From the NCBI GenBank assembly GCA_010094045.1, contig ML986686.1, positions 1-64,000 on the forward strand: DNA of 64,000 bases, read 5' to 3'. Source of the stretch: Lojkania enalia (Eukaryota; Ascomycota; Dothideomycetes; Pleosporales). The stretch's first letter is position 1. Each line of letters opens with the position of its first letter. Below are positions 1-64,000 of this stretch, piece by piece. The notes below the pieces were generated by a model, which saw nothing but the letters and a program-made list of their open reading frames with translations, was not told the DNA's origin and made no database searches. The position numbers and the translations under genes were made by a program.

Positions 1-1077
1 ACGAGAGGAGAGGAGAGGAGATGTGTTTTTCACACGTCTTCTCCTTTTGAGATTAATGTACGATTTTGTAATCCTATTTAAAATCATGTAGTGAGCTTAA
101 TTGCAATACTATACTATGATTTTATATGACTGGCGGGGCTAGGGAGACGTGGTTTCGGAGGGTTTGTTATGTGAGCATGTCCAGACATACCTAATTAATC
201 TAACGAATTGTTGCTAGTAAGTAATGCTATGATGGGAATACCCGTGGCGATTTACGATGATATATATACATATGTATATGTACACGTTACAAAGCTGTAG
301 TTGATAGTTGTCGCCAGAAAGCAAGACGGCCTATCTATCTATATATTTACAACGAAAACGGAGAAATAAATAGTAGTAAGCAGCAAGTAGTACAAGGTTG
401 TGTGGCGGTATAGTTCGTTTTAATTTGTTTTCCCCTTTCCGTGAGGGGGGGAAGGAGACTGAAGTGGGGAGGTTTTATACGGATATGTGCAATGGGAGGG
501 ATTTGTGTTGTTTGTGTACGCGTGTAGTCCTCGCTCGGACTGGCTTGGTTTGGCTTGAGGGATAGGATGTTTGTTGATGTTACTTAGTTTTGTGCTTGCA
601 AATGGAAATGAATGAGTAGCATCGAACTTAGCGCAGCGTGGGCAAACACTGATGGATCTGATTAATTGCAAGGTTAGATTAGCCCCGGCGTAAGCGTCGT
701 TAGGCGCATCTCCCTCGTAGACATAATAGCTAGGCATTCATTCCAAATACAGTACAGGTTCTGGATATGGTAGTGTGTTCTTCGTCCTATGCACTAAGCT
801 GGACGGGACAGGACATGTTGATTGATTGAATTTGATTGATTCAAAGCCTCATCTCGGTCATTGATATCGATGCTACTGGATTGTATCTACAATAAGCGAG
901 GGTGCACGCCTCATGCGGGCGCCAATCTACATGCGGGGTATCATTTTTTTTCTCTAATGCAGCAAAACGCTCGAGCCCTGCCCAAACCTCAGAAAACGCC
1001 AGGAAACAACCACAAACAAACAAATGACCACCCACACATCAGATAGGATAGCAAAATGGGCGACTAGGCATGTACAC
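1..1077. other. Intergenic, no supported gene
   Basis: No ORF here shows coding character. The first bases are a short GA-rich repeat (gagaggag units). Around 260-290 there is an AT-alternating stretch (tatatatacatatg). The part next to 1078 is the 3' flank of the glycosyltransferase gene. Confidence 0.6.
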
Positions 1078-2549
1078 CTACTTCCGCTTCTGAGAGATCC
1101 TGCCCTCCTGCGGACCAAACCAGTCGCGGATCCCGCACTTAGATTCTAGACGGTGGAATAAATCATCGATCCGATCAAGCATCCAGCCACTCTGCACCTC
1201 CCCCTTCCCCTTTTCACTCGCATACCCCCAGCGAAACTTCTCCGAGATACCGCAGCTCTTGTCACGGTAGGAGAACTGCAGACAAGATGGATTAGCCTCA
1301 CACAGGTCGCGGCACCGATCGAACGACTTCCAGGCGTTACGTTCGGGCTCCGAGAGGCTATGGTCGGTGTTGTAGGACGAGGGTGTGTACTCCTTGTCCA
1401 TGGAGAGGTTGTCCCAGCCGGGCGAATGGGCGCGCAGCTGCGGGCGCACGTACTCGACGAAGATGTCGCGGTGGCGGAGAAGTACGTCATGCTGTAGTCC
1501 GTTAGCAAACAAAATTCATCAACCCTACTCGCCGTAATGGAAAACATCTAGCTTACCCTGGTGAACCACTCCTGTTCGAAACTCCACAACGTAGAGATCT
1601 CGGCCGGCGACATGTGGTGGTAGGTGATGGCCGGATAGCACCATGCGTCGCGGTCAATCTTGTTGGTCGCCGGGTCCATGGTCGCCGGGGAGTCGCCCTG
1701 GAGGTGCGGGAAGGCGCGGTGTAGCGGGATCTTGACGTCCTCGAGGACCTTACCGAGGGCGCAGTCGCCAACCCAATGGGTCGCAGTGAAGTCTTCATAG
1801 TCTTTGATTCGGACGGAGCGCTGCTCCGAGACCCGGCGCATGGCCGGGTTGGACAGGATGAAGCCGGCGCCGCCGTAACCGAATTCGATGTCATTAATGT
1901 AGAGATGCTTGCCAATGTAGTAGGGCTTGTTGGGGTCAAAGTTGCTCAGGTACTCGAGGAGGTTGTTCCAGCCCAAGTAGGTGTCGCTTTCGATGAAGAC
2001 GAACCACTTCGCGTTGGGCATGTGCTGGTAGGCTTGGTCGATCATGGGGAGAAACTTCCACTTGTCGAGTTTCCAACCCTCATTGTCCGTGTTGGTGTAA
2101 TCGCCCTTGAAGGAGCCCGACTGGCTCGTGATGACCTGCTGCTCCTTTAGGCCCTGCCTCCCCTGCTTTTGCAAATGGCGGTACAACTTGAAGTCGTCGT
2201 GGTTCCTCCTCGTGTGCTCACTGACGCGGTGCAAGACGTCGTGGACAGGGTGGCCCTCAATCTCCTCATCTAGGTCGGAAAAGACAGTGAAATGGGGCAC
2301 GCATCGCAGTGTGGTGCGAAAGTGCACAGGCACTGTTTCGCGTGACTCGGTGGCTCCAGTTCGTAGAACAATCAACACGTCATCGGCAATCTCAGACTGC
2401 GAGCAAAACACGTGCTCCTGGGGAAGCGCGGCCGGCCTCGAGTATCGCAGGAAAAAGGTAGGCGAGCTCGAGTGGGTGAAGATATTGACAATGGATGCGC
2501 TGAAGACGGCGCAGAAGATGAGCCTGCAAAGGAACGTGCGCCGAGCCAT
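1078..2549 (-). CDS. GT31/fringe-like family glycosyltransferase, type II membrane protein
   Basis: Two exons, complement(join(1078..1491,1557..2549)), 468 aa. The 65-bp intron has a GTAAGC donor, a TGCTAAC branch and a CTACAG acceptor and joins in phase 0. The ORF opens 150 nt further upstream, but that extension is low-complexity Pro/Ser/Phe translated from a CT-rich leader, so I take the Met at 2549. It gives a short basic N-terminus (MARR) followed by one hydrophobic segment, i.e. a signal anchor for a Golgi-type lumenal enzyme. The core contains FIESDTYLGW, with the acidic ESD (Asp189) in the DxD position expected to bind the sugar-nucleotide metal, then YYIGKHLY, YGGAGFILS and WVGDCALGKVL, the order seen in fungal GT31/DUF604-like proteins. 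The C-terminal part has a Cys-rich stretch (CRDLCEANPSC, then SYRDKSC) resembling a PAN/apple-like fold. Donor and acceptor sugars cannot be told. Family call good, exact role unknown. Confidence 0.8.
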
Positions 2550-4518
2550 GCCTGCAGCCCGCAACGAGTTTGAAGGGAAGAGAAGGAAAGGGAAGGGAAG
2601 GGAAGAGGGGAGAAGAGAGGGAAAAGGAAATGTCGCGCAAAGGACAGAGAGAGGAATGGCAGTTAGTAGGGCCGCGGTCGCCAACGCTGGCGGGGGCAAA
2701 AAGATGGAGACGGGCCTATCTTAAGGCCATGGGCGTAGTGGCAGTAGGTATGTGGTTTAGGTGGGTGGTAGTCGACGGGTAGTGCTAGTGGTGCCGTGCT
2801 CGGGCCGCAATTAGCACCACCACCCAGGGCTCAGCGGCGAGGGCAGGTGCGCGAGAAGGAGAGGAGGGGAGAAGGAGAGGTATCCTGAGGCTGAGGACCG
2901 ATGCGGTGCAGCGCAGTCGGTAGTAATTGTAGTGTGCAGCATGTGCCGTGCGAGGGGAACGCAGCGTCCTGAAAGCCGGGGGCGCCAACGGCGATCCAAA
3001 TCTCTTGTCAGACCGCTTGCTGCAAAACCCGAGGACGCGCGACGATCTATGCCCATGACGTTTGAGGGCGGTGCCGGAGTCACACTGGCCACCTGTCGCG
3101 CGGTCCCGCTTGCGCTGCTACTCGCCCAGCTGGCGTTGAACGCACTACGACAATGGTACTGGCTCAATAGGCGGAGACGGCATTGCAGGAGCCGCTGGAA
3201 TGCGCAAAATAACAAGAGGCCTGCCTGGAGCCGTTGGTGTTTTGGCCTGAACGGATATTTCAAAGCTGCGCCCGGAATGCGCCGCCTCGCCTTGGCGATG
3301 ACGACACCCCGGGGATGCCCACTCCACCCACTTCCTGCGCCTCCAGCCTCTTTACCCAACAGAGCCGCAGCTCGCATTTAATTGCTGGCCCTTCTTTAAG
3401 ATCGGCTGCCCCTGTCCATCACTGTCTGTCACTCGACGCACGCATTTCGGCGCTCTTCGCTGTTTGGAACCATCCATTCCTTCAAACCCCCATAGTTAGA
3501 TTGGGACCACTGGGCTGTCTTGCGCGCTGACGCTCCTCTCTCCGTCCGGTGACTTTTTGGCCAGTCTACGTGCGCAGCACCGCACACACCAGCATTCATC
3601 CTTGGCACCTGAAACACGGCCCATTAGCCGAATCGACTACTTGGTGCAACGTTTACGCTTTGCGCACTGCCTGCATTCCAATTACTGTACTTCCGCTATG
3701 GAGCAGCACGGATGTCGCTCAAGTTTCAGTTCAGGACACGACTGTCGGTAGGAGAGCGAGAGCGGCCCTGTAGAATGTGCCATCAAGCAAAATGGGTTGA
3801 CCGGGCTCTGAAATCCTACCCCAGGATCTGCAGAGCGGCCGCGTCGGGTTTTTTCATCGTCTATGGACCTCGGGATATATATTTATCGCATCACGTGATT
3901 TATTATTCATCGCGCTCTGGATTCTCTTTTGAGAGAGTAGGCGCCAAGGCATTTCCATGCTTCAATGTCCGCCCTTTCCATGAACAACACCCCAACCTAT
4001 TCACCTAACGGTCGCACATCGTTATACCCCGGTGTCTAAACAATCCACAGATTTGTAGTGCTGGTATCCGGGATGATTAGACTAGCGCTCAAGCTAGTTG
4101 AATGCCATCATCTCTCGCCGCAGTACTATAAATTGCGCAAGAAAGCTACGACACATGAACTAGACAATCTTATAAGCACGAATACACTTTACACAGATAA
4201 TTCTTACAATTATTATTGTAGAACTCGAACTTTATTGTATCAGCTATGACTTTAACGGTTGTTGACGGCATCTATCTACCGGAAGATCTGATCCTGTTCC
4301 ATAACTTGTTAGAACATCCTTCGGAATGGGTACACCTCTCCCCTCACCTCGACTCCCTCAAACCCTCTGCCTCCCCACTTAAAAAAAGGGAAATTAGGAA
4401 AGCTATATAAAAACACAACTCGAATGAACTTTACATGTTTTTTTTTTTTTTTTCCTGAAAAAAAGAAAAGAAAAAAAAAACCCAAGAGAACAAAAATTGC
4501 TATTAACAATACCTACAG
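2550..4518. other. 5' flank of the glycosyltransferase gene, then AT-rich intergenic
   Basis: 2570-2635 is a nearly pure purine tract (ggaaa/gggaa units), which is CT-rich on the coding strand just upstream of the glycosyltransferase start, as often seen in fungal promoters and leaders. Up to about 3800 the DNA is GC-rich with overlapping ORFs on both strands but no domain, signal or splicing logic. Beyond 3880 it turns AT-rich, with a T tract at 4438-4453. Confidence 0.5.
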
Positions 4519-4984
4519 CCCCACTCTCTCTTCCACTCCCTTATCCACGCCTTGACCACCTTTACCACAACCACTCGAGGCTTGCATCTCATCCTCCAGG
4601 GTAACTACACCGCCCCGCCGTCCTACAACAGCATCATCGCCCTCCGGAACCTAAACCATAACCTAACAAACATCTTCGACTTCTTCCGGCGACACTAACG
4701 TGCGGATCAGGCGCTCCGCCGCTGGGACGCCAACTGCAGGCAGCAGGGATTGGCTAGGGTAGCAGATGTTTTGAGCACGGTGTGGATGGTGAGTGTGTTG
4801 TTGGAGATGGAGTGGGTGGGTTATGTGGGTAGCAGGTTAGCGTTCGGGGCAGTTAAGGCTGAGTGGTGCTAGAATGAGTGAGTTCCGAACGGATGCTGTG
4901 CTACGCTCGGGAGAGGAGAATGTAGGTAGGATCGCGGAGTTGCTGGCGCAGGTTGTGGCGAGGCGAGACGCTGGGGGATTTTGA
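4519..4984 (+). pseudogene. Decayed C-terminal fragment of an unidentified gene
   Basis: A GC-rich island inside AT-rich DNA keeps coding character on the plus strand. From 4519 the frame reads 59 codons with fungal codon use (segments LFHSLIHAL, YNSIIALRNLN, NIFDFFRRH), meets TAA at 4696-4698, continues in the same frame with equally protein-like sequence (ADQALRRWDANCRQQ) to TAG at 4870-4872, and another frame from 4874 (EENVGRIAELLAQVVARR) ends at TGA 4982. The first stop would be CAA with one C-to-T change, and a CAG-like acceptor (acctacag) lies just before 4519. I do not recognise the family. A living gene with unseen introns is possible but less likely, because no 5' part is found upstream. 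Confidence 0.35.
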
Positions 4985-7900
4985 ATGGTGAGCCTGGGGG
5001 ATGTAAGGGGTTGGGGGTAGGACGGTGGAAGGTGGATGCTAGCGTAGTTGTTTGGATGTTGTATGCGCTGGGGGTAGATTGCGAGGTGTGGTATTTTCCG
5101 ATGCTATGTTATTTGGTTTATGGGGAGTTAGAAATTTTACTACCTTGCATCAAAGTTATTGTCGATATATACATGTATATACTTGGAAGCATAAGTACGG
5201 AGACTGTCGCTTGTCTTGTGTGTCATATTCATACTCCATCACTTACACACTCCTCTCCTCTCACATATTCCTCGGCATATAATACAATCCGAGCCTCTCA
5301 CTCCACAATATAACTATAGTTTCCTTCCTATCTCCACACCACTCGCTCTATTACAAAACGTCACGATTTTCAAAGTCTGAGCAAACTTTATAGTAATAAC
5401 TCAGTCCCTTAGAGCTTCATTGTCCCGAAGACCCAGATCTCAGACCCCGACCCCTTGATCCCAATCAAAACGAACCCGAAATAGTATCTAAGTGGATCTG
5501 ATCCATGTACAATGCCGCCAAATCTAGCGCACCACACATGTACTAGAGGCGGTGCGATGCGAAACCGCGCGGTTTTTGATCTTAGCGACCCAATAGAACC
5601 AGCGTTGGATGCGTAGATACGTGTATAGGTACTTTTGTACGGTGGGGGAGTTAGGTACCTGTTTGGGGCGTTTGTTTCCTTGATAGGATTTATATGTATG
5701 AAGCTATCGCGTATTAGGTAGCATCAATTGCTGATGCCAATATTGATGTATTGAAGGAGGGTAGTGGCCTGCCTGGCCAGAGGCTGGCCGTGGCGAGCCT
5801 ACATAGGCCTGAAAAACAGGCTAGCTATAATAGGATAGTAGATACTCGTGAGAGAAGCATTGATTTTATTTTATTTTTTTTTTTATTTTTTTTTTTGAGG
5901 GGGGTTGGGGGTTCCAGCTACATAAAGATGTGGAGGACTACATGATGCCTAAGTTGCAAGGACTAGTTACCCCAGACCTCTTTTGCCGAGTACGCAATTA
6001 GTAAGTAGCAAGTCTACCGGTCTTGCAAATGCTAGTGTTTCTACGGGATGAGTGCTTGGGAGTTTATATATACCCGAATGATCCGGTCCGATGATTAATG
6101 CCGCCGTAGGCGTCCGATACGAGGTGTAGGTAGATTATATGGTATCACATATATCCCATAGAAACGTCGTAGAACTAGGGGACTTTGAGGTGAATGCTTT
6201 ACCAACTCAGCTCAATCTTTTGAGCAGAAAATTAAAGGGCGATGGCATACTAGAAAGCTGATTCCAAAGCGGCTTCAGACGGGCTACGACATCATGCGGC
6301 CGGATAGTCTCTTTGGGGCTAATCGAGTGAGGCATTCTGATTTGCCGGTTTTTGGGTTTGTGGTGCGAGAATATTGCTGTGGCATTGGAGGCCTTGATGT
6401 CATGGGGTAATCTATCTGCTTATGAGAAAGAGAGGCGTTGGCGTATAGATCATGGTGGAAATGCTTATAATGTTCCGGTGGTATGATTATAACTGAGAAG
6501 AATAGTCATGCTAGCCAATCTAAGCTTAAATGCAAAGATTTGCATATATATGCTAGAAATTGCAGAACGCAAATGTCAACATAGGGCGGGGGGAATCCTC
6601 ACAATCTATTAGTGGGAGTATGGCAATCTACGCCTAAGCTAGGTGGCTATTTCTCGCTACATGGTTTCGGCTCTGCAGTTCTATTCGAAGTGATTTGTCG
6701 TACTTTGTACATCTACGTAACAGTGTATGGAACTCGGATAGTGATTCTGGTGGGAGTTTGGTAGGGGATTCTGTTGGCGCCAATGTCCCAGATAGTTGTT
6801 TGTGGCTTCTGGGTCGTCGTAATAATTGGCTTGGGATTAGTATAGGCTGAGGGGTGATTAGACTGTAATAAGTAGGTTTGGCCTATCTTGGTTTAAATAT
6901 TAGAGCATTGTAACTTCGAGCTGGCTGGAACGGTTCAACGTAAGCTCTAGAGTTAGCCGGTGGGGTGGGTTTGTTTCCTATGAATTCATTTGACCTACAT
7001 CTTCTTACTCTTATCATTGTCTACCCTCACTTAATTCTTTCATGTCAATTATAGGTGGCTCGTAGTGTTCTGAGAGTGGTTCTTTAAGTGTCTTCCTTGA
7101 GGGTAATGGCTTCACTACGGTTTCCCCGGCTAGTGTTTCCCAGTCCAAAATGACCCTAATTTGGCTAGTCACTGGTTATCTAAAATGTCCTGCTAACTAG
7201 TCATTGACTAGCCGTTGAAACTGTAGTGTTAACATTTGTTTTATGGTTATGTTCCAAAGTATCTTCTATCTCATAATGCCTACGCCGAGAATGGAAAATC
7301 TCGAGATACTCAAAAATACTCTGAGACGGATAGACACGTGGCTGGTGTGTGGCTCGCAATAGTATTCCCCTTTCAGTAATTTTCCAACGTATCTCCACCC
7401 CACTATCGGTCCACGTCGCATGTTTCGACAACCTCTCCTAGGGATCTACCGTGAGTTCGTATTTACAGTATATGCACCCCGCGTTGTAGCCAAGAACAAC
7501 CCTTGCAACCTTCGTCATCAATAGCCTCAAGCAAATTACAAAACTATAATAGAGCCCAATATAACAATCCCGGCAAAATCAGGACTTAGCAAGCCGCCAT
7601 CCCGACACTCATTAATGATCGAAAAATTGAGATGGCCACTCATAATTTACTAGTCATCTGCCCCTCTCTCGCCCTTCCCATCGACTGATCCAATTTTCTC
7701 GTTCCACGAATCCGACCACTTCACAATTGCGGCTTTGGTTGTTTCGCAGATATCGAAAGCTCCACCAATCATTATATCGGTGCTTATTGGAGGCATCTGA
7801 GTAGATATGAGACGAGATGGAGAGCTTATTTTCAATCTGCCGCGTACCAGGTTATCAGGACTAGAAAGCCGGAAGGGTAAATGGCTGTGCCGACAATGGC

Positions 7901-8078
7901 GTGCCTGTTAGATGGAGAGTGTGGAGACTTAAGGACCGATCGCCGGCAGGCTCTCGAGGAAATTATAGATATACCTGGGTCCATCATTCCTCGAGATATA
8001 ACTGATCTCCCAGCCTACATCGTGTCAACCCAGGGATTTCTAACAGAGGAAAAAAAAAAAAATCGACTATAACCCACC
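4985..8078. other. AT-rich intergenic, no supported gene
   Basis: Long gene-free stretch with short, stop-riddled frames and homopolymers (T/A tract at 5868-5896). It probably holds decayed repeats, but none could be classified. The last few hundred bases, ending ccaccATG, are the promoter of the endoglucanase. Confidence 0.5.
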
Positions 8079-9006
8079 ATGCGTGTCTCCTTAAACCAAA
8101 TCGCCCTGCTGGCTTTGATGTCTGGAGCGGCAACTGTTGACGCCGCCGCTGGAACAGGAAAAACGACTCGTTATTGGGACTGCTGCAAGGGATCATGTGG
8201 TTGGGCTGGCAAAGCGGCTGTCAACCAGCCTATTCAAAGTTGCGATAGGAACGATAACCCGCTGTCTAACATGGGCGCGAGGAATGGATGCGAGAGCGGT
8301 GGTCAAGCGTACATGTGCACCAGCCAAATGCCATGGGCAGTGTCAGACACCTTGTCTTATGGTTTCGCTGCCGTCAAGCTTGCTGGTGGCAATGAGGGTA
8401 CCTGGTGCTGTGCTTGCTACAAGTAAGCCAATTTTCTTTTCTTTTTCTTCCGGCTTCATCCGTCAGATACCGTAAACATATAATTGGCGATCTTCCATTT
8501 TATCGCCTGCGTTCTTCTACTTCCGTTGCATTCGAACACTGTCACTAAAATCTTCAAGGTTGACATTCACATCCGGCCCAGCCACAGGCAAGGAAATGAT
8601 CGTCCAGGCCACCAATACTGGCGGTGATCTGGGACAGAACCACTTTGACCTTGCCATGCCAGGCGGTGGCGTCGGTATGTTCAACGGCTGCACGAACCAG
8701 TGGGGAGCACCTCCCAATGGCTGGGGACAGCAATATGGTGGCATTTCCTCGCGCTCGCAATGCGACTCTTTCCCTGAGAAACTCAAACCCGGATGTTACT
8801 GGCGCTTTGACTGGTTCATGAACAGCGATAACCCGGATGTCAGGTTCGAGGAGGTGACGTGCCCCAAGCAGATCACTGATAGGAGCGGTTGCATTAGAAA
8901 CGGACAGAACCCTACGCAGGGAATTGATGGTACCTATGTGCCAACTGCGACCAAGGCACCGACACCGAGGGGAGAGGGTAGTCTGGGGTATATGGAGATG
9001 AATTAA
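8079..9006 (+). CDS. Secreted endo-beta-1,4-glucanase, glycoside hydrolase family 45
   Basis: Two exons, join(8079..8422,8559..9006), 263 aa. The 136-bp intron (GTAAGC donor, CACTAAA branch, CAAG acceptor) splits a Lys codon. Residues 1 to about 23 form a signal peptide. The catalytic domain opens with [13 protein letters not shown], carrying the catalytic base Asp34, and after the intron has [13 protein letters not shown] with the acid Asp145. The spacing of 111 residues equals that between Asp10 and Asp121 of Humicola insolens Cel45A. Many cysteines (CC, CNRND-type, CCACY, CPKQ) fit the family's disulphide-rich barrel. There is no cellulose-binding module or Ser/Thr linker; the protein ends shortly after the core. 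It hydrolyses internal bonds of cellulose and related glucans outside the cell. No other plant-wall enzyme is adjacent; it stands between two AT-rich gene deserts. Confidence 0.93.
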
Positions 9007-10365
9007 ATCGATTGTTCGGAAGAACACCTATCATACGAACGGAGCATCAAGAAAAGTGTTCAAGATTGGGAAGTTCGTGGACACTAGGACTTAGGCATCA
9101 TTCATTATCCATATGTAAATACCTATCACGGGATTTTGTCCTATGAACCACTCAACTGCTCCGATTATTATATGCAATTTCCAAATTATTCCCTAATGCT
9201 GCGAAGCGATTAGATAGAGAAAGTAATGTGTCCTGGATGAACTCAACCCCAGCTAGCCCCGCTTCATCTGAAATGAAGCTAAATGTCACAGATGCTTCAA
9301 ATCTTTGTGAGTTTTTTTCGTTGCGTCTAGCTGGTTCCGTAGGCTATGGCATCAGTCTCGAGTTCATGTTTTATTAGTTATTTACTGTGATGAGAGGCGA
9401 ATCTTGTCTCGGGGAGGAAGATGAGGAACTGAACTGCTTGATTGAAGATGGCCAGCGGGCCATATTTATGTACATGGAAAAGGGGTATATCAGCTGATAT
9501 CCAGCGTGATATCTAGAGTGATATCGACCGTGATATCGTAAAACGATATCCGATACAGCTCGGCAGACTTGCCAAAATCCCCATGACATTTACGGTATGA
9601 TGTGGACAGGCACCATTACCAAAGGTTGCTTAAAGATCTGGATAACTTTAAGCTAGTTATGAGCCTCAACTATGTTAATATATATAAGTATTAGGTGGTA
9701 TTTAATTGGGTTCTTCAATGTCCTGAGATTTATAAGCATATGGCTTGCCAAAAAGTTATACTGGCTACTAAGCTTATAATTATTTGGAAATTTTTTTATT
9801 AACAGTGAAAATATTTTATCTATAGAGTCATCAAACTCCGATTTTATTTAAGTCTTAAGAATTATCTGGTCCGACACAATCGCCAATCATAGTTAGATGT
9901 TCATACCAATCTACCCATCCAATCATATTGAGGCAAACTAGAGACAATAAATATGCGAGACGTCGAATATGCAAAGTCAATATTTGAGAGGTGCTAAGAA
10001 AGGAGGTTTATAAGCCTATAGTCGGTGGTGGTACTTAGCCATATATTGGGTTGCACAGATTACTTAACTTGAGGAATAGGCGTGTTACCTAATTTCAGGC
10101 TATAGCTGCGAAGTGCGCAATTTATATCCGTTTGAACGAGAGCATTTCCACCAAGTATAACTAAGTGCTCGAAACTACAGCAGCTTCGTTTACTAATCGT
10201 TCGAATACTCTGTCCCATCTAACATCCTTTATTGTTTCTTTTGTTTTGATATCTTACTTCATCTAACATCGGTTAACGGTGGCCTTTCCAGTGGAGTAAA
10301 ATCTCGTCTCATTCAGCCTTGCTTACGGTTTGAATATGGTACTTACCATATGGTAACATTTTATC
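9007..10365. other. AT-rich intergenic with tandem GATATC array
   Basis: 3' flank of the endoglucanase followed by AT-rich sequence without a gene. The only clear structure is the array at 9494-9550, listed separately. Confidence 0.5.
9494..9550. repeat. 12-bp tandem repeat built on GATATC
   Basis: GATATC occurs at 9496, 9508, 9520, 9532 and 9545, i.e. spaced 12, 12, 12 and 13 bp, with most units reading gtgatatc plus four variable bases. Because GATATC is a palindrome the array reads similarly on both strands. It may be a decayed minisatellite or a cluster of binding sites; nothing in the sequence decides. Confidence 0.75.
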
Positions 10366-12200
10366 AGATTCGCGCGGCGCAAGCATAATGTCGCATTCGT
10401 TAGATCAAGCTATCAAGAATAATGCAGAAATTCCTGTCAATCTTTCCACGTTCACACCTACAAGCCCGAGAACCTCTGCCGAGGGATCATCTGCTGCCCA
10501 TTCTATAGGAAGTTTGTCCGACACAGCCATATCGGACTAGTCGACACCCCATGCCAACGGAAGAGGATAGGGAGGGAAATAATCAGATGGACATCTCTGA
10601 TCATTCTACAGGACTTAAGTGTGAAATACCTCAGAAGAATTAGCCCCGTACGAGATATATCTGATGATCTGAAGGCCCAATTCTGTCGACAAGCATGCTT
10701 CGTATAACACACACCGCACAGGGGATGATAGTTACGAAGTCGACTCCATCGTTTAAGAGCAACTAAAGGGCCATATTTCTCAAGATCTTCTGCCCAGAAT
10801 ACACGGCTTGGTCTGGACACGCACGAAACGTCTTTTTTTCTTAGGATGTTGCTCTACTACGCTTTCTACGCGGCGCATGAAGGAATGGCAGTATTAACTT
10901 CCGACAGCTATGGTGGAATATTCTGCAATGATATTGAGGCTTAACTAATGACTTTAGGATCTAGAGAAGTCGAGGGCGTAGCTTAGAACCTCTCTAATCA
11001 CGAGGGCCATTCAAGGGAATTATTGTTGATGGATTAAAGATATTTCACACATAGGTGCCTTGGCGAGACCCATACTCCGGAATGACACATGACTAAAGAG
11101 AAAGATGAAGAGATAGAGCAAGAGAGATATAAGAGGACTAATGAGAAAGATGATGAGAAATACGAGGACAAAGACGGAGAGAAAGAGGAGGATGGAGATG
11201 GCGATTCTTCCAATGTCAATTCGAGCTCCGTTTTTGGAGAGAATATTTCGGAAACAGAGGCCATAGGGGACGTAGAAATATGATCCATGCCCAAAATTTA
11301 CCGAGTATTCTTCTTGGAGTAACTCGGTGAAGAGGAACGAGATATCTTGCTTCAATTTTGATGGACTACTTGTTCCTAGGAAAGGAGAGCAAGCCTAAGT
11401 CACAAATTGGTAGAAAGCTATTTCAATACTCTAGTCCATTATATACGGGAGTTCATTTAAAGAGCTTTCTTAACTTGAACTTCTTCGTCGAACTACGAGA
11501 AGCTATTAAGGAGTTCGCCTACCTAGTTCCTATTATTTTGGCAGTTTGTGCCTTATGATAATTGTGATTCGGAGGTGCTTTTAGCCATAGGTACAAGACT
11601 AAATCTAAGAGTTATCCGCATCACTATAAGTAGAAACAAAGTTTAGCGGCGGAAGATTGAGAGAGATCAAAGGAACATGGAGGTCGATGAGAAGAAAGAT
11701 GTCCACAAGAATATTTGGCGTTTATAGAGATGGGTTAGAAGAAATTTGAAGAGTCTCATAGCCTCTCTTTTGTACAACCGTTTGCTGATTGAGGTTTCCG
11801 CGATGGAACAGGGTTTTGTTCCATCATCAAGAGAGGACTATTAGCACAAGACCGACTAGTCAATCTGATTGAAGATATTGATAAAGATCTTCAGGGGAAA
11901 CACATCAAGTAGACCATTCTAGACGTGGGCGATCGAAAGAGTGCTTTGTACGATTGATCCTTCACACATAAATGCGCAATTTCCTCCAAGTGGTCAGGCT
12001 CCTCAATGAATGCCCAGAAAGCAATAGAAGCTATTGAGAAAGAGTTTGTAAGGCTATATGTATCGCACGATCCCTATTATAGATTAGCCCTGATATCATG
12101 TGATACCTAGGATAGACAGTATAAATAGCCCTTATCCTCTATAGATATGAATCAACACAGTTCTCCTCCTCATCCGCCCCGATCCTTTACAGAGTTTAAT
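10366..12200 (+). mobile_element. Probable decayed Ty1/copia-like retroelement relic
   Basis: At about 10,360 the sequence ggtaaca is followed by ttttatcagattcgcgcggc, which resembles the junction of an LTR end (..ACA) with a copia-type primer-binding region (consensus TATCAGAG..GCGG). An ATG with gag-like Ser/Thr/Pro-rich reading (from 10,388) follows within 20 bp and soon runs into stops. Downstream to about 12.2 kb all frames are broken and AT-rich, with a purine-rich, Glu/Lys-coding stretch at 11,089-11,280. No intact integrase or reverse transcriptase motif was found, so boundaries and class are tentative. Confidence 0.3.
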
Positions 12201-12389
12201 GCATGAGACAGAAGAAATAACTAGTTAACTTACTAATAAACCCCAACGATATCCAAGAAATGTAGCGTGATGCTTGCTTGAACTCAAGGGTTAGAGAAGC
12301 TATTGTACAGGTGATTGATCACTATCAACTAGTAATCAAACATCGTAAGGAGTTCCTAAATGCATCGGCATCGGAGATGCTCTCCTCTA

Positions 12390-13016
12390 TAGTCTACTTG
12401 AAACTGGGAAGAATCTTTGACGCCAGTGTTGGCCCGGGAATCCAAAGACACGTTTATCTGTACGTCTGCGGCCGATAGTGGAGGAAGTCTAGGAGAAAAA
12501 ATTGAGAACGTAGTTCAAGTCCTTTTCAAGCTTGGACGACTACTCTTCTTTAGCATAACATTTATAGATGAGGCGAGTTCTATGTTCCGTAAACGTGTGT
12601 CCTATGATTATAGCTGGGAGCAATCGCAGGGCAATCAATTCTTGGATGAAATAGATGAGTTGAATAAGTCCAGAATACTCATTATATTTTTCTGTCGCGC
12701 AACTTCCCGAGCCAATTAGATCGTGCAGTACTTCCTCGTGTCACAGTGTTCCTGTATACCTGGTTTCCATCTGCCGAAACCATGCTACAGATCCTGGAGA
12801 TTTTCCTCAAAGACGAAATTATAGACCTGAAATTAAATCCTCGTGGAATTGCGGAGGGGACTGAAAACTTTACCGTTCCAATTTGCAAATATTATTTGTC
12901 TAGGCGGCTTTCACTTGTGATCATTTCGTTCGCAGGGAACATCCTATCAAGATTATTAGGCAGGCACACTTCGAGAAAGCATTTCAATAAAGCACATCAA
13001 ATTTGTAAGATATAGC
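12390..13016 (+). pseudogene. Dead AAA+ ATPase (Msp1/spastin-like), RIP-type damage
   Basis: Three plus-strand fragments in different frames line up in the order of one AAA+ domain. At 12,391-12,411 the reading SLLETGK sits where Walker A GPPGTGK belongs. A frameshift follows, then LARES, TFICTSAAD, Walker B FIDEASSMF, the conserved SWEQSQ and FLDEIDEL (12,417-12,716), a stop, and from 12,746 ILEIFLKDEIIDLKLNPRGIAE, the small-lid region. The four Walker A codon changes are all C-to-T or G-to-A transitions, the direction RIP produces. With frameshifts, stops and a lost P-loop it cannot be functional. The parent family is the fungal membrane-protein-extracting or microtubule-severing-like AAA group; the exact subfamily is uncertain. 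Confidence 0.6.
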
Positions 13017-14486
13017 TTTAAAGATATCAGGGCGTTTACGGATGAATTTGATCGAATGGCATTGTTAAATATAGTATAGGAATAGAATACAGAAAGTAGG
13101 GGAGTTCGGCTCAAGAGCAATGAGATTAGAGTCAAAAGAAGGAAAATGGACCGTTTCTGGATGGAGATAGTAGGACTTAGAATCCTGCAGTCATCATAAT
13201 AATGCTTTTGCTATCCACGAAACACCACTTGCCTAATCTCGAATCTGTATGAACATATTTCTGACACGTTGACCATCCTCGAAGAATTGGACGGGAGCAC
13301 CGCGGGTTACTTCTACCATGGAGAAGATTTTGGCGCTCTATGAAGAACAATCTCAATATACACTGCAAAAATAGAAGAGCAAGCAGATACTAGTCTTGAG
13401 GATTCTTTCCAAGTTATCCTCATCTGATGTCAAAAACCCTGACCTATCATGTTGCGAACTGAGGGTAGCTAACCTAAATGATTGGTCGACATGTTACCGA
13501 GCACTCTTATGGTCTTATCAATCGGCGAGGTACCACTTAGCCCAAAGGCACCTCGTTAGTATCCGTCGACATCGACTAGTCCATTGGAACGCCGTTATTG
13601 TCGATGAGATAGTCAATGAATCGGAGCAGCGAGAAGCTTTCGACTACCGTTATAATTGGAGCGGTTATCTTGCATTTAGTTTCGTATGAGCCACTATAGT
13701 CAAAAAAGGCGGCATTATCCTGAAACATCATCATTTCTAAGTCACTTCGAATCTTTATCATGCACTTACCGAGCTGCGTGAATCATTCGAAGTTTGCTAG
13801 ATGAACCTCAATATATGGATTGACGCATAATGATTCAACTAGAAGGACTTAGACGAACGAGTAGCGTAGCTGACGATGACTCAAATATTTTCTGAGGTCA
13901 TTGTCATGAGCGGCTGCTTGAGAACTCCGATCCCGGGGGTCGCCACCGAGCCACCAATTGTAAGGGAGTTAATCTCGTCCAGGATATACTGAAAAGTGAA
14001 ATGGGGGTGGCTCATGTCCTAGATTAGGTGGTAGTTTATTCAATTTGGATAGCCATGACGCGTGTTTTCAGAGTCGTTCTGATGAGGACCATGGATCCTA
14101 CAAGAGATTGTAATTCCTCCCTTAATGTTCTTTTGGTATGGTATATTTTTCTCTACAAAAGAGCTAAAGAAATTACATTGCCTCTTCAGCGAAGGAGGTC
14201 GGGCAACAGAGTTTGAAGATAGCTTTCTGTCACATAAAGAACTGCTTGCAAAGATAAGCCATACCTTGTTCCGCTTGTGCTTGTACTCCTACAATAGGAT
14301 GCCCCAATCATATGCTACACGATAAATAAAAATCCAGTAATTCAAATGGCTATAAAGTCTTTTAATTTTACTGTCGGTCTGTCTTACTATATTGTCTAAT
14401 TCAGCTCTAGAGTACGTGATCAAGGATTAAAGCATTACCCAGCAACTCAGCAAGTCCATTGGCTCAGAAACCTTGATTCCTAGCAT
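13017..14486. mobile_element. AT-rich decayed sequence with possible LTR/primer-site junction
   Basis: No intact gene. At about 13,935-13,975 a short GC-rich block ends in ccaccaattgtaagggag. Read on the minus strand this is ..ccttaca followed by attggtgg, the layout of an LTR end (ACA) plus a TGG-starting primer-binding site, which would make it the edge of a minus-strand LTR element lying to its left. Frames around it (13,396-13,760 and 14,028-14,325) are short and unrecognisable. Confidence 0.25.
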
Positions 14487-16030
14487 CTACGGTCTGCCAA
14501 ACCCCACCAACTTCTCTTTCTCCATCCAATCATACACCTGGCTAGCCGCCCTTGGAACCTCATTCTTCCACTCTACCCCTTCTTGCATTTCAATGACCTC
14601 ATGCACAAACTCGAACAAGCTATCTACAAGACACTTTACCTCTTCGACTGAGTTCTTCGCATGGAAACTGATCTTTAGTCTCGTCTCGCCCTTGGGCACA
14701 GTCGGATAGTCAACTGGGAAGACGCTGAATCCCGCAAAAGTGAGGTGGAAGAAGAGCCAGTAGTGGTATGGTTCCTTAGTGCGGATGGGCGCAATATGTG
14801 TCATGAAGGGCTGGGCTTCCCAATCACTTGTGGCGAGTGGGATGCGTAGGATGGAGAGATCCTGGGCGGTTTTCCAGAGCGGATGGGAAGTGATAAAAGA
14901 GAAGAATGTGCGGGTGAGATGCTGCACGTGCGATCTAGCCTGAACAAGTGTCAGCATCTCTAGAACCGAGGTTTATGAACAATCATATACTTGGTCTACT
15001 TCGGGAGTAGGTAGGATATTGTACCCTGCTCGGATCGCTGCAACGAAAGGGAAGGATGGAGCTGTCGAAAAGATGACTGATTTGGAGAAATTGATTAGAG
15101 CCGCCCGGACGGTGCTGCTTCCCATAACGATCGCTTGCTATGGCATCAGCTTCAGCGCATAACCGAGCACTAGAATGCCGCACCTCCACTAGAGCACATG
15201 GCCTTCCCAAATGTATGCAGCCTTATTGCAATATCTTTCTCTAACCCAAGTTCCGATACAAGCCCTTTTCCCTGTTTCCCTAATATCCCCGTACTGTGCG
15301 CCTCGTCGACTACAAACTGGACGATTCCCTTTGCCTCTGAAAATACTTCCCTGGCGACATCAACTAGTTCTTGTAGCGGGCATATATCGCCGTCCATACT
15401 ATACACCGACTCTACTGCAACAATGACACATCGCTTGCCTTGCCTGATCAGCGGTTGCGAGTCCGCGATTGAGAGGAGCGTGCTACGAAAAGACTCGACG
15501 TTATTATGTGTGAATTCTTTCCGCGCCATAGCGAGGCTTTGATTCATGCCTTCACGCGTGCTCGCGTGGACGAGCGCATCGTAGACAATTACGTCGCCCA
15601 GACGTGGTATCGCGCTCCATATTGCGACATTACCCTCAAAGCCCGAGCTAACGACCAGCCCCGTTTCAGCGCCATGGTAGTCGGCGATGCGGCGCTCGGT
15701 CTCCTCGAGATACAAGGAGTTGCCATCGATAACTCTGGAGCCACATGCACCGGGAGTGAAATCGGGATATTTCGCTAACTCGCTAAGGAACTCAGTACGC
15801 AGTATTCCTGAAGAACCAAGGGAAAGAATGTCGTTGGACGAGAAGTCCACCGCATTGCTGACTTGCCAAGTGTTTTGAAGGGCAAGGAAGAAGCTTTGGT
15901 TTGTACGGCGCATGTCGAGCGCCTCGGTAAGGTTGCGCGTAAATATGTCTTGGTTCCTTCGCGATTGCGCGTCGATCTTCTGACTACGGATCCGAAACGA
16001 TAGATTCTCGCCGATTGGTGTAGCTTCCAT
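14487..16030 (-). CDS. Alpha-oxoamine synthase (PLP-dependent, class II aminotransferase fold)
   Basis: Three exons, complement(join(14487..14939,14991..15133,15184..16030)), 480 aa. The first intron (50 bp, GTGCGG donor, CAAG acceptor) is chosen because it restores the family string AIVMGSSTVRAAL; the second is 51 bp with GTATAT donor and GCTGAC branch. Motifs: GSRVIDGNSLYLEETE, YDALVHAS, VVAVESVYSMDGD-type core, DEAHSTG (Asp242, His245) and TFGKAM with Lys276 as the expected Schiff-base lysine. This is the family of AONS (BioF), ALA synthase, Kbl and serine palmitoyltransferase, which condense an acyl thioester with an amino acid and release CO2. Length is that of stand-alone BioF/Kbl/SPT subunits, much shorter than Fum8. 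It shares a divergent 1-kb region with the ketoreductase. Near a thioesterase-less HR-PKS the likely job is chain release with an amino acid, like FUM8; a biotin-type role is the alternative. Confidence 0.88.
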
Positions 16031-17052
16031 GATTGCTTGGGCGTGAGCGGGGTCAAACTAGGCGTCTAGACGGAGAAGAAGGTTCATGAAAGATTGCATA
16101 TCTGTTCCCGAGACCATTGAAGTGACTTCTCTTGCAGTCTAGGTACTCTTACGGCGCCACAATCCTAGGCGAGCGGTCGCCTAATGAAGAAGGCTCTCCG
16201 CGGGACAATACGCTAGTTGTACAAGGGTACTCTTTCATCATCTGCATGCACACGTATGCAGGGCAGCCGATTGAGGCTATCCGAAAAGTTGTGGGGGCGA
16301 AAACTAAAGGCAGTCAGGTCCTGCGCAAGAAACAGCAACGTTGATTGGAGAGCTAATATTAGCCTTACAGGTGTGGTTTGGGATAATTTAGAGTAGGGCG
16401 GGGGCGGGTAAAACAGCCGGAACGATGTTCGTCTTCTTAGGGTTCAGACGAATCGCCACAACGCAAGTGGTCTGTGGGTGAGTGATATGATCACATGACC
16501 TATCCCACCTCCAAAGCAATTTTGGAGATTACGTGCGTTAGAACTCGTCTATCCTAGTAGAATAAAATCCCCTTGCATACTGAAACGAGGCGCAATGCAA
16601 CTCGGCCACGAGTCACAAAATAAATTACTAGGCTAGCACGCATCTATATGCAACCCTAAAGCTACCACGGTATCGGAAGCTTTCGCCAAGTCCCCGGGTG
16701 GCAAAGCTCGGGGAGTATCGTACATACAGCCTGGCCTAGCGCCTACCTAGATACCTGGGGACTCTCATAGGAACGTTAACTCGGGAATTGAGCCAGCACT
16801 AGATCGTTAAAAATTCGCGACAGAGCGGGCCAAATATTAATGAATAGCCTTCTATATCTAACTCTATATACGAGGACATGATACTGTATGTAATTCTTCA
16901 AATGAATTTACGTACACTATAATTGGTTGTATTAAGTTCAATGCACGGCTTACGTGCCTAGGATTCGTTCCGTGCGAGTCTCCTTTTCTATCACGTCGCA
17001 CACACCCAAGGAATCACTTGACACGCCTTGATCACGACAATTCAAGCAGAAG
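16031..17052. promoter_or_regulatory. Divergent promoter region between oxoamine synthase and ketoreductase
   Basis: About 1 kb without a supported ORF separates two head-to-head pathway-like genes, so it likely holds both promoters. It becomes AT-rich towards the ketoreductase, with ttaattaatg-like and tata motifs around 16,840-16,875. A G-rich run (gggcgggggcggg) lies at 16,396-16,408. I could not find a convincing repeated operator. Confidence 0.45.
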
Positions 17053-18128
17053 ATGAGTGGACAAAATGTGTTCGTTGTGGGAGGCTCAGCCGGGTTGGGC
17101 AAGGAGATGTCAAAGGTGTTGGCTGCACAGGGCGCCAATGTGACCATCTTCTCGCGCGATCAGACGCGGCTTAAAGAGGCGAAACAGGAGATACTAGCTA
17201 CAAGAAAAGCGGAAACACAGGCTGTTGTCGCAGTGGCAGCGGATATGTCCAAGGCGGCCACGGTACTCGCTCCCTCCAGTCAGCGATGCGCGGTGCTAAT
17301 TGCGCCTCCAGGCTCAACACGTCCTCTCATCGCAGCCACAGCTTCCGGATGCGCTCTTCTGCGTGGCTGGAGGAACTGCGTACGAGCTGGGTTTTCTAGT
17401 TGACGTGGAGCCGGAGCAACTTGAGAGATGTATGAACAATAATTACTATGCTAGCCTGTATCCTGCGCAATCCATTCTCAAGGCTTGGATTAAGGACGAC
17501 AAGAACTCGAAAGAGACGCCTTCGAAGCCAAAGCTCAGGAAAATTATCTTCGTGAACAGCTCTGCGTCTCTAGTCCCTACACCGGGATACATCGCATATT
17601 CTGGTATGTCTTACTCTGTCTGGTATCTTGAAGGAATTCTTGTTGACACCATGCATAGCGGGGAAATGCGCTCAACGGGCTCTGGCTGACACCCTGAGAA
17701 CTGAGGTACTCCGCTACAATAATCCTAAATCTACCTACGCCGTGCAGTGCGTCTTCGCACACAACTTTATCACACCCACTTTCATCGAGGAGCAGAAACA
17801 CAAGCCCGACCTCACCAAGCGTCTCGAAGGCACCACAGGTGATCTAGCGGAGCTCGAAAAGTCGGGAAAGTTCCCGTATGCTGCAAAGATCGCACCTGAG
17901 ATAGTTGCCGCGATCGACAAAGGCGATTTTGCCATTATGGATGGAAGGTTTGAGCCCCAGATCTGCTGGGCTGTGTCGATTGGATCGAGTCCGAAAAGAG
18001 GACTGGGCATATGGGATTCATGTCTTGCGCTTCTAGCGTGTCTTGTGTGGCCTTTTGTCAGGTGGACTAACGACAGAGAAGCAGAGGGTGATGCGTATCG
18101 CCAAATGGGCAAGGAAGAGAGGAAGTAA
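17053..18128 (+). CDS. 3-ketodihydrosphingosine reductase-like SDR (Tsc10/KDSR, FUM13-type)
   Basis: Three exons, join(17053..17262,17312..17603,17659..18128), 323 aa, with introns of 49 and 55 bp (branch GTGCTAAT and GTTGAC). The Rossmann motif is VVGGSAGLG (residues 8-16). The catalytic Ser lies in FVNSSAS (153/154), and the second splice rebuilds Y166-S-A-G-K170, the YxxxK motif. The C-terminal half carries FAIMDGRFE and SPKRGLGIWD, characteristic of Tsc10/KDSR rather than of generic SDRs, and a terminal hydrophobic segment (LALLACLVWPF) for ER-membrane attachment. The known enzyme reduces 3-ketosphinganine with NADPH; in fumonisin biosynthesis the related FUM13 reduces the C-3 ketone of the polyketide-amino acid product. 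Its place between the oxoamine synthase and the PKS suggests such a pathway copy. It could instead be the primary-metabolism enzyme; checking for a second Tsc10 gene would decide. Confidence 0.87.
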
Positions 18129-18241
18129 TCATGGACAATCTATTCTTTCCAAGCAGAGTGGAATATTGTAGAATCTTTCCTATAGTAATAGCTAATGCCC
18201 GAAAATAATGATCCCCTTTCCAACCATATGCTCTCGACAAT

Positions 18242-19618
18242 CTACCGCCCATCCTCACTGTTCGTATGAACACTCGTATGAGGTTTGTCTACACTAGCAT
18301 CACTATGCGCAGTCGGAGTCTTGGACTCCAAATTGGGAGACGTAACAAACACCATATCCAGCTGACCGTCTCCAAGGCTGATGCTAATCGCCATCGGGTC
18401 CGGTCTCGGCCTTTTGGAGGGCGGCTTGAACCACGACGGTAACCCGCGGCGTGAATTGCTGTCAATCTCACTACTCTGTCTGCCTCGAGCGAAAAGGGAG
18501 CGAAAGAACGAACGCACGGATGCAGAGCCGGGCAGCGCGTTGAAGACCTTGGGCAGCGAGGGGAACCCCATAATGAGGAATCCGGCGGCAATTTCAGCAG
18601 CCATCCACAAGACAAGGTCAGAACCGTAGTAGATCATGTCGTTGGCATCATACGTCTTGAAGAGATAGTAGATGCGGACGGTAGCAGCTGCGGTTGCACT
18701 GCAGCTCGTTAGTCGCAAGTTAGTAAGCCGCCTAATCGAGTGTTGACTTACAAGATACCAACTACGAATAGCAAACTCATACCAATCTTTTGCTTCCTAG
18801 TAACGTTCAACCCCCATATTACTTTCTGTGGCAGCATCAGGATAATAATATCAGAAAGCAAATTGATAAAACCCGATGCCTTCGCATGCTTAGTGATATC
18901 AATCGGGCAATGCCCGCCTGCCTCCCCGGCTGCAATCAGAAACGGATTCCAAATCTTCTCCCGCGGCTTGCACTGCCAGATCTCGGTGATAGTACCAATG
19001 CCATAGAAGAGCACGTTAGACCAGATGAGTGCGTGCGAGACCCAGAAGAAGGCGTTGCGCTGTTTCATCGGTACGAAGATTCGAATCCAGGAGAGGAGAA
19101 TGGCGACTTTGATGAGCATGATGCTGAGGCCATAGAGAAGGGACATAATGTGCGATTTCTGAGGGGGCATTAGTGCTGGTCCGGCGCGGGGTAGGGGAAT
19201 TCAGCGTACGTAGAGCACATCAGATAGAGTGCGGAGCGAAACATTCCAAGTGTGCACATGGTAGACTTCACCGCCCATCAACAGGATCTCGTAAAGAAAA
19301 CCTGCATAGAGACCCTAAGTGAACATGGTCAGCAAATGGCCATCATTCCATCCTATAACGATCAATACATACCAAAGCCGAAATAAAAAGTGCATCCTCA
19401 ATGTACACTCTCTTCGTAACGACTCTCGATGCAAGCCGTAATAAGAATGCTAGTCCCGCAATCACCGCGCAGAGGGTCGCAACTCCAATCGCGATTCCAC
19501 CATTTCCACCCGGATTGGCGAGATCAGGCATGATACCAGATGGAGGCTCCATGGCGGGCATCTCCCACAAGGCGTTCAGTTCCTCTGGAGACATCATGGC
19601 AAGCGTCGCTGGATCCAT
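18242..19618 (-). CDS. Fungal rhodopsin-domain 7-TM membrane protein (SAT4/PTH11-like)
   Basis: Four exons, complement(join(18242..18698,18752..19158,19210..19314,19373..19618)), 404 aa; all three introns are 51-58 bp with GT-AG ends and branch sites (CACTAAT, GACTAAC). After an acidic/proline-rich extracellular N-terminus come about seven hydrophobic helices: IAIGVATLCAVIAGLAFLL, VYIEDALFIS.., YAGFLYEILL, MSLLYGLSIMLIKVAILLSW, FFWVSHALIWSNVLFYGIG, GFINLLSDIIILMLP, then MSLLFVVGIFATAAATVRI and AAEIAAGFLIMG. The WQCKP between helices and the helix IKVAILLSWIRIF are typical of the fungal rhodopsin-domain family, members of which often lie in secondary-metabolite loci. The C-terminal tail of about 120 residues is Ser/Pro/Arg-rich and cytoplasmic. 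No retinal lysine is claimed. Function is unknown; it may be a receptor-like or membrane-organising protein. Divergently placed to the PKS. Confidence 0.8.
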
Positions 19619-20621
19619 TCTGATTATTTTTGTTAGGACACTTCGTATGGAATGCGAATGTACAACTCCTCGTACAAATAACGGTACGCTGCTACTTGAG
19701 AACGCGAGGAAAGATGGGAGGATTTACAGTCTAAATCAGCCCCCACCATGCGCACCCGCCCGATAGACCCACCTGAGCACGGCCGAAACAGCACATGGGT
19801 CTATTGTGTTTAGATCCTAAATCGGGCCGTTCCTTTGCGGTGGCTTTTAACAAGTCTTAGTCCCCGAGGGCGTCCAGCCACAGCGCATTTAGAGCCCTCT
19901 TTGCAGACCTATCATCATGAACACTCCAAGCAGATGTCCTGACACACATACGAGAGCATACTTAGTGTCTCGTACTCCCGCAGATACATCACGTCGTCAT
20001 CAGCCATTCGGGAACTTGGCAGAGGCAGAGGTGTCTCTGCCCACAATTTGGCCCCTCCGTAATGAACACTAAAAAACGCCTCAACCGAGAAGTGGTCAAA
20101 GCGTCAATTGGCTATGTTCAAACGCTTAGCGAATTTGGGCGCCTGATACATACTGCTAAGCAGGGGCTAGCCCCATCATTACTGGAAGCATGCTGTGCAC
20201 ATTCAACCTACCAAGCTTCTCGGCAGCGGCTTTGTATCGTGATCCTTGCAAGGCAGAAACATTAAGAAGGCGGAAATAGACGAAGAACAGGAGAGGGCAG
20301 ATCCTTGTCCCAGGACCCAAAAGGCTAAACTGAAACAAATGAAAGGTAAGGGTTCCGGGTTGCATCGGGTGGGCGAAGAAAAGAAATTGAATTGGGGGTT
20401 TCCATGTGAAAGTGAGGGTGCCTATTAGGTGGGGTATTTGGAGTAGGGATTATATAGGGGCCTGATGTCTAGGGACCTGCATATCACGAATCCTTTCGAC
20501 GGCTTTCATAGCTAGCACTTCTTGTCAATTGAGCATGTAGCCTAGCTGTGCGCTCAGAAGCTCCACTTGACCACTGCAACGGACCAACTGCTGCCATCGC
20601 GTTCGCTTCAATTCTTCCGAA
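19619..20621. promoter_or_regulatory. Divergent promoter region between the 7-TM gene and the PKS
   Basis: Roughly 1 kb of non-coding DNA lies between two head-to-head genes. A short A/T-rich box (gggattatatagggg, about 20,445-20,460) sits 160 bp upstream of the PKS start and could be its core promoter. Scattered CGG and CCG triplets exist, but no symmetric Zn2Cys6 site stands out. Confidence 0.4.
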
Positions 20622-23600
20622 ATGGCATCGATAGCAGAACCAGTTGCCATCGTAGGGCACGCTTTTAGGCTGCCTCCAGATATAGAAGACGAATCTGGTT
20701 TCTGGGAGATGCTCGAAACTGGCCGCAACGTGAGAACAGAATGGCCTAAATCACGTGCCAACCTAGACTCGTTCTACTCAGCGGACTCAAAGGGCGACAA
20801 TAAGGTAAAGTACATCCGAGAAAGTACGGATACAGTGGAACTGACGACTGTAGTTGACGGCACGCGGCGCCCACTTCTGCGCCCAAGATCCTGGAATCTT
20901 CGATGCGCCTTTCTTCAGCATAACGTCCAAGGAGGCCGCGTCTATGGACCCACAACAACGCTGGCTTTTGGAAACATCCTATCGAGCGTTGGAAAACGCC
21001 GGCTTGCCAGCCGAAAAAGTATCCGGAACGCAGACAGGCGTCTTCGCAGCCTCAATGACAGAAGATTACACTCGCATGATTTCTAAAGACCCCGATGACG
21101 CGCTCCCGAACACAGGTACAGGCAATAATGCATCAATTCTAGCTAACAGACTAAGCTGGTATTTCGATATGCGCGGCCCTAGCATCACCATAAATACGGC
21201 ATGCTCGTCTAGTATGATCGCCATGCATCTCGCGTGCCAGTTCCTGCAGAGCGGTCAATGCAACGTAGCGTTGGTTGGTGGCGCCAGTGCGCTCCTTAGC
21301 GTGGAAAGCTCACTACAACTCTCCGCCATGAACTTCCTTGCGCCAGACGACCTCTGCCATAGCTTTGATTCACAGGCACATGGGTACTCGAGAGGCGAAG
21401 GTGTGGTTGTTATGGTGTTGAAGAAACTATCAGATGCCGTTCATGATGGCGACACTATACGTGCTGTCATTCGAGCAACTGGGACTAATCAAGATGGTCA
21501 TACGCCGGGAATAACGCTCCCCAATCCGGCGGCACAAGAAGATCTTGTGCGAAGAGTGTATAAAAGCTGTAATCTCGGCTTTGAAGAGACGAGGTATTTC
21601 GAAGCTCACGGGACGGGAACACAAGCAGGGGATTCGGCTGAGGTGAATGCACTGGGTCGCGTCTTCCGCTCTTGTAGAAGCTCGACAGAGCCTCTTTACA
21701 TGTAAGTCGCCCGAAATCACTGTTTATGTTATCTATGCATCTAATGCGGATGTTAGCGGCTCGGTCAAGTCCAACATCGGACACCTTGAGGGAGCGAGTG
21801 CCCTCGCTGGAATTCTGAAATGTACGCTTATGCTGGAACGTGGTTTGATACCGCCCCAGGCGTTATTTCAGAAGATGAATCCCAAAATCAACGCCAAATT
21901 CTACAATATCCAGGTTCCCACCAAGTGTACGCCGTGGCCCACCTCAGGACTTCGTCGAATCTCGATTAACTCGTTTGGCTTCGGTGGATCGAACGGCCAC
22001 ATGATCCTTGACGATGCATATCATTTGCTAGAAAGGCTCGCGTTAAAAGCGATCCACAACACTCGAATCCCACTTTGTGGCGCACAGGTCCATAGCTTGA
22101 TCGGAGAAGCTCAGTGGCCCTTAGCCGATGTAAACGTACCTGCGCCAGTATCAGTCAGCTCACGATCATCTGGTCCGGGATCTTCTGCCATGGAGACAAT
22201 ACCATCACAGACCACAGCTTCAGACACGTTCTCTCCCAGCCCTACTCTCCGCCTCCTCACCTTCTCCTCTCGAGACGAAGCAGCTTTACGTCGAACCTTT
22301 GAGCAGTACTCTTCGTACTACCATGACAGCATATCAGGATTTTCCGACAAAGCAGATAGATTGGCATACGTGCTATCTGAACGACGTAGTCTTATGCCGT
22401 GGCGATCCTTTGCTATAGCCCACGAATTCACTAGAGCGCCGTTGGACTTCGCTCCTCCTGTCCGATCGTCCCGCGACGTAGGATTAGCATTCATCTTCAC
22501 AGGACAAGGCGCACAGTATGCTGGCATGGGCAAGGAACTGCTCCGATATAGAGTGTTCGAAGAGGCCATTTCTCACGCTGGAAGAATATTTAAGGAGCAA
22601 GGGGCTAACTGGGATGTGCTAGGTATGGCGTCTTTTACCATTTTCGAAACCGCGTTCACGAACTGACCCATGCTAGATGAGCTAGAAATTGCAGAGCGCA
22701 TTGATCGACCAGAATTTAGCCAGCCGCTCTGCACGGCTCTGCAAGTCGCTCTTTCGGAGCTTCTAAAGTCGTGGAACATCACGCCTGCCGCAGTTATCGG
22801 CCACTCTTCTGGTGAAATTGCCGCAGCGTATGCCGCCGGGATGTTGTCAATTGACTCTGCATGCCGGATAGCGTATCATCGTGGAAGACTAGCCGGTGAA
22901 ATTGCTAGGTTGGGCTTATATGCGATGATGTCAGTCAACCTCTCAGAAGAGACCCTTCATCCGTACTTAGCAAAGATACCCCTTTCTGGAGATATCCATG
23001 TTGCCTGCGTGAATAGTCCGCTGAACATTACGCTTTCGGGCGAGGAGACGGATCTCGCTACATTGAAGATGCACCTTGACGAGGACGGCATCTTCGCACA
23101 GAAGCTGAAGACAGGAGTTGCGTATCACTCTCCGGCTATGCAGGCTATAGCAACAGAGTACGAGACTTGTCTAAATAGTCTCAACCAAGGAGCGCGGTGC
23201 GAGACCTCTGCGGTGATGATCTCGTCCGTGACTGGCAACGTCGTCTCGGCGTCCGTTGCGTCGCGACCTCGGTACTGGGTTGATAACCTCGTGTCTCCGG
23301 TTCGATTTGCAGATGCACTTCAGTATATGATGGTAATTGCTCCTAAGGACGGCCACAACCTCAAGATCCACGAGCTTCTAGAGATAGGCCCTCATGGCGC
23401 GCTTCGACGATCAATCAGCGACACCATGACCACGGTAGGGAAGAAGGTCCGGTACGCATCACTCTTGTCACGGTTCGATTCGGCTGTAAAAACGAGCCTC
23501 GAAGCTGCTGGGAGCCTGTTTACAAGAGGCATTCCTGTGGATATCGCTGCAGTCAACCAGATAGAGAAGTTGAATGAAGCCACTCCTGCTCTAGTGGATA

Positions 23601-26600
23601 TGCCATCATATCCCTTTGATCGGTCTCAACGATACTGGCATGAGTCACGGCTCAGCAGAGACTGGCGGCTGCGCGGCGCAGCACCGCGTGAAGCGCTCGG
23701 CGTGCGGTCCTCCGATTGGAATCCGCTTGAACCACGCTGGAGAAAACTGCTCAGCATAGAGAATTCGCCATGGATTGGAGACCATGTTGTTGGGGACATG
23801 GTCCTCTATCCGGGTGCTGGAACGTTCATTATGGCCCTTGAAGCTGTACGCCAAAACACAAATCCAGGGCAAAAGATTTCGGGCTTCTTTGTCAAAGAGG
23901 CTACATTTATGGCGCCGATTGTAGTCAAGTCTGGGCTGCAAGGTCGCGCAGATGTTGTGACACAGCTGTGCCCACTCCGACAAACCTATGAGAAAACAAG
24001 TGTACGGTCTGAAGTTCGTGTTTTTTGCCTCCAGGATGATAGGTGGCAACTGTCTTTCAAAGCAACCATTCACGTCGAGTATGAGGAGCCGCATCCGGAC
24101 GAGATCGACGCAGGACGTGAATCTCACGCAGATGCAGAGAGACATTTCGAGCGCTGGAGGAAGTCAGATGAAGCATGTAAGAAAGCGATCCCCAAGTCCG
24201 ACTTTTACAAATGGGCGGCTGGGGCTGGCATCCAATATGGTGAGGCGTTCCAGCTCGCTGACAATGTCCGCTGGGATGGCGACCTGCTTGGAGTCTCGGA
24301 AGTGCGTATTGACGCTACTGAGCATGAGTATCAGGGCCTCGTACACCCCACTGTTTTTGATGCGGTGTGCCAGACGGTTTTTGCTGCGCCTTCAAGAGGA
24401 GCGACGGCTACATTTCCAACCCTTGTCCCACACAAAATGCACGACGCTTGGATTTCAGCAACAGCCTGGCAACAGCCCCAGTCGTCGACGATACGCACTG
24501 CTGCCGCGTCTAGACGGAAGAAGGGCGTGATAGGTATGGACTGCGAGTTGACAGCCGTTGCTGAGGATGGGTCACCATTACTCCACATTCCAAAATTTGA
24601 AATGCTCCCCGTGCTAACAAAAGACGAAGATGAGGGCGCCGAGAGAAGCCTCCTTCACGGAATTGAATGGAAGCCCCTCTTATCTTTGCTTACACCTACA
24701 CAGCTTCAGGAACTATGCTCTATCAAAGATCCGACCAGGGACGACGAGGAACGCGGTCGTTACATGCAACAGCTCGATGACACGCTCAAGGCCATCCTCC
24801 AGTATCACTTGCCAGAGATTCGGGCAATTGACTGGTCGCTTGTGCCACCACACTTTAAGAAGTATGTCTCATGGCTGGAACGCTATTTGAAAGCTTCGCC
24901 TCCCAGTCATCCGCGCAGTTTTGAAATTCTCGATAGGGAGATCCAGCAACTGCAGAACAACAACCAGCAACGAAGGATCACAACCGAGGTTGCGCGCAAC
25001 CTTCCAGCCATCATAACGGGCGAGATTGATCCGCTAAACTTCCTCTTCTCCACAGGTCTGGCTTCGAATTTGTACAGTGACATCTTCGCCGACCTCTGCA
25101 ATCAACATTTCCAGACGTACATGGACCTGCTTTCACATCAGACACCTACCATGCGGATTCTAGAGGTCGGGGCCGGCACTGGAGGATTCTCTTCGCACAT
25201 TCTTTCGGCACTTAGGCGCCGTGAGGAGGCCACTGGTGGAATATCATTCCTAGAGTACAACTACACGGACATTTCACCCTCATTCTTCGAAAATGCTAAA
25301 CAAATGTTTGCATACTTCGGAGAGAGAATAAAATTCCAAGCACTAGATATAGAGTCAGAACTACAATCTCAAGGTTGTAGCGAAGGCAAGTACGATGTCA
25401 TATTTGCCGGGGCGGTCCTACATGCCACATGCAGTCTGTCGCATACTTTACATAATCTGCGCAGAGCATTGAAACCAGGCGGAAAACTGGTGTTTATGGA
25501 GCCAACCCGGCCAGATCTACTCCTTGACGGTGTCGCCTTTGGAGTGCTGCCTGGTTGGTGGCTTGGAGTCGAAGAATCTCGCGCTGATGGGCCGTTATTG
25601 ACAGTACCACAGTGGGACCAGATCCTTCGCGAGAATGGCTTCTCAGGTAATGATCTGGTACTGAAAGACTATGAGATGGAGAGTGTACATGCGTACAGTA
25701 TTATTGCGTCTACTGTGTGCGAGGAATCCGTAGCGCTCAGAAGGGAAGAACTGTCCGTGATTTACGTTGTTGAAGAGGGAAACGAAAGGCAACGAGAAAT
25801 TGCAAGCGCTTTGGTTGCTAGAGAACCTAGTCTGCAAGGAGCTTCTGTGACATTCGCAGAGCTAAAGGATGACAAGAAAGCAAAAGCCAACTACGTGGTA
25901 TTTTTGGTCGAGATTGAGAGCGCGCTGATGACAAATATTGATGCAGCTGCTTTTAGCATCCTGAAGAGGCGGATATTGGAATGGAAGAACTTGCTCTGGG
26001 TAACAGCTCCTTCAATGTCGCCGGCTGCGGCGCCCCATGAAGGTCTGAAGGATGGCTTCCTGCGTGCGCTGCGATCGGAGTCTGAGCATAAAGGCCTTGT
26101 GTCGCTGACGCTTGAGACTTTGCAGAATGCTGCAGACCACATCACCCGAGTGTTCAGGTCCGTCTTCTTAGATCATGCGCCAGAACTGGAGTATTCCGTG
26201 CGAGACGATCAAATTGTCACCCCGCGGCTGGTTGCTGAGACGAGCCTCAACACCAGTCTGAACGCCGCTCTGCATCCGCAGCCGAAAACATCTTCCTGGC
26301 TTCCAGGGCCACCGCTTAAGCTTGATGTGCTTCACCATGGCTCACTAGAGACACTGCATTTCACTGAAGACACTCACTATTGCGACCCTCTAAAGCCTGA
26401 CGACATTGAAATCGAGGCCAAAGCCTGGGATCTAAACTTTCGCGATGTGTTTATTGCACTCGGTCGACTGGAAGAAGAAACTTTCGGTGATTGCGCAGGG
26501 GTTGTGACCCGCGTGGGCTCAGATGTGCACGACTTTAAGAAAGGTGACAGAGTTGTCATGATGGGCCCAGGCGTCATGAAAACGTATCCTCGGACTCGGG

Positions 26601-28506
26601 AGTGGTGCACCAAAATACCCGACTCCATGTCCTTCGAGGAGGCCGCGTCGGTGCTCAATCCTGGGATTTGTGCGTATTACTCGCTGATTGAAGTGGCTCG
26701 GCTGCAGAAAGGCGAGAAGGTCCTCATCCACGCCGCCGCAGGGGGCACAGGCCAGATGGCCGTAATGGTGGCGCAGATGGTGGGCGCGGAGGTGTTCTGT
26801 ACTGTGGGCTATAAAGAAAAGAAAGAGCTGCTGATGAGTCAATTTGGTATCCCAGAAGATCATATCTTCTATAGCCGGAATACCAGTTTCAAAAAAGGCA
26901 TAATGCGTGTAACAGACGGATATGGTGTAGATGTTATTCTAAACTCGATAGTAGGAGAAGGTCTGCGTGCCAGCTTCGAATGCGTCGCACCGTACGGTCG
27001 ATTCGTCGAGCTCGGCAAAGCGGACATCAAGAGCAAGGCACAGTTGCCGATGGAGTGCTTCTTGAACAATGTCACCTTCACGGCAATCGATATAGTGCAC
27101 CTGGCATTCAATCGTCCGCAGATAGGACGGAGGATACTGCAGGCGGTGATGGAGCTGGCGGGAAGGGGAATAATTCAAAGTCCGTGCCCGTTGCATGTCT
27201 TTGGTGTAGACAAGACGGAGGAGGCCTTTCGGTATTTTCAGAGTGGCCGAAACACAGGTCGAACCGTCATCACAGTCCAGCCTGGTGCTGTTGTGCCTGT
27301 AAGTCAGCTCTTTTACCGGGAAGCTCTGCTAATATTCTATAGAAACGGCTTCTACAGCGCAAGACGTGGGCTTTCGACCCGAATGCGACGTATTTGATTG
27401 CAGGCGGAATGGGAGGGATCGGCCGCGCCATGATGAAGTGGATGGCGTCCCGTGGCGCGAAGTATATCATTGTTCCGTCGAGATCTTCTCGATCCGCAGC
27501 TACCATGCTGGCAGCCATGGAGACGGTCGAACAGCTCAGCAAGCAAGGTGTCCAGATCAAGACGCCCCGCTGCGACGTTTCATCCGCCACCTCACTCCGT
27601 GCCGTCCTCGACGAATGCGCCAAAACAATGCCGCCTGTCCGGGGCTGCATAAATGCTGCGATGGTGCTTCAAGACTCAGTATTCGACAACATGACGCATG
27701 CCCAGTGGAAGCAGACCATCGACTCCAAGGTGGCCACGTCTTGGAATCTCCATACGCATCTGTCTACTAATCTCGACTTCTTTATCATGCTCGCCTCGGT
27801 TGCAGGTATCGTAGGCAGTCCTGGCCAGTCCAATTATGCTGCTGGTTGCACATTTCAAGATGCCCTCTGTCGGCGGCGTGTCCAGCAGGGCCAGAAGGCC
27901 ATCTCAATAGACTTGGGTGTCATGCGCACTATCGGCATCGTTGCCGAGACTGGGCGGTTGCAAAAGAACTTCGGCGAGTCGCGGGCCATGATTAAGATTG
28001 AAGAGGCGGAATTCCTCGCGTTGCTGGATCTGTATTGCGATCCTGAGCTGCCAACGTTGACGCCGGATAAGAGCCAGATCGTTATGGGCGTCGTCACGCC
28101 GGCAGACATGATTGCGAAAGGCGAGGAACTGGCTGATCAGCTTCACCGGCCTCTGTTTGCAAATTTTGCTCAGCCAAAAGATATCACCCAGTCCACTGGT
28201 TCAGCGACCGTCGTCAACTTTGCGGCCTTGTTCGCACAGGCGGCAGGCCAGGAGCAAAGGACTAGCATCGTGGTTGAAGCTCTGGCGCACAAGCTCGCGC
28301 GGGCGTTGTCCATATCCCCAGATGACGTGGATTCAGACAAGCCACTTCATATCTTCGGCGTGGACAGCCTCGTTGCCATCGAATTGAGGAATTGGATCGG
28401 AAAGGAGTTTGCGGCCGAGGTAGCAGTCTTTGACATAATGGGTTCGCCCTCTGTCGTCGCGCTCGGCGACCTTATCGCCAAAGTAAGCAAGATGTCAACT
28501 AAGTAA
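20622..28506 (+). CDS. Highly reducing type I polyketide synthase, KS-AT-DH-cMT-ER-KR-ACP
   Basis: Five exons, join(20622..20804,20854..21701,21757..22622,22677..27298,27343..28506), introns of 44-55 bp, about 2560 aa. KS: Cys178 in TACSSS, His313 in EAHGTGT, His353 in SNIGHLEG; the residue before TACSSS is Asn where most HR-PKS have Asp. AT: FTGQGAQYAGMG and GHSSGE (Ser676). DH: HxxxGxxxxPG with His1002 and Asp1194 (PTVFDAV). C-methyltransferase: LEVGAGTGG at about 1460, seemingly intact. ER: LNFRDVF (about 1885) and AAAGGTGQ (about 1984). KR: AGGMGGIG (2193-2200) and Tyr2338 in QSNYAAG. ACP: GVDSL, phosphopantetheine Ser2515. The chain ends soon after the ACP, with no thioesterase, reductase or condensation domain, so release must come from another protein; the neighbouring oxoamine synthase is the candidate. 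All catalytic residues look intact. Domain order matches FUM1-like enzymes. Expected product: an often fully reduced, alpha-methylated acyl chain. Confidence 0.96.
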
Positions 28507-28883
28507 ATTGCTGTAGGATGTTTCTGGAGTGTGAGGGAGTAGAGAATAAGTGCCTAATCCGATAAGAGCCATTCAGCGACCAAGAGCAGAGAAATAGCGT
28601 TCTTATATTGACGAAGAGGGCGACCTAAGTAGCCCTCTAATCATAATACACATTTTCTGCCTAGATTCAAATATGCCTATCAATAGAATTTGACTTCTGT
28701 CCTAATGGAAAGATAGATCACATCGAAAAGTTAGGATCCTCATGGGGCTTCTAGTCATAATTGCGCTAGGCAGATGACTTAGCGAAAATCCTGAAAGCTT
28801 CTTAGCACGCTAGCTAAATACTAAAGCTCGCAGCAAATGTGTTAGAAAAGCCCTTAGAATGAGAGAAATGAACAAAAAGAAAA
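28507..28883. other. PKS 3' flank
   Basis: Non-coding, moderately AT-rich. No ORF, repeat or hairpin terminator recognised. Confidence 0.5.
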
Positions 28884-28967
28884 TGAACCCTAGGCGATTT
28901 GAACGCCTAACCTTCAGGACACTCCAAGAAACTGGAATCTGACGCGCTACCGTTGCGCCAAGGGTCC
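28884..28967 (-). tRNA. tRNA-Trp (anticodon CCA) with 12-nt intron
   Basis: The minus strand folds as a full cloverleaf. The 7-bp acceptor stem (GGACCCT with AGGGTTC, one G-U) is followed by discriminator A. The D arm is GCGC/GCGC with loop AACGGTA, the anticodon loop TTCCAGT has CCA at 28933-28935, and the T arm is AGGCG-TTCAAAT-CGCCT. The 84-nt length is explained by a 12-nt intron at the canonical place after position 37 (28920-28931). One A-C mismatch closes the anticodon stem next to the loop. The body strongly resembles eukaryotic tRNA-Trp (ggcgcaacggtagcgcgtc). It lies between the PKS and the exporter. Confidence 0.9.
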
Positions 28968-29463
28968 GACTTTTCTCTGATTGGCTTAGATGGTTTCTAT
29001 AATTTTAATACATATAGAGCGTAATAAAAGTAGGAAAATTCCATTGTTTGCATGGGGAATTGTGGCCATGAAGGTTGGGAGGCTTGGCCGGATATATCGC
29101 ACGATTCGGCCCGACGGAGATTCCGCGGCAACACACCTCTAGGTCCATGCCTAATATAGCACACGTTATACATACTCAGGCGTACATCTCGTGATATCAG
29201 ACAGCGCATTCCTATTTCCTATTGAGTTCCGTCTCGTTTCGTCGCATCCCGCGCAATCCGTCCACCTCCCTCCAATTCCAACATGAAGTTCCGCGCTTGG
29301 CCTCGGGCTCCGCGGTCCCGAGCTTTTCCGCCGCTACTCTCCGGCTAATGGAACATCAAAAGTGCCTCCATCCAAGTTGCACAACATGACCATCTAGCAT
29401 CGTCTCTCTTTTTTTCACCTTTCGGCGGAAAGATTTTGGGGATAATAGAGATAAGTGGAGGGC
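28968..29463. other. Intergenic, tRNA upstream and exporter promoter
   Basis: Non-coding. 28,985-29,040 is AT-rich, upstream of the tRNA. A T/C-rich stretch (ctctctttttttcacc, about 29,404-29,419) lies just ahead of the MFS start and fits a fungal promoter pyrimidine tract. Confidence 0.45.
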
Positions 29464-31180
29464 ATGAGGCGTCCGGGATGGCTGTTGTCGTTGACGCAGC
29501 ATGGCGAGAAGCCCCCTTATTTATTGAAATGTCGGAGCTCAGAGGGATTTATTATCGGGACTGTTGCGCTGGCTGTCTTCACTGTATGTAAATTATTCCA
29601 ATTACTTTTTATTTCTCTTAAATGTGATGCAATGAGAGTTATGACTGATGGTATGAAAGGATATGTTTCTGTACGGGGTCATTGTGCCCGTTGTCCCGTT
29701 TGCGTTGGAGGAAAGGAGCCATGTCGAGCATGATAGAGGTGCGTATCTGATAGACAGTATTGCTCTATTGTCTTAATTAAATTGTAGTTCAATATTGGGT
29801 ATCTGTACTTGTCGCAGTTTATGGCGCTGCGCTGCTCGTGTTCTCGCCGATATGTGGATGGCTTGCTGACAACTCCTCCTCACGACGCTCCCCGCTCCTT
29901 CTAGGCCTTCTAGCACTACTCGGAGCTACTATTATGCTAAATGTCGGAAATCAGATTGGTATCTGGATCGTCGCACGTATTCTTCAGGGGGCGTCTGCAG
30001 CCGTTGTGTAGGTTCATCTACAAACCCCACACCAGAGCACTTACTGACGTGATGTAGATGGGTTGTAGGTTTGGCCCTTTTAGCGGACACAATACCCCAA
30101 GAGCAACTCGGCCAAGCCATGGGGTACGTGAGTCTCGGAATGTCACTAGGTATCCTAATTGCGCCGCTACTTGGGGGTGTTGTTTTTGAGCACGGAGGTT
30201 ATGATGCTGTATTCGGCATGGCATATGCATTGGTTGGGGTTGACATAATTCTACGTCTACTACTTGTTGAAAAGAAGGTTGCAGCAAGATGGGATCCTAG
30301 CATGGCTGGTCGTGCCACTGAATCGACAGACACTTCCTTTCACGGCCAGAGTGCCCAGGAAGAATCTTCTCATCAACCTAGTCAGCTCGAGTCTAAGGCG
30401 AAGATTCGCACAGAAACAAGAGAACCAGATCTAGAAAAGGCCGTGGAAAATATATCCCCGTCTACTGAGACTTCCACCAATCCCGAATCGTCCGCTTCTC
30501 CCATCGCCCCATACACCCGTCGACGTGACCGCCTACCGCCCATATTTTCCCTCCTTTGCTCACGCCGACTCTTAGCCGCGCTATTCGGCTCCCTCATCCA
30601 GGCCGCAATTTTAACGTCCTTCGACTCTGTCCTGACAATCCACGCCGCCGAAGTCTTTAACTTCCGTTCCACCGCCGCCGCGCTTCTCTTCCTCGCTCTC
30701 GTCATTCCAACCTTCTTTGCCCCCCTGGGCGGTCTACTAAGCGATAAATACGGTGGCCGATACTTCGCTGCCGGTGGCTTCCTCCTTTCGTGTCCGCCTT
30801 TCATATGCTTGCGGTTCATCCAGGAGAACAGTGTCAGTGATAAGGTTCTGTTATGCGCGCTCCTTGCGCTGATTGGATTCTTCCTGTCTTTTACGTTCCC
30901 GCCATTCATGGCGGAAATATCTCGTGTAGTCGAGGCGAAAGAGAAAAGCATACAAGCGAACGGCAGACCCGGGTTTGGACCCGGCGGCGCGTATGCCCAA
31001 GCCTACGCGCTGTTCAACGTAGCGTTTGCAGGCGGGTGTATGGTTGGGCCACTACTGGCAGGCTTTATAGTGCAGGAGAGAGGGTGGTCGACGATGACGT
31101 GGGTTATGGGTTTGCTGGATGGTGTTACGGCGATACCGAGTTTCCTTTATCTTGGCGGTTGGGTTTTTGGGAAACCATGA
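29464..31180 (+). CDS. Major facilitator superfamily exporter (DHA1-like, 12 TM)
   Basis: Four exons, join(29464..29583,29660..29738,29788..30007,30058..31180), 513 aa. The introns (76, 49, 50 bp) all restore one open frame. I start at the ATG of MRRPGWLL; the frame opens slightly earlier but without ATG. Helix 1 runs across the first splice (VALAVFT-DMFLYGVIVPVVPF). Then come WLADNSSSRRSPLLLG, matching the MFS loop 2-3 motif GxLaDrxxrr, the ARILQGASAAVVWVVG helix, and GQAMGYVSLGMSLGILIAPLLGG, antiporter motif C-like. A Ser/Glu-rich cytoplasmic loop of about 70 residues separates the two halves, then six further helices starting LLAALFGSLIQAAI and including PTFFAPLGGLLSDKYGGR. This is a proton-antiport drug/metabolite exporter of the VMAT-like DHA1 branch. 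Next to a PKS its likely job is export of, or self-protection from, the product. Confidence 0.88.
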
Positions 31181-31821
31181 CCTGGAATATAGCCAAAGGA
31201 GTATCTTTTTATCATCAGAGGACATGCTGTCCTTATGGGATGGCGATATCAGCCACGTTTTTATTAATTACATCTGAGGATGTCTCTTCTATGAGTACAA
31301 CTTGTCTTCCAGCCCATACAAGTTCGAACACGCCTACCACTCAGTATTAGAGAACATTTTGGGGGCCAGCCGAGTGCCAAGCCAGTTTACCGGAATATCC
31401 CCCAGTATATTTGACTTAATCCAATTGAATAAGGTTGAAAGAATGATTGGAATCTAAAGCAAAGAAACTGAAAGTTGACACACATGTACATATCCTTGGA
31501 AACTCGTATCACGTAAGCAAGAATCAAATTAGGCAACTGTAACTAGTATGCGTTCTAGCTCAAAATGTATTGATTCCTTTACCGTGCATCATTTCTGTAT
31601 ATAATAGGTTTTAGTACCCAAACATTATTTCTAAAGGCCTAAGCCCGTAGTTGCAATTTCCACGCCACCAATATGAGCGCGACCCGATCCCTTCCCAAGG
31701 ATGTAAACAATTCCAACATCGCTGCAAGAACAAATGATGTTCATCTAATGATCGTACCGAATGTTAAATCGTTTCCCCATCTTATGTGTAAACCCATTTT
31801 CACGATCGCAGATGCCGCTCG
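31181..31821. other. Convergent 3' flanks, no gene
   Basis: AT-rich non-coding DNA between the tail-to-tail exporter and glucanase genes; no further structure seen. Confidence 0.5.
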
Positions 31822-33232
31822 CTACAAGTTCGTGCAAACAGCCCCAAACTTCCTACTATCAAGCGGCTGTGGGAAGATGCCAGCATCGATCAACTGAAAC
31901 GCATCCCATTCGGGCGCGCTCTCCGTCTTAAAATTCCACCAGATCCAGCCCTGGGTCAGCTTCTCGAAGGCCTCCATCTGCGCCTCGATGTATCCTCGCG
32001 TGTCGTCTTTGTAGGCTTGGGACCACTGCGAGAGATCGTTTACCCAATTGCAGGACCCGACGTATGAGGAGCCGGGGTAGGAGCCGTCATAGCGGGCGCC
32101 GATACCCCGGCCATTGAGATAGCGAGTGCAGTCTGTCATAGCGCCAGTCCATTCGCCTACGAATGTCCACTTGTCTGCACCGTTATAGGACTGGGCGTTG
32201 TTACAGGCGAGTTGGCGATGTTCCCAAGGCTGCATCTTTACCAGAGCATTGTCGAAAACTTGGTATTCGTGATGGTCGATTGCGACGTTTTGCGCGTTGT
32301 TATCAGATGGTGTGAGGAAGCCGTTCCAAGTATTTGGCGCCTTGAAGCCGTCATGGAGGATGACGGGGGTGTCAGACACATCTCGCGTTTGTCCGTAGCC
32401 ATCTCGATAGAACTGTCGCACAACATCTTCGTTCAGCTTAGCTATTAGGGGCTCGTTGAGCAATTGGATGCCCACAATCACATCCTGATATTGTGGATTT
32501 GCGTATTTGTCTTGTATGGTCTTGAGCACCTGCAGGGTCTGCTTTACAGTGTCGCCGCTCTGCCACGCAGGGTTCGATATTCTTTGTCCAGAGTTGTCGT
32601 AACCGTTCTGCGACCCTGGTGCACCATGAAGATCGATTACTATCTTCAGGCCGAGACTCCTAGCCCAGTCGACAGCCGCATCGACGTAGACTGCTGCCCC
32701 TTGCACGTAGGGAGCACCAAAGGTATCATATGCCCAATACCCGATCGGTATGCGAACCAAGTTAAAACCTGACTGCTTGATCTTGTTGAAATCTTGCCAT
32801 GTCGCCCAGCTATCCCAGTGCTTCCTTAATATGGCGAGTGCGGCATCGTGGCCGAGATATTGACCAAGGGTATATTCATCTACGATATCTGCACGACCGG
32901 TATTGTCAAAGACTGAGGGCGTGATCCAACTGCAGATAGATATTAGTCACCTATGCTATCTAATACATAAGAGCTTACTTACGGCTCTAGCACTAACCAA
33001 CCCCCAATATTTACACCTCTTATTTTCTCAGTGCCCCAACCGAAAGCGACGCCGCGCTTCTCCCTATTCACTATTAGCTCAGGCTACTCTTCAAAATTGA
33101 AGTTATCCTAAAAGAATTCTTCGGAACGCGTATAGTATGAATTCCGTTGAACCCCAAAGAAAAAATGACTTACGTTGGAGCAGCGAAAGCAGTCCCAACC
33201 ACCAGGACAGCCACAAGCACGCGTTTAAGCAT
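31822..33232 (-). CDS. Secreted glucan exo-1,3-beta-glucosidase, GH5 (subfamily 9-like)
   Basis: Three exons, complement(join(31822..32929,32983..33063,33174..33232)), 415 aa; introns of 110 and 53 bp, the latter with GTGACTAAT branch. The first exon encodes a signal peptide (LVAVLVVGTAFA) cut near residue 18. The core reads RGVNIGGWLVLEPWITPS, VRIPIGYWA, DLHGAPGSQNG, LLNEP with acid/base Glu206, HHEYQVF and FVGEWTGA with nucleophile Glu306; the 100-residue spacing equals that of the Candida albicans exoglucanase (Glu192/Glu292). It ends with GWIWWNFKTE, the aromatic substrate-site segment. The enzyme trims beta-1,3-glucan of the fungal wall outside the cell. Length is normal for the secreted Exg1-type, without the membrane anchor of ExgD-type proteins. 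Tail-to-tail with the exporter; probably not part of the biosynthetic pathway. Confidence 0.93.
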
Positions 33233-36200
33233 GTCACAGTCGGATTTCAAAAGAAGAAGGCGGGCGTCAAAATGTAGTAACACTGTAACAATACAAGAAT
33301 GAGAGAATAGGTTGCAAAAGAAAATAAACAAGTGACGAGCGCAACAGCAACGAGAGGAATTTTGGATAACCTGACCACGGTCCCTTACGTCGGGTAGATC
33401 AGCAAAAGCTGGAAAACAGAGCGGAATATAATGAGCGTCTGCACCAGAATTAAAATGGCAGGGGGTAACACCAAGGTAAGTCAGGCTTGCATGCAAGATC
33501 GGAGGCCGCGGTTGGCTTGGATCTAATTGTGGTTGGAAGAGAAGGCCGGGACTTAGATTAAAGCATGGATTGGAAGAATGTGCGCTGTAACTAAACGATG
33601 GCGACGTAGCTAAGTGGACGACGCGTCAACGAAAATCGAGAGTTTAGAATGAAAAGGAGAAAAGTACGACGCCAGAACTACTTTGTTTCTACATTTACGC
33701 AGCTACCATCTTCAACATGGCATCGTGTCGACTAGAATGGTGGGTCGACGAGCATGTCACCAGCCCCAAAACTCATGAGTGTCGGCTTTCGGGAATATCA
33801 CATCATGCGATGGGCTGCGCTGCGCCTCCAGACCACGCTGGGCCGTCCTGTGGTGGATGGGGCAGATGGATGTGAAGTTTGCAGAATCAGGAGAAATGCC
33901 CGGCGGGATTGATGGTGCTAAGTGGTGCGGAACCCGGGATCTGAAACAGCTTGACCAGCTCGCGCGGATCATCATTCGTCCCCGGCCAAAAACAGCCTGA
34001 AAAAGCTTGATGGGAGGGCGAAAGATAAATCGCCATCATGCTGCAGGGGTTGTGTGTGTGTTGTCAGCGGCTTGGGATGTTCAGGAACAGCGGCAGAGTG
34101 GCTTCGGCACCAGAGCTTATCTGCGCCAATCGCAGCGCCTTACATGCCCCCAACGCGGTGGATCTTCATCAAAGAGTTTGCCCCATCATATACTTCATCG
34201 CCAGGTTTCGAAATAAGTTGGAATCATCGCGCCTTGACAACAACAGGGAAGCCCCTATAATATTCCACGGATGATATAGTTAGCAGCGGAGCCCGACACC
34301 ACTGTCAATGTTCCCTTGACGCTGCGTCGTCTTCCTGTCTGACGGCTGATCTGCGCCATGGAGCTGAATTCCGCTGTGCGTGTTGGTAATGCGACACGAT
34401 AAGTGTAGTGAAGCTAGGCCGAAAACACGAGGGGCGAGAAACGGCAAATGACTAGGATGTTCCCTATTGTTGGACGTGCGTTGGTAATTGGTTGACGCTG
34501 TCACCGTAGGAGATCCAATGCTTATTGGAGGGGCTTGATAATTTTAGAAGTTATCGCCACCACTAAATCAATAGTTGCACTGTCGGGAACAGCAGTTTTA
34601 GGGGTCTAGGTCCAGATAAGGAGATCTTAGAAAAGACGGCCTAAGGGCATCTCTAAGAGTCGATAATAGTTCGCATCATAGCTGAAGAGAAATGTCGGAG
34701 GTATAGAGGTAGGTGGAATGGGAAATTGAGAGTGACGTGCGCTAAGAGGTTGGCGTGGGCGCTGGTTGAGATCAATGCCAAGCGGGGCACAAATAATTCC
34801 GCTACGCTTATAGCACAAGTCGAGTCAGTAGGCTAATTTTACTCAAATTGTTATCCCCATGAATGGGATTAATTTCTCCATGTCCGTAGAGTACATCGGA
34901 AGTATTTCCGTCAGAGGACTATACAGCGGCGCTAAATGGTCAAATTGTAGACGGGCTACTCATCCAACGAAAATACTTCTAAGTCGTTTTTGCTTCACCT
35001 GCCAAGGTTGAGGTACTACCACAGAGTCAAGGGAAGTTCTCCAGTTATGTGATACATAATATCTCAATAGCTAATTGGCCAGAATCTGTATGTAAACTTC
35101 CACACGACTGACGAAATTTTGCAGAACCTATCCGGGCGATAGGTAGATTAGTTAATCCCTCTTGTTAACTTTAATGAGAAATACAAGAAATCTTAAAGGT
35201 GGTTTTCCTAGAGTAAGGACCATATGTAAGCGTATACACATTTTGGACAAAATGCGCCTCCCGCAGCTATTCTAGGGACGGATCAGCTATGCAGACGAAT
35301 TATAATGTATTATATAAAACTTAAAACCGCTAATAATCGTACAATTAGTGATGGAAAAATAATCAAGTACCATCTACCAATCATCTTTCACCCATAAATA
35401 TAAAAATACGATTCACTTCCAACATGTGAAAGCAATAATACTAATATAGAGACTTAGACCGCCTAATTTGGCTCTTGGGAGAAGGATAGGGATGCGGCAC
35501 CCTCAAAATTTTTTCAATCAGGTCCGACATCAGCCATTAAAGGTGTAATTATACCCAATAATGCCCCGGCTAGCGTATAGCGTGGATATATCGAGAACAC
35601 GCCACGTGATTTTCCATCATAATATATCTTCATAAACTACAATCCCTAAATATAAGGCGCCCGAAACCCCCCTACACATTAAACACACTAATGATTATCT
35701 TAGGGAGTTTAACGACATTAAGATAAGTGTGAGGTTATCGTCAAATTTTCCAGCGAGAGCACGTGAGTTCCGACCTCGATACGGGCAATGTTGACGAAGT
35801 GATCCGTAGGCCGGCCTTGCTAAAGTTATAATGTGAAATGTACTGGAGAGTTAATCATTTGGCATCCAAAATTGTCTTGCTTATTATAGTCACTTTCCGA
35901 CGCAGCGTCCTCGAGGTATGATGCTAAGGCAATGTAATGTCCGCCTCGAAGTGTTTTAAGCTTTGACCGCGGATTATCACGAAAGATCTATGTAAATTCC
36001 ATTATTTATTATCTCATTACTAAGTCTCATAGTTCTTCGTATAAGAAATTGCTTGAAGTGAGTTGTTCCTCACAGCGTGGAATTGAGCCCCGCAATGTCC
36101 GCCCCAAACGTATGCTCGGCTGGCTGCGCGCACAGCCCTCAACAAAGCTGTAACAATCCTACCTCAGTATCTCACTTAGATTGTGCTCTGTCAATCTTCA

Positions 36201-36395
36201 TTCTTAGGGGCTATTTCATTGCCGTCTCATTTCTAACTACGAGTCTTTCCTCATGTATGTGTCGCATAGCACAGATTGTCAAACGCGATTAGATCAAGGT
36301 CAAAAGCTGCTAACTATTCCTGCTGACATGATAGAGGTCCCAAGTTTCTCAACCTAATTACTGTCCCGAGATATCTACTACTCCACGCCACAGCC
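33233..36395. other. AT-rich gene desert upstream of the NLR gene
   Basis: Three kilobases without a supported gene. 33,700-34,260 is more GC-rich with several short overlapping ORFs, none with a start context, splice structure or motif. 34,850-36,050 is strongly AT-rich with many TA steps, as expected of mutated repeats. I could not recognise an element or terminal repeats. Confidence 0.5.
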
Positions 36396-39300
36396 ATGCC
36401 TGTCGCCGAAACGCTCGGCGTGATTGGCAGTATCATTGCCATTGTCCAGATCTCCAAAACGATCATCTCGTTCTGTCGGTCTTACATTGATGGGATTGAT
36501 GGGGCTCCGTCAGACCTCCGAGTGATACTTATCGAAATATCGGCCCTCAAAGGGATCGCCAAGAGTCTACAGTACCTAACTCAACCTAATATCGCTAACT
36601 CAGCCCTACTGAATCAACTCGCTGCCGTCGCGGGTCCGATCGAGGGCTGTAAGAAAGCGCTAAAAGAGCTTGAGACATTGCTTCTACCTGCGGAAAGTTC
36701 AAAAATTGATCAAAGATTAAAGGGGCGCAAGCTTAATGTCGCAACTGCGGCATTGTGGTGGCCACTAAAGGCGGGAAAAGCAAAGAAGCTGCTACAGGAA
36801 ATCATGCAACACAAGGCGACGATCAATCTTGCACTCGCTGCGGAATTTACGTATGCTTTAAATTCATGTTCTATAGTAGGATGGTTTTCTGACCTTCTTT
36901 ATAGCCAGGACTTGAAAGAAGTTAAGCAGAAAACCGAAGAGATCCAAACTTTGCTCACCGGTAAGAACAATTCCTTCGCCGGACACACTGGCTGAGCAGG
37001 TACAGAAAGCGAGCGTGAAAAGATTTGCCAATGGCTTGAAATTACCAATCCATCAGATATCCATAATCGATCTCAGAATCTTTATGAGCCTGGAACTGGT
37101 TCTTGGGTGCTACGGACTCCCCAATGGCCCCTCTGGATCGAAGGGAAGCATCGTTGCTTGTGGATTAATGGCATTCCTGGAGCCGGAAAGTCAATTCTAG
37201 CTTCTTATTTGGCCAAAGAAATCGAAAAGCATTGTATTTCTTCCTCGAGCGAAAGGATGAAGCTTGGCCATGCGTACTATTACTGTTACTTTGGTCATAA
37301 TCAGGATGAATCATCACACTTCCTACGCTGGACTATTGGCCAACTTTGCAGGCAGTCGAGAAAAATACCTGAGGAACTCCAGAATATACACAAGTCGGGC
37401 AAAACGCCCAACCTTTCATCCCTCCTCTCAGCTTTGCATGGTATCATGGGAGAGTTCGAACGAGTTTATCTTGTCCTGGATGCTATTGATGAGAGCATGC
37501 CTCGAGCAAACCTCCTTCGCATCATCCGAGATCTCTCCACAGACGTAAGATTTTGTTCTCTAGGCTTAGTCGTAACTAGCCGGCTATATATTGACATTGA
37601 ACAAGTATTGGAAGTCTGTTCTATGCCAATCACCATGTCGAACCCGTTCGTGGAAGAAGATATTGGGACTCTCGTCCGTTCAGCAGTCCAGTCAGATCCA
37701 AGATACCAAAAATGGCCGGAAGGTCTGAGATTTGAAATGCAAGATACGATTCCAAAAAAAGCAAAGGGAATGTAAGTATTAAATTGCGACGCTGTGCGCT
37801 TCTGTAGCTCATTGGAGCCCAGGTTTCGCTGGGCTGTATGTCAACTCGACATCCTTAAACGCTTGAGGCCTGATGTCTCGGTTATCAGGATAGCTCTCTC
37901 GAATCTCCCTAAGACACTTGATGAAACGTATGAGCGCATCTTCCTCGCCATACCTAAAGATGATTGGCTCTCCGTGCAACACGTTTTTCACTGGTTGGTC
38001 TATCACAATGCCCTATTTGGGGAAAAGATCCCTCTCAGCACTCTTCTGCAGGCTGTGCAACAAAGTACTGTAGGTTTACTTTCACCCGATGCGGATGAAC
38101 TTCATGATTTTGAGGGTTTGCGCGAGCGCTGCAGTTGCCTCATTGTGGTTGAGCAAGAAGACTTACGCGGTCTCGATGGCACAGTTTACTATAAACGAAG
38201 CACGGTCTCGTTTGCACATTATACCGTCAAAGAGTACCTACAGTCTCCTCGAATCTCTGGGAAGACAGTTGGATTCTTCGCTCTTGAGCAGGAAAAAATA
38301 CAGGAACAGTTCGCAGAAATTGCACTCCGTCAAGCACTAGCTATTCAGCCATACACGTTGGCTGGATATGATGGATATGAAGATCAAAGAGCTACCCACA
38401 GACTCTTGGATACAGACTTCAAGCTCTACTGCGGAGTATCTTCGGCACTACAGCTCAACATCTGGTCTGAGGCTATGTCCTCAGACCCAATCTTGCTGGA
38501 GCTTAGTGAAGCATTAGTCAACCCCCATAGACCGGCTCATCAGGACATTGTCGTTTTGCTCTCTATGGCAGACTATGCAATTGATTTTACTCAAAATTCT
38601 GACTTATATCCGGAATTCCAATTCTGGTATATCACTTGGTGGCGAGATTTGGACTCAAATCCTGCAGTTTTCCTGAGCTTTCTTATTACATCAGGCTTTT
38701 CTAACACACCATGCCTAGCGATAGCCTTCGCAAGGAAGCATTCAATGCTACCTGTCCTTACACAGCAACTTCATATCACGAAAGAAGTCTGGCACCTATT
38801 TGACAAGGATAATACTGATTCCTACGAATTTTTAGGGACGATACCTGAAATGGTTGCGCAGTGGGCGTCCAAGCAGCCAGAAACATTCGACTTAATTCTA
38901 GACTTGGTTTCAGAACAAGGTGTGATTCACTTTGATCTCTCGATACTATTGCTACTGTACATTGGTTGTCACAATCATAGCATATGCAAGAAGTCATGTC
39001 CTCTTGAAAGACTGCTGCACTTGGGAGCGAGCGCCAATGGTCCAAATGGAGCTTTCGTAACTCCGCTTCAGATCGCTGTGGTATGCTGGGACTTTCACGG
39101 GCTAGAAATACTCTTGAATGCAGGCGCAGATCCTAATATACTTGGAGAAGAGGGGTCGGCGTGGGCACTAGGTACGCGCATGGAACGATTTAACCACCTC
39201 CACGGATCAAGTTTAGTCCATATTGTCAGGCACTTTGAATGTAATTACGAAGGTGATTTGAAGGATGAGCTTGGTCTTGATGAAACCGTGCGCAAAATGG

Positions 39301-39452
39301 TAGAGGCGTTGTTGTTGGAATCTGGAGCGGTGGAAATTGAGTTAGACGACCCGGGGCAAGGGTCCGATGCTGTCTCTGATGGGGTTGGGTTTGATGACAA
39401 TGGAGATCAAGGGGAGAATGAAGATCCCGACCTAGAGGAAATTGCCGAGTAG
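36396..39452 (+). CDS. NLR-like STAND protein: fungal N-terminal domain, NACHT, degenerate ankyrin repeats
   Basis: Three exons, join(36396..36960,37000..37771,37823..39452), 988 aa. The first intron is only 39 bp (GTAAGA..GCAG) but restores the frame through TESEREKICQWL; the second is 51 bp, and its acceptor was chosen to give KGMFRWAVCQLD, the usual NACHT-distal sequence. The N-terminus (VAETLGVIGSIIAIVQISKTI) is the fungal STAND N-terminal domain type, with a hydrophobic first helix reminiscent of Helo-like membrane-acting domains. The NACHT domain has Walker A GIPGAGKS (Lys252) and Walker B YLVLDAIDE (about 350). A winged-helix/helical region follows, then only about two ankyrin-like units (LERLLHLGASANG, LEILLNAGADPN), then a Glu/Asp-rich tail. 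Such proteins act in heterokaryon incompatibility and innate-type recognition. It lies beside AT-rich DNA, usual for this fast-evolving family. Confidence 0.87.
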
Positions 39453-40659
39453 TCGTTCTATTCTAGCTCTCGTCGTCCAAAATGGGCGGAACTATAGATT
39501 TATAACACCGAGGTACGTCAGCTACGTACGAGATTATTGAGGACCTTTTAACCGCGGGAAACTATGAGTATTGAAAGAGATGCCCGATTATAGGAGGGTC
39601 AGTTTCTAGGACAGTCTCCATTCACTGGCGTACAGATAAGCACCGATAGCAGCGGAGGGAACAAATTAAATCAAATTGAAATTAGTTTCGGCATGGCGCC
39701 CAAATATTTGGCCACACGCAGTAGGAGCATCGTATACTAACACTTTTTGGCTAACTATAATATCCTATACTTAGCCAACGGACCTGATTCAATTTCGCGC
39801 AACGCAAAATCTACTTTCACAATTTTTAGGTTAGAACTAGCTGCATATATAAGGGCAGGGCACCCTGTGGTCGCCACTCGATGCACCGCAAGCTTCAAAT
39901 CCAATCACTCAGCAGAGATTACTTCATCACAGACCCGAAAACTACATAACATCTAACGCACTCCAACTCCATCAAGTCTATTAGTCATCATCTACGACGG
40001 TATACCACATTCCGCCGCACACTCAACGAATCAGCTTACACATACCTCATATCCCAGCCCTTAAGCAAAATACGCCTATTCCACAGCAGTGATACCCACG
40101 TAATACCATCAAGTCAAAAAGTTGACAAAAAGCTTCCTAGTGCTATCGAGAAAAAAAACGAAGATATATACGAAGTGAGACAAAACGTATTTCCTAGATC
40201 TGACCAGCTAAATACCTAATATTTTACCCCTAAAAACCTAGGGACAGAACTCAAGCATCCGAGGTTATTCAGCATGTTCTCGACGGGGAGGGAATATACG
40301 TGAAAACACCTCCTTCACGTTCAATAAATTCGGAAGAGCCTGTCTGCAAAGCTCTATCTTAAAAAAAAAAAAAATTAGTATAAATTGAGCATGGGGAACA
40401 ATCAGACAAAAGCTTTGAGAATAATTGAATGGGTATCGATGATTGCATTACCGCTATGCTATGAACATACACAAGTTTTAGACAACTTCAAACTCCTTAC
40501 CCGGCTAACCATGAACACACTGGCGGCCATCTCCCGATACACGCGAGGCCCCCAAAACGCCAATAAATGCTACTATAAATTGATGTTAAATACATGTTAA
40601 AACCTATGTCCATTGTCGTGCTCTGCGCGACATCTGCTTCGTTCAAAGCTCAGAAACAA
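39453..40659. other. AT-rich intergenic between NLR and RAD50
   Basis: No gene. Contains an A tract (40,361-40,374) and short frames without coding signs. It separates the accessory left part of the window from the housekeeping right part. Confidence 0.5.
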
Positions 40660-43600
40660 TCAAGCGACCTAGATCATCATCGAACATTAGTATGTCTCCA
40701 GGAAAACAGTTTATGGCCTGGAGACTCACCTCGCTGATATTCTGCCTACGAATCTCCGACTGCTGTTCATGGTTGCGTCCTACACGCCAATAATGCTCCG
40801 TGTAATCGGCGCAATTCATATCCCGCAAGAACTGCTCGTCGTGGGTGATGACAATGAGTTGGAAGTTGGCCTGCTTCCTCCGGATCTTGATTATCTCGGA
40901 AAGGGACTCGGCCAAGCCCTTGATGTTCTGCTGGTCAAGATTGGTGGTCGGCTCATCGAGGGCAATGAGGCCGCAATTCGTCCCAAAACATTCGGCGAGC
41001 GCGAGGCGAATGACGATACTTGCGAGCACCTTTTGTCCGGCACTGCACCGGCCGCGCATATCCATCTCTGTCTCTTGCTTGACCATGACGACTCGATAAT
41101 TGTAGGATCGATTGCCCTTTGCTGTCTCATTATCTGAACGGATCCTGATCTTGTCGACATCCGTCCCTTGATAAGCATTCTTCCACAGTTCTTCAATGAT
41201 GCGGTTGATCTCCTCCATCTTCAAGGTGTGGTACTTCATGATGGCTTTGTCCAATGCCCCTCCATAGCGTCCCAGGTCTTCCACCGCGGCCTTAGTCGTC
41301 TCCACTTTGATGTGTGCTTCTCGGTATTTGTAAGCGGCATCAGCATAATTTGCCTTCCATTCCTCAAGGAGGTCTTTCAGTTGGTCATCCTTCGTTGTAA
41401 GGGTTGCGTAGAGCCTAGCTTGTTCAGTGCTCAGCTTATTAATATCATTTTGCCACTGGTAAGCCTCTCGTTCATATCGATCTTTGTCTTGCTCCGCATT
41501 GTGTGACTCGAGCTCTTCAATCTCCACCTGAAGCGTCTCAAGCGTCCGCTTCGCTTTTCTATACCTGAGATTATCACCGATGGCGCGTTTCGTATTTTCG
41601 ACATCTCGCATAATATCCTCGATCTTTTTGACCTGCCTAGTAGCCTGAATCAATTTTTCATCGAGACGATGTATTTCACCTTGCAGATTTTCGATATCTC
41701 GATGGGTCTTTGCTAGTCGTTGAGGGCCACCCCTATCAATGTATGCGCTAATTTCCTGCTCTACGAATGTAAGTTGGCGAACGCTATCAGCCAATGCCGA
41801 TGATTCGTCTTGGAGCCGCTGTATTCGCTCGTTTCCGCGACGATTGATGTCGTCACATTTGGCTTGGGCCTGCTCAATCTGTGGGAGTAGGCTTTGAATG
41901 TCTTTGTCGATGCCTTGAATAGCGCCCCTCTGTTCGCTATTATGGGTCTTGAGCTCCTCAATCCGATCAACCAAACCACGCTTCTCCTTCAGCTTCGTTT
42001 GAGCATTATTTAATTCAGCCGTGATATCGCGAATCCTGAGCTCGAGAGTAGTAACGAGGTTTCGGAATTTGTCACGGTCTGCGGATAGACGTGTCAAGGA
42101 AGCCTTAGCATGACGGCCTTCGTCACCGATCTTTTTCAAGTCTTCCTGAATCACATCAATGCCTCTAGAGAGACCAGCTGCTTTCTGTATTGCTGTCAAA
42201 TCCTTAATTTTGGACTCGAGTTCCCGAGCTTGATTGTGATAGGAAATAATGGACTGGACATTCTTCGAGAGTGACTCCACCTCGTGCTTGGCATTCTGCA
42301 AGTCGTAGACGAGACTGTCCTGTTCTTCCAACTGCTTATTGACCAACTCGCGCTCCGACGTCAATTGTGCAGATTCTAATTGAAGCGCAGGAAGTTCCGT
42401 GTCTCGCACGCGCATGGCTAGTTCGTAGCTAGGCTTCGCCTTTCTCGCATGCTCAACCTCGGCAAGCAATTCGTCAGCATCGTCGTTCTGAGCGTTGTTA
42501 GAAGCCTTCTCAATGATTTTTTCTATGGAGGATATGAAGCCGGCCCTCGTGAAGTGTTCTGCTTTGTTATCTTTCAAAGATCTCCTACAAAGACGGCACT
42601 GATTATGTTCTTCGGCCACTTGCAGACAGGCTTGCATGTACTCAATCTGAGCCTGAAACTTTGCTTGATCAGAGGATGCCATCTCATAGCGCTCTTCTAG
42701 ATCCTGCAGCGTTTCCTCAAAATCGAGAATATCACCTTGTCCTATGGCATCTCGTATGGTTTGTTCGTATTTCTGAAGCTCTGATCGCTTCTTTTTTTGT
42801 TCTGACTCATTGTTGGCAAGCTTAAAATTGATACCATCGAGCTTCGCTTGGGTAATATCACGATGTGATTCTCCTTCCTTAACTTTCGAGCCCTTTTCGG
42901 CCAGAACCCGTTGGAACGAATTTTCTAGCGTGGCCAGCTCCCACTCTGTGTCAACGAGTTGCGATATTCGAGGGCCATGTACTCCCTTCATGGTCTCTAA
43001 ACTATGTTCTGCTCCTTTAAGTTCGTCCTGAGCGTATTCTATCTGGGCCGAATCACGAGCAAACCTTGTTGCGTCCACGAGCTCGGCCTCAAGAGCTTCT
43101 TTCTTCTCATCCAGCATTCGCAGAGCCGTATCTGCCTCTCTAATATGATCATCAAATCTCTCAGAATCAGCCTCAGAATTCGCGGACATGAGGCGTTGTT
43201 CGGTTTCCTTCTTCTTGTCTCTAAGAATCGCCTCGCCGCCTTCGTCGACGTGGATCTCATTCATGCTCTTCTGTATGTCTGATATGCGCCTGTCATTCGT
43301 TTGAATTTGTGACCTAGAGGTCTCCTTGCGTTGATTTAACGCTGATTTACTTTCGTTTAGCTGATTGACGACGTTAAGGGCGCTTCGGTGCTCCTCCTGA
43401 GTATCCTGTCGAGCCTTGTCCAGCGCTCTATTCCGGTCCCTTGACATCTTACCGATAGTTTCGAGGAAGTTAGCAACTTGCTTGTCCGTTATATCGTAGT
43501 CGAATCCGCGGATGCCATGGCGCTTGGCGGCTTCTTTAATAAGACTTTCCCGCTGCTGCAATCGACGATTATGCTGCGCCTTTTGTTCTTCATGCTTTCC

Positions 43601-44924
43601 AATCTCACTCTGCTTAAGGCCTAAAGCAGCGCGGTTCTCTTCAAGCTCGTGCTTGAAGTCACTGTACTGCTGCCGAAGTTGTTCCGACTGTTGACCGTAC
43701 AAAGTTATCCTGTCTTCATATTGGTCAAGCATGGACTGGAGATCATCATCCGACTCGGCCATTTGCTTCAGGTTGAGCTCGAGCTCCGTAACGCTTTCGC
43801 GATTGACTCTAAGAGCAATACGCTTCCCGTTAAGCTGTGCGACAATTTGTTCATACCGAGCCGCATGGCCATATGCCTCCTTAGCCTTTTCCTGTGCTTC
43901 AGTAAGTTTTGCATTGATATTCCCCACTTCCGTCCTCATTGCTTCGATTTGATCGTACAGTTCTGTAGATCGCTTCTCAGCGCGATCTCTCTTCTCCTTA
44001 TCTTCCTTAGCATGTTGCTCTATGATCCTGTACTTGGCAAGTTCCTCGTTCTGCTTCCTCCGTAAGAGCTTGATATTCTCGATGGCTTTGGTGTACTTTA
44101 AAGCCTCAAAGATCTCATCGAACTTCTTCTTCAGAACAGAAGGTTCACTCATGGGCCACAAGCTGTCATCCTGATGGCAAAAGATGACATTTTCAAGGAT
44201 GGCTTTCGACACTCCGAGGTACTGAGGGATGAACGCATCCATATCGGCGACTCGGGCAGAGATAGAATGCCGCTCGCCATCTCTAATCATAAGAAGGCTG
44301 CCCTCTAAAGTTTTTTGGCTCCGTGTAGTCTTTTTCACGGTAAGCTGGAGCTTCCGCGTGGCTACCATACGGACACCAGACGTTGATCGAAAGGCAAGCA
44401 TAACCTGAGCCAGGACTTCCTTTTCGCCACATAGCTAGCACGGGTTAGTATCGTATTTGGAGCTATGTGCAATGGTCATAAATACCTTCGGATCATGGAT
44501 GAAAGCGCCCCCCGTCTTGCTGTTGGGGGGCAGCTCGCCGGTAGTTACATATTTGAGACATTCGATGATGGTCTGCATAAGCTCAGTTGAATTGCTTGTA
44601 CTGCACGCTACAAGTTGCTTACCGTCTTGCCAGATCCGTTCCATCCAACGATCAAAGTGAGAGGCGTTCCAAACTGGATGGTTTCACCAACCTTGTTGCC
44701 GAACGAGCGAACGCTGCAGGGATAGGGTTAGTGGAAATTGATTGTTTCAAGGATGTGGCACTCACCCCAAGATCTGGAGCTTGTCAATCTTCGCTGTTAG
44801 TAAGGGTCAGCACACTAAAGCGATCTTAATAGTCGGATACCGTATCCAAGCTTCGTAAATGGGATTAGTTTACGTACACCTGAGATGAGTTAGTGAAATA
44901 TGTAGAAGAGGCAACAACTTACAT
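40660..44924 (-). CDS. rad50: DNA double-strand break repair ATPase Rad50
   Basis: Complement(join(40660..40668,40730..44434,44486..44572,44623..44713,44766..44793,44878..44879,44923..44924)), 1307 aa. Rad50 with Mre11 and Nbs1 senses, tethers and processes broken ends. Walker A is GWNGSGKT (residues 34-41), split from the next exon directly after the Thr. Long heptad coiled coils flank the zinc hook CRLC (Cys683 and Cys686; the yeast hook is at nearly the same place). The C-terminal lobe holds [20 protein letters not shown] and Walker [13 protein letters not shown]. The last exon adds only Val-Ala-stop after a 61-bp intron, giving the normal Rad50 end. The N-terminus [11 protein letters not shown] can only be built if AT (44924-44923), a 2-nt exon GT and the exon starting CG are joined, so the AUG itself is interrupted. 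Confidence in the gene is very high, in the first two exons moderate. Divergent to wc-2. Confidence 0.95.
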
Positions 44925-45352
44925 ATTGCTGGTCCCACGCTATCAACGGCGGGCACTCCACCATCTGGCACGCTGGACTACAAAATGTCTTTTAGGCGCA
45001 GATGTGGCCGCGTCGTGTTGGGGAAGACAAAGTATGAGTCGTGTCGAGGGACCAGAGGTGCTGTCGCCTAAAGGACCGTGCTCCGGCTGCCACGAAGTCA
45101 CGTGAAGCAAGCGACGGCCGTTGCGCCACTCTGTACGGCCACGCCTTGGCACCTAGTGTGGCGTTGAGCAGATATTATCCCGCACTCGGGCGGTCAGATA
45201 TCACCGAAAGGCGACAGAAAACGAGCTCCACATCGCCCTCCCTCGCCTAGTAGCCGCCAGAGCAGACCTGCAACAGATCTAGAGCAAACTCAAGACCCCG
45301 TCATTACGACCCATGGTCGCCCTCCCGCGCGCAGTCTCTCCCCCTCACTGCC
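44925..45352. promoter_or_regulatory. Divergent promoter region rad50 / wc-2
   Basis: A 428-bp region between two head-to-head genes. It is GC-richer than the rest, with CpG-containing blocks; no TATA box seen. Presumably it holds both promoters and 5' leaders. Confidence 0.5.
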
Positions 45353-46933
45353 ATGTACCAAAATGGCGGCTCGCTTCCCGCTGAGGTATGTCATTATGCC
45401 GCACGATACCAGGGCCCCCAAGCAGTAGCGCACCACAACTCTGACGCTCACTAACAAACTTCTCAGGCTCAGATGGCCGGCCTCGTGTCCATCTCAGATC
45501 TCAATGTCCCTCCGACTGCAGCCCTCATGCCGGGGCTCGATATGGACATGACCCAAATGGACATGGATCTCTCGCAGCTCGACGCCGAGGCGCAGGACCC
45601 GAACGCCTCGCCCTTCACCACCGGCTACCCACCCCCGCCACAACTACAGGCCCCTCTCCCGACGACCTCCTCGAGCGACGGCTTCGCTCTCCAAGATACA
45701 GCCATGACGGGCGCCGGTGCCGGGCCTTTGCCAACCGGCTTCGGTGCCCCGAGCCTCAACACCTCGGGCAGCACACTGACCGAGTTCACCAAGCGGCGGA
45801 ATTGGTCACAGCGCGTCTTGGAGGAGCTACGAGACTTTTTGCACATACTAACTCCCGACGGCAGGATCTTGTATGTGTCTCCATCTTGCAGGGCCCTCAC
45901 TGGCTACGAGCCTACGCAGCTCATCGGCCGTTTCATCGGAGAATTCATACACCCGGACGACAGCGGCATTTTCGTCAAGGAATTTAATGAGTCCATTGCG
46001 TCCGGCAATCCCCTCCGCTTCTTCTACCGTTTCCGCAAGATCGACGAGACGTGGGCCATCTTCGAGTCCCACGGCCATCCGCATTTGAGCAACGACGCCA
46101 GTCCCTTTGCTCCACCGAACAACATGAACTGCAGCGGCTTCTTCATGATGGCTCGCCCCTACCCAGCGAAGAACGCCGCTCTTCTCGATTCGTTTCTAGA
46201 ACACAAAATCGAAAACGAAAGACTCATGAAGAGGATAGCAGAGCTAAAGCGGGAGGAGCAGGAAGAGCAAGAAGCGTTGGAAAGGAACTGGGCTACGAAA
46301 CCTGACGGGCAGACATCAGCCACTCCTTCCGAGTCACAAGTTCTCACTGAAAGTGATACCCATGCCTCTGCAGCATACAATGCCATGCCGCCACCAGCGA
46401 AACCTGGTGTGTCTAATACGGCTCTTACACGGCAGAACCTGGACGAAGCGCTGGCTTCTAGCAAACCAGACAGCATAAACGACAAAATGGCTCGGTATGA
46501 GGGAGCGACACATCTAGAGACTATTGAAATGCTGACCGGTCTCCGTTATCGGGATGGGGAGAGATCACAGGGTATCAGTACGGGAGACGCAAGTCCTTTG
46601 CTTATTCGTGGAGATGCGGGCATTCAGATCTCTTTGGATCGTGATGGTCGGAGCACTTCTGATCGGAAGAAAAAGCTGAAAATCGCCGACGAATATGTTT
46701 GCACCGATTGCGGCACTCTGGACTCTCCTGAATGGAGGAAAGGCCCTAATGGGCCGAAGACTTTGTGCAACGCCTGTGGATGTAAGTGATCATTGGAAAT
46801 TTGTGGTATTAGCCTTCTCTAAACTTTTACAGTGCGATGGGCGAAGAAAGAGAAGAAGAGACAAAGCGCTAACGCATCGCAAGCGATCCGGACACCAGCA
46901 CTCCCTATGCAAAGCAGTACGGGAAGCAGTTGA
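45353..46933 (+). CDS. wc-2: White collar 2-type blue-light/clock transcription factor (PAS + GATA zinc finger)
   Basis: Three exons, join(45353..45385,45467..46781,46833..46933), 482 aa. The 33-nt first exon encodes [11 protein letters not shown]; the 81-bp intron has a CACTAAC branch. The 51-bp second intron splits the zinc finger just after CNACG, giving LRWAKKEKK in the last exon. The N-terminus is Met/Asp-rich and Pro-rich. A PAS domain follows at about 125-240 ([53 protein letters not shown]), without the flavin-binding LOV cysteine motif. A short charged coiled coil ([13 protein letters not shown]) comes next, then the C-X2-C-X18-C-X2-C GATA finger (Cys423, 426, 445, 448). In Neurospora WC-2 pairs with WC-1 in the white collar complex, which drives light-induced and frq transcription. 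Order and length match WC-2 orthologues. Confidence 0.95.
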
Positions 46934-47696
46934 GCTCCCTATCGGAATTGTCATCATTGATCCGGAATATGGCCTGCAGCAGTCCACTAAAACTGCCCCT
47001 AAAAGGGAACTTGCCCAAAGAGGCAACGTTCGCCGCCCACTGCGACAGCGACATTTCTATTCAGCTCCCAATTAACACGGGATTATCAAACGGCAGGCTC
47101 ATCACTGAGCCAAATTAAGCCTCTCGCGACTCCTCATACAGAGGTTAACGTAACTTGGATCTCTATCGCGATCTAGGATATATATGCGTGGGTTAATTGT
47201 TCCACTAGTAGACACATTTGGTTCGGCGTTGGCTGTAGGAGAACATGATACCATTGTTATTTACATAGCACGTTTTGGATTCCTCTGAAAAGAAAATATA
47301 ATTCCACTTAATGCTCTTTAGCTAAGCATACTTTGTGTTTATGATTGATGTCTACGGCTCTATACGATGCCCGGGTTTTCCGTTGGGGGTGAATTGAGTG
47401 AGGTAAGTTTAAAGGAGTCTTGTTGCAGGCTGTTGGCTTCAATTGGCTTCTAATTGCAGCGACAGCTGCTTGCATGCCTACCTAGGTATGTAGCCCCACC
47501 CCCACTCCCGTAACACCAGGCGTTCATGAGCAATACACGTTACGGCGTATCATAAAATCATTATAGACGAGGTGAGCAAAACTCTCCGGTCGCAACGTAT
47601 CTAAGCGTAGACCCGATCATTATGAAGGAAAAGCCAACCGTAAACCCAGTATCCAAAACTCCAACTACCTCATCAATCAGTAAGGCCTTCCCATCC
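46934..47696. other. Convergent 3' flanks, no gene
   Basis: Non-coding DNA between wc-2 and the minus-strand membrane-protein gene. One longer frame (to 47,118) is only read-through of another frame over the last wc-2 exon. AT-rich from 47,160. Confidence 0.5.
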
Positions 47697-49490
47697 TCAC
47701 TTTTTCCCCACCTTCGCCTTCGCACTAACAGCTGGCATACCCTCCCCCTTCCACCCCGGCAACGCATACTCCTCCTCCAGATTCCCTATCAACTTGTTCG
47801 TCGCCTGCTTCTCGCGCATCCGTGCCTCCCCCCTCGCCGCCTCCAGCCTATCCAATGACATACCCACCGCATCGATGCATCGCTCTAGCAACATATCATC
47901 CCGCATGCCTAGCACTTCCGGCGCCGCAACGCCATCTCTCAAGTTCTCGAGCTCGGCGTTGATTTCCTGGAGCTTGAGCAAGGTCGTAGAGACGTGGCGG
48001 ATTGCCTGCTCGCGGTAGCGCGTTAGTTCTTTCAGCAGGCCAAGGTTCCTGCGGAGCTCGTTCTTCGAAGCCTGGTTCCCGCCAAGCTTGGTCCAGAGCT
48101 GGGCGAGCAGCTTGTCATGGTCGCGCCCGAGAGCAATGCCGTCTCTAGTTGCTAGGTCGTGGATCAGGTCGAGGCGCTCGTCGAGGTTATTCAGGACGAG
48201 GAGAAGGGCCTGGGCGACCTGGATCAGGATATCGATTTCTTGGCGAATTTCGCGCACATGATCAACGTAGATATCGAAGATTTGGCGCTGTAGCGAGGCA
48301 GTGGCACTAAAGGAGTTGCGTGGGTTCAGCGCAACGAGGAGTCGGGATAGAGAGCCAGTGCTAGCTTCCCGCGACGCGAGACCGTCGAGGTTGCGCTTGG
48401 TCCAGGTGTTGATGCTAAGAACTCGGTCGACGGTGCGGCCGATGCGGGAGTTGTACTTTGTGAGATCACTAGACGCTTCTTTGGCCGTGTCGATGAAGGC
48501 TTGGAATTCGACCTCTAGTTGGGAGCGGGACGGGAGTTTGGAGTACTTGACTAATGTCTTCAGGTCTCGGATTGAAGCCTCGGAGTGTTTCATAGCGGCT
48601 GGAAGAGCGTACGAGTCTTGGGAAGTTTGTAGGATGTCTTCGAAACTGGACTGTACCTGCACAACCTCTTCAAAAGCGGAGATATGGTCTAGAGGCTCGT
48701 AGTTTGAAGAGCCGCAGAATGGAAGGAAATAGGATGAGCCTGGGATGATACATATGGGCGAGAGTGCAGTTCGAATTGATGATTGGATGAATGTAGACGT
48801 CGAACCCAGAACCAACAGTAGTATCCAGAGGACGATTGCAGCTGCGAAAATCGGCTTCACAAAGTCTGCCGCATATCCTAGTACGGATAGCGCATATCGT
48901 AGAAAAGGCCAGACAACATGATTGCAGAAGAGGCTGATGTAGTGCCATGGACCTAGGGGGTCTTCCACCTGATCTGGCCGGGCTGGAGCCTGTGGTCTTG
49001 GTAAGCGCGGTGAAGATTGCATGCTACCGGGGCGATTTTGCGCAGATGGCTGGCAAGCCTTTCGAGCGCGCATTTGAGAATTCCGCAGTGGTGAGCCATT
49101 AGAGAAGCCCTCAACCGAGTCATACATGGATGGCATTATAAATGACGGCTCCATTGTTTGTGACGCCGGGGTCGATCGAAAAGACCTGTTCTTGGACATT
49201 GGAGTTGTCTTGGTCGACCTTGTTTGCTGTGAGGCGTGACTCCCTGGCGTTTTCACAGGCGTGTCTTGCGGAGTGCGCGATGAGCCTCTAGTAGAGCGTG
49301 ACAATAAGGGCGCTGGAATATCTTCGCGTTCCAGAATATCACCCTGATTTTCCAAGTCATTGTCACTTCCATACTCTGAATCCATATCAGATGCGGAATG
49401 CACAGATGCGTCACCTTCAGAGGAATATTCTGCAGCTCCCCATGAGTCTCCTAGACTACCTTGTAGCCTATGTGAGCGTGAGGTAGCCAT
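47697..49490 (-). CDS. Conserved-looking membrane protein with coiled coil, function unknown
   Basis: A single-exon frame of 597 aa; I do not recognise the family. Residues 1 to about 180 are low-complexity, rich in Ser, Asp, Thr and Gln, with a run of acidic Ser/Asp (SDMDSEYGSDNDLE) and basic patches, probably disordered and nucleo- or cytoplasmic. A strongly hydrophobic region at about 185-260 contains one long helix (IFAAAIVLWILLLVLG), possibly with a second shorter segment before it (NHVVWPFLRYALSVLG). The remaining 330 residues are helical and charged with heptad-like stretches (IQVAQALLLVLNNLDERLDLIHDL, LLKLQEINAELENLRDG), ending in a Lys-rich tail. This layout (disordered head, one membrane span, long coiled-coil domain) is reminiscent of nuclear-envelope or ER-membrane proteins, but that is inference. 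It shares a 443-bp divergent region with the ThrRS gene. Confidence 0.75.
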   Translation of the reverse strand: MATSRSHRLQGSLGDSWGAAEYSSEGDASVHSASDMDSEYGSDNDLENQGDILEREDIPAPLLSRSTRGSSRTPQDTPVKTPGSHASQQTRSTKTTPMSKNRSFRSTPASQTMEPSFIMPSMYDSVEGFSNGSPLRNSQMRARKACQPSAQNRPGSMQSSPRLPRPQAPARPDQVEDPLGPWHYISLFCNHVVWPFLRYALSVLGYAADFVKPIFAAAIVLWILLLVLGSTSTFIQSSIRTALSPICIIPGSSYFLPFCGSSNYEPLDHISAFEEVVQVQSSFEDILQTSQDSYALPAAMKHSEASIRDLKTLVKYSKLPSRSQLEVEFQAFIDTAKEASSDLTKYNSRIGRTVDRVLSINTWTKRNLDGLASREASTGSLSRLLVALNPRNSFSATASLQRQIFDIYVDHVREIRQEIDILIQVAQALLLVLNNLDERLDLIHDLATRDGIALGRDHDKLLAQLWTKLGGNQASKNELRRNLGLLKELTRYREQAIRHVSTTLLKLQEINAELENLRDGVAAPEVLGMRDDMLLERCIDAVGMSLDRLEAARGEARMREKQATNKLIGNLEEEYALPGWKGEGMPAVSAKAKVGKK

Positions 49491-49933
49491 ATGGTAGCCA
49501 ACAGCGTGCTAGCTTGAGGGTGGCAAAGGTGTCAAATAGGAATGCGGTGAAGTAATAGGGCAAAGTTGCTGTCCAAACCTAGAAAAGAAGAGTAGAAATG
49601 TAGAAAATGGCCTTCATCGAGCGTGCCGTTCATCACGACGCAGGAAGAGGCTGGGAATGAGGTGTTGTCGTCACTTCCCTGTACGTCATGTCGTCCAATG
49701 AGATTTTGACTCTAGGGTTTCGCCTGCGCCACATATGCGGCGGTGCGCTAGACTAAGAGTTCGTGTTCCCAGGACGGGATATTTCTCAAGAGAGAAAATA
49801 TGAAATCTTGAATATTTGAGACGGAAGACATGCAGGTTGAATATCCATTACGGAGAACGGTGGGTGGCTGCTGGGACGCGCCAAGCCGCTAACTCTATCC
49901 ACCGTCTACTTCGGTTGTCAGAAATCGCGATAG
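49491..49933. promoter_or_regulatory. Divergent promoter region membrane protein / ThrRS
   Basis: 443 bp between head-to-head genes, without a supported ORF; presumably two promoters. No distinct motif seen. Confidence 0.45.
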
Positions 49934-51604
49934 ATGAAGCTTGCCAGCGAATTCTCGATGCCAGCTCTGCGCCCACCTTGTCCCTGGCTGCGAGTCTTTA
50001 GATCTACGCAATTGCTATCTAAGAATGTTTATCAGCCCACAAAATTCTCTATCAGGAGCTGCTCGTGCTCCGCGCCTCACCAATTCCAGAATTCAGTGAC
50101 TGTCTCAACGAAAGCCCAGGGCAAGAATCCACAGCTGAACCCAACCACATCCGAACCTCCCACACCCCCAACCGATCACCGAAGTCTTGCGCAGGCGCAC
50201 GGCCTTTTTATAACATCCCCTTATAGCCCAGGCTCCCCTCTTCTACTTCCCAATGGCGCGTATGTTTTCCAGAAGCTCCAGTCATTCCTTCGAGCGCAGT
50301 ACCCTCAATTCGGGTTTCAAGAGGTGATCACGCCAACAATATACAAAAAATCGTTATGGGAGATATCGGGACATTGGGATAACTATGCAGAGGACATGTT
50401 CAGCGTTCAGGGTCGGGGCGCAACAGGGCGAACTGAGAACGCTGAGGTAGGCCAGGATGAGGAATTCGGGTTGAAGCCAATGAATTGCCCTGGGCACTGC
50501 CTTCTGTTTGGAAATGAGACACGGAGCCATAGAGATCTGCCAGTCCGGTTGGCCGATTTCAGCGCGTTGCATCGTAACGAGATCTCCGGAGCGTTGACGG
50601 GACTAACCAGGGTACGGCGGTTCCATCAGGACGATGCACATATATTCTGTCGTCCAGATCAGATCTTGGCAGAGATCGAACAGACTCTAAAATTCGTGGG
50701 AATGGTCTATGACACTTTCGGTCTAGGACCGTACAAACTGCTTCTATCCACTCGACCTTTAGATCACTTTATCGGGACCATCGAGGAATGGGATAGGGCC
50801 GAAATGCAACTGACAGAAGCACTCATAAACAGCGGACGTGAATTCAAGACGAATAAGGGAGACGGTGCTTTCTATGGCCCAAAAATTGACATCATCCTCA
50901 AGGATTCAAACGGAAAAGAACATCAGACCGCCACCATACAGCTCGACTTCCAGCTTCCGCAGCGATTCAACCTTCAATACCAGGCGTCGCCCGAAGAGAT
51001 GGTGGCTCAACTAGCAGGATGCGAGAACGCGAAGGGACTCGATAACGCGCATCGTCGCCCCGTTATTATACATCGAGCCATTTACGGTTCACTGGAACGC
51101 TTCATGGCTCTTCTAATTGAGCACTATGCTGGCACATATCCGTTCTGGCTCTCGCCGCGACCGGCAATCATCCTCGTCCTCAATCAAAGCCCCGAAATAT
51201 TGAAATACGTGACATTCATACAATCTGTTCTTTCTGGGCTTCGGCCTGTACCCCCTGGCTCGTTAGAGAACTCAAATGGAAAACCTACCCCGCAACCACT
51301 CGCCACGATTCATCTCCCTATCGATGTCGATGCTTCGTCGCGGGGACTAGGGAAGAAAATAGCAGAAGCCTTCAAGAAAAGATACAATCACTTCATCATC
51401 GTTGGACCCAACGAAGCGCGAGACCAGACTCTGAAGCTAGAGATGATACATCAACCAAATATTCCCACCTCAGAGAATGCACTCTCAAGGGCTCTTGGAA
51501 GAGACCTTCAAAGCGATGATTACAAGGGCGCAAGAATCTCTATAGATATGAGCCTCCAAGAAGCCAGACATTATTTTGAGACCCTAGTGAATGAGTATTT
51601 GTAA
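49934..51604 (+). CDS. mst1: Mitochondrial threonine-tRNA ligase
   Basis: Intronless, 556 aa. The first about 80 residues are rich in Arg, Ser and Gln with few acidic residues (LRVFRSTQLL.., FSIRSCSCS), a mitochondrial targeting presequence; the Met at residue 9 is a possible alternative start. The class II catalytic core follows: FQKLQSFLRAQY and FQEVITPTIYKKSLW (motif 1), MNCPGHCLLF (zinc-ligand Cys), LPVRLADFSALHRNE, RVRRFHQDDAHIFC (motif 2), FYGPKIDIIL, HRAIYGSLERFMALLIE (motif 3). The anticodon-binding domain (WLSPRPAIILVLNQSP onward) closes the protein. It lacks the N-terminal TGS and editing domains of cytosolic ThrRS, as in yeast Mst1. It charges mitochondrial tRNA-Thr. A short insert rich in Gly/Glu (about residues 160-175) interrupts the core compared with the family pattern as I know it. 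Confidence 0.95.
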   Translation: MKLASEFSMPALRPPCPWLRVFRSTQLLSKNVYQPTKFSIRSCSCSAPHQFQNSVTVSTKAQGKNPQLNPTTSEPPTPPTDHRSLAQAHGLFITSPYSPGSPLLLPNGAYVFQKLQSFLRAQYPQFGFQEVITPTIYKKSLWEISGHWDNYAEDMFSVQGRGATGRTENAEVGQDEEFGLKPMNCPGHCLLFGNETRSHRDLPVRLADFSALHRNEISGALTGLTRVRRFHQDDAHIFCRPDQILAEIEQTLKFVGMVYDTFGLGPYKLLLSTRPLDHFIGTIEEWDRAEMQLTEALINSGREFKTNKGDGAFYGPKIDIILKDSNGKEHQTATIQLDFQLPQRFNLQYQASPEEMVAQLAGCENAKGLDNAHRRPVIIHRAIYGSLERFMALLIEHYAGTYPFWLSPRPAIILVLNQSPEILKYVTFIQSVLSGLRPVPPGSLENSNGKPTPQPLATIHLPIDVDASSRGLGKKIAEAFKKRYNHFIIVGPNEARDQTLKLEMIHQPNIPTSENALSRALGRDLQSDDYKGARISIDMSLQEARHYFETLVNEYL

Positions 51605-53781
51605 TATTTTAGTGTATATGTAACGTAGATGATAGCTGCATAAATATAACGTTGCCACCTTGTGCAACGATGCGAATTCTTATAGTTGAGCTTTTTATTT
51701 GTTTGATCCACATTTATTACTAGCAGTTATACATTTCCCTAATAGACTAAAGATGTCACACTAGATTTACGTCACTTCCCAGTCCGATCATCGCCATTGC
51801 ATCGCGCGGAGGTTTTCTCATCACTTCGAGCCCTAGATTTGCCCATCCCAGTCAGGCGACACCATAGATTCATCATCTATCTTTTCCTACTAAAATCCAC
51901 TAAATTTCTACTTTATTATATGTTTATCATCACTCAGATTTTACTGTCTTAACCCGACAACCAACTATAGAATGATGAAGCGTGGGTTTGGAGGCTTGAA
52001 GCTAGTAAATATGCCCTAAGGCTTAGGGTTTCTTATTTTAAATCCCCAACGAGACATAGTGACCAATCAACTCTACTTTCAAAATTTAACAAATATAGAG
52101 ATAGAAGCGTAAAATAAAGAACAATTATTAGTGTATCACTTTCTGCTTGAGTCGAGGGTAAAGCAGCTAGCAACTGTTGAGGCGTTCCTCTAAAGCTAAT
52201 CGGAAGTCTCAAGTAGATCTCAACTCGCGGTAGCCCCGAATTTCACTTTATTTTCATTTTTCCTTACATTCAAACAATGATAGTAAAACCCTGAATTGTG
52301 CCTATATCTCTTCTCCGTAACTTTCACCTTCAAGATTACTTTTACCTTAATCTTCGCCTTCGCCTTCACCTACCGTAGGGTTAAGCGAATTAGGTGAGAA
52401 AGCGATGATGCTAATGTAATTTATAAGTTTAAAGAGTTTTAGATATTTAGAAGTAGCTATAGCGCATGATTTATGCATAATTCTAGTAGAGCTCGACGTG
52501 TGGGCAGAGTTATGGTCGCTTGAAGTCAAGGTACCCCTCATATTTTTCCGGCACGAGTGGTTTTCCAGCACGCATAGACGAGCGTTACATTATGAGAAAG
52601 CTTTAGATGGTATGACTAGATTTGGTAACACAAAAACCACTTAATACTAAAGAGAAACTGCAATATTGGCGGCAAGGAGGAACAATAAGACGGCTTGTGA
52701 TTTAGCTATTGCCCGTCTCGAGGACCTAAAGTCAACATGGCATCATGGCATCATCTTGTCAATATCTTTCAATTACGAACTGTATGAGTTGAGGTGCTAT
52801 CAGAAGTGCATACTAATTTCCATCTTATCTTTACATGAAGTACCCAGAACTACATCTTGTGAAAGCAACAGGAGCTAATATGTGATTTAAGATGAACGAA
52901 GACGGACTCGAGGAAAGGAAGACCGAGCTCACCTAGTCTACACATATAGGAACAATCAATAACTTCAGTTTATCTATTTAGCAGCTATCCTGCATGCTGT
53001 AACGCATTGGCCGAAATAAAACAGTAATTGAATAAGCCGGAACCTAAGAAGCGTGGCGGACAGTAGGAGAAGCCATAGCACCTTCAAATGCCCTTCAACC
53101 AAAATCAAGCGCTCATAACCCTCCCTGAATTCAGACCAAAGAAATATTTCACACCTACGCCTTCACCTAACCCTCCTCTCCGTCCTCCGTGATTCAAACT
53201 TTCAGCGTAAAACCTGCCCACCTACATGCTAACTATCAAACCCAGCATACGCCACCGCAGCCATCTAGAAAACACACATATTCATATTCCGTACATAGCA
53301 AAATCCCAGCGATGCAGCAACAGATCCCACATGCAAACTTCAGCAACGTGAGGGAGTCAGAAGCACCGCACCCCCACCACCCGAACTAACCGCAAACAAC
53401 CTAACCCCACAGCCCACCGCACATCTCATCCCGCCTATCAATCACCAAGACATTTGATATTAAATTGTTTGATTGCTTGTTTGTTGCGGGTATGCCGATA
53501 CCCGTCGCGAATGATAAAAGATATATTGTTAGGAAGATTTAACCGGATCGGGGAGGAGACGTGTACTTCGGATGCAAAGCATAGCATCAGCGGCCCGGAC
53601 GGGCAGCTGATGAATCGCTCTATATATGCCTGTATCGCACGACGACCTTGAATCCACAAACAACACACCCTCTTCACGCACGACTCTTACACACAGCTCA
53701 GTCAGATCCACGCATTTAATACAGACCGGACCATACCTCGCTCGGCTGTGCAACCGCGGCGATACGCTTAGCCGATTAACA
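51605..53781. other. AT-rich intergenic, no supported gene
   Basis: About 2.2 kb with only short frames. A degenerate pyrimidine stretch (ttcgccttcgccttcacc, about 52,352-52,370) is the only repeat noticed. The rest looks like unconstrained or decayed DNA; no element could be named. Confidence 0.5.
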
Positions 53782-54021
53782 ATGCCATACCCCTACCCCT
53801 TCTCCAACCCGCTCCCGCTCCCCCGCAACCATCCTTCGTCCCCCACAACCTCGTCATCCCCACAACAACTCTCCGAACAGAAACCCCGCGCCTCCTCATC
53901 GACCTACTCGCTATCTCTCAAGACATCCACTACTGATACCGGTCGTAATCCCGTATACGCGCCCCTGATCGGCGCGTTGAGGAAGATGAGCGATGTCATC
54001 GATAGATTACTTCAGGTTTGA
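53782..54021 (+). CDS. Candidate small protein, 79 aa, function unknown
   Basis: ATG in a good context (acaATGcc). The first half is low-complexity Pro/Ser/Thr ([25 protein letters not shown]). The second half is more ordered and ends with PVYAPLIGALRKMSDVIDRLLQV, an amphipathic helix. Codon use resembles nearby genes (C-ending codons). The frame continues open upstream without a better start. No signal peptide or known motif. It could be a real small gene or a chance ORF in a CT-rich stretch; the ordered helix at the very end is the main argument for it. Confidence 0.3.
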   Translation: MPYPYPFSNPLPLPRNHPSSPTTSSSPQQLSEQKPRASSSTYSLSLKTSTTDTGRNPVYAPLIGALRKMSDVIDRLLQV

Positions 54022-54195
54022 AAGTTCTAGGAATGCCTGTGGGTAGGGACGGATGGGTAGAATGAGGAAAAATTTCCACCATCAGACTTGACAGATAGTT
54101 CTCCATCACAACATCGTGGACCCAAATCAAAAACCTTCATCATTTTATTCATCCATTCGGCGATATCTCGCTCACAAAATTTTCATTCAATCATA

Positions 54196-56645
54196 CTAAA
54201 CAACTCTCCCCCTACTAACGCTCCTCTCCATCCGAATCCACCCATCCTCCTCCTCCGCCTCCTCCTGCCTCTCCCCCGGTAACGAAACCGCCTTATCAAT
54301 CGCTACCGGCAAACCTCTATGTCTACCCCTAATCATTACCGCACAGAGAATCAACTTACTCACCGTATGCCACGCTCCCGAGAAACTATACGCCTCCCCC
54401 GGCACGCCCACCGAGATCCCCACACACCCGTACGCAGACACGATTTCGAAGATGACGTTGAAGACGCTGAACACAGTCGGGTCCCTTGAGAAATTATCCC
54501 CCTCGACGATCATAACGAGGAAGACAGCCAGTACAATCCACCACAGGTCGTGCGCGAGTTGGGCGCGCAGTTGCTGGCGTACAAAGTACGATTTGGTGGT
54601 CTGCTCGAGCGACGCATTCGTCACTGTTCGGCGGAGCTTGCCCAGGAACCCTAGATGCCAGGCCGACGGTAGCGCGGCGTAGCCCGGATCGTCCGCGTAG
54701 ATTCCCAGGCTGCGCTCCTCGTAGACGTTACTGTTGCGCATGGTGATGACCACGGGGTACACCGAGATGTACATCATGATCACGTAGAGGACCTGGAGGC
54801 TAATGCGGACGCTTGGTATGGGAACGACGTAGAAGCCACCGCTTCTTACAGCCAGCGCTTGGAACAGGCCGTCTACGATTTGAGTGGCGGCCGGTAACGA
54901 CGTAATGGCTTTATTGCCAATGTTCAGGAGCTCAAAGGCCACCCAGTCAATACCATTGAGGCAGACAACCGACGAGAGTAGCCACCAGGTATGAGGTGCC
55001 GGGAACATGTTCGTATAGCACCTCCTGGGATGTGCTAGGAGGAAATGGAGGGTTTGGCGGAAGTCTTCCCACTCCTCACCGTTTGGCGAGATTTTGAGAA
55101 ACGCCCACACAATTAGGCGAAGAAATATGGGATAACAAGTATTTCCGGCGAGAATGAGTAGCCCCATGGAAAGGAGCATGTAGGCCGATGACTGAAAGGC
55201 TACCATGTTGGCGTCCAAGAGAGACATGCCTGAATTATTAAATGCAGACACAGCATTGAATGCACCCACCCACCAAGGATCTAGGCCGTTCGCGCGGGCT
55301 ATCGAAGCCTTGTTATTCGCGACATAGGCACCTAGTGCTAAGCAGCTGAAGAACTGGAAGAGGACAAAATATGCAGGCACAAGCCAGGATAACAGCTTCA
55401 CAGCCCTGTACTCATACCCGCCGAGTTCCTCGCGGTCCTTGTCCGTCAAATGATGGAACTGCGAATTACGGGAGACGAAGCCTGAAGAGAGGAACGGTAG
55501 GTGGGCAGTTGCGGATCGCAAGGCCTCTTCAGAGGCACTATCCGCGAGGATAGATTGATTGGTTGACCGCCGCCTGAGGGTAGTATCGGAACGGGCGCCA
55601 ATGCCCTGCATGGAGAAAAGACGGTTGAAACTAGAGCGAGAAGGGCTCAAATCGGGGCGCTGCTTTCCAAAAACAGTGTCTGGCCCGAATGTGATGTGTT
55701 CCGGGACTTTTGCTGAGTTGGGTGCGGTGGGCAGCTGATCGATTTCAACTTCTTGTCTAGGACTGCGATCGGGGGAGCCGGGGTTCGGGGCGGCACTAGG
55801 CGATGGCATAGAGAAATAATCAGTGTCCTGAGCATCACGTTGTACGGGGGGCGTCTTGAAAGACGGTGGTTGAAGATATAGGGTTAGGTCCGGCTTTGTG
55901 GATTTAATCGTCTTGTCCACATCGTTGGATGCTCCCTCGGCCTTTCCAACACAATTACTTTGGGGAGCGTCAGTCTCACCATCGGCTGTAATCGGCGGCG
56001 CACCATCAGGACGCTCGGCCGGCTGTTCCACCTTGTCCGCTTTGCCCGCCTGGTTAATATCAGAGACTCCCTGCTTCACTGGCATGCTCCTTGTATCCGG
56101 CCTCGCGGAGCTGCGCGAGACCCTTCGTACTAATGACACGGAAAGCCTGCGGGCCTTTCGTGCTTGCGATCCTTTTCTTTGACGCAACTCGGCAATATAG
56201 TCGAACCGCTGTTCGAATGCTCTTTTTCGCACATGGACTACGAAGGCGGATAAGAAGATGGCCGACCCGAGCATGATGAGGAAGAAGAGTATTATCTGCT
56301 GCGCCGTGTTTAGTGTCGACAGATTTACTGTATTTAGTCCGCTGTACATATTTAGCAGTCGTTTCAATGATATATTCTTCACCGCTCAATAGCACTTTGC
56401 CAAGGCCGGCACATAGGAACTCACGCCAAAGTCATCGCGCTTACGACCAAGAACAGAGAGTCGATATAGCGGACGCTACTCGACGGGCTGGAGATGCCCC
56501 AGAAAAGAGCACTCGTCACAAGACATGTCGCAATGAAGTAGATATAGTGCAAGGTGATGAAATTGAAAGCGGGACACTTTCGGTGGACGAAGCGCGCGGC
56601 GCGATGAAGAGAACCGAAGCCGGGCACTCCGGCGAGGAGGGCCAT
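54196..56645 (-). CDS. trk1: High-affinity potassium transporter, TRK family
   Basis: Two exons, complement(join(54196..56341,56425..56645)), 788 aa; the 83-bp intron joins VVSAMTLA to GLNTVNLSTLN, the first pore region. TRK proteins are plasma-membrane K+ uptake systems with four MPM (membrane-pore-membrane) repeats. Visible: FNFITLHYIYFI (helix 1), a long hydrophilic loop of about 230 residues rich in Ser, Arg and Pro (about 110-340), then LLSWLVPAYFVLFQF, pore FNAVSAFNNSGMSLLD, pore QALAVRSGGFYVVP and the last pore FEIVSAYGCVGISVG, each with the filter glycine. The C-terminal tail is short and charged. Size is typical of filamentous fungi and smaller than yeast Trk1 because the loop is shorter. 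Start taken at the Met 37 codons before FNFIT; a further 5' exon cannot be excluded. Divergent to the senescence-domain gene. Confidence 0.92.
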
Positions 56646-57447
56646 TGAAAGGTGGAATCCACGCGACGAGGACGAGCACGGTGTTCTGCTAATATCACTG
56701 TCCAGGGTGTGGAGGAGGCAGCCCAGCCCAAACGCGGGCGCCCTTGGAGTTCAACAGGGAGCAACACGTTGCGAGATCGAGGTACATATCCATGATGAAC
56801 GGAGGGAGCGGGTTGGAGGCGCAGCGGCAGGGGCAACAACGACGGAAGCAGGAATCGAGCGGGACTTTGGTCACGGTGCAGATGGCAAGCGAGGAGATGA
56901 CAAAGAGGGTCGGGGGAGGGATGTAGGAGAGGGAGAGATGCGGCTGTTGTCCGGCAGAGCCCCGTTGATGAGCGATGAGCGTGGGTGGAGTCGTGGCGGC
57001 ACTCCCGAGCAAGTCGACGACCACAGGGACGCCAAGGTGTGGCCGTGCAGGCGGGCGACGGTTGAGGCCGAAACGAGCGGGGACGAGGGGCGAATCAAAG
57101 CGCCTGTGGCTGGGCGCAGACTGTGGCGGTGCACGGCCGGCCAGGGTTGGCGGGGGACCGAGTGGACGGCGGGCGGCACTGACGTAGAGATTCACCTGTT
57201 AAGCGCGCACCACGACCCGTGGACCTTGGCTTTCTCGTCCCGTCACCTGGCACTGCGACACGATTGAAGGCCCGCGTCGCTGCACCGAGTCCTCAAAATA
57301 GCCCCTGCCTACCCCTCCCTTGCTTCCAAATATTTCTTCTCCCTGTGCTATTTAAATCGCGACCACGTACCCCTCTGCCTCTCCCTGCATCCCTCGCGAA
57401 ACACCTCCCGCCTCGTCCGCTGCCCTCCTTCGCGCCATCTCGAGAAT
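56646..57447. promoter_or_regulatory. Divergent promoter region trk1 / senescence-domain gene
   Basis: 802 bp of GC-rich DNA in which several long ORFs overlap on both strands; none has motifs, so they look like GC-driven chance frames. The segment before 57,448 is CT-rich (cctctccctgcatccctcgc), typical of a fungal promoter or leader. Confidence 0.5.
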
Positions 57448-59031
57448 ATGAGCAGCAGCAGCGACCCGCGGCTCCTCTTCTCCATCGGGGGCATCAAGGC
57501 CTACCATATCCAGCAGGGCGAGGAGTCGTCGCTCACGCCCTCCGGCCCGCAGACGCTATCGCTGTTGATGGTCCCCACAAACTCGCCCTTCGCCGGCCTC
57601 AGCAACACCTACCCTCAGAACGAAGCGCCCGAAGAGGACTTCTACCTCCACCTCAATCTGCCCCCCGAGCTCGATCTCCCCCTCCCCGCAACCACCCAGA
57701 TCTACCACCAGCCACCACGAAGCTATCTGATCCCGCGATGGGACCTCGGCCCCGATAGCGGCGCATTCACGAGAATCGAGTTCCCCCCATTGGGCAAGGG
57801 GCCAAACAGCGTCACGCAAGAGGATGTGGATACTTTCGAAACCATCCTGGCCCAGTGCACCGCGTTCCTCGAGCGGGCGCCAGCACCAGAGGCTTCCAAG
57901 GGAGCAACCAAGCCGTACAACCCCGCTGATTACGGTCCCGGCGAGGGCTACATCGGATCCGGCAAGCACGGCGATATCGTCCTAGTAGACGAGGACAATG
58001 GCAGCGTGGTCGGCGAATTGGCAGAGGGGGCTCAAATAGTTGAGGACCCTACCCTAAAGCCGGGATCAAAGAGTAAGTCGTTCGCCATCCTTTTCAAACG
58101 CATAGTTTCTATTAACAATGATGAAGATCCTGTCGAGATTATCGTCTCTCCAGATGGCAAGCGCATCAATGTGAAGCCAATGACAGAGGACTATCTGGGC
58201 ATGGCCCGCCACCCCGCTTACAAGGACTCTGGTCTGGTACAGAACGCAGCAGCCGCCTCTCGACTCATTGTGACGGGATCAAGCTTCCTCAGCAACATGA
58301 TGGTGTCGGGCGCCGAGAGCTTTATGAACAAGACAAAGCCGAACGAAAAGCCCATGGTCTTCCAGCCCACAACACATGACCGTGTTCGTAAAATTAACAC
58401 TTTCACCACTGGTGTCGCAGGATTTTCCGCTAAGACTGTGGGATCTGTATCTAAATATGCCCAGAATTTTGGTGCTAAGGCGGCGGGAAAGAAGGCGAAG
58501 CAGTCCAAGTCATTGAACCCCGACGGCACTCCAAACACCGAGTATAAGCCAGGTCTTCTAAACAAGTCGATGATAGCATTTTCGACTGTAGCAGATGGCA
58601 TCGCACACTCAGGAAAGACTCTTTTGTCGCATGGTGGTGCAGCGGCAAGCTCAATGGTCGGACACCGATATGGCGCGGAAGCCGGAAGCATTGCCACGGA
58701 TTTGGCCGGCGGTGTTAAGAATGTTGGTCTTGTCTACATTGACGTTACAGGCGTATCACGACGGGCTGTCCTCAAATCGGTAGCAAAGGGCATGGTCGTT
58801 GGTAGAGTAAAAGGAGGTGGTGAGGTGGTTGTAGGCGGCGGAGATGGAGGTGTAGTAAACCCACAAGATTTGCAAGCTCAGGGTGCAATGAACAACAACC
58901 TCCCACCGGGACAAACAGCCGGTCCGGCTGGCCAGATCGGCTTCGGCAATGCGGCACCTCCGAGCTACCAGTCCGGAATCGGTGAATCGATTGAGGGCCA
59001 GTCCGCTTACTACCCTCCCGAGAAGCGATGA
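57448..59031 (+). CDS. Senescence/spartin-domain protein
   Basis: Two exons, join(57448..58072,58127..59031), 509 aa. The whole span is one open frame, but 58073-58126 is almost certainly a 54-bp in-frame intron: GTAAGT donor, ATTAAC branch, AAG acceptor, and removal gives PGSKNPVEIIVSPDG, a sensible continuation. The N-terminal half (LLFSIGGIKAYHIQQGEESSLTPSGPQTLSLL) is a lipid/membrane-associated domain. The region of about 240-430 is the senescence domain: repeated small-residue amphipathic segments (AAAASRLIVTGSSFLSNMM, VADGIAHSGKTLLSHGGAAASSMVGHRYG, AGSIATDLAGGVKNVGLVYIDVTGVSRR). The C-terminus is Gly/Pro/Gln-rich. Relatives include human spartin and plant senescence-associated ERD7, tied to lipid droplets, endosomes and lipid exchange. 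The substrate here is unknown. Confidence 0.88.
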   Translation: MSSSSDPRLLFSIGGIKAYHIQQGEESSLTPSGPQTLSLLMVPTNSPFAGLSNTYPQNEAPEEDFYLHLNLPPELDLPLPATTQIYHQPPRSYLIPRWDLGPDSGAFTRIEFPPLGKGPNSVTQEDVDTFETILAQCTAFLERAPAPEASKGATKPYNPADYGPGEGYIGSGKHGDIVLVDEDNGSVVGELAEGAQIVEDPTLKPGSKSKSFAILFKRIVSINNDEDPVEIIVSPDGKRINVKPMTEDYLGMARHPAYKDSGLVQNAAAASRLIVTGSSFLSNMMVSGAESFMNKTKPNEKPMVFQPTTHDRVRKINTFTTGVAGFSAKTVGSVSKYAQNFGAKAAGKKAKQSKSLNPDGTPNTEYKPGLLNKSMIAFSTVADGIAHSGKTLLSHGGAAASSMVGHRYGAEAGSIATDLAGGVKNVGLVYIDVTGVSRRAVLKSVAKGMVVGRVKGGGEVVVGGGDGGVVNPQDLQAQGAMNNNLPPGQTAGPAGQIGFGNAAPPSYQSGIGESIEGQSAYYPPEKR

Positions 59032-59614
59032 TTGGTGTTTCTAGTTAGGAAGAGGTCGTTCTAAGGAATTAGTCTATGATCGCAACGGAATGAGGCTATG
59101 GGGCCACGTTAGGTGGATAGCATCTTACGATTGGCGTTTTGGTGGGACACCGTTTGTAGACTTGGTCATCCTTCGTCTTCTTTTGTTCGTCCTTGCTGCC
59201 GGGGCAGTTATATATACATCTCGCCAATAGATCATTGTGGCTTTTGCTTGAGGTTCTAGGCAGTGACGTTTATTCTCGGGATAGAAATGACGGCTTCTTT
59301 CACTTCTAATAGGATGACGGTCGAGTGCAGATTCGTGGCGGCACAAACAAACGCTAGTGTAGACAGAGAAACACACTGAAGAGTCCAATCCCTGATCTTT
59401 ACTTTCCAACGCAACAGTATACATTCCTCCTCGGACAGGAACTACAATATCTACAACATTCCACATATCTAGCCACAACACACCCAACTGACCATTCTAC
59501 AACGTTGTCAACCCACACTACACTACGCTCATCCTCTCTCACACATATAAAAGAGAAACCCGTCATACATTTCGCCACATAACCCAACAGTCAACAACCC
59601 AACGACCCACCGGA
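59032..59614. other. Intergenic, no supported gene
   Basis: 3' flank of the senescence-domain gene, followed by AC-rich sequence (59,400-59,610) just before the small candidate gene, which may be its leader. Minus-strand frames crossing it have no motif. Confidence 0.45.
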
Positions 59615-59852
59615 ATGAAACCAAAACCAAACATATCAACAATGCCCCTCCGCACTCTCTTCACCATCCTACACTCAGCATTCCGAACGCATATTACAAT
59701 GCGGAATATTTCTTTCCCAGTCCTACGCAAGAAACACAATGTTATGCGTGGACACGCTAAACGGATCGGTATGTGCGATTTTATTGATGATTGAAAACTA
59801 TGTGTGCTGACAAGGTAGCGTTGGATATGACGACGAGGATGATGAAGAGTAA
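59615..59852 (+). CDS. Candidate small two-exon gene, 63-aa basic protein with acidic tail
   Basis: Join(59615..59768,59815..59852), 63 aa; not visible as a long ORF because of the intron. The 46-bp intron has a perfect GTATGT donor, a GTGCTGAC branch site and a CAAG acceptor, and splitting a Gly codon leads to VGYDDEDDEE-stop. The N-terminal 50 residues are basic with a possible amphipathic helix (LRTLFTILHSAFRTHI) and a basic block (RKKHNVMRGHAKR). A second in-frame ATG lies nine codons in. The clean intron and the acidic end are unlikely by chance, but there is no recognisable domain. A minus-strand ORF covers the same bases and is less convincing. Confidence 0.4.
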
Positions 59853-60316
59853 GGCGAAAGGAAAGGTTAGAGTTGGAGAAGGAGAGGGGGGTTATTCGAC
59901 GCATCAGCGGTTGAATGCATTTTCATAGATTGTATGGCATGTGTGTATTATGTAGTGCACTGGGTTCTGAGTATTGTACGGATAGATATAGGGATAGGCA
60001 GGGGGTTATGAGAAATCAATAGGTCTGCCAGGATTTCTTCTCCTGTTTCTTTGTGGGGGAGGGGTTGGGTTAAGTAAAGCGTCTCGGTAGAAGGATAGGC
60101 TTATACATTTCCGTATGCTGGGTAAGCTACTTGGCCATATGAATTTATTGCCGATATGCCAAATATAACAAACCCATCCCATATCTTCACATTCAACATC
60201 AGAAGCCACACTTGTAAAAACATAAACACGGAAAAAGCGTTGTTACACCAGTGAGATCCCACTCTACAGCAAGTTCGTCCTTATAGCCCAACACCCAAAC
60301 CCCCCCCCCCCTTTTC

Positions 60317-60347
<31 letters not shown>

Positions 60348-61834
60348 TCTATCCCCCAATTCCAAACCCACAATCCACGCCCCACACTCATCACCGCCAT
60401 GGCTCAACCCGCCATGACCGCCCAAGTATAACTCCCCCCGAGTTAATCGCCCAGCGGTCTGAATCGAATTTAGCCTACAGCAAGCGAGCTGACTAGGCCA
60501 CCACACTAACTGCTACACAACAATAATGCTGGCGCAATATTTCTCCACTCTTCAAGTCATATGTTCGTGCACGGCCTGGTTTGACCGTCGCTCTGGTTCT
60601 GATCTGAACCACACACATATCCCCCAGATTTTCTATCCCGGACTTTTCCCACGTGGGAGTACTACTGCGTCTGCGGGGTAGTGGGCGGATTTGCGAGGAG
60701 GGCACGCGCCATCGCGGTTCCGGCGGCTCGGGCGTTGCGTCATACGGCATTTCCTAATTGGGCAAGCAGACATCTTTGTTTGCCGGAGACGCTCGATGTC
60801 CAGGACTCTAATTCTCCGAGACTACCGGACTATATTTTTTTGGGCTCGTGCCTCGGTGTCGGAGAGTTCCATACAGCGGAGAATAACGGAATGTTTGGCA
60901 TATGTGTGTGCGGGACGGGGCACAAGATTGCTCGTGCTTGCCGCGTCTCACGGATGGGCTATTTTGACGTCATATGCTCATCTAGCATTCATACGAACCA
61001 TATATTGTAGATAAGTGTACACGCGCGCCAATAGATTGCTCGTGAGAAGGGTTTGGATGAGAGGGATACCCTATGTGGAACGCTGCATGTGGACCTGGGC
61101 ACGTGCAACACAAGCTGTGCACGAGGGCTACCTAGACAGGCACGACAGGCTTCGTTGTACGGAATCGATTGGGCGCTGGCGCGCCACAGTGTCGATTCGT
61201 GGGGAACGCTTGCGGGTGGATGGAATGGTATGTACATCTGCCATGCTTGGTCAAAAGGGTCGCTTGACCAAGTCCCAGTCTCCCTTCGTTGTTCAAGACA
61301 CATCTTCCGCTGCTTTTCTATTTCGTTAATTGGGAGCGCCTCCGTTCGATATTTCTCGTTCCTTAGACCCCATCAAGCAGATATGTTCTTCGTCGAGGCG
61401 TGCGCCGTCGTCATTGTTACCGGGCTCAAGCTGGCGGCTCTCGCGCTGGCGGTGACCTGGGTAGTTCGGCACTAAGGCTCGCGTTCAAGCAGATTCACAA
61501 TCACAATCACAATCACGACTATAATCGTAATTGCAATGCGCCCTCTAACTCCTCCTCGAAGCTCTATCGGAGAAGAAAAGATCCGAGGACCCCGAACCGG
61601 TTTTCCATTAGCCAATTCCCATCCCGCAGCGCCGCACCAGACAAAGCGAAGTGAACACGACCCGAGCCTGTCCCCGAGCCGAGCCCCGCCTTCATCCCAT
61701 ACTTTTCCGAGCACTACCCTACTCCTCAACCTTCTACGAATCTCAAATCCCAAGCCATACCTGCGCAACAGTCGCTCACATACCATTCTCTACCACCACC
61801 ACCACCACCACCACCCGACATTCTAGAGAGCACA
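59853..61834. other. Intergenic with homopolymer and simple repeats
   Basis: No supported gene. Contains a C run followed by T-rich and then A25 tract (60,300-60,347), a CACAAT repeat (about 61,495-61,520) and a CAC trinucleotide run (61,791-61,816) directly upstream of the oxygenase start. Long overlapping ORFs at 60,680-61,475 lack motifs and protein-like composition. Confidence 0.5.
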
Positions 61835-62129
61835 ATGCCTTCCTTCACCACCCTCCCCATCCTCCCCCTCTCCCACGCCCTCGACCCAAACACTAAACCC
61901 CACTTCCTCGCCTCCCTCCGCTCCGCCCTGCTCAACGTCGGCTTCCTGTATCTCTCCGAGACTGGGATCCCAGAGAAACTTATTGAGGATGTGAAAACGG
62001 AGTGTAAGAATTTCTTTGAAACGTTGCCTGAAGGAGAGAAAGTGAAGATCGAGATGCGGAATCGGGGTAGCTTTTTGGGGTGGAGTAGAGTGAGTATGGC
62101 CTCTTTATTACGTTTCATTTCAATTTCCA

Positions 62130-62161
<32 letters not shown>

Positions 62162-62287
62162 TTCTTTACGAGTACCCTGTTTTCCATTTTACTTTGGCGA
62201 GGGGTATGCAAGGAAGAGCTATGCGAGATCTCGAACGCTGTTTGTATTTCGAGGCAAAATTGGTATCTATGCTTCCGTCCAAAACGA

Positions 62288-62321
<34 letters not shown>

Positions 62322-63643
62322 AACATATTGCGGGCCCCGGTATCTATATGCAAGCACAAGCAAATAAAAGAGAAAAATATTACTACGGAAAAAGGAAAAC
62401 ACATATCCTTACATCGACGCATGAACATGAATTGCGGCCGTCCCATGCATCCACCCGTATCCTAAATATCAGATTCATCCGCCAGGCGCCAAAGGGAAAG
62501 ATGATTCGGGTATCTTTCAACGATAACAAGAAAAGGGAAAAGAAGAAAAGATATATGGAATCATGATGTTACCTTCCTCTCTTCCTCTTCACCTAAATAT
62601 TAAACGCCTTTCTGGCCTTGCGTTCCGTCTCGTTCATATCGTATATCAGATACTAACGTCCCCAAAAGCTAGACAACGAAACTACAGCCCTGAACCCGGA
62701 CCACCGCGAGCAACTCGACCTGAGCACCCCCCATCCGGAGCCTGGCCCAGATGCGCCGCTGTATCACAACCTGTTAGCCCCCAACCAATGGCCCTCGACA
62801 CAATACCTCCCAAACTTCCGGCCCGTCTTCGAGGAGTACATAAGCCGAATGTCGGAACTCTCCATGCTCTTCACCTCGCTCATCGCGGAGGCGATTGGCC
62901 TACCGCCGGACGCCTTCGACAAGTTCTTTGACGAGGACCAGCAGCACAAGCTAAAGATTGTAAAGTACCCCGAGGTTGATGTTCCGGACCTGCCCACTGG
63001 GGCTAGCGAGTTGGAGAGGAAGAAGTGGGAGGTCAAGAGGCAGGGCGTCGGCCCGCACAAGGACAGCATGTTGACGAGCTACCTCTTGCAGGCGAGCGAT
63101 CAGCCGGGCCTGCAGGCGCAGAATGCGAGGGGCGAGTGGGTAGACTGTAAACCCATCGACGGCACGCTTGTCGTCGCCATAGGCCAGGGCATGGAGGCCT
63201 TGACGGATGGCGTGTGCGCTTCGACAACGCATAGAGTGTTAAGCCCTATGAAGGGAGAAGGCGCGAGGTACTCTGTGCCCTTCTTCGGCGGCGTGAGCTA
63301 CGACGCAGCGTTCGAAGCCATGGACGTCCCCGAATCGGTGCTGAAGCTCAGGGACGAGGCGCGCAAGGCGAGACGAGACGACGTCGAATTCACCTTTGTC
63401 AAGGGCCGTTGGGGACACCTCGGCGAAGCGACGCTGATGAATAGGATCAAGAGCCACCCGGACGTAGGCGAAAGATGGGTAAGTAGACGATTCGTCCTCA
63501 AGCTACCGTCTTGCTCCATATTGTTCGCATCCTCCTCTTGCTCTCCGCCAACACCTCTTGACATGCACTAACAGCACACCCCGCAGTACCCGGAATTGCT
63601 CGCACAGATCCGTGCACAACAAGCCGCAGCGGCCAACGCATGA
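61835..63643 (+). CDS. 2-oxoglutarate/Fe(II)-dependent dioxygenase, isopenicillin-N-synthase-like
   Basis: Three exons, join(61835..62089,62669..63478,63587..63643), 373 aa. The first intron is unusually long (579 bp) but has a GTGAGT donor, a perfect TACTAACG branch and an AAAG acceptor, and joins GWSR to LDNETTALN in phase 0; the second is 108 bp. The N-terminal DIOX_N region (LRSALLNVGFLYLSETGIPEKLIEDV, FFETLPEGEKVKI, GWSR) is followed by LDLSTPHPEPGPDAPLY, then the jelly-roll core: iron ligands His215 and Asp217 (VGPHKDSML) and His273 (STTHRVLSP), and Arg285-Tyr-Ser287 for the 2-oxoglutarate carboxylate. All ligands are present. Fungal members hydroxylate, desaturate or epimerise small molecules; the substrate cannot be told. 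It is a solitary gene here, 30 kb from the PKS, so a link is unlikely. Confidence 0.9.
62134..62319. repeat. (TA)n microsatellite and A31 tract inside an intron
   Basis: 62,134-62,161 is an alternating AT run of about 14 units; 62,289-62,319 is 31 consecutive A. Both lie inside the first intron of the oxygenase gene and account for part of its unusual length. Confidence 0.9.
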
Positions 63644-64000
63644 CGGGCGCGTTTTCGCGCGATTCCTTCCGCGACCCCCATCACCGCCATTCCTTCCCTT
63701 GTTGTCCTTGTCGCTCGCCTCATTTTCATGCTAGGGCATTTGTGATTGGGGCTGGTACCGTGCAGGACGGTTATGTGGGGCGATGCACGTGACCGGATGC
63801 GGCACTTGTCAGCTATCTACTCATTGGTCGGCTGTGTTTCGCGCCGCTTCTTCGGAAGGCCCGGTTCGCTCGGCTACCGCTCGCCTCATCAAATCTTTAA
63901 ATAATAGACGGAGGGAAGGAGGATGCGAATAGTAGCGCAGCTGAGTGGGCTGTCAAACCTGTCCTGTTCTGACCGGTAGCTTGGCGTCCCATTTCCTCCC
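63644..64000. other. 3' flank to the window end
   Basis: Non-coding by eye; no ORF, tRNA or repeat recognised before the window ends. Confidence 0.5.

Follow-up and report, generated by a model that had tools for sequence, protein, structure and literature searches.

Is the gene set between positions 14,487 and 31,180 of contig ML986686.1 of the ascomycete Lojkania enalia a pathway to a sphinganine analogue and, if so, one of a known or a new kind? In the window, by which we mean the whole stretch of 64,000 nucleotides analysed, an initial annotation had placed a highly reducing polyketide synthase (PKS), an alpha-oxoamine synthase (AOS), a Tsc10-like reductase (SDR) and an MFS exporter, and had proposed that they share the logic of the fumonisin, AAL-toxin and sphingofungin pathways. 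Our comparisons support this pathway logic, as the AOS is neither an SPT subunit nor the ALAS or BioF of the genome, the SDR is not the only Tsc10 and relatives of PKS, AOS and SDR are linked in related fungi. We therefore consider it highly probable that the locus is a biosynthetic cluster of the sphinganine-analogue (SAM) type, reduced to a minimal set of enzymes, which would most likely make an amino-polyketide, a sphingolipid look-alike composed of a polyketide chain and an amino acid.

All four genes are complete. AOS, SDR, PKS and MFS are open throughout after splicing of GT-AG introns of 49–76 bases, they are backed by Pfam domains and motifs, and the outer bounds of the locus are exactly the stop codons of the AOS (14,487, minus strand) and MFS (31,180, plus strand) genes. 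The AOS gene (14,487–16,030, minus strand; exons 15,184–16,030, 14,991–15,133 and 14,487–14,939) encodes an SphA-like PLP enzyme of 480 residues (PF00155), matching the public L. enalia protein P0001 letter for letter, in which Lys276 is intact as first described (HTFGKA) and Asp242 and His155 are also in place. An intergenic stretch (16,031–17,052) separates it from the divergent SDR gene (17,053–18,128, plus strand; exons 17,053–17,262, 17,312–17,603 and 17,659–18,128), whose Tsc10/KDSR-like product of 323 residues (PF00106) equals public protein P0121 letter for letter and retains the YxxxK motif as YSAGK in the gene model. According to Pfam and motif searches, the PKS (20,622–28,506, plus strand; five exons, 2,555 residues) comprises KS, AT, DH, MT, ER, KR and ACP and, as had been noted, no thioesterase (by Pfam). 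Its model differs from public protein P0241 at two places, both possible introns, with 27 residues against 1 at one and 5 residues missing from the model at the other. The MFS gene (29,464–31,180, plus strand; four exons, PF07690) encodes 513 residues.

The arrangement in two divergent pairs, as initially described, holds for AOS and SDR; PKS and MFS both lie on the plus strand, and the second divergent pair is formed by the PKS gene and a gene for a membrane protein with a fungal rhodopsin domain (18,242–19,618, minus strand; four exons, 404 residues; PF20684, E=3.7e-40). The gene order over 14,487–28,506 is AOS, SDR, rhodopsin gene and PKS. Two genes had been absent from the earlier list, namely this rhodopsin gene in the gap between SDR and PKS, and a tRNA gene outside the pathway (28,884–28,967, minus strand; RF00005, 50.8 bits) in the gap between PKS and MFS. 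A promoter motif common to the two divergent intergenic regions was dropped because no word of at least 10 bases occurs in both (block-shuffled mean 2.01). Likewise, an RTA1-type membrane protein was discarded as a part of the cluster, with 28 matches in the genome and none on C109. Within 14.0–33.5 kb, ORF lists inspected by eye and Pfam scans (15 window translations, six of them in this interval, the rest of the ORFs by eye) revealed neither a P450 nor a ceramide synthase nor a regulator, in agreement with the initial annotation, and the sphingofungin-type P450 SphH, monooxygenase SphC and acyl transferase SphE were not seen among the ORFs of this interval, again partly by eye.

The borders of the cluster are harder to draw than its core. 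We give slightly less than an even chance to a cluster of AOS, SDR and PKS only, in which the MFS and rhodopsin genes would be bystanders. This would fit the tRNA gene that parts MFS from PKS and the abundance of PF20684, of which the genome holds at least 158 exon-wise matches, a number for which we rejected the rhodopsin gene as a cluster marker and keep it as a lead. Its place in the cluster is uncertain; at C331 of the genome, too, a PF20684 gene lies about 0.8 kb from an AOS match, which speaks against a bystander. For the MFS, proximity weakly suggests a role as exporter of the product; in its favour, its best solved relatives are vesicular acetylcholine and amine transporters (at most 63 bits), and MFS genes such as SphD are known from SAM clusters.

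The three core enzymes place the locus in a class that is already described. A SAM cluster, as defined in 2020 in PMC7376913, combines a PKS, an AOS and an SDR, and the window contains a PKS gene of the highly reducing type, a class II aminotransferase (the AOS) and a Tsc10-related SDR; the locus is a new member of this class and no new system. The idea of a minimal or undescribed variant thus does not hold for the minimal layout, because SAM3 and SAM5 of Fusarium (2-amino-14,16-dimethyloctadecan-3-ol, AOD), to which we liken the locus by their published description, were reported in 2020 as clusters whose known enzyme genes are limited to a PKS, a class II aminotransferase and an SDR (PMC7376913). 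With the sphingofungin cluster (SphA, SphB, SphF, SphD) the locus has in common an AOS 51% identical to SphA, a Tsc10-like SDR, an MFS and, going by the description of SphB, a PKS without thioesterase, but the window AOS falls outside the SphA clade, and genes for a P450, a monooxygenase or an acyl transferase were not seen nearby. The fumonisin and AAL-toxin clusters (FUM1/FUM8/FUM13), likened here by their published description, share the three core steps, whereas no P450 was seen in the present cluster and its AOS has 480 residues, Fum8 being a longer, fused protein.

The domains of the PKS suggest as its product a linear chain, reduced and probably C-methylated, which, because the enzyme has no thioesterase, would stay on the ACP of the PKS. 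By analogy with SphA and Fum8, the AOS with its PLP would then condense the acyl chain with an amino acid under loss of CO2 and free a 2-amino-3-ketone, whose 3-keto group the SDR would turn into a 3-hydroxyl like Tsc10, SphF and Fum13. Because no P450 or other oxygenase was seen nearby, the predicted product is a simple 2-amino-3-ol, in complexity nearer to AOD than to fumonisin, and the MFS might export it. By analogy with what has been reported for SphA and SphF, a further role of AOS and SDR might be to supply the sphingolipid pathway of the host and thereby protect the producer itself.

Which amino acid is used cannot be read from the residue proposed to govern this choice. At the alignment column that we take, by eye, to be residue 83 of ALAS, the AOS has Ser, as have SphA and BioF, and the 125 rows are distributed over Ser (89), Val (24), Thr (7), Ile (2), Ala (2) and a gap (1); position 83 is not decisive because Ser is spread over most rows and occurs in SphA and BioF as well. 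In PMC7376913, Ser at this position is reported for SAM1, SAM2 and AONS, which sets the window AOS apart from SAM3 and SAM5, with glycine and alanine as their respective predicted amino acids.

AOS-type release yields a reactive aminoketone, and the enzymes might act as described and still give no sphinganine analogue if the aminoketone were cyclised or altered to an alkaloid-like product, as in the case of curvulamine, which involves a PKS plus the PLP enzyme CuaB. We regard this as rather improbable. Position 83 and chain length do not decide the matter, C331, the site of an AOS match, bears no SDR match, and 17 of the 43 putative non-Fusarium SAM clusters lack an SDR gene according to PMC7376913; against an alkaloid-like product stand the DH, ER and KR motifs of the PKS, which fit a reduced chain, the linked Tsc10-like SDR and the lack of any cyclase or oxidase seen near the core genes.

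The assignment as a SAM cluster further requires that AOS and SDR are distinct from the genome's own enzymes. Compared to solved structures, the AOS scores 513 bits with SphA (9pep; 51% identity over 456 residues) and at most 102 bits with SPT chains, and it is 44, 30 and 25% identical to the genome's BioF, ALAS and Lcb2, respectively; an SPT subunit was rejected on the SPT scores and the Lcb2 identity. The AOS also scores 501 bits with 9dos, named 8-amino-7-oxononanoate synthase by its depositors, and the BioF of the genome (partial query) likewise has SphA as its top match (248 bits, against 116 for the next kind), so that the SphA score alone does not part the AOS from a fungal BioF, a member of the same enzyme family; it is the presence of a second gene, together with the tree and the linkage, that carries the case against BioF. 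A literature search found no mention of the PDB codes 9DOS, 9DRI, 9DS0 and 9PEP. The BioF of the genome has its own gene at C183, with a BATS/radical-SAM gene on one side and an aminotransferase-III/AAA_26 gene on the other; these are BioB- and BioDA-type neighbours, as in a biotin locus. A tree joining AOS and BioF in one clade is rejected (p-AU 0.00016, with a rough BioF model on a long branch), and the careful tree puts this BioF model on the side of SphA. Elsewhere the genome encodes Lcb2 (580 bits), Lcb1 (169 bits), ALAS (578 bits) and two further Tsc10-like genes, at C43 and C44; the C43 gene scores 118 bits with TSC10, against 73 bits for the window SDR (8jat). The SDR is thus not the only Tsc10 of the genome, and the AOS does not group with BioF; the opposite outcomes would have spoken for housekeeping. 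That AOS and SDR are BioF, SPT or sphinganine reductase beside a PKS by chance, as the BioF identity, the common SphA hit and the TSC10 match of the SDR might suggest, is already contradicted by these genes, the tree and the linkage in other fungi, and is extremely improbable.

This linkage was seen in a comparison of contigs covering 111 AOS, 84 SDR and 76 PKS rows of 120 listed, nearly all NCBI-named, in which contig sharing means adjacency only where locus tags are given. In Massarina eburnea, Amniculicola lignicola and Kalmusia sp., relatives of PKS, AOS and SDR are all located on a single contig, in Kalmusia with the locus tags 000660 (PKS), 000662 (AOS) and 000663 (SDR). Among the matches listed, and besides the window, pairs on one contig number at least 11 for AOS and SDR, 25 for AOS and PKS and five for SDR and PKS; tags are consecutive or nearly so for AOS and PKS in Truncatella, Monosporascus 5C6A and Hypoxylon texense, and for AOS and SDR in Nemania bipapillata and Psora. 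The window and the three fungi with complete sets, all Pleosporales, group as one clade both in the AOS tree (99% SH-aLRT; 100/99 in the careful tree) and in the PKS tree (100%). Both AOS trees place SphA (9pep) and 9dos in a different clade (ultrafast bootstrap 83 in the careful tree for the clade with the window AOS and without SphA), and orthology to SphA is not supported. In the SDR tree, window and Massarina are the only starred grouping (98%), within a clade of 22 rows (99%) and outside that of the Aspergillus fumigatus row P0176. A literature search for "Lojkania enalia" found nothing, and none of the names Lojkania, Massarina and Amniculicola occurs in the main text of either PMC7376913 or PMC12821873.

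Beyond the SAM assignment, we tentatively propose, as a possibility that we hold to be rather doubtful, that the window, Massarina, Amniculicola and Kalmusia represent a Pleosporales SAM lineage of their own, distinct from sphingofungin, whose product would be a 2-amino-3-ol not yet described, C-methylated and unoxygenated, that leaves the cell through a carrier akin to the vesicular amine transporters, with AOS and SDR protecting the producer by topping up sphinganine.

SAMs inhibit sphingolipid metabolism, and some of them are mycotoxins of food concern. With three core enzymes, the cluster would be a clean system for studying how PKS and AOS select chain and amino acid, and it offers a test of the rule that position 83 governs the choice of amino acid, a rule now in doubt because Ser is common to the window AOS, SphA and BioF. 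The SAM layout now reaches further Pleosporales.

Within contig C109, part of a 58.1 Mb genome assembly of 400 contigs, gene models built by splicing GT-AG introns define an alpha-oxoamine synthase (AOS; 14487-16030, minus strand, 480 aa), a Tsc10/KDSR-like reductase (SDR; 17053-18128, plus strand, 323 aa), a fungal-rhodopsin protein (PF20684; 18242-19618, minus strand, 404 aa), a highly reducing polyketide synthase (HR-PKS; 20622-28506, plus strand, 2555 aa) and an MFS carrier, the candidate exporter (29464-31180, plus strand, 513 aa), with a tRNA (28884-28967, minus strand) between the last two. Pfam bore out all five proteins and the PKS domains, and a motif check found the catalytic motifs in the core enzymes. 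The Pfam scan revealed no thioesterase in the HR-PKS. By these models, domains and motifs, the gene set reported by the initial annotation is real. Its statement that P450s, a ceramide synthase and a regulator are absent also stands, none being seen in 14.0-33.5 kb by ORFs and Pfam scans, partly by eye.

The left flank is AT-rich with few long ORFs, starts with a dispersed repeat of ~205 bases and adjoins a GH45 gene. The scored matches to this repeat (9381-9591) include at least 39 further copies, with 92-95% identity. On the right, a GH5 glucanase is followed by genes without evident tie to the pathway; pieces of a NACHT/NPHP3_N (NLR-like) gene lie at 36327-39449. The closest relative of the MFS carrier in its own genome (G000:C183:83005-84399; 46% and 34% identity over two stretches) shares its contig with the BioF locus.

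Linkage was counted in the best 120 of 6042 (AOS), of 125 (SDR) and of 1561 (PKS) matches, using 111, 84 and 76 of the 120 rows, respectively; shared contigs were recognised by their length, with species names checked by eye. Besides the window, one contig carries AOS and PKS in at least 25 cases, AOS and SDR in at least 11, SDR and PKS in at least five, and all three in at least three (Massarina eburnea, Amniculicola lignicola and Kalmusia sp.). The Kalmusia locus tags (000660 PKS, 000662 AOS, 000663 SDR) point to near adjacency. These three species and the window form one clade in the 121-row PKS tree (100%). Three proteins of 2947-2981 aa (P0274, P0295 and P0332, from Durotheca rogersii, Hypoxylon trugodes and Xylaria curta) are annotated with an N-terminal AOS (~450-460 aa) joined to an HR-PKS; each may be a true fusion or a pair of gene models run together.

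Searched against solved structures, the AOS drew 54 sequences, the best being the sphingofungin enzyme SphA (9pep, 513 bits) and 9dos (501 bits), which its depositors named 8-amino-7-oxononanoate synthase yet which groups with SphA in the tree; the remainder score at most 110 bits. This high score is not specific, because SphA is likewise the top match of a segment of BioF from this genome (248 bits; next kind 116). The control lowers the weight of the SphA score and leaves the linkage evidence intact. In the 127-row AOS tree, the window AOS joins Massarina (100%), then Amniculicola and Kalmusia (99%), within a 64-row clade (100%) separate from a 47-row SphA clade, with BioF outside both. In a careful 52-row tree the four-species clade persists (100/99), support for the wider clade drops to 83/99, and BioF sits on the SphA side.

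On genome content, the initial annotation would have been undermined by an AOS grouping with biotin BioF together with an SDR that is the only Tsc10. The genome has three further AOS-family genes (on C331, C39 and C183), of which that on C183 is BioF, between genes with BioB (BATS, radical SAM) and BioDA (aminotransferase III, AAA_26) domains. A joint clade of window AOS and own BioF was rejected in the 52-row tree (p-AU 0.00016, with BioF a rough, long-branched model). The C39 gene lies ~2.6 kb from a ketosynthase ORF (PF00109, E=3.3e-51) in the locus at 264801-270365. ALAS, Lcb2 and Lcb1 (578, 580 and 169 bits to their solved namesakes) are all sited elsewhere in the genome. Against TSC10, the window SDR scores 73 bits, a second gene on C43 118 bits and a partial ORF on C44 83 bits; in the SDR tree the latter two form a pair that includes neither the window SDR nor any of the 104 matches. 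Support there is confined to window plus Massarina (98%), inside a 22-row clade (99%). Since the C43 and C44 genes and a separate BioF exist, the genome content offers neither ground for doubt.

A second PKS-AOS pair lies at G000:C331:5287-16647, its AOS 49% identical to that of the window and near an HR-PKS; searching the genome returned no SDR match on C331. This AOS is 97.8% identical to Lindgomyces ingoldianus P0067 (the best match of the window AOS reaches 79%) and L. ingoldianus likewise supplies the nearest PKS (P0339), in each case among the matches listed, which may reflect recent transfer or a baseline effect. PF20684 genes stand beside AOS or PKS both in the window and on C331 (3621-4508), and another ~8.5 kb from BioF; this recurrence is possibly chance, given at least 158 exon-wise matches to the family genome-wide.

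In the proposed scheme, the HR-PKS would make a reduced chain and keep it bound, the AOS would release it through decarboxylative condensation with an amino acid, and the SDR would then reduce the ketone, as laid out for sphinganine-analogue (SAM) clusters (Kim et al; PMC7376913) and matching sphingofungin work (PMC10936153). The AOS has Ser at the amino-acid-choice position of Kim et al, as does SphA. Its amino acid may be alanine, as they read Ser for SAM1 and SAM2 (PMC7376913), or another: SphA took aminomalonate when given a polyketide-like substrate and serine when given palmitoyl-CoA (PMC10936153).

Kim et al postulate a core of PKS, aminotransferase and SDR, sought within five genes, and describe putative SAM clusters in Fusarium and 43 species of 24 other genera, including Dothideomycetes, with an SDR in 26 of the 43 non-Fusarium clusters (PMC7376913). 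The window locus fits this genetic definition, Fusarium SAM1-SAM5 being compared by description. Of the "minimal or undescribed variant" suggested initially, minimal holds; the layout is not undescribed, as SAM3 and SAM5 are likewise reported without known enzyme genes beyond the core (PMC7376913). The AOS and PKS trees, linkage and genome content uphold the main point of the initial reading, a gene set for a predicted amino-polyketide, at a locus that is real and ordinary in kind. Judged from its sequence, it is a further putative SAM cluster, in a genus, Lojkania, unnamed in the main text of Kim et al (PMC7376913).
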